A stretch of DNA of 23,180 nucleotides from the IMG/VR virus record IMGVR_UViG_3300017764_000118, positions 1 through 23,180 of that record, one strand, 5' to 3'. The notes below the pieces were generated by a model. That model worked only from the letters and a program-made list of their open reading frames with translations, was not told the origin of the DNA and ran no database searches. Position numbers and translations under genes: made by a program. The stretch is from a virus. Positions 1-23,180 of the stretch are shown here, piece by piece (positions within the stretch are counted from its first letter, which is position 1; every line of letters starts with the position of its first letter).

Positions 1-194
1 AACCAATCCCAGTAGTTATTCTCCTTCAATCCTTTTCCGTAATTGTTATGGTATTCCAAAACTATTTCTAATACTTCTAAATAATTATCGTATTTTGACT
101 TTGTGCTTACTTCTTTTGCAAACTCTGTGCACATTAATATATACTTATCTACTGCTTGCCTATGTTCTTCGTTAGCATATATCGGTTTTGTCAT
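1..194 (-). CDS. Hypothetical protein, 3' end cut off by the window edge
   Basis: An open frame starts at ATG 194 and runs without a stop to the left edge, so only the first 64 codons are visible. The peptide begins MTKPIYANEEHRQAVDKY and is rich in charged, helix-forming residues. I do not recognise a family. It follows the NinG-like gene by 21 bases in the same direction and so probably belongs to the same operon. Support is the uninterrupted frame, the ATG and the position; the rest of the gene is needed to judge it. Confidence 0.55.
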   Translation of the reverse strand, partial: MTKPIYANEEHRQAVDKYILMCTEFAKEVSTKSKYDNYLEVLEIVLEYHNNYGKGLKENNYWDW

Positions 195-215
195 ACGCCA
201 AAGTTAATAAAAAAG

Positions 216-620
216 TTACTCTATTTCTTTTTCTTTTTTTAATTTATTAACAATCTCTTTGTAATAACTTATTTTCTCTTCATAGTCAGCTCTAGACATT
301 TTCAAAGTATTCCTAGATTTGAACTGTATTTCTTCTGCTGTTCCTTCTCCATATTTAGAGTCCAAATGAAGACCGAACTTATACTGTTCTCCTTGTCCGA
401 AAAGATTATCCGCAGGACTCTGAGGCTGCACGTTAGTTTCACACCACCGAGTAGCTAGTCTTTTTCTTGACATAAAATGACCTGCGTGCATACTCTTGTA
501 ATGATATACTCTACCTGAAGTGAAGCATTGTACCATCCCATACTCGTTAGAATCTCTAAGTCTTATATAAAGACTGAACCACTTATCAAGTTCTTTTTTT
601 AGTTTACTGATTGATTTCAT
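216..620 (-). CDS. ninG: NinG/Rap-like recombination protein
   Basis: This 134-residue protein resembles the phage NinG (Rap) family, whose lambda member acts on Holliday junctions and other branched DNA. The visible core is HAGHFMSRKRLATRW (residues 45-59), followed by NVQPQ, a G-x-x-x-Y segment and L-x-x-KYG near residues 86-91. From memory, the family usually has paired cysteines around this core. Here only C32 (QCFTSG) and C60 remain, and the second expected pair reads QSPADN. Metal binding may therefore be altered or lost, or this may be a divergent subfamily. The C-terminus is a Lys/Glu-rich helix. The start overlaps the end of the preceding gene by 17 bases. Sitting at the end of a replication operon fits a recombination role. 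Family assignment is fairly sure; activity is inferred. Confidence 0.75.
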   Translation of the reverse strand: MKSISKLKKELDKWFSLYIRLRDSNEYGMVQCFTSGRVYHYKSMHAGHFMSRKRLATRWCETNVQPQSPADNLFGQGEQYKFGLHLDSKYGEGTAEEIQFKSRNTLKMSRADYEEKISYYKEIVNKLKKEKEIE

Positions 621-915
621 AACCTAGCTCTGATCTCCATTTGTCCTGGATAACTCCTTTACGAGAATTATATACTTGCCCTCTAAACTCAGGACTTTCT
701 TCTTGTATCTTTGCTCTCATTCTTCTAATAGTCTCAGGATTAGTCAATTGACTTTGAGCAAACATTCCAAGTAAATCTCTAGCAGACATTTCATCAATAT
801 CTTTATTCTTTCTGTTTAATTCTTCAGACCAATAGTTAGCCATTAATCTACTATCGCTATTTTTTAAAGCAGGGTATTTTACTAGTAGGTTTTTAATTAC
901 TTCTTTTGTTTTCAT
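604..915 (-). CDS. Conserved-looking phage protein of unknown function
   Basis: A 103-residue basic protein with an ATG start at 915. It begins with a helix resembling a small DNA-binding or adaptor protein and contains LTNPETIRRMRAKIQEESPE (about residues 57-76), then FRGQVYNSRK. The PETIxRxRxKIQE...LRG pattern resembles small proteins I associate with replication or recombination regions of Bacteroidetes phages, but I cannot name a function. It sits between the membrane micropeptide ORF and the NinG-like gene, overlapping the latter by 17 bases, so both are probably made from one message. Confidence 0.7.
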   Translation of the reverse strand: MKTKEVIKNLLVKYPALKNSDSRLMANYWSEELNRKNKDIDEMSARDLLGMFAQSQLTNPETIRRMRAKIQEESPEFRGQVYNSRKGVIQDKWRSELGYEINQ

Positions 916-925
916 TTCTTATAGT

Positions 926-1015
926 TTAAAGTTCATCTTCAAATTTAGTACAAAAATATGCTTCTAATATACATAATAAAACAAGTATTAAATATATAGT
1001 TGTTAATATCTTCAT
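926..1015 (-). CDS. Putative 29-residue single-pass membrane peptide
   Basis: An ATG at 1015 begins one base after the methyltransferase stop codon. It encodes 29 residues ending at TAA 926-928. The peptide starts MKILTTIYLILVLLCILEAY, a hydrophobic stretch long enough for one membrane helix, and ends with a short charged tail (TKFEDEL). It fills an otherwise unexplained gap of about 100 bases in a dense operon, with only ten bases left before the next start. Small inner-membrane peptides are common in phage early operons; nothing here shows its role. It could also be a leader peptide or chance ORF. Confidence 0.45.
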   Translation of the reverse strand: MKILTTIYLILVLLCILEAYFCTKFEDEL

Positions 1016-1016
1016 T

Positions 1017-1667
1017 TTAAAATAGTTCTGTTTGATTAATATTTTCTTTTTTTTGTATACCTAGCATTGTTTCAAATATTGTTTTACCAGCTTCATAGTC
1101 TACTAGGTTTCTTGCAACCTTATTCATTCTTTGTTTTCCTTTGTATTGTCTAAAATCGTAATCGTGATATTTTGACAGTTCATTAATTAAGTCTTTTGTT
1201 CTACTTAAATCAGGATTTTTTCTTCCTTTTAAATCATTAGGCAAATTAAAGTTTGTCCAATATAAATGTCTATCTCTTTTTTTTGCAGGTATTAAAGGTT
1301 CATAATAAGGTATTACATTTTCTATTACATATTTTCCTTTATAATAATATTTTAAAAATATAACTTCTTCATAAAGCATCATACTAGGGTATCTAGGTTT
1401 CCAATTCTCTCTAGTGTATTGGCTTATATTAATTCTACTATGACTAGGGCAAGGAGGAGAACTCCATATAAAGTCAAACTCTTTATAATGGTCTAATAAA
1501 TATTTATGAGCATCTGCTATTACAACTTTGTCATTAGGGAATCTTTCTTGATATAATCTTGCTAACTCAGGGTCTAACTCTACTGCTGTTACTTCTATAT
1601 CTTCTTTTACCTCATTCCATTTGTATCTATTACCTCCTAAACAAGCGTATAAATTTAATATCTTCAT
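1017..1667 (-). CDS. Compact C5-cytosine DNA methyltransferase
   Basis: A 216-residue protein with the ordered motifs of C5-cytosine methyltransferases, which transfer a methyl group from S-adenosylmethionine to cytosine. Motif I is LNLYACLGGNRYKW (residues 4-17). The acidic motif II residue is E30, motif III lies near AD 51-52, and motif IV is SSPPCPS with the catalytic C73. Motif VI is IENV (115-118), and motif VIII is RDRHLYW (131-137). The target-recognition region is very small, since the protein is far shorter than typical bacterial Dcm enzymes (usually above 300 residues). It overlaps the upstream gene by four bases (ATGA). No partner restriction enzyme is visible, so it probably protects phage DNA or modifies it for regulation. 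Family is confident; target sequence is unknown. Confidence 0.85.
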   Translation of the reverse strand: MKILNLYACLGGNRYKWNEVKEDIEVTAVELDPELARLYQERFPNDKVVIADAHKYLLDHYKEFDFIWSSPPCPSHSRINISQYTRENWKPRYPSMMLYEEVIFLKYYYKGKYVIENVIPYYEPLIPAKKRDRHLYWTNFNLPNDLKGRKNPDLSRTKDLINELSKYHDYDFRQYKGKQRMNKVARNLVDYEAGKTIFETMLGIQKKENINQTELF

Positions 1668-2026
1668 TTGAGTAGTTTTTTTGGTTCTTGATAATAAGGT
1701 ACATTTTTTATCTTTAAAGTTTCTGTTTGATAAGTAGCATCATCTATTGTTTTTTTATGGGCATAAGTCCATTTGTAAAAAGTTCTAATATTTAAAAATG
1801 GTTCGTCTTTTCCAAATCTTACTCCGATATGGAAAGCGTCTTCTATCTGATTGAAAGTCATTTTACCGAACCTTCTTTCTCTTATTAAATCAGTTGCGAA
1901 TATTTTACTTAGACTTGCTAAAGTTTTTGCATCAGATTTGTGTCCTATCTCTACTGATGTTTTTCCTAATAGGTCTAATACTTTCTCAGTTAATTCTTTT
2001 ATATCTTCTTGGTATAGTGGTTTCAT
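1664..2026 (-). CDS. Replication-region hypothetical protein
   Basis: A 120-residue protein starting at ATG 2026, which overlaps the stop of the small zinc-finger gene (ATGA). It contains FGKMTFNQIEDAFHIGVRFG (about residues 53-72), followed by FLNIRTFYKWTYAHKK. A T-x-x-x-I/V-x-x-AF-x-x-GV-R block followed by an aromatic-rich ...TFYKW segment resembles short proteins I associate with replication genes of Bacteroidetes phages. I know no assigned function. Its end overlaps the methyltransferase start by four bases. Given the neighbours, a helper role in DNA replication (for example a loader or primosome accessory) is possible but unproven. Confidence 0.65.
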   Translation of the reverse strand: MKPLYQEDIKELTEKVLDLLGKTSVEIGHKSDAKTLASLSKIFATDLIRERRFGKMTFNQIEDAFHIGVRFGKDEPFLNIRTFYKWTYAHKKTIDDATYQTETLKIKNVPYYQEPKKLLK

Positions 2027-2196
2027 ATTTCAATATCTTTTAATTCAGGCTCAGGATTTTCTTCATTAAACGCACTTTCACACTCATCACAACAAAATAT
2101 TTCGCCTTTATCTATATCTATATATGCAAAACAATATAAACATTCATCATCTTCTACTGTAATTATTTCTTTTGGATATAAAGGTATAATTTTCAT
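2023..2196 (-). CDS. Small zinc-finger-like protein, 57 residues
   Basis: ATG 2196 overlaps the stop of the upstream replication gene (ATGA), and its own TGA at 2025-2023 overlaps the ATG of the next gene in the same way. This is strong evidence of a real, translationally coupled gene. The peptide contains DECLYCFAYIDIDKGEIFCC followed by DEC, giving C19-x2-C22 and C35-C36-x2-C39. That is a plausible four-cysteine zinc site with one spare Cys, in a very acidic protein. The pattern resembles the short zinc-ribbon proteins often found beside phage replication genes. It may act as a transcription or replication accessory, or as a host-protein binder; no specific role can be read from the sequence. 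Confidence 0.75.
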   Translation of the reverse strand: MKIIPLYPKEIITVEDDECLYCFAYIDIDKGEIFCCDECESAFNEENPEPELKDIEI

Positions 2197-2810
2197 ATTA
2201 ATTTTTTAGCTTCTTGCCAAGCATTTATTTGAGCATCTAGCTTTGACATTGTTGGTTTCTTATAGTTTCTTTTTTCCCAAGTTCTAATACAGGCTTTCCA
2301 ATCCTTCATTTTGTTTTTACCTACCATCCAACCCTTAGAATCATAGAAGTTAATAAACGCTTCAGCATCTATATTATTATCTCTTTCTAAACAATAATTC
2401 TTAATTTCATCTAAAGTAGGTTTTTTAAAACGCCCTTTATTACTATACGTAGTATTAGTATTATTACTTGTATTATTATTCTTTAGCATTTTTGTTAATA
2501 CCCTTTTATCAACTTTGCTAATACCATCCTTACAAATTTCTATATACCTATTATCAATTTCTTTAGTACCTTCTTTATAGGTAAACGTAACTTTAATAAA
2601 CCCACCATCTCTCAGCTCTTTAATCCACCGAGAAATAGTGACTTTATTTTTACCATATAATTTAGAAAAATATCTATTTGTCGCAAAACAAACGCCATTC
2701 ATTTGTAAAAAAGAAGTGATTTCAGCATATAACAATTTAGCATTAGGAGTTATATCTGCATATCTTACATTAGCAGGTATTATAGCATAGTAGTTAGGCT
2801 TCTCTGTCAT
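2193..2810 (-). CDS. Winged-helix phage replication initiation protein
   Basis: A 205-residue protein organised like phage replication proteins with an N-terminal helix-turn-helix. Residues about 5-80 contain AIIPANVRYADITPNAKLLY, then NRYFSKLYGKNKVTISRWIK and an RDGGFIKV wing, which fit the HTH_36 / replication-protein-O-like fold. An Asn/Thr-rich linker follows at about 110-123. The C-terminal part (about 130-190) includes FINFYDSKGWMVGKNKMKDW, a segment common in replisome-organiser proteins. It probably binds the phage origin and recruits host helicase. It overlaps both neighbours by ATGA. Origin repeats inside the gene, as in lambda O, were not evident. Fold assignment is confident; exact role is inferred. 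Confidence 0.8.
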   Translation of the reverse strand: MTEKPNYYAIIPANVRYADITPNAKLLYAEITSFLQMNGVCFATNRYFSKLYGKNKVTISRWIKELRDGGFIKVTFTYKEGTKEIDNRYIEICKDGISKVDKRVLTKMLKNNNTSNNTNTTYSNKGRFKKPTLDEIKNYCLERDNNIDAEAFINFYDSKGWMVGKNKMKDWKACIRTWEKRNYKKPTMSKLDAQINAWQEAKKLI

Positions 2811-3316
2811 AAAATATTAATATTATAGTTACAATCCGTGAGGGCTAACTTACATAATTCTAATTGATTAGAAAAATCTCTATAAGAAACTTTTATATCT
2901 ACTTTAACTTTTCCTGATTTTACTCTTATAGTTGTTTGTGGTTTTGCACTATGACTGACTCCTGCTTGCCTTAAAAATTCTCTTAGATGATACTTGTCTA
3001 TAAAAGTCCTTTTAGCTCCCTGTATGTCGTTATATGCGTTATAAATCTTATTAAACATATCCCTATATTTTGGAAAAGACCTATAATTAGATTTGTGCAT
3101 CTTCATATAATAATTAATGAGAGTTCTATCTCTATTTATTCCTGAAGCTATTATATCAAAATGCGTATTATCTACCATTTTTGAGACTACGCTTACAACC
3201 ATTCTAGGTATCTGTAATTCTTGTCTACGACTTTTTTGTGCTAAAGAACCTTCAGGCAATTCTAACATATTTGTAGTCATTTGACAAAGAGTCTTGAAGT
3301 TTAGTTCTTGTTCCAT
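2807..3316 (-). CDS. DnaA domain IV-like DNA-binding protein
   Basis: A 169-residue protein. Residues about 24-75 (SLAQKSRRQELQIPRMVVSV, then HFDIIASGINRDRTLINYYM) match the helix-turn-helix and signature region of DnaA domain IV. NRDRTLINYY occupies the place of the usual DHTTVLHA signature. There is no AAA+ ATPase domain. The C-terminal half is basic and contains the beta-type segment TTIRVKSGKVKVDIKVSYRD. It probably binds double-stranded origin DNA or regulates transcription in the replication cassette. It begins one base after the SSB-like gene and overlaps the winged-helix gene by four bases. The DnaA-like fold is fairly clear; whether it recognises DnaA boxes is unknown. Confidence 0.75.
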   Translation of the reverse strand: MEQELNFKTLCQMTTNMLELPEGSLAQKSRRQELQIPRMVVSVVSKMVDNTHFDIIASGINRDRTLINYYMKMHKSNYRSFPKYRDMFNKIYNAYNDIQGAKRTFIDKYHLREFLRQAGVSHSAKPQTTIRVKSGKVKVDIKVSYRDFSNQLELCKLALTDCNYNINIL

Positions 3317-3317
3317 A

Positions 3318-3788
3318 TTAGAAAGGCAAATCGTCTGCTGAACCGTTAGTTATTTCAGTTATCTTATTAGTTAATTTTTGGTCAAACGAATCTGCTTTTT
3401 TTGGAGCTTCTTGCATTACCCAATCAGTAAACTTCTGAGCAACTTTTATAACATCTTCTACACTACAACCATCATTACAGAAATCTACTGCTGCTTTTAA
3501 GCTAGACTGCTTTACAATCATTTTTTGTACATTGTCATCTTTTTTAAATCCACCTCCTCCAAAAGATTGAGGCTTTTGATATACAGGTTTTACTTTTGGA
3601 AAATTACCTCCTATAAATTCGTATTCAGTTTCTTGACCTACTACAAACTTATCTTGCTCTCTAGTTTTAGAAGAGTATTCTCCAGTATCTCCATTCTCAA
3701 AAGATATCTCGTTTTTATACATTAATCCGAACTTACCCTCCCAAGTTCCGTTAGGCTGTGCTGATGTTACTTTACTTTTTTTAATCAT
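3318..3788 (-). CDS. Single-stranded DNA-binding protein
   Basis: A 156-residue protein with the layout of a phage SSB. An N-terminal beta-rich part (about residues 1-70, with GTWEGKFGLMYKNEISFENG and TEYEFIGGNFPKVKP) suits an OB fold. A Gly-rich linker (QSFGGGGFKK) and a helical segment follow, then an acidic C-terminus ending SADDLPF. The DDLPF tip is the hallmark by which SSBs bind partner proteins such as helicases and nucleases. It would coat single-stranded DNA during phage replication and recruit the neighbouring replication proteins. The start is ATG 3788, preceded by an A-rich stretch and no Shine-Dalgarno. The OB fold is inferred from layout; the acidic tip is seen directly. Confidence 0.82.
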   Translation of the reverse strand: MIKKSKVTSAQPNGTWEGKFGLMYKNEISFENGDTGEYSSKTREQDKFVVGQETEYEFIGGNFPKVKPVYQKPQSFGGGGFKKDDNVQKMIVKQSSLKAAVDFCNDGCSVEDVIKVAQKFTDWVMQEAPKKADSFDQKLTNKITEITNGSADDLPF

Positions 3789-3811
3789 TTTAATATAGTT
3801 TTATTTTTTTA

Positions 3812-4081
3812 CTAATTTCTAGGTATTAGTATTAACCTCATATTTTCTGTTTGTAAAAACCATTCTGGCAAAGATATATTTATTTCTTTAACATCTTCAG
3901 AATAGACATTTATGTCTTTTGAACTATTTATTGTTATTATCTTTTTAGGTATCCAAGTATTCCACTTTTTATTCCTATCTATAAATTCTATACATATAGC
4001 TTTAGGAGTCGTATATGCAATTTTAGCCATTGGATAACCTTCTATTACTATTCTGTCTTTAAACTCCATTAGTAGTTCCAT
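3812..4081 (-). CDS. Hypothetical protein with W-x-P-K motif
   Basis: I place the start at ATG 4081 (89 residues, MELLMEFKDRIVIEG...). The open frame extends 17 codons further, to 4132, but that extension lies wholly inside the upstream gene. From 4081 the overlap is only 13 bases. The protein is beta-rich, with AKIAYTTPKAICIEFIDR and WNTWIPKKIITI, and ends in LPEWFLQTENMRLILIPRN. The A-x-x-x-EF...KxW(x)PK pattern recurs in small proteins beside phage SSB genes, but I know no assigned function. It is the second gene after the 4349-4379 promoter, so it is probably expressed with the replication genes. Confidence 0.6.
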   Translation of the reverse strand: MELLMEFKDRIVIEGYPMAKIAYTTPKAICIEFIDRNKKWNTWIPKKIITINSSKDINVYSEDVKEINISLPEWFLQTENMRLILIPRN

Positions 4082-4308
4082 TGTATATGTAGCAGTATAG
4101 AAGCTATTGATAATATTGTAAGGCCTATACAAGTTAAATAAAATTTAGTATTACTTACTTTACTTTCATTTACTACACTATAATCTTCTGAAGTATTTAA
4201 TGATTTGAATTTGCCATCTTGGTTATAAGCTTTAGCATAAATAAAATCTGTATATTGCTTATTACTCATATTTAATGAGTGTCCGAATTTTTTACTTTTA
4301 ATTTTCAT
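4069..4308 (-). CDS. Hypothetical protein with C-terminal membrane helix
   Basis: A 79-residue ORF with ATG at 4308, the first gene after the promoter at 4349-4379. It is preceded by the A-rich leader AAAAAAAGAA. The first 50 residues are polar and basic (MKIKSKKFGHSLNMSNKQYT and on). Residues about 55-76 (KFYLTCIGLTILSIASILLH) form one clear membrane helix near the C-terminus, so the protein is probably a tail-anchored inner-membrane protein with its soluble part in the cytoplasm. As first gene of an early operon it could be a host-takeover or exclusion factor, which is a guess from position only. No family recognised. Confidence 0.6.
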   Translation of the reverse strand: MKIKSKKFGHSLNMSNKQYTDFIYAKAYNQDGKFKSLNTSEDYSVVNESKVSNTKFYLTCIGLTILSIASILLHIQWNY

Positions 4309-4348
4309 TTCTTTTTTTATTTAATTTTATTTCGTTTTAATTATGGTA

Positions 4349-4379
4349 CAAAGATACATACTTTTTAATTACTCACAAA
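4349..4379 (-). promoter_or_regulatory. Bacteroidetes-type promoter for the replication operon
   Basis: On the minus strand TTTG (4379-4376) is followed after exactly 19 bases by TATCTTTG (4356-4349). This matches the known Bacteroidetes primary sigma consensus TTTG-N19-TAnnTTTG in both boxes and spacing. Transcription would begin near 4342, giving a short leader of roughly 35 bases before the ATG at 4308. I found no other site in the window with both boxes well placed. It indicates that host RNA polymerase transcribes the replication genes separately from the structural genes. Confidence 0.8.
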
Positions 4380-4410
4380 CTTTTTAACACTTTTTTTCAC
4401 AAAAAGATGC

Positions 4411-4426
4411 TTTTACTCTAGTAAAA
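4411..4426. promoter_or_regulatory. Candidate operator dyad upstream of the replication promoter
   Basis: The plus strand reads TTTTACT, CT, AGTAAAA, a perfect 7-base inverted repeat with a 2-base centre. It lies about 32 bases upstream of the -33 box. A third copy of the AGTAAAA half-site occurs at 4452-4458, inside the smaller dyad AGTAAAATACT (4452-4462). Two related dyads just upstream of a strong promoter suggest a dimeric regulator binding site. No repressor gene is visible in the window. AT-rich sequence makes chance palindromes more likely, so this remains a candidate. Confidence 0.4.
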
Positions 4427-4504
4427 TAATTTAAAAATTTATATATTAAATAGTAAAATACTCAAGATTATGAGCATATATAAGACAAATATGCGTATAG
4501 ATTC

Positions 4505-4522
4505 GCCTTTTTTCATAAAGGC
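4505..4522 (-). terminator. Weak hairpin at the end of the phosphoesterase gene
   Basis: The minus strand forms GCCTTT / AAAGGC with a 6-base loop, spanning the last codons and stop of the phosphoesterase gene. There is no T-run after the stem, so intrinsic termination is doubtful. Its position between the lysis segment and the next promoter would suit a transcript end or an mRNA 3' stabilising hairpin. Confidence 0.3.
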
Positions 4523-5241
4523 ATTAATAAGTTTATTGGTAATGTACCATTATTTAGCACTACAGAGCATCCTATAGCTTGTTTTTTAAAGTTCTTAGCG
4601 TAAGCTGCTGCGTAAGTAGTAGAGTCTACGCCACACCCTACCTGCATTGCAAAAACCCTGTAACGCTTTCCTACATACCATCTCGTATAGGCTTCAGTAT
4701 GAGTATGACCACAAACGCTTGACATTAGATTATTCTTTGCTTTAGTTTGAGCTTGTCCTCCTTCTCCGTGTTCATAAAGAACATCATCATATATAACAGA
4801 TTCAACCCAATTCCAATTAGGAGTATTTAATACTTCGTTATATGATTTTATCCAAGCAGCAGGAATACCACCTGTCATCGCTTTTCTACTAGCCATTCTA
4901 TCGTGATTCCCAATACATACATCAGCAATAGGAAAAGCTTTATACCATTCAGCTACTTTCTTTATAGTTTTTTCTAATTCATAACCTGCTGACATTCCAT
5001 CAGGGTCAGGCTCGTGATAGCTAAAAGCGTGATTATCCAAAATATCGCCTATGAAGATTACTTGATTGCAATTATAAGTTTCGTATTGATCTATACAAAA
5101 CTCAAGATAAGAGTCTAAACAAAAGGGTTCGTGCAAGTCACCGATAACTAGGATGTTCCTAGTCTCGGTTTCTCGCATCTTTTTTAGTGCCTCAATTTCG
5201 TGAGGCTTTAATCTAAATCTATTACTTTGACTCTTTTCCAA
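4513..5241 (-). CDS. Calcineurin-like metallophosphoesterase
   Basis: A 242-residue protein with the full set of metal-binding motifs of the calcineurin-like phosphoesterase superfamily: GDLH (D35, H37), GDILDN (D66), GNHD (N112, H113), YEHG (H158) and GHTH (H179, H181). These bind two metal ions and hydrolyse phosphomonoesters or phosphodiesters. The fold is shared by YfcE-like phosphodiesterases, Ser/Thr phosphatases, Ap4A hydrolases and SbcD/Mre11 nucleases. It lacks the SbcD capping domain, so a small phosphatase or phosphodiesterase is more likely. The start is uncertain: the open frame begins with TTG 5241, overlapping the holin-like gene by 20 bases, and the first ATG is codon 22 (5178). 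The conserved-looking N-terminus favours TTG. It sits between lysis genes and the replication promoter; substrate unknown. Confidence 0.82.
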   Translation of the reverse strand: MEKSQSNRFRLKPHEIEALKKMRETETRNILVIGDLHEPFCLDSYLEFCIDQYETYNCNQVIFIGDILDNHAFSYHEPDPDGMSAGYELEKTIKKVAEWYKAFPIADVCIGNHDRMASRKAMTGGIPAAWIKSYNEVLNTPNWNWVESVIYDDVLYEHGEGGQAQTKAKNNLMSSVCGHTHTEAYTRWYVGKRYRVFAMQVGCGVDSTTYAAAYAKNFKKQAIGCSVVLNNGTLPINLLMPL

Positions 5242-5410
5242 AGTCAGCAGCAGATTGTCCTAACAACATCGCTAGGCAAGAATACCATATTTTAGATACT
5301 GCATCTTCATCAGCTCCAATTGCTCCTGCAATTAAAGGAATGACAATAGATGATATACCTAGCCATACTTTTTTAGACTTTAAAAGTTTCATTAAAATAA
5401 ATTGTTTCAT
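5222..5410 (-). CDS. Small membrane protein, holin candidate
   Basis: I choose ATG 5410 (62 residues), because the longer frame begins with TTG at 5437 and only adds nine residues. The protein has a short basic N-terminus (KLLKSKKVWLG) and a hydrophobic stretch ISSIVIPLIAGAIG. A second moderately hydrophobic segment follows (SKIWYSCLAMLLGQSAADFG), then a charged end (KESK). The K-x-W...LLGQxxADFGKE pattern resembles small phage membrane proteins next to endolysins, often annotated as holins. It follows the M15 peptidase and precedes the phosphoesterase, fitting a lysis cassette. Pore formation is inferred. Confidence 0.6.
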   Translation of the reverse strand: MKQFILMKLLKSKKVWLGISSIVIPLIAGAIGADEDAVSKIWYSCLAMLLGQSAADFGKESK

Positions 5411-5447
5411 AATTATATATAATTGGTTAATATTCAAAATTAGTGGC

Positions 5448-5894
5448 TTAATATAGCCATATTACATCTTCATCTTTATTATTATCAACATCGCAATGTA
5501 TAAAAGTCTTTGCGATTCCAAATCTAGTTATTCCTACTTCCATTAATGCTTTTAGTATTATATACCTTTCTCTACTACCTGTATATCCTATGTCTACTGC
5601 TAAGCCTTTTTTATGACTACTTCCTATTCGAGCCTTAATAACAGTATCATTATGATGTGCTGTTCTATATCCTGAATTGATTTTAAAAGGAATACCTGCA
5701 ATGCCTCTAGCAGTATCTAATCTTCTTAGAAAGTCTTTATCCATTCTGTAGCCAGAACCAACTTCATCAGGGCTATCAAATTCGCTAAGTTTAAAATAAG
5801 TTAAGTCCAAATTAGATATAATAGACTTTGTAGACTTTAACTCCATTAGCAGTTTCGCAAGCCAACTCTCTACGAATTTTAGGAGCTTTTTCAT
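5448..5894 (-). CDS. M15-family peptidase, probable endolysin
   Basis: A 148-residue protein matching Peptidase_M15 (D-Ala-D-Ala / L-Ala-D-Glu peptidases). The zinc ligands are visible in SSHKKGLAVDIGY (H94, D101) and FIHCDVD (H133), and the preceding FKINSGYRTAHHN is the usual substrate-side motif. It would cleave peptidoglycan stem peptides to release progeny. Length is normal for a single-domain enzyme without a cell-wall-binding domain. The start at ATG 5894 gives an amphipathic N-terminal helix (MKKLLKFVESWLAKLLMELK); a second ATG at codon 17 (5846) is possible. No signal peptide is clear, so release may depend on a holin. Small holin-like genes lie on both sides. Confidence 0.88.
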   Translation of the reverse strand: MKKLLKFVESWLAKLLMELKSTKSIISNLDLTYFKLSEFDSPDEVGSGYRMDKDFLRRLDTARGIAGIPFKINSGYRTAHHNDTVIKARIGSSHKKGLAVDIGYTGSRERYIILKALMEVGITRFGIAKTFIHCDVDNNKDEDVIWLY

Positions 5895-5946
5895 TAGCCT
5901 TTAAGTATTTAGGATTGGTTGAGTTGAGTTTTCTTTTTTTAGGCAT
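5812..5946 (-). CDS. Possible 44-residue basic protein overlapping the endolysin
   Basis: ATG 5946 overlaps the TAA of the membrane ORF upstream (TAATG), and the frame stays open for 44 residues to TAA 5814-5812. The peptide begins MPKKRKLNSTNPKYLKANEK and is strongly basic. It overlaps the M15 gene by 83 bases from start 5894, or 35 bases if that gene starts at 5846. The coupling favours translation, but the composition is undistinguished and no family is recognised. It may be real or simply the frame that leads ribosomes into the endolysin start. Confidence 0.35.
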   Translation of the reverse strand: MPKKRKLNSTNPKYLKANEKAPKIRRELACETANGVKVYKVYYI

Positions 5947-6116
5947 TATCTATTTTTTTTATGATGCCACCACTTATCTACAGTATAAACTATTGATACT
6001 AATAATAGAATTATCTTTAAAAAAATCTCTAAGTTAGTGAAGGTTGTTATGCTTAGGATTGCTCCGTTCACTCCTAACACTTCGCCCACTTCTTTTGTTA
6101 TCTGTTTGAATGGCAT
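5946..6116 (-). CDS. Small membrane protein, second holin candidate
   Basis: A 56-residue ORF from ATG 6116 to TAA 5948-5946. Its soluble start (MPFKQITKEVGEVLGVNGAI) is followed by one strong membrane helix (about residues 31-47, IFLKIILLLVSIVYTVD) and a basic tail WWHHKKNR. A single-helix protein with a positively charged C-terminus next to an endolysin suits a holin, pinholin or other small lysis protein. It overlaps the 47-residue ORF upstream by 83 bases in another frame and ends in a TAATG junction. I am fairly confident it is a gene, less so of its role. Confidence 0.6.
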   Translation of the reverse strand: MPFKQITKEVGEVLGVNGAILSITTFTNLEIFLKIILLLVSIVYTVDKWWHHKKNR

Positions 6117-6177
6117 CTTTTAAGTATGTCTTTAGTTTAGTTATATTAATTGTCTTCGGTTTGTAGTATTTCTTCAT
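6034..6177 (-). CDS. Possible 47-residue basic protein
   Basis: The ATG at 6177 overlaps the stop codon of the connector gene (TAATG), so the frame is positioned for reinitiation. It encodes 47 residues beginning MKKYYKPKTINITKLKTYLK, with an Arg/Ser-rich second half and a stop at 6036-6034. Its second half overlaps the membrane ORF (5946-6116) in a different frame. The N-terminal part, which does not overlap anything, looks the more protein-like. No known family and no further functional clue. Confidence 0.4.
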   Translation of the reverse strand: MKKYYKPKTINITKLKTYLKDAIQTDNKRSGRSVRSERSNPKHNNLH

Positions 6178-6752
6178 TATGACAAATCTCCTGCTGTTAA
6201 GAAATCTCTTAATGTTAATTTTGTGCTTTGTCTTGGTTTTTCTAGGTTCATTCCATTATAGTAGGCGTTTCTGTCTGGACTAACATCTGCACCACTGTTC
6301 GTTGAGTATTCAGGAAAACTCCCTATATTATTAGTCACGTAGTCTATCATACGTTCGGTGTAATATTCAGCTGTATTCCTAATCTCTTCTCGCAAATGCT
6401 GTGACTCTTCAGTAGTAAGAGATGTTCCCGTTTCAGATGTTTTAGAATAAATATTACCGTTCTCTATCTTGAATCTTAGGAAAGGTACGGCGTGAAAAAA
6501 TGCCCAGTTCGGTAACATATCTCCTATGTATTCATCTACTAAAGTTTTGTAAGCTTCATTACCTGCATTACCTAAAGTGCCTGCTGTAATTAAGTCTTTT
6601 AATTTTTGTGTTAAATCAGTTCCTAGCTTAGTTTCTACATACAATTTTTGCGACTGCCTTACATACGGTAAGAGCAAATCAATATCTACGTTGAGATTAA
6701 TTGCGGTGCTGTCCTTAAGTTTCGCCTCTGATATAAATAATACGTATGCCAT
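6177..6752 (-). CDS. Head-tail connector, DUF6712-like
   Basis: A 191-residue protein that resembles the DUF6712 / gp6-like connector proteins of Bacteroidetes phages, which form a ring below the portal. Recognisable parts are the start YVLFISEAKLKDSTAINLNV, LLLPYVRQSQKLYVETKLGT (about 27-46), then MLPNWAFFHAVPFLRFKIENG and RNTAEYYTERMIDYVTNN. It directly follows the portal gene (two-base gap), the usual place for a connector. The protein is mostly helical with no membrane segment. The C-terminal tail carries FPEY and NAYYNGMNLEKP, also typical of the family. Family assignment is from memory of homologous proteins. Confidence 0.75.
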   Translation of the reverse strand: MAYVLFISEAKLKDSTAINLNVDIDLLLPYVRQSQKLYVETKLGTDLTQKLKDLITAGTLGNAGNEAYKTLVDEYIGDMLPNWAFFHAVPFLRFKIENGNIYSKTSETGTSLTTEESQHLREEIRNTAEYYTERMIDYVTNNIGSFPEYSTNSGADVSPDRNAYYNGMNLEKPRQSTKLTLRDFLTAGDLS

Positions 6753-6754
6753 TT

Positions 6755-8800
6755 TTATCTAGGTTTTAAAAATCCGTTATTCTTCATTGTCTTAGGTGCT
6801 TTTGCTACTAAGCCACTATTTCTTTCTAAAGTAAATCCTTCGCTTATTGCTTTAGCATCTGATATAATTTGTTTATTATTAATATCAGCTTTAGCATTCC
6901 TTAAAGATGTTTTATAAACCTGCCTTTTCCAATAATGGTGGCAATTACCTCCACCCTTATAAAGCCAAATACTATATGTAGCATTATTACCTTTTGGACC
7001 CCAACCTTTATTTACAGGTTTATCTGTTAATTGTAAGATATCTTCTTTACGGTAAACTTTTTTAACTGTCATCATTAAACTACAAAAATCTCTAGTTTCC
7101 CCTTCTTGACTTAAAGCAGTATCTTTAGTATAAACATATCTTACCTTGTAATAGTCATTATAAGAATCATTCACTCCGTCCTGAGTACTCCTCGCATTAG
7201 GTCTAGCTGTTCCTGTTGAAGCTAACTCTAATTTACCCTCTACTAATTTATTTAATTCTGCTTCAAAATTGAAGTCTTCGTGTTCACCATCTGAATTTTC
7301 TTCATCTAATAACTCCCAATCTTCAGGAATGTCTTCTCCAAATTCATTAATAAAGCTATTTAATTCTGTAAAATTATCATCACTAAGTTTACAATTACAA
7401 TCTTTTTTTAGACTTGTGATTTGCTCGTGATTCTCACAAGGCATATAGTAATTCTTGCCATCTTGCTTGTGTTCGTGATGCCCTTTACATCCAATTTTTT
7501 CAGCTTCTGCTTCTGCTTCTTCTTTTGTTTCAAATAAAGGTAATTCTACTCCATCTGTAATCATTGTTCCTACCTTTGCAAAGTCTTCTCTTACTTCTAT
7601 ATCTAAAGGTTCAAGTCCAAGCTCTGCACGTATCTCTGCTTGTGTCATAACTGCTTTTAAATCTTCGCTTGTAAATTCTAAAGTGATAGGTTTAAGCTGA
7701 ACAAAGTTCACAGGCATATCCATATCATTTACTTTAAATATCTTTCTTAGTTCTTTTACAATATGATCTTGATAAGGCTTTACAACCGTATTTAAGTAAA
7801 AGTTTGCGGCTGCGTTAAGTTCGTCAACATTAGATCCAAGTCCTGTATCGTTTTTAATACCCATCAGCATTGGTGATGTAACTCGGTGTCCTGTCAATAT
7901 ATTTTGAGTCAGTAATTCTTGTAAAGCTAAGTATTGTTTGTCAGCATCACTCATACTAATCGGCACAATCTCAGGAGTTCTATTTCTATCGTCTGAGAAG
8001 GTAAGTACGAATCTACCTGCTGCTTTTTCTCCTGTAAATTTCTGTGCAAGACTTTGTTCTATTTGATATCTTTCTTCTGCTGTTGGTACACCGTTAGCAA
8101 AAGAAATAAAGTAGCTCCCTGCAAATCCATTTGATATATTAGACAAATGATATTCCGCTACCTTTTGATCAACAAGTGCCCAGTTATTTGCGGCCGTATA
8201 ATCTGGTGTGTGATATACGTTCATATTAGGACTGTAAAGTCCTGAGTATAGTATCTGATTAGCTGAAGTTCTATCTTTAGTGTTAAAAGCAGGCACTCTG
8301 TAAGGCTTGTTAGTTCTTGTGTTTGCCCAGTCAGCTGAAATGTAATAAGCCTCAACTCTGCCCATTTGATTAGGCCTTTCAGCTCTTACTTTCTCCACCC
8401 CTACGTGATATATTTCACTTATTTGTGTCCTGTCCTTTGACCACACTATATTAAGAGCAAACGCTCCTTGTAGCTTAAAGTCAAAAGCAACTTTTTTAAG
8501 GACTTCGTGCAGACTCTCATTAGAGTTAGCTCTGTCCATAAAATTCTGAAGCTTAACTCTAGCCTCTAAATTTCTGTCATCTTCGTTTTCTATTATAAGA
8601 TTTTCAGCGGCTACCATTTCTGCTGTTGCGTTAATAATAGCAGCCTGTGTACTTGAGTTGTAATATAAATCAATTAAAAATTGAGGGTATAGGTTTGCCC
8701 AGTTTTCAGTTCCATACTCTACATAATCTCTACCTCTTACTTCTTTTACATAAGGAGCTGTTTCAGTTTCTAAGTTGATATTTAAAATTTTATCTTTCAT
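6755..8800 (-). CDS. Portal protein with Cys/His-rich C-terminal extension
   Basis: A 681-residue protein. Residues 1 to about 405 look like a phage portal, the dodecameric ring through which DNA enters the capsid. Evidence is LYYNSSTQAAIINATAEMVA near 45-64, KFTGEKAAGRFVLTF near 254-268, and the block ILTGHRVTSPMLMGIKNDTG (301-320) with LGSNVDEL. After the core comes a Cys/His cluster (C438, H441, H442, H444, C455, H458, C468, C470) suggestive of metal binding. An acidic linker (480-520) follows. The C-terminal domain (about 546-630) has TRDFC (569-573), KVYRKEDI and YKGGGNCHHYW (614-624). That last pattern recalls MuF/SPP1 gp7-type minor head proteins, so this may be a portal fused to a minor-head domain. 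The portal part is confident; the extension is inferred. Confidence 0.85.
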   Translation of the reverse strand: MKDKILNINLETETAPYVKEVRGRDYVEYGTENWANLYPQFLIDLYYNSSTQAAIINATAEMVAAENLIIENEDDRNLEARVKLQNFMDRANSNESLHEVLKKVAFDFKLQGAFALNIVWSKDRTQISEIYHVGVEKVRAERPNQMGRVEAYYISADWANTRTNKPYRVPAFNTKDRTSANQILYSGLYSPNMNVYHTPDYTAANNWALVDQKVAEYHLSNISNGFAGSYFISFANGVPTAEERYQIEQSLAQKFTGEKAAGRFVLTFSDDRNRTPEIVPISMSDADKQYLALQELLTQNILTGHRVTSPMLMGIKNDTGLGSNVDELNAAANFYLNTVVKPYQDHIVKELRKIFKVNDMDMPVNFVQLKPITLEFTSEDLKAVMTQAEIRAELGLEPLDIEVREDFAKVGTMITDGVELPLFETKEEAEAEAEKIGCKGHHEHKQDGKNYYMPCENHEQITSLKKDCNCKLSDDNFTELNSFINEFGEDIPEDWELLDEENSDGEHEDFNFEAELNKLVEGKLELASTGTARPNARSTQDGVNDSYNDYYKVRYVYTKDTALSQEGETRDFCSLMMTVKKVYRKEDILQLTDKPVNKGWGPKGNNATYSIWLYKGGGNCHHYWKRQVYKTSLRNAKADINNKQIISDAKAISEGFTLERNSGLVAKAPKTMKNNGFLKPR

Positions 8801-8808
8801 AATTTATT

Positions 8809-9351
8809 TTATTGTCCGTAGTATATGTAGTTTGTTTCACTTGGTTCAGGATGTTGCGTATATTGAACTTGTTGAGTTCCATCTACGTCTGTTAAATACA
8901 TTGTTCCTTTAGTACAAAGACCCATAACTACACCGACATCATCAGCAGGCTCTAGGACTTGAGTTTCAGTTATAGGAGCTTTATTTACAGCAACGCTTAC
9001 AGTACCATTCCAGGCTACTTCATAGACTTCGTAAGTATAACTCCCTGCCATTTTAAAGCTTGTTTCTCCAAGATAAACACTATTAGCATCTAAAGTAGCT
9101 TCATATAAAAAGCTAATACTTGTATATCTATCTGTTATAGTATCTGACCCCCTATTATAAGCATATTGTACTGACTTATCCATTTCATTTGTAAACTTAA
9201 ATAAATGTCTAATTTTTGATTTTGGTACAGGTTTTCCTATTAAGCTACCTGAAGCAGGAGAAGTATAATAATTGTAAATTCTATTATCTTCTGTAACGAC
9301 ATATCCATCTGTAGCTGAAAGTAATGGAGACTTTGTTTTACCTTGTATCAT
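8809..9351 (-). CDS. Probable virion structural protein, unknown
   Basis: A 180-residue, beta-rich, largely polar protein starting at ATG 9351. It begins MIQGKTKSPLLSATDGYVVT and contains HLFKFTNEMDKSVQYAYNRG, YTYEVYEVAWNG and a final block MYLTDVDGTQQVQYTQHPEP followed by NYIYYGQ. The last block resembles the ends of small structural proteins I associate with Bacteroidetes phages, but no function is known to me. It lies between the terminator after the tail-tube candidate and the portal gene, eight bases before the latter. A connector, head-decoration or tail role is possible. Confidence 0.6.
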   Translation of the reverse strand: MIQGKTKSPLLSATDGYVVTEDNRIYNYYTSPASGSLIGKPVPKSKIRHLFKFTNEMDKSVQYAYNRGSDTITDRYTSISFLYEATLDANSVYLGETSFKMAGSYTYEVYEVAWNGTVSVAVNKAPITETQVLEPADDVGVVMGLCTKGTMYLTDVDGTQQVQYTQHPEPSETNYIYYGQ

Positions 9352-9390
9352 ATTATATAATGTAAAAACTCTATATTTATTTGCTTATAT

Positions 9391-9415
9391 AAAAAAAGAG
9401 TAGCCTAAGCTACCC
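9391..9415 (-). terminator. Intrinsic terminator after the tail-tube gene
   Basis: The minus-strand RNA forms a 7-pair stem GGGUAGC / GCUACUC (one G-U pair) with the loop UUAG, followed directly by seven U residues. This is the classic rho-independent form. It lies about 90 bases after the tail-tube stop and about 40 bases before the next ATG. It should reduce read-through from the highly expressed capsid and tail-tube genes into the portal. Confidence 0.85.
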
Positions 9416-9446
9416 TTTCTTATGATGAACGCTAGACGAATCTATA

Positions 9447-9461
9447 TAAGGTCGAACCTTA
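9447..9461 (-). other. Small hairpin in the gap after the tail-tube gene
   Basis: Between the tail-tube stop (9508) and the terminator lie about 90 bases without a clear gene. The minus strand contains TAAGG, loop TTCGA, CCTTA, a 5-pair hairpin, preceded by GGAGGTGG. TTATATAG occurs on both sides of the hairpin as a short direct repeat. I tested it by eye as a tRNA T-arm and it does not fit. It may be part of the 3' untranslated structure. Confidence 0.3.
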
Positions 9462-9507
9462 CCACCTCCATCAAGCTATATAAAGACTAAAAAGTATATT
9501 CAATCAA

Positions 9508-10074
9508 TTAATTTGAATCAACTCCACCTAAAGTGAATCCTGCGTTGTCAAATGGATTAGCAGTATAATCAGGAACAAATTGGAACGGTTGATGCTCTAA
9601 ACCATCAAAAGTCAACGTGTATCCACTACGGTCACCAAACGCTGCTCCACTATCCATAGTACCCGCATTTAATTCCATTCCATTTACGCTCCCTAAACAT
9701 ACTATCACATCGTGCCCAGTAGCCGCTACTGTTTGATTCAATTGAGCGAATATTATTGTTTTTGTAGCACCTAGTAACTTTACTTCGTTCTGATCTTCTT
9801 TTGTAAGTCGATTCAAAATAACGTTAACCGTTGGTGTATAGAAAATCGTTCCATTTTCTTTTGAACCAGTAATTGTGTCCGTTAGACTAGCAACACCAAG
9901 AGGCATTGTATATCTATAAAGCATATTACTACCCATTTCTAAGTCAGTAATCTCGCCGTTTGCTGTTGGTATTGAAGTCACTTGATCGTATACTGCGAAA
10001 TAAATAAACTTTATTCCACCCGATATTCGATTACAGTCGAGTCCCCTACCTTTTGTTAATATTCCACAAGCCAT
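9508..10074 (-). CDS. Major tail (tube) protein candidate
   Basis: A 188-residue protein beginning MACGILTKGRGLDCNRISGG and ending with a Gly/Asn-rich tail. It contains SKENGTIFYTPTVNVILNRL, then TKEDQNEVKLL, VNGMELNAGTMDSGAAFGD and YTLTFDGLEHQPFQFV. This beta-rich layout matches a protein common in Bacteroidetes siphophages that I take to be the tail-tube subunit; the closing domain YTLTFxGxExxPxxF fits a tube protein. It follows the capsid gene, is bracketed by hairpins, and would be needed in many copies, which suits its separate transcription-control elements. It could instead be a capsid decoration protein. Confidence 0.65.
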   Translation of the reverse strand: MACGILTKGRGLDCNRISGGIKFIYFAVYDQVTSIPTANGEITDLEMGSNMLYRYTMPLGVASLTDTITGSKENGTIFYTPTVNVILNRLTKEDQNEVKLLGATKTIIFAQLNQTVAATGHDVIVCLGSVNGMELNAGTMDSGAAFGDRSGYTLTFDGLEHQPFQFVPDYTANPFDNAGFTLGGVDSN

Positions 10075-10101
10075 ATTTTTATTTTTTTTAAGGTTAAGGA
10101 A

Positions 10102-10123
10102 GTAGAGGGTTTTACCCCCCTAC
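10102..10123 (-). terminator. Hairpin between capsid and tail-tube genes
   Basis: Fifteen bases after the capsid stop the minus strand forms an 8-pair stem GUAGGGGG / CCCUCUAC (one G-U pair) with a 6-base loop GUAAAA. What follows is UUCCUUAACC, not a clean U-run, so it may be a partial terminator, or a structure protecting the capsid mRNA from 3' decay. On the plus strand the stem is followed by T-rich sequence, so it could also stop antisense transcription. Confidence 0.55.
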
Positions 10124-10137
10124 TTTCATTTATTTAT

Positions 10138-11052
10138 TTACGATTGTCTTACAACATCTGCTCCTACACCCTGAACAACTCCGGCCGTATAACGAGCTAC
10201 TAATCTTAAGTTGTCACTTCCATCTAGTGCAGACATATCCATTATACCGATTCTAGTGCTGTCACTTAACAGGTCAGTTCCGAAGAACATATTTGACTTC
10301 TGTCCGAAAACCATCTGATTGTCAACCATACCTGGTGCTACTGCAATCTTAATACCTTCAAATACAGGAACATAATCTCCTTGCATATTGTAAGCGTTTA
10401 AATATCCTAGTGTAGATATAGCTTGTATGTAAAATTGGTAAGTTTTTTGATTCATAAAGATATACGCATCATCTTTACCTAATACATCGGCTGCTGTTCC
10501 TCCTAAAATATCAGTTACTAAAGTTTGTAAGTTAGCTATAATATTAGCGGCTGTATAAGCTGCTGAAGCTGATGACTGAACTACTGTTGCGTCAGTTCCA
10601 GGTAATAAATGATACCCTGTAAATCCATTAAATTGTCCTGGAGTACCTGTAACTCCACCCCATATAGAGCTTTCAGTTGCGTCTGCTATGATTTCTCCCA
10701 TATAAGAGATAACGTAGTCTTCAAAAGATACTGGAGCTGCTGCATCTCTTCCCGCTCTCATTTCAAGAGCATTCCACGACGTTAAAAGTGTATTTTTACA
10801 TATGTCAAGGTTTATCTGTAAAGACTTTGGTTCTAAAACCGCCTCAGTCAATGCAAGTGTTCCTGCATCTGAAAAGTCACAAGAATTATCTAAGACTAAA
10901 CCTGATCCTGCCATCTTCTGAATGTTTTCTTTGTACTTGATGTTTTCTAATACTGTTAAGTATTCTAAAGATTTTGCTTCTTTAAGTGCTGCACTCAGGT
11001 AGAAACCTGCTGCTTTTCCATTAAAGTTAGCTTGTGTTACTGTAAATGCCAT
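10138..11052 (-). CDS. Major capsid protein
   Basis: A 304-residue protein with the layout of an HK97-fold capsid subunit. The N-terminal arm MAFTVTQANFNGKAAGFYLS is followed by ALKEAKSLEYLTVLENIKYK. A central helix-rich region contains NTLLTSWNALEMRAGRD and FEDYVISYMGEIIADATESS, and the end carries NMFFGTDLLSDSTRIGIMDM and RYTAGVVQGVGADVVRQS. The final block (FGTDLxxD...RLxARYTAGVxxGVGxDVV) is typical of capsid proteins of Bacteroidetes phages. It follows the scaffold candidate and the protease, the canonical order for head assembly. An A-rich leader precedes the ATG. No protease cleavage site is obvious, so whether an N-terminal piece is removed is unknown. Confidence 0.85.
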   Translation of the reverse strand: MAFTVTQANFNGKAAGFYLSAALKEAKSLEYLTVLENIKYKENIQKMAGSGLVLDNSCDFSDAGTLALTEAVLEPKSLQINLDICKNTLLTSWNALEMRAGRDAAAPVSFEDYVISYMGEIIADATESSIWGGVTGTPGQFNGFTGYHLLPGTDATVVQSSASAAYTAANIIANLQTLVTDILGGTAADVLGKDDAYIFMNQKTYQFYIQAISTLGYLNAYNMQGDYVPVFEGIKIAVAPGMVDNQMVFGQKSNMFFGTDLLSDSTRIGIMDMSALDGSDNLRLVARYTAGVVQGVGADVVRQS

Positions 11053-11067
11053 AATTTTATTTTTTAA

Positions 11068-11085
11068 TTATTATTATTATTATTA
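11068..11085 (-). repeat. TAA triplet repeat before the capsid gene
   Basis: Six TAA triplets in a row on the minus strand, the first being the stop codon of the scaffold candidate. The tract leads into the unstructured A-rich leader of the capsid gene, 16 bases before its ATG. It may help ribosome loading in a host that does not use Shine-Dalgarno pairing, or be a slippage product. Confidence 0.75.
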
Positions 11086-11763
11086 TAAGTTCATTAATAT
11101 CCTTTCACGCTTTGACAATCTATCATAAGATGCTTTAGACATTCTAGGTCTTTCTGAACTAAATTTGTTTGTGTTAATTGGTTCGTCAGCAGGTGTTGCT
11201 GCAAGTTCAGCTTTCAACTTTTCATTTTCAGCTTTTAATTCTTCGATTGAAAATTCAACTACCTCTGTAGTTTTTATTGATTTTGGACTTGTAGAAGTTT
11301 CTTCAGTTTCTTCTGACATTTCTTCTACTTCGTCATCGCCACCAACTTTAGCTTCTTTTAATTTAGCTACTGCGATTTCGAGGTTTTCGATTCTCTTCTC
11401 CATACCACGCCAGTCAGCTACGTCTGCTTCTTCATCATAATCTTCTTTGTCTTCTTCAGCTAATTCTGAGGCTTCAACTTCTTCTTCTACTTCTACTTCT
11501 TCAGTTTCTGATTCGATAACTTCAGATACGATACCTTCTTCTTCAACTCTAAAAGATACGCCTGTATCAGTCTTATAAGTTCCAACAGGTAAAAGTATTG
11601 TCGTTCCATCTTCAGTTAAAACCGACACATCTACGCCTGCTTCAAGCTCTTCGGCTGTAGATACATAAATCGTACCGTCTTCACCTTTTGCTTGCCACGC
11701 TAATTTAACTTCTTCGTCCTTATTAAGACCAAGAGCTACTAATATTTGTTCTTTGATATCCAT
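11083..11763 (-). CDS. Probable scaffold protein, acidic coiled coil
   Basis: A 226-residue, extremely acidic protein. After a structured start (MDIKEQILVALGLNKDEEVK, with a beta-rich part about 25-75) comes a long Glu/Asp-rich stretch (about 80-160). Within it is a helix WRGMEKRIENLEIAVAKLKE, then a coiled-coil segment IEELKAENEKLKAELAA (about 172-188), and a basic end KASYDRLSKRERILMNL. Acidic, coiled-coil proteins with a basic C-terminus placed between protease and capsid genes are usually scaffolds, which bind the inner capsid surface and are removed by the protease. No sequence match to a named scaffold is claimed; the call rests on composition and position. Confidence 0.7.
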   Translation of the reverse strand: MDIKEQILVALGLNKDEEVKLAWQAKGEDGTIYVSTAEELEAGVDVSVLTEDGTTILLPVGTYKTDTGVSFRVEEEGIVSEVIESETEEVEVEEEVEASELAEEDKEDYDEEADVADWRGMEKRIENLEIAVAKLKEAKVGGDDEVEEMSEETEETSTSPKSIKTTEVVEFSIEELKAENEKLKAELAATPADEPINTNKFSSERPRMSKASYDRLSKRERILMNL

Positions 11764-11787
11764 AGGTTCTTTTTTTATATAATGTAA

Positions 11788-12513
11788 TTAATTTGATTTT
11801 GTTTGATTTTCCTTTATTATCTCATTAAGAGCTTTTAGTATCTCTTCATTTGTTGGAGTTCTTTCAGACATTTTCTCCATCTTGTCCGTAAAGTAACCCT
11901 CAATACTTAAACCACGAAGTTCTCCATCCTTAATTTTAGACCACAATTCGTCATTTTCAATACGCATTTTTACGAACCACGTACCGTTAGGTAAATCATA
12001 CCCGTATAATTTAGACTTATCTTGATCTCCTTCTTTTATCCAAGACTCAACAGTTAAAACTCCACTTACTCTATCCTGATGCTCATAAGTTGCTTTATGA
12101 TGGTTGTTGTGTTTTAAATACAGTTCGCTAGCTTTTCGCACAGTTTCAGGACTAAAATAAACGTAGTATTCTGAGTCAGTATTAGGATCGTATCTAAATA
12201 TCTGTTTGTTAGGTATAAGTGCAGGACTAACCAACATTCTTTTGTCTTCATCTACTTTAGCTAAAGTTAGATTATTCTTTTCTTTGCCAAAGTAAACCAT
12301 ATCTTGCTCAATTGCAGGACTAGCAACTAAACTAATTGCATCAATTGCTAATTCTTCATTATCATCTGCTATTACAAGCTCGACAATTTTTGTCGGCTTA
12401 ATTTCTTCGTAATAGTCTTTGTTGGCTTCTTCGCATTCAGCAATTGAGTCATACTCACAGCTTCCTGTTTTCCCCCACTTTACGTTTCCGTTTTTACATT
12501 CTTCACAAGGCAT
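11788..12513 (-). CDS. XkdF-like prohead serine protease
   Basis: A 241-residue protein matching the XkdF-like protease family (Peptidase_S78_2). Recognisable parts are DAISLVASPAIEQDMVYFGK (about 58-77), DEDKRMLVSPALIPNKQIFR, YYVYFSPETVRKASELYL, ATYEHQDR (H145), LTVESWI (S157) and LRGLSIEGYF (199-208). By analogy with HK97-type proteases, H145 and S157 are the likely catalytic pair. It should cut the scaffold and capsid arms during maturation. The N-terminus (about 1-30) is a separate Cys cluster (C3, C6, C19, C27) of the form CxxC...C...C, which may bind zinc. It precedes the scaffold and capsid genes as expected. The C-terminal helix is probably a docking tail. Confidence 0.85.
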   Translation of the reverse strand: MPCEECKNGNVKWGKTGSCEYDSIAECEEANKDYYEEIKPTKIVELVIADDNEELAIDAISLVASPAIEQDMVYFGKEKNNLTLAKVDEDKRMLVSPALIPNKQIFRYDPNTDSEYYVYFSPETVRKASELYLKHNNHHKATYEHQDRVSGVLTVESWIKEGDQDKSKLYGYDLPNGTWFVKMRIENDELWSKIKDGELRGLSIEGYFTDKMEKMSERTPTNEEILKALNEIIKENQTKSN

Positions 12514-12626
12514 ATTATATAAAGTATTTAATTAATTTTTGTTTGATTTTTGTGTTTTTATTATTTAACATAATATTTTTTTATTTTATACTCGTCTCTA
12601 GAGTTTTAAAGTTATATCTTTTTCAA

Positions 12627-12680
12627 TGCTAGTATGCTACAAAGTGCTTAAAGTCGCTTAGAACTCTTTAAAATGCTTTA
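12627..12680 (-). repeat. Phased 10-base imperfect repeat array after the tape-measure gene
   Basis: On the plus strand six units of the type aaagTGCTTA follow one another; the TGCT-like cores start at 12627, 12635, 12645, 12655, 12665 and 12674. Spacing is 8, 10, 10, 10 and 9 bases, close to one DNA helical turn. Two units vary (CGCT and CTCT). The array lies in the 170-base gap between the tape-measure stop and the protease start. Such phased iterons often bind proteins on one face of DNA; no function is shown. Confidence 0.5.
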
Positions 12681-12683
12681 TAC

Positions 12684-14285
12684 TTAAATTGTAGCTCTTC
12701 TTCTAATATTAGCTAATTGATTCTGACTATTACTCATTTCATCAGTTACTACAAAAGCTTTTACTGGATCTGGATCATCTCCTCCTGCTAAATTAAACTC
12801 TCCTGACATCATTTGAGGTGCAGGCATTTGTGAAGCTGAACCTCGAGGACCTCCTCCTCCGCCGCCTCCTTTACCACCACTTTTGATAGCTTGTACATTT
12901 TTAAGTCCAGCAGCAACTGCCGCAGCCGCCGCTATTCCACCCAAAGCAGGTCCTACAACAGGTATTCCGGCCATAGACTTATAAGCAGAGTTTGCTGAAG
13001 CAAAAGTATCGATTGTAGCCTGTGTAATTGCAAAAGCTTTACCTGCTTTTGATTCTTCACCAAATATAGTCGCTAAATTTCCTGCCGTACTCGAAGCAGT
13101 TTTTAGTCTTTGTTTACTTGACATCTCAGACCAAGAGTCTTCTCTTTTACTTAAAGCTCTCCTGTCTCTGTCATATTTTTCGTCTAGTTCTTTTTTTATG
13201 TCTAAGAAGTTTTCGTAATCTGCAATCTCTTTTAGCTGAGCTTCATATTCAAGCCTTAATCGTTCTTCTGCTCTTCTTTGTATATCATCTATTTCAGCTA
13301 AGAAATTCTCTTCTCTTAATTCTTTAAGTTTTTCAGCTTCTCCTGCTAATTGTTCCTCTCTTTCTTCTTTAGCTAATTTCTCCTCTTCTGCAATTTTCGC
13401 TAACCTTTCAGCTTCTTCTTTCGCTTCGTCTTCTTTCTCTTTTGCTCTAGCTTTTTCTGCTGCTCGGATTTCGTTCTCTAAAGCATTAACCTCAGTAACT
13501 ACTCTTCTTCTCATTTTAATAGAAGCTGTTTCTTTCTCAATGATTTCTGTTTTTAATTGAGCAAGTCTTTCTTCATCAGCAGCAGAATTTTCACTTACAG
13601 CCATCTCTTCTAATTGAATTTGCATTCTTTCTCTAGCTAACTCTAACTCTCTCTCGGTAGTTTGTGCTTCTAGTTCTAGTGCTTTTTTGATATTATCAAG
13701 TCTTTCTTCTGCTGACTTTGTTTCATCTTCTGCAATTAATCTAGCTTTTTCTATCTCTTTTCTAGTTGCAGCTTTTTGAACCATAAACTCGTTGTCTGCA
13801 TCTCTTAATGATTGAGTCCTTTTCTCTAAAGCAGTCATAGCCTTAACATCGGCTGCAATCTCTGTACCTATATTTTTAAAAGCATCTGCCATCATCTTAG
13901 CTCCCTTCTTCATAGTCATAGGATTAAACATCATAGACAATCCTTCTCCAAACATTGACACTCTATCTATTAACACATCAAAACCTGCTGATAATCCTGC
14001 CATTCCTTGACTCAGTTTATCTGCTCCTCTTTTTGTACTCGTAAAATAAGTTAGTAAAGATGCTATTGCTATCACTAAAGCACCAATCCCTGTACTAGTC
14101 ATTCCTGCTTTTATAGTAGCAAATGACGCTTTTGCTGAAGCTCCTACTGCTTTAAAGCCTGCCTTCACTCCATTTAAAGATACACCTAGTATTTTAAATT
14201 CTCCTGCTAACTCACTCGCATCTTTTGTAGTTTCTCCTATATTTGACTTTACATTAACCGTTACCGTTTCCGTTTTTCCTGCCAT
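12684..14285 (-). CDS. Tape measure protein
   Basis: A 533-residue protein with the tape-measure layout. The basic/Ala-rich N-terminus leads to a hydrophobic segment STGIGALVIAIASLLTYFTS (64-83). A very long charged coiled coil follows (about 155-385, rich in Glu, Lys, Arg and Ala). Then come TIFGEESKAGKAFAITQATI (407-426), a hydrophobic Gly/Ala stretch IPVVGPALGGIAAAAAVAAG (441-460), a poly-Gly linker and the end VKAFVVTDEMSNSQNQLANI. The last two blocks are characteristic of tape measures in Bacteroidetes phages. It sets tail length; at about 1.5 angstrom per residue this is a fairly short tail, near 80 nm. It lies immediately before the protease gene, an unusual position. Confidence 0.88.
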   Translation of the reverse strand: MAGKTETVTVNVKSNIGETTKDASELAGEFKILGVSLNGVKAGFKAVGASAKASFATIKAGMTSTGIGALVIAIASLLTYFTSTKRGADKLSQGMAGLSAGFDVLIDRVSMFGEGLSMMFNPMTMKKGAKMMADAFKNIGTEIAADVKAMTALEKRTQSLRDADNEFMVQKAATRKEIEKARLIAEDETKSAEERLDNIKKALELEAQTTERELELARERMQIQLEEMAVSENSAADEERLAQLKTEIIEKETASIKMRRRVVTEVNALENEIRAAEKARAKEKEDEAKEEAERLAKIAEEEKLAKEEREEQLAGEAEKLKELREENFLAEIDDIQRRAEERLRLEYEAQLKEIADYENFLDIKKELDEKYDRDRRALSKREDSWSEMSSKQRLKTASSTAGNLATIFGEESKAGKAFAITQATIDTFASANSAYKSMAGIPVVGPALGGIAAAAAVAAGLKNVQAIKSGGKGGGGGGGPRGSASQMPAPQMMSGEFNLAGGDDPDPVKAFVVTDEMSNSQNQLANIRRRATI

Positions 14286-14295
14286 AATTTATTAT

Positions 14296-15156
14296 TTATA
14301 ACGATACGCTAGTTTGTATCATTGTTATTGTTACACTCATATTCCATTCTAATGTCTGATTTGAATTACCTCTACATAAAAAACCTAAGGTATTATTAGC
14401 TGTATCATCTGCTAAAATTCGCCAATTTGTTATCGTTCCTGAAGTCTTTATAGTATCTCTTTCTCTTTGTATACTAGTAGTACCACTTTTATTGATTAAT
14501 ACACCCCTTTCTACATAAGAAGCGTAATCTCCGACTGAGCCTGTTCCTGAAGAACCACCTGTTCTAACTACTATTGTATCTGCGTGAAAGTATATTATAG
14601 CATTATCAGGCAATACAAATCTAACTCCTGCTTCATTATTTATACCTGCTGAAACATTTGTTGTTCCTGTAGTTTGACACCCATATTGAAGAATAATATT
14701 CTGTCTTTCTGCTAAATTATCTGAAAGTTGATTGCCTCCTAAAGTTATACAGCCTGAGGTTGTTGTATTAGCTCTAGCTCCTATAGTTATCGAGTTTATA
14801 ATATCATTATTAATAACATTAGCTTCTCCTGTTACTATATTATTTCTTGTGCTGTTTCTTATTGAGTTTGCTTGACCTAAAACTACTGAAGATGTAGAAC
14901 TACCTAAAATATTTTGGTCTCCTTTTATTATACTATCAGTCTTGTTAAAGCTAGAAGTTAGTCCTGGAGTATATTTAAAAGCATAGCAAGTCCTAGTAGC
15001 AGGATCATAATTATATCCATACTTCTCGCATTGTCTTTGATTAGGTACTATATTTTCATTAACACCATCTGTAAAAGTAACAGTACCAATATTAGTAATA
15101 GCTTTTGGCTTTATATCAAATCCTGGAGCAAAGGGTATTGTAGGTATTTTTGACAT
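14296..15156 (-). CDS. Putative tail fibre or adhesin with beta-roll repeats
   Basis: A 286-residue protein. Residues about 40-60 hold RQCEKYGYNYDPATRTCYAF, with two cysteines that may form a disulfide. Residues about 77-140 repeat a short unit such as GDQNILGSST, GQANSIRNST, GEANVINNDI and GARANTTTSG, each followed by hydrophobic V/I-x-G. This resembles the beta-roll of YadA-type trimeric adhesins and phage fibres. The C-terminal part is beta-rich, including VRFVLPDNAIIYFHADTIVV and a Gly/Ser hinge. It probably forms part of a trimeric fibre or receptor-binding structure. Its start overlaps the stop of the 967-residue tail protein (TAATG) and it precedes the tape measure by ten bases. Confidence 0.6.
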   Translation of the reverse strand: MSKIPTIPFAPGFDIKPKAITNIGTVTFTDGVNENIVPNQRQCEKYGYNYDPATRTCYAFKYTPGLTSSFNKTDSIIKGDQNILGSSTSSVVLGQANSIRNSTRNNIVTGEANVINNDIINSITIGARANTTTSGCITLGGNQLSDNLAERQNIILQYGCQTTGTTNVSAGINNEAGVRFVLPDNAIIYFHADTIVVRTGGSSGTGSVGDYASYVERGVLINKSGTTSIQRERDTIKTSGTITNWRILADDTANNTLGFLCRGNSNQTLEWNMSVTITMIQTSVSL

Positions 15157-18059
15157 TATGGTATAAGTATAAATTCGACAGATGCTAAGTCGTGAGGTTT
15201 ATAATCTATTTTATTTACTCTAAAAGTTCTATTCTTAATAAATACTCTGTCATTAAACTTAAAGCTTTGCACATCTGCTGCATTAAGATTAACTTTTAAT
15301 TTCATTATTCGAGTATCAGGGTTGTATAATTCCAAATAATAATCTGCCCAATACAAGTTATATAAATTATCAGGAGGAGCAACAGCACCATCTACTACTA
15401 ATTGACAAGCTCCGAAATTTAAGTCTTTAGTATTTCCTGCTATTGTTGGTAGATTTGAAAGATGGCTAAACTTTAAATATTTTAGCACATTACTACCTGC
15501 TTCTCCACTTTGTTTTGGAACAAAATAACTAAGAGGCATAGCTCCTGCTGTATTTGTAAGTCCTAAGTCTTGTACTCCGTTATTATAACATATACGAGGA
15601 GAGTTTTCAAAGCCTGAAGATTCTCCGTCATCATTCATAGTATAAATAGCAGGGGTAACTAGTCCAGGATAGAAAGTCATATAAGGCTTCATTATAGTAG
15701 CTCCAAATGGCTCTGCTTCTACTTCAGTTGTTCCTTGAAGTATGTTAAAATAAGGAAACTCTAATTTAAGGCTTCCGTATAGATGACCTTGTACTGCCTT
15801 CTTATAATTTTGAAACATATAATCGTCATCATCTTCTGTATATTTAAAAAGAACTTTTTTTGTTAAGTCTTTAAGAGGCTCTAGTTTTATTTGTGATATG
15901 TCTATTTTATCTGTCCAATCGTGAGTTATACTTCTTGTGGCTAGACTTAAATCTGATGTATCACTACTATTAGTGTCCGATATAAATATATCTCCATAAG
16001 GTTCTATTAAAATTTCAGTACGATTCTCAGGATTAGGCATAGTTACTAAATTAAACATCTTAAAGATTCCTTTTAGAAAATCCCATTGTCCAAGTTCTCC
16101 TCTAAGTCCACCCAAAAGATTTCCATCTACAATCTCGCTATCTATTGTCGTTATAATTACTTCAGCACTTATAACTTTTAAAGTACCTGATCCGTCAAAG
16201 TCTTGGTCGCACCATAATATATCATCTTTATCCATTGTAACCTCAAAAGCACCTGACCAAGTTTGCTCTTGATTAGCTGCTGTAAAAGTATCTGTGTCAA
16301 AAAATCCTGCATTAAACTGAGCATTAGTCATATTAATACCCTCTTCTAATACTGCTGCTGTACCTCCTGCTGAATCATCATAGTGCCTCCACCTTCCTGA
16401 GAATATAGTATTTCCTAAATCAACTGTCATTTTTATAGTATAACTAAATTGTACTTTGAATAACTGACCATCATACTGAGCTTTCCACTTACTACCTAAA
16501 ACATCTGCTGTATCGTAAAAATGTCCTACTTGGGTAGCCATAGCACCGGCAGGTACTGTTGTAGTAGACACAACTCCAGAACCCCCAACAGGATTCAAAG
16601 GAGCACCAGGAGAAGCGTTTACATCTAACTCCATTGTTCCTGTTTGAAGAATGCTTGTCGTTAAATCATAACTCGGCATTGTTTTATCAGAACCCCAATT
16701 GAAGTCCATATATAACTTTTTAAAATCATCAGTATTTAAAAAATCACTAGAATATTGGAACTCAGTTTGTGCAAAGATTACATCTATTAAATATTTGACA
16801 TTAATCCACGGCCTAAAAGCATCTGCTAAATTAGTAAGTGTAGGTTGACTAGGAGTAGCTCCTGCTATTATTGCATCGATGTCAGGAAAAGAAGCCTGAT
16901 GAGTCCAATCTACAAAAGGGTATCTTAAAGTAGTATAAGCATCTCTAAAGCCTGAAGTCGCTGCACTTGAGTATGTTATTCCTGTACCACTATCATTCCA
17001 ACTATTTTCAATATTTGAGAGTTTATAATCGTGACTTAATTCTCCTAATGGTAAGTTTGCAAAAGTTCTATCTTTTAATACATCAGCAAATGCTATTACT
17101 TCAGAGTATAAGTTTACATTATAGCTTACTTCTCCATTTTTGTCGGTTATATCTAACATTCTTAAATAGCCTTCAAATAAAACAAAGCCGTCTTGTTTTA
17201 AAACACATTGCGTTCTTCGGTAAGGATTAAAGTTTAAAGTATTTAAAGAGCTTCTAGTGATGTCAAATATATTATCGAATATCTTACTATTCCTTTTACT
17301 TCCTGGAAGTTTAAAAGCTTTAGAATATGATTGTACTTTTTCAGCAGCGTTTTTAAAATTGTCAACGCTTAAAGTTAATGGAATATCTTCATCTTCATAT
17401 AAGTCTAATATTACTTGGCCATCTGCTAAATCAAAATTTGTTCCTGTATTTGACATTCCTTGAGGAACTAATGATAATTGTTTAATGTCAAGAATACTAC
17501 TACTAGCACCTACCATATAAAACATAATTATAGTGCTTGTAGATACTCCATTTTGAACGCCTGAAATCTGAGCACCTGCAATATCATTAATAGTAGAACC
17601 CCCTGCGAAAGTACCTATATTAGATGTTGGAGTACTTTGATCTAGAAAATAGGAAAAGTTTCCAGGATTATTTGAAGTAGAATTATCTACCTCAATACTT
17701 AAAGTATTAAACTGACTCATCGGTAAATCTGTAACTCTTTGATATACACCTGAATACACCACATCAGAAGATGCAGTTGTACTTAGTCTAATATTACCAT
17801 TCAAAGAAGTAGGGTAATCAGGAACTGCTCCAACAGATGCAGCACTTCTAAAACTATACCAAGTATTAGGAATTGTAGGAAAAGCATTGTCTATCACATC
17901 TTGAGGAAACGCCCCTACTGATGCACTTGACTCATAAGTTGTAGCATTAGCAAGACTATTAAAATTCAAACCATCTACTATAAATTCATCAGGATTTAAA
18001 GAGATTTGATTTGTTTGTCCTAAATACGACTGAGGGTATATTACTAATTGTACTGACAT
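15156..18059 (-). CDS. Large tail/baseplate structural protein
   Basis: The largest protein in the window (967 residues). Residues about 1-205 form a Ser/Thr-rich, beta-sandwich-like region with a carbohydrate-binding look. The block ILDLYEDEDIPLTLSVDNFK (217-236) followed by KVQSYSKAFKLPGSKRNSKI (241-260) and FDNIFDI is typical of the tail-hub or baseplate proteins of Bacteroidetes phages. Later parts are beta-rich, and the end reads FNDRVFIKNRTFRVNKIDYK. It probably forms the tail tip or hub and may carry host recognition. Position between the 486-residue protein and the fibre candidate supports this. No enzymatic motif found. Confidence 0.7.
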   Translation of the reverse strand: MSVQLVIYPQSYLGQTNQISLNPDEFIVDGLNFNSLANATTYESSASVGAFPQDVIDNAFPTIPNTWYSFRSAASVGAVPDYPTSLNGNIRLSTTASSDVVYSGVYQRVTDLPMSQFNTLSIEVDNSTSNNPGNFSYFLDQSTPTSNIGTFAGGSTINDIAGAQISGVQNGVSTSTIIMFYMVGASSSILDIKQLSLVPQGMSNTGTNFDLADGQVILDLYEDEDIPLTLSVDNFKNAAEKVQSYSKAFKLPGSKRNSKIFDNIFDITRSSLNTLNFNPYRRTQCVLKQDGFVLFEGYLRMLDITDKNGEVSYNVNLYSEVIAFADVLKDRTFANLPLGELSHDYKLSNIENSWNDSGTGITYSSAATSGFRDAYTTLRYPFVDWTHQASFPDIDAIIAGATPSQPTLTNLADAFRPWINVKYLIDVIFAQTEFQYSSDFLNTDDFKKLYMDFNWGSDKTMPSYDLTTSILQTGTMELDVNASPGAPLNPVGGSGVVSTTTVPAGAMATQVGHFYDTADVLGSKWKAQYDGQLFKVQFSYTIKMTVDLGNTIFSGRWRHYDDSAGGTAAVLEEGINMTNAQFNAGFFDTDTFTAANQEQTWSGAFEVTMDKDDILWCDQDFDGSGTLKVISAEVIITTIDSEIVDGNLLGGLRGELGQWDFLKGIFKMFNLVTMPNPENRTEILIEPYGDIFISDTNSSDTSDLSLATRSITHDWTDKIDISQIKLEPLKDLTKKVLFKYTEDDDDYMFQNYKKAVQGHLYGSLKLEFPYFNILQGTTEVEAEPFGATIMKPYMTFYPGLVTPAIYTMNDDGESSGFENSPRICYNNGVQDLGLTNTAGAMPLSYFVPKQSGEAGSNVLKYLKFSHLSNLPTIAGNTKDLNFGACQLVVDGAVAPPDNLYNLYWADYYLELYNPDTRIMKLKVNLNAADVQSFKFNDRVFIKNRTFRVNKIDYKPHDLASVEFILIP

Positions 18060-18060
18060 A

Positions 18061-19521
18061 TTATACGGATTGAGTTCTAAAGGTTTTTGACTTCTCTACT
18101 TCGAATGTGTATTGTATTAGTTTATCATTTGCTATTGTTTTCTTTTCGTAATTTGTTGTCGTTAATCTTACAGGAGTTACATAATTATTTAAAAGAGAAT
18201 CTGTAATGTCTGTTTGATAACCTTCTAGTATATAAACTTCAGGACTATTTATTAAGTCTTCAAACCATTCTGCTTCTGATTCACTAATAAAGTCTGTATT
18301 CATTTTTATCTTTTCTGTTGCATTAACTCTAAATGCTCTTTTACCTCCTCTAAAAATACTAGGTCTATAAGCTGCTTCATTCCAACTCCCTCTTAATTGA
18401 TTGTATGTAGTTCCTTTTGTAGATATTGTCTTAGTAGATTTCTTTGTGAATGTATAGTAATCCCAAGCACCCCATTGATTCAACCAAGCTAGTCTAATAC
18501 TTTCATAACCTCTCAAGTCAGGACAATTTATATTGATTGTATATAAAGCTGATCTTTGCGTTGATGAGGTAAAAGCTTGAAAAGTATAATATGCTAAATC
18601 TCCACTATCTATATGAGTTCTAAAATCTGAACTCCAATTCCTTAAATTACCAGGAAAGACTCCTGCGTATAATATCTGCTTATATATCTTAGCATTCCAA
18701 GTTGTATAACCTCCTGTATTATTATTATTTTCTACATCTATATCTGAGCCTAACTGACTACCACTTGAATCATATAACTTGAATTGTATTTTTGTTATTT
18801 CTATTCCTGCTACTGTAAATAAAATAGGATTAAAAAAAGCAACTGTTCCATAATCTTCTTTGTTTGCATATTGAGTAGTTGGAGCATTAGACAAGAATTT
18901 TTTAGTATTATCCGTTAGCCAAAAATCTTCAAAACTATATCCAAAGTCTTTACCATTAGAAGCAGCAAGTTCTAAGATGTCTGAGTATTTTAAATATGCG
19001 TTGAAAATCATATAATCTAAAGTTGTAACTTCTTGGTTGCTTGGCTGAACTAAAGTATTATAAGTAGAAGAAGTAGGAGTATTGTCATAATATTCCACAC
19101 CAAATACAACAGCTAAATATCTTGCAGTAGTTTTATTTCTTGAAAATTTGTCTATTAAGTGCATCGAATGAGGAGTATCAGCAGTAGTATCTGTTCCTTT
19201 GTACTGACTATTATCAAATGCTTCATTTTCAGCTTCTGTATAATTCTCTATTAAAGAACTGAAGTCAAAGATTCCGACTCCTGCATTATTAGGAGTAGTC
19301 TTGAAAGTTCCTATTAACTGAGATGCAGTTCCTATTGATATACTTGTATCACTGATATATACTTGTGCTACAAACTTGACTCTTATTTGATTTGCTACGA
19401 CTGTATCATTTGATACTGCAAATATAACATCTTGGCCAACTGCTACAACAGTAGGTTTGAAATAAGGAGCTGCTTGAGCTGCTGAGTTTGTTTTAGGTTT
19501 TTGTTCTATTATCGTTGCCAT
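18061..19521 (-). CDS. Tail structural protein, possible distal tail component
   Basis: A 486-residue beta-rich protein. The characteristic segment NCPDLRGYESIRLAWLNQWG (about 339-358) followed by AWDYYTFTKKS is shared, as I recall, with virion proteins of Bacteroidetes siphophages. The C-terminal part reads WFEDLINSPEVYILEGYQTD, then VRLTTTNYEKK and IQYTFEVEKSKTFRTQSV, a beta pattern seen in distal tail (Dit)-like proteins. It precedes the 967-residue protein by one base and follows the tail-completion protein. I call it a tail-tip or distal tail component; the exact position in the particle is inferred. Confidence 0.6.
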   Translation of the reverse strand: MATIIEQKPKTNSAAQAAPYFKPTVVAVGQDVIFAVSNDTVVANQIRVKFVAQVYISDTSISIGTASQLIGTFKTTPNNAGVGIFDFSSLIENYTEAENEAFDNSQYKGTDTTADTPHSMHLIDKFSRNKTTARYLAVVFGVEYYDNTPTSSTYNTLVQPSNQEVTTLDYMIFNAYLKYSDILELAASNGKDFGYSFEDFWLTDNTKKFLSNAPTTQYANKEDYGTVAFFNPILFTVAGIEITKIQFKLYDSSGSQLGSDIDVENNNNTGGYTTWNAKIYKQILYAGVFPGNLRNWSSDFRTHIDSGDLAYYTFQAFTSSTQRSALYTININCPDLRGYESIRLAWLNQWGAWDYYTFTKKSTKTISTKGTTYNQLRGSWNEAAYRPSIFRGGKRAFRVNATEKIKMNTDFISESEAEWFEDLINSPEVYILEGYQTDITDSLLNNYVTPVRLTTTNYEKKTIANDKLIQYTFEVEKSKTFRTQSV

Positions 19522-20064
19522 TTATTTCGTTTTTATTGATGCTGTTCCTGTTGCTATTTCGTTTATGATATCTTCAGAAAAAGCATTTAGTAACTCTCTA
19601 CTAAATAATTTTAAATTTCTACCAAGAGGCTTTTGAAAGAAACTAAGACTTTTTATACCATCTCTTTTTATTTTCCTACCTATAATGTAAGCTAAAGATA
19701 AGTTAGTAATAAATCTTCCTGTCTTTTTATCTCTTCCTTTTATACTTTTTTTGCTTATCCATTTAGCCAATATACCAGGAGGTGGTTGCTTGTTAGTATA
19801 TTTATAAGGACTTGTTAATGTTTTTCCTAAATAATCTGTAAACTGCTGTCTTTTTTTATTTCCTGAAACTCCCTTATCTAAGAAAGTACCATAGTCATCC
19901 ATTAGGAACTGAAGAGTATAACCTTCTTTAGTTTTATCTATATTATACTTAATAGATTCTGCTAATTTAGTTGAACCCTTTTGCTTCCTCAAACTTTTCT
20001 TAGTTTGAAGTACAACAGTTTTTCCTATCCTGTTTAAATACCTTTCGATATTATCTGTCTTCAT
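19522..20064 (-). CDS. HK97 gp10-like tail-completion protein
   Basis: A 180-residue, highly basic protein. It resembles the HK97 gp10 / tail-completion family: a helical start (MKTDNIERYLNRIGKTVVLQ), then LQFLMDDYGTFLDKGVSGNK (51-70), and near the end LAYIIGRKIKRDGIKSLSFF before QKPLGR. The YGxFLDKGVSG and IGRKIxxxGI blocks are what I rely on. These proteins sit at the head-tail junction and finish the tail. The start overlaps the upstream stop (TAATG). Its place next to other neck-type genes is consistent, though the head genes are far away in this genome. Confidence 0.75.
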   Translation of the reverse strand: MKTDNIERYLNRIGKTVVLQTKKSLRKQKGSTKLAESIKYNIDKTKEGYTLQFLMDDYGTFLDKGVSGNKKRQQFTDYLGKTLTSPYKYTNKQPPPGILAKWISKKSIKGRDKKTGRFITNLSLAYIIGRKIKRDGIKSLSFFQKPLGRNLKLFSRELLNAFSEDIINEIATGTASIKTK

Positions 20065-20513
20065 TATACAAGCCCAACAAAGATTTCTACTTGAACATCT
20101 GTAGTTGCTGATGGTTTAGCTTGTATAGTTACAACATCTGCTAGTCCAGTAAAAGCTGGAGTTGAATCTGCTTCTCCTAATATTGCATCTTCTGCTTGAT
20201 ATAATATATGAGAACCTCCTGCTCTTACAGTTGCCTGATAATTCGTTCCTGATGTTACAAAAGCAAGTATCATATCATCTGTAGTACTCAAGTTAGTTAC
20301 TCTTATATACTTTGCATTTTCTACATCTAAAGCTCCTGCTGAAGAATGAGGTGTTGAGCCAAAGACTGCTATCGTTGTAGTATTAGAGTGAGCTAGTGTT
20401 AATATTCTTTCAAATACATCTACGACTCCTGTTGTAGTTACTGTATTTGTAGATCCTCGTAAAGCTCCGTTTACTACTACTGACTCTGTGATTGTTGTTA
20501 CTAAATCTGCCAT
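20064..20513 (-). CDS. Putative virion protein, possible decoration protein
   Basis: A 149-residue, Thr/Val/Ala-rich beta protein: MADLVTTITESVVVNGALRG, then VVDVFERILTLAHSNTTTIA, AGALDVENAKYIRVTNLSTT, AGGSHILYQAEDAIL and an end VTIQAKPSATTDVQVEIFVG. Similar small beta-sandwich proteins are frequent among structural genes of marine phages and may be decoration, fibre or neck proteins, but I know no proven role. ATG 20513 is preceded by the A-rich leader AAAAATAAAAATT, typical for this genome. It overlaps the next gene's start by TAATG. Confidence 0.6.
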   Translation of the reverse strand: MADLVTTITESVVVNGALRGSTNTVTTTGVVDVFERILTLAHSNTTTIAVFGSTPHSSAGALDVENAKYIRVTNLSTTDDMILAFVTSGTNYQATVRAGGSHILYQAEDAILGEADSTPAFTGLADVVTIQAKPSATTDVQVEIFVGLV

Positions 20514-20518
20514 AATTT

Positions 20519-20869
20519 TTATTTTTTATCTATTTGTTTTAATTTATTAATTGCCCAATTTACGCCCGATGAACCACCCCAAGCATCCCACATCAATCCA
20601 CCACAACCTTCTGAATAGGGAACGTCTTTATGTTGTTGATGTCTTTTAAATGAAGCCATTCTTGCTATCGTATCTCTACTTATAGGTTTCTTATCTGCTA
20701 ACTGAGCTGACCTAGTCCACCCTACTCTAGTTCCACAATCAGAACCATTTTCTTCTTTCCATTTTCTAGCTCTTTTTGCATTGTTAGTAGCTGCTTGAGG
20801 GTAGTCTGTATAACTCTCTAGCTTTATACTAATAGCTTCTAATTTTTCTAATACATCTTCGTAGTTCAT
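20519..20869 (-). CDS. Conserved phage protein with Trp/Cys-rich motif, unknown
   Basis: A 116-residue protein. After a helical start it has YPQAATNNAKRARKWKEENG (about 22-41), then DCGTRVGWTRSAQLADKKPI (43-62), SRDTIARMASFKRHQQHKDV and PYSEGCGGLMWDAWGGSSGV (84-103). I recognise the combination as a domain that recurs in phage head or portal-associated proteins, often fused to larger ones, but without assigned function. Here it is free-standing. It begins in an ATGA overlap with the 29-residue ORF and precedes the putative decoration protein. The two Cys, Trp and Gly-rich block may be structural; no enzyme motif is certain. Confidence 0.65.
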   Translation of the reverse strand: MNYEDVLEKLEAISIKLESYTDYPQAATNNAKRARKWKEENGSDCGTRVGWTRSAQLADKKPISRDTIARMASFKRHQQHKDVPYSEGCGGLMWDAWGGSSGVNWAINKLKQIDKK

Positions 20870-20955
20870 ATTTTAATACTTATTGTTGGTGGTATTATTT
20901 GTATTTCTATTTTACCTATTTTTATTTTGTTTAATTTCTTTAAATATTCAATCAT
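20866..20955 (-). CDS. 29-residue coupled small ORF
   Basis: ATG 20955 overlaps the stop of the neck-type gene (TAATG), and its TGA at 20868-20866 overlaps the ATG of the next gene (ATGA). The peptide begins MIEYLKKLNKIKIGKIEIQI and then reads IPPTISIKI. It is basic and beta-prone, and fills the gap between two structural genes exactly. Such double coupling is hard to explain by chance. The function is unknown; it could be a small virion component or serve only to keep ribosomes moving along the message. Confidence 0.6.
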   Translation of the reverse strand: MIEYLKKLNKIKIGKIEIQIIPPTISIKI

Positions 20956-21545
20956 TAGAATCCTGAGCCTCTTGTTTGTGGATTAGGAACGCCACAAGCA
21001 TTGAAGTCGTTTTGCACTAATACTCCAATATTAAATACCCAACCTACGCAAAGATTATCGAAACGCTCTTGGAATGGCTCTAAATTATATTGTCCTTCAG
21101 TAAAGTATATTGGAAAATTTATATCATTCGTTCCATAAGGTACGCCATCATTTGAATACATTGACTGATCTCTTGAGTGCCGAAGCATACTAATAAAATC
21201 TGTTGCTATTTGTAACATCTCACTATAAACACTTTGCTCATCTGTTAAAGGTTTGTATAACTTATCAAAGCTAGTTGCTGCATTCCTTCCTGCTGATTCT
21301 CTATTTTCTGTCCAGTCACTTTCTTGTCCTGTCATTGACATAACAAAGATTTGAAAATTATAAGTTAATGTAGAATCTCCTGTTGTTACTGATGTTGGAT
21401 TTATATGTAATAAAGGAAATTTAGTATTCTTTTCTAAATCGAGTTCCCAAATATCTCCAACTGAAGTAGTATGGATTCCGTAATGTTTCTCTGCCATTAA
21501 AAGCAAAGTATTTATTACGTTATTATATGTCTTATTGTTTACCAT
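20955..21545 (-). CDS. Neck / tail-terminator-like protein
   Basis: A 196-residue protein starting MVNNKTYNNVINTLLLMAEK. It contains HTTSVGDIWELDLEKNTKFP (about 25-44) followed by LLHINPTSVTTGDSTLTYNF, then YSEMLQIATDFISMLRHS, and ends QERFDNLCVGWVFNIGVLVQ followed by a Cys-Pro tail. The order (early helix, beta strands around GDIW and YNF, helix with a D-x-I/L-x-x-L, then a final W-x-F-x-I strand) fits tail-terminator or minor-tail proteins. Proteins with this outline recur in Bacteroidetes phages. Its ATG lies 14 bases inside the end of the frameshifted chaperone frame. Confidence 0.6.
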   Translation of the reverse strand: MVNNKTYNNVINTLLLMAEKHYGIHTTSVGDIWELDLEKNTKFPLLHINPTSVTTGDSTLTYNFQIFVMSMTGQESDWTENRESAGRNAATSFDKLYKPLTDEQSVYSEMLQIATDFISMLRHSRDQSMYSNDGVPYGTNDINFPIYFTEGQYNLEPFQERFDNLCVGWVFNIGVLVQNDFNACGVPNPQTRGSGF

Positions 21546-22310
21546 TTGATTGTACTTTATTTTGTGAGTTCAAATCTGTTTCATAACTTAACCAGGTTAA
21601 ACATTCTAATAAACTCAAATTTGTTATACTTTCTAACTTACTTAACTCTTGATTACAAAGCCTGTGCATTACACCAAACCAACCCCACTTTTCTGCGAAG
21701 CTTTCTGATGCAACTGCGTTTTCGTTTCCTTCATCTGTTGTGTCAAACACAATGGCAAACTCTTCAACAATACGTTGACGAAACTCCAAAAAAAAACCAG
21801 AGATGCTTGAACTTGTTCGGCAGGCATCTTCTTCATTACTTCTGATCTTATCTTAATTTTACCGTCATAGGCTTCTATTGTATATACTTTATTCTTTTTC
21901 TCAACAACAGGTCTAAATAAAATAGCCATTAATTCTGGTAAATGTTTATCAATTCCTAGTTTGACAAAAGTCTCAATATCGGCATACTCACCCAAAGTTA
22001 TCTCGTCTAGATCAGGATGGAATCCGTATTCAACTCCTTCTACTTCTATAATCTTTTTTAGCTCAGTATTTTCTTCACTTTGTATTCTTGATATTTCTCC
22101 CATAATAATAGCAATATCTTTTATACTCAAAACATTAATTAATTTTTTAGGTATATTAGATAACTCAGCTATTGTATTTAAAGCTTCTTTGCTTTTTCCT
22201 TCTTTATTAAAATCTATCAATCTTAACCAACTCTCTAAAGTAACGTCTGACCAACTCTCTATTACTTTGTAAGTTTTAGTTTTTTTGTCTTTGTTTATTT
22301 TGACCTTCAT
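21532..22310 (-). CDS. Tail assembly chaperone, -1 frameshift fusion product
   Basis: If ribosomes slip back one base at the T9 run (21796-21788), the first 174 residues continue as LEFRQRIVEEFAIVFDTTDE and run to a stop at 21534-21532, giving about 259 residues. The added part contains SFAEKWGWFGVMHRLCNQEL (WGW-x-x-x...LCN) and LLECLTWLSYE, a segment that closely resembles the C-terminal part of phage chaperone-type proteins. Phage tail chaperones (gpG/gpGT of lambda) are made this way to help load the tape measure. The fusion end overlaps the next gene by 14 bases, whereas the unshifted product leaves a gap of about 120 bases. A sequencing deletion in a longer T-run would give the same picture. 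Confidence 0.6.
21669..22310 (-). CDS. Tail assembly chaperone, unshifted product
   Basis: Reading straight through gives 213 residues from ATG 22310. Recognisable parts are YKVIESWSDVTLESWLRLID (14-33), LSNIPKKLINVLSIKDIAII (50-69), VEYGFHPDLDEITLGEYADI, ETFVKLGIDKHLPELMAILF and MKKMPAEQVQASLVFF (to residue 174). This outline belongs to a protein I associate with tail assembly chaperones of Bacteroidetes phages. After residue 174 the unshifted frame adds 39 residues, beginning WSFVNVLLKSLPLCLTQQ, which look less protein-like than the alternative frame. If real, the short form would be the more abundant product. The gene follows the terL hairpin and carries the leader TACATTATATATTATG at its start. 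It is about 7.4 kb ahead of the tape-measure gene, unlike the usual adjacent placement. Confidence 0.65.
   Translation of the reverse strand: MKVKINKDKKTKTYKVIESWSDVTLESWLRLIDFNKEGKSKEALNTIAELSNIPKKLINVLSIKDIAIIMGEISRIQSEENTELKKIIEVEGVEYGFHPDLDEITLGEYADIETFVKLGIDKHLPELMAILFRPVVEKKNKVYTIEAYDGKIKIRSEVMKKMPAEQVQASLVFFWSFVNVLLKSLPLCLTQQMKETKTQLHQKASQKSGVGLV
21764..21796 (-). promoter_or_regulatory. Candidate -1 ribosomal frameshift signal
   Basis: In the zero frame the codons are GTT TTT TTT TGG, giving the heptamer T-TTT-TTT that fits the slippery form X-XXY-YYZ. Ten bases after it the minus strand can form a 5-pair hairpin TCAAC / GTTGA with the loop GTATT (21778-21764). A second hairpin TTGTG / CACAA follows at 21752-21738. 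The geometry is suitable but the stems are short. The alternative is a one-base homopolymer sequencing error. Confidence 0.55.
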
Positions 22311-22329
22311 AATATATAATGTAAAAAGT
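22311..22329 (-). promoter_or_regulatory. Conserved start-adjacent leader motif
   Basis: The bases before ATG 22310 read CTTTTTACATTATATATT. Almost the same leader occurs before ATG 9351 (19 of 21 positions including ATG). The shorter TAC(A/T)TTATATAAT form occurs before ATG 12513, and TACATTATATAA lies upstream of ATG 11763. At 22310 and 9351 it follows a hairpin or terminator. It sits too close to the ATG to be a normal promoter for that gene; a translation-initiation element or a very short-leader promoter is possible. Confidence 0.4.
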
Positions 22330-22393
22330 TAGTATTTAGTTTAAAGTTTTGTATATTCGCCGCTCATTTCTATTTAGTTTCCATTTCTTTAAG

Positions 22394-22415
22394 GGGGTTG
22401 TCATTATGACACCCC
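22394..22415 (-). terminator. Hairpin after the large terminase gene
   Basis: The minus strand reads GGGGTGTCA, TAA, TGACAACCCC: a stem of nine pairs with one bulged A and a 3-base loop, starting five bases after the terL stop codon. It is followed by CTTAAAG rather than a U-run. On the plus strand the stem is followed by TTTTCTATT. It is probably a terminator or attenuator separating terminase from the structural genes; its strength in each direction is uncertain. Confidence 0.55.
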
Positions 22416-22419
22416 TTTT

Positions 22420-23180
22420 CTATTGCACAAAATATCTACCTGCATTCGGATTATCTAAGTGATATATGACATTATATCTAACTCCATCTATTGCGTGATT
22501 GTAAGAATCTACGTATAGCTTAGAACCCTTATCTGCGTAAATATAGTTATTTAATTCTTTAGCTATATTAGTAGACTCAGGAGATATAATTAATTCAAAA
22601 TCCTGCATTCTAGTTATACCGCTTTCAATAGTTCCTTTTTTTACAGGCTTTATGTTTACGCCTAAATGCTTTAAATCTGCTATTAGTCTAGGCTCTGCAC
22701 TATCTGCAATTATAAGCATATTATCTACTTTGCTTAATACTATCTTTGCTAACTCGTGAGACTTTAATCCATTCTGATATATATGCTCTTTTAAATATAT
22801 CTTCATTTTCTTTTTATCAATAGCTACTTCTGTTAGTGAGTCAGGATCAACAGAGAATCCAAAGTCCATTCCACAAGAAGTCTGCAATCCATCAGGATTA
22901 AATTCTCCTATACTCCAATTAGTAAATACAACCCCTTCAGCTTTGTCTAGCCATCCTCCTAATATCTTGTGATTATATTTCTTAAAGTTATTATGCTTTA
23001 TAGTATTAATACGCTCTAAGAAGCTCGTAGAGAGATTATCTTTATTGTCTAGGTATGTACTATGTATATAACATACATTGTCTTTAAATCCGTTAAAACC
23101 TGCTTCAACTCCTTTGTCTTCAAAAAACCTTTTGTATATCCAATGCTCCTTAGTAACAGGATTCAGTATAAGTATTATTC
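22420..23180 (-). CDS. terL: Terminase large subunit, C-terminal part
   Basis: The frame is open from the right edge to a TAG at 22422-22420, so only the last 252 residues are visible and the ATPase start is outside the window. The visible part begins ILNPVTKEHWIYKRFFEDKG, the NP-x-x-x-x-H/Y-W-x-x segment after the ATPase domain of Terminase_3-type proteins. The nuclease domain follows: GMDFGFSVDPDSL with its first Asp, ADSAEPRLIADLKHLGVNIK with the second, and YNHAIDGVRY with the third. These RNase-H-fold acids cut the DNA concatemer during packaging. A start at TTG 22887 is an artefact of the open upstream frame. The call is firm; whether packaging is cos or headful cannot be read here. Confidence 0.92.
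   Translation of the reverse strand, partial: IILILNPVTKEHWIYKRFFEDKGVEAGFNGFKDNVCYIHSTYLDNKDNLSTSFLERINTIKHNNFKKYNHKILGGWLDKAEGVVFTNWSIGEFNPDGLQTSCGMDFGFSVDPDSLTEVAIDKKKMKIYLKEHIYQNGLKSHELAKIVLSKVDNMLIIADSAEPRLIADLKHLGVNIKPVKKGTIESGITRMQDFELIISPESTNIAKELNNYIYADKGSKLYVDSYNHAIDGVRYNVIYHLDNPNAGRYFVQ

Follow-up and report, generated by a model that had tools for sequence, protein, structure and literature searches.

A conserved T9 run joins two overlapping reading frames in a probable tail assembly chaperone gene of aquatic phages and favours transcriptional slippage

The recoded gene and its neighbourhood

The DNA analysed, here called the window, is the entire IMG/VR record IMGVR_UViG_3300017764_000118 of 23,180 bases. 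A gene of the tail module near one end of the window carries a long homopolymer at the junction of two open reading frames, with the following features.

22420..23178, minus strand: terminase large subunit, 3' part, upstream neighbour (Terminase_3 and Terminase_3C matches)
21669..22310, minus strand: zero-frame ORF of 213 aa, made of a 174-aa N-terminal domain (ending ...LVFF) and a 39-aa zero-frame tail
21788..21796, minus strand: T9 run, the putative slippage site (codons GTT TTT TTT TGG; T_TTT_TTT in phase with the zero frame)
21764..21778, minus strand: hairpin UCAAC-GUAUU-GUUGA of 5 bp, beginning 9 nt after the T9 run
21532..21789, minus strand: -1 frame ORF after the slip, open for 85 codons (LEFRQRIVEEF...), encoding the C-terminal domain
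21532..21545, minus strand: 14 nt shared by the end of the -1 frame and the beginning of the next gene (ATG at 21545)
20955..21545, minus strand: next tail-module gene, 196 aa, function not assigned, syntenic in relatives
12684..14285, minus strand: tape measure protein (TMP), 533 aa (PHROG tape-measure matches, E 6e-17)

The layout described in the first-pass annotation stands. The run (21796-21788) has the phase of a T_TTT_TTT heptamer in the zero frame, and the -1 frame, said to be open for 85 codons, was found at 21789-21532. The shifted frame does overlap the next gene by 14 nt, while the unshifted stop leaves a gap of 123 nt before it. The gene is also remote from the tape measure as claimed, with TMP lying 7.25 kb downstream of the -1 frame stop in the window. 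TMP, where recognised, follows 4-7 kb downstream in those relatives whose records include enough flanking sequence. The shifted product is predicted at about 259 aa (174-aa N-terminal domain and 85-aa -1 domain). No other A/T run in the 23-kb window reaches nine.

The gene order in the clade is terminase, recoded gene, next small gene, further tail genes, TMP, protease, scaffold and capsid. Two other genes of the window have unusual domain content. The portal protein (6755-8800, minus strand) matches DUF3721 at residues 423-458, a His-rich segment with HHEH located after the portal domain. A 216-aa ORF (1017-1667, minus strand) matches only the N-terminal part of a C-5 cytosine methylase (Pfam positions 1-88 of 324).

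Conservation of the run and of both frames

Comparison with related phages, as suggested in the first-pass annotation, found the T-run and both frames kept in 239 of 239 unique relatives, at identities down to about 25%. This count is a lower bound on the distinct related sequences with the site. The run is T9 in 234 of the 239 and T10 in the other five, with no shorter run and no fused copy. In the protein search of viral contigs, the best 80 of 178 relatives were examined and all contain the T-run followed by an open -1 frame. Other queries were the zero-frame family, the homologue in Nonlabens phage P12024L, the -1 domain and a divergent N-terminal alignment. A search with the N-terminal domain only found T9 in 75 of 75 unique matches and, since that domain ends at the run, was not selected for the -1 domain. 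The complete isolate genomes of Nonlabens phages P12024L and P12024S carry T9 and both frames.

The -1 frame encodes a conserved domain, LxFRxR...KWGW(Y/F)..., in which F3, R4, W35 and L67 are invariant in a diverse alignment. The +1 frame, by comparison, stays open for a median of two codons in the relatives. About 180 of 185 relatives have the ATG of the next gene overlapping the -1 stop or directly adjoining it. Given that the T-run and both frames are conserved throughout the relatives, the shift appears real and selected, and the reading of a lost T fails. On the evidence of this sequence conservation, the T-run and both frames are under selection and the site is no artefact, which supports a programmed shift into the -1 frame in a gene remote from TMP.

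The group consists mainly of aquatic phages and is common in marine and freshwater viromes. P12024L and P12024S are the only cultured relatives found, and their host is a flavobacterium. Their homologues are annotated as separate hypothetical genes, P12024L gp40/gp41 (L082 11980-12674) and P12024S gp38/gp39 (L415 601-1295), and each pair looks like one recoded gene. Contigs from MAGs labelled Euryarchaeota archaeon and Pseudooceanicola (L145, L146, L147) also carry this phage's tail module, which probably reflects mis-binning of phage DNA and not the identity of the host.

Purity and relocation of the run

The last base of the heptamer (Z) is free in principle in X_XXY_YYZ ribosomal frameshifting. 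A T-to-C change at this base would be silent in both frames (Phe to Phe and Leu to Leu) at 200 of 207 unique sites, and none of the 200 has C. Parsimony on a tree of the 207 sequences gave 0 and 0 T/C changes at the two slip Phe codons, against 32 at a near-invariant Phe elsewhere and 21-47 for further two-fold codons; the tree count is anchored on the run itself, and the homologous Phe codon does differ in rare variants. Phe codons in the same gene are TTC in 37% of cases. A scan of the entire IMG/VR collection for FFYxLGN, with a pattern that fixed neither the first Phe codon nor the upstream Ts and did not demand T9, retrieved at least 115 unique matches with Z=T, all exact T9. The same pattern with Z=C retrieved one unrelated chance sequence on 3 contigs. 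For E. coli ribosomes, U_UU.C works slightly better than U_UU.U as a frameshift motif (PMC4066793). This order may not hold for Bacteroidetes ribosomes. With U_UU.C no worse than U_UU.U in E. coli, the ribosome offers no obvious reason against C.

Rare variants move the run. In a CTT TTT TTT TTC TAC variant (L040, L050, L070, L073, L074), the second Phe codon is TTC and the upstream codons became CTT TTT, which gives T10. In an AGG/CGG TTT TTT TTT GTT variant (L047, L054, L075), Val is replaced by Arg and Tyr by Phe, and the run has moved by two bases with nine Ts kept. The run-moving variants probably represent few independent events. All variants retain nine or more Ts without a break, though the residues and the phase differ. 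Coded residues force some of the flanking Ts, which makes the argument from run length weaker than the argument from C substitution.

Runs elsewhere and RNA folding

Other coding sequence of these phages contains 9 runs of at least nine where synonymous resampling predicts 25.4, a depletion computed on phage coding sequence alone. Runs of 6-7 in the same coding sequence are near expectation. Depletion of long runs is a sign marking genomes in which 9A/9T runs slip in transcription (Baranov et al., PMC1088944). The phages show two marks of transcriptional slippage, namely avoidance of such runs elsewhere and, in 239 of 239 homologues, an unbroken A/T stretch of nine or more together with a conserved second frame.

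Folding of single sequences across the site gave no excess over shuffles, with a mean z of about 0 in 40 relatives, and no conserved simple stimulatory fold was seen downstream of the site in the relatives by this approach. The hairpin pointed out in the first-pass annotation is present at 21778-21764, and it starts 9 nt after the run. It is ordinary in the window (z -1.1) and not conserved. We rejected it as a stimulator on the grounds that it is unexceptional and not kept in relatives.

Which step slips

The sequence comparisons favour transcriptional slippage over ribosomal frameshifting at about 70:28, and both may occur. The preference follows from the absence of the silent C, the relocation of the run in variants, the depletion of long runs elsewhere and the lack of a conserved stimulatory fold. 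The first-pass annotation had proposed a programmed -1 ribosomal shift. The shift into the -1 frame was upheld, and the ribosomal step became doubtful in view of the strictly kept T-run, its relocation and the missing conserved stimulator.

A programmed -1 ribosomal shift at T_TTT_TTT of the lambda G/GT kind, with a weak or no stimulator, is unlikely, and of all alternatives it survives best. Every relative, the phase-shifted variants among them, has a perfect X_XXY_YYZ heptamer in the correct phase, and coded residues partly account for the Ts flanking it. Frameshifting at low efficiency without a stimulator is also documented for some tailed phages (PMC5009743). Against a ribosomal site, Z is always T though C would change no residue in either frame and U_UU.C slips no less readily in E. 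coli, the run never falls below nine even where it is relocated, and no downstream fold is conserved. Two usual features of ribosomal sites, a freely varying Z and a conserved stimulator among simple folds, are therefore missing; as both are usual and not obligatory, the ribosomal shift is less likely, its probability being only lowered.

Identity of the recoded gene

The product is likely a tail assembly chaperone, judging from gene position, architecture and a weak fold match. The AlphaFold model of the N-terminal domain in the zero-frame protein has a pLDDT of 83.6, and a fold search with it retrieved numerous phage proteins without a name, as well as two weak matches that carry the label tail assembly chaperone (E 7e-3 and 0.25). 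The model of the -1 domain is poor (pLDDT 55.5). Searches of Pfam, NCBIfam and PDB folds gave no significant match for the recoded gene. A weak Phage_TAC_7 match (E 0.072) is absent from the records of four relatives. PHROG 32199 and PHROG 38404 are the families of the two gene parts, and neither has an assigned function. The chaperone assignment in the first-pass annotation is hence plausible by position, architecture and weak fold match, with no sequence homology to a proven chaperone detected in Pfam, NCBIfam or PHROGs.

One of the weak fold matches, R9VW65 of Flavobacterium phage 6H (L302 10352-10927, minus strand), ends in TGT TTT TTC, and its -1 frame stops at once with a long open stretch after. 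R9VW65 speaks neither for nor against the assignment, as the -1 frame meets an immediate stop.

That the recoded tail-module gene encodes something other than a chaperone, such as a packaging or connector factor beside the terminase, is slightly less likely still than the ribosomal reading. Such a role would fit a gene that adjoins the terminase, lies 4-7 kb from TMP and has no sequence match to known chaperones. The two C-terminal isoforms on one N-terminal domain are a hallmark of chaperones, though, and tail genes come next in the order. The fold matches to labelled chaperones also argue against a different role.

The zero-frame tail

The zero frame continues for 16-87 codons beyond the slip across relatives. 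In the larger clade, its open length exceeds what synonymous shuffles of the -1 frame predict (on average 3% of shuffles reach as far). Openness is not significant against shuffles in the window's own clade (24%). There, -1 wobble sites are equally variable inside and outside the overlap, with no clear amino acid-level selection on the zero-frame tail. A clade of sequences (L151-L301) has zero-frame tails of about 55-87 codons with both frames open over 150-300 nt, possibly a true case of dual coding of alternative C-termini.

Phase variation, in which replication slippage at the run would switch the fusion on in some phages of the population and off in others, is very improbable. A9/T9 runs can be hypermutable (PMC1088944), yet an in-frame fused allele occurs in 0 of 239 unique sequences, and the openness of the zero frame in the larger clade likewise speaks against toggling. 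Homopolymers are prone to sequencing error, and the first-pass annotation had offered a T10 misread as T9, hence a single continuous gene, as its alternative; a sequencing or assembly artefact of this kind has a negligible chance given that run length agrees in 234 of 239 unique sequences, drawn from numerous metagenomes, and in two complete isolate genomes, that the five T10 cases are also two-frame and that a fused copy was found nowhere.

A model for two products from one gene

We propose, with a probability of about 0.6, that a recoded tail-module gene, probably a chaperone gene, yields two products mainly through RNA polymerase slippage. Most mRNAs would keep nine Us and be translated into the shorter, zero-frame product, which has 213 aa in the window. 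In a fraction of the mRNAs, one U would be added at the T9 run (U9 to U10). The U10 mRNA would encode a fusion of about 259 aa, in which the 85-aa -1-frame domain follows the 174-aa N-terminal domain. Ribosomes on the slipped mRNA would stop at the start of the next gene, where translation coupling is possible. We infer the slip by RNA polymerase, the tail chaperone pair, the product ratio and the coupling from the sequences. Extended to a whole clade of tailed phages, the proposal becomes an even bet: a strictly conserved T9 transcriptional slippage site, in place of ribosomal frameshifting, would set the isoform ratio of a tail chaperone whose gene is detached from TMP and has overlapping alternative C-termini.

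Chaperone recoding in tailed phages is treated as a standard example of ribosomal frameshifting beside the TMP gene. The reviews and literature searched, which mostly excluded subscription papers, place such recoding only at the ribosome and yielded no phage chaperone that arises from slippage of RNA polymerase. The two-product logic has apparently been kept through a different expression step and from another genomic position. Annotators can use a T9 run with LxFRxR...KWGW(Y/F) after it to recognise a gene that databases currently split or truncate. P12024L, being cultured, permits a direct test of the mechanism.

Comparison with known systems

Lambda G/GT and HK97 gp13-14 resemble the present gene as single genes of the tail module with a -1 extension and two isoforms sharing an N-terminal domain. 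The lambda-type features present here are two conserved ORFs joined by a -1 shift and an X_XXY_YYZ heptamer in phase. In contrast to these systems, the gene is not directly upstream of TMP (4-7 kb apart in the window and relatives), the zero frame runs 16-87 codons past the slip where theirs ends near it, and the site is an invariant homopolymer, with no detectable sequence homology. As the adjacency to TMP fails, we describe the gene as working like G/GT and not as a member of that group.

Among transcriptional systems, mxiE and Thermus thermophilus dnaX are given as slippage cases (PMC1088944). In Shigella mxiE, one U inserted at a T run joins two overlapping ORFs into a longer protein, as proposed here. 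It differs as a cellular regulator gene with measured slippage, whereas the present case is a phage structural gene with inferred slippage. The A9 of T. thermophilus dnaX shares the exact run of nine and the two products, and differs in being an A-run that leads to a truncated product. IS elements with A9/T9 conserve the run and both frames among homologues in the same way, and they encode transposases. The closest counterparts are the direct homologues in the Nonlabens phages of Inhavirus, P12024L gp40/gp41 and P12024S gp38/gp39, which have the same T9 and both frames; they differ by an identity of about 29% and by a next gene that does not overlap.
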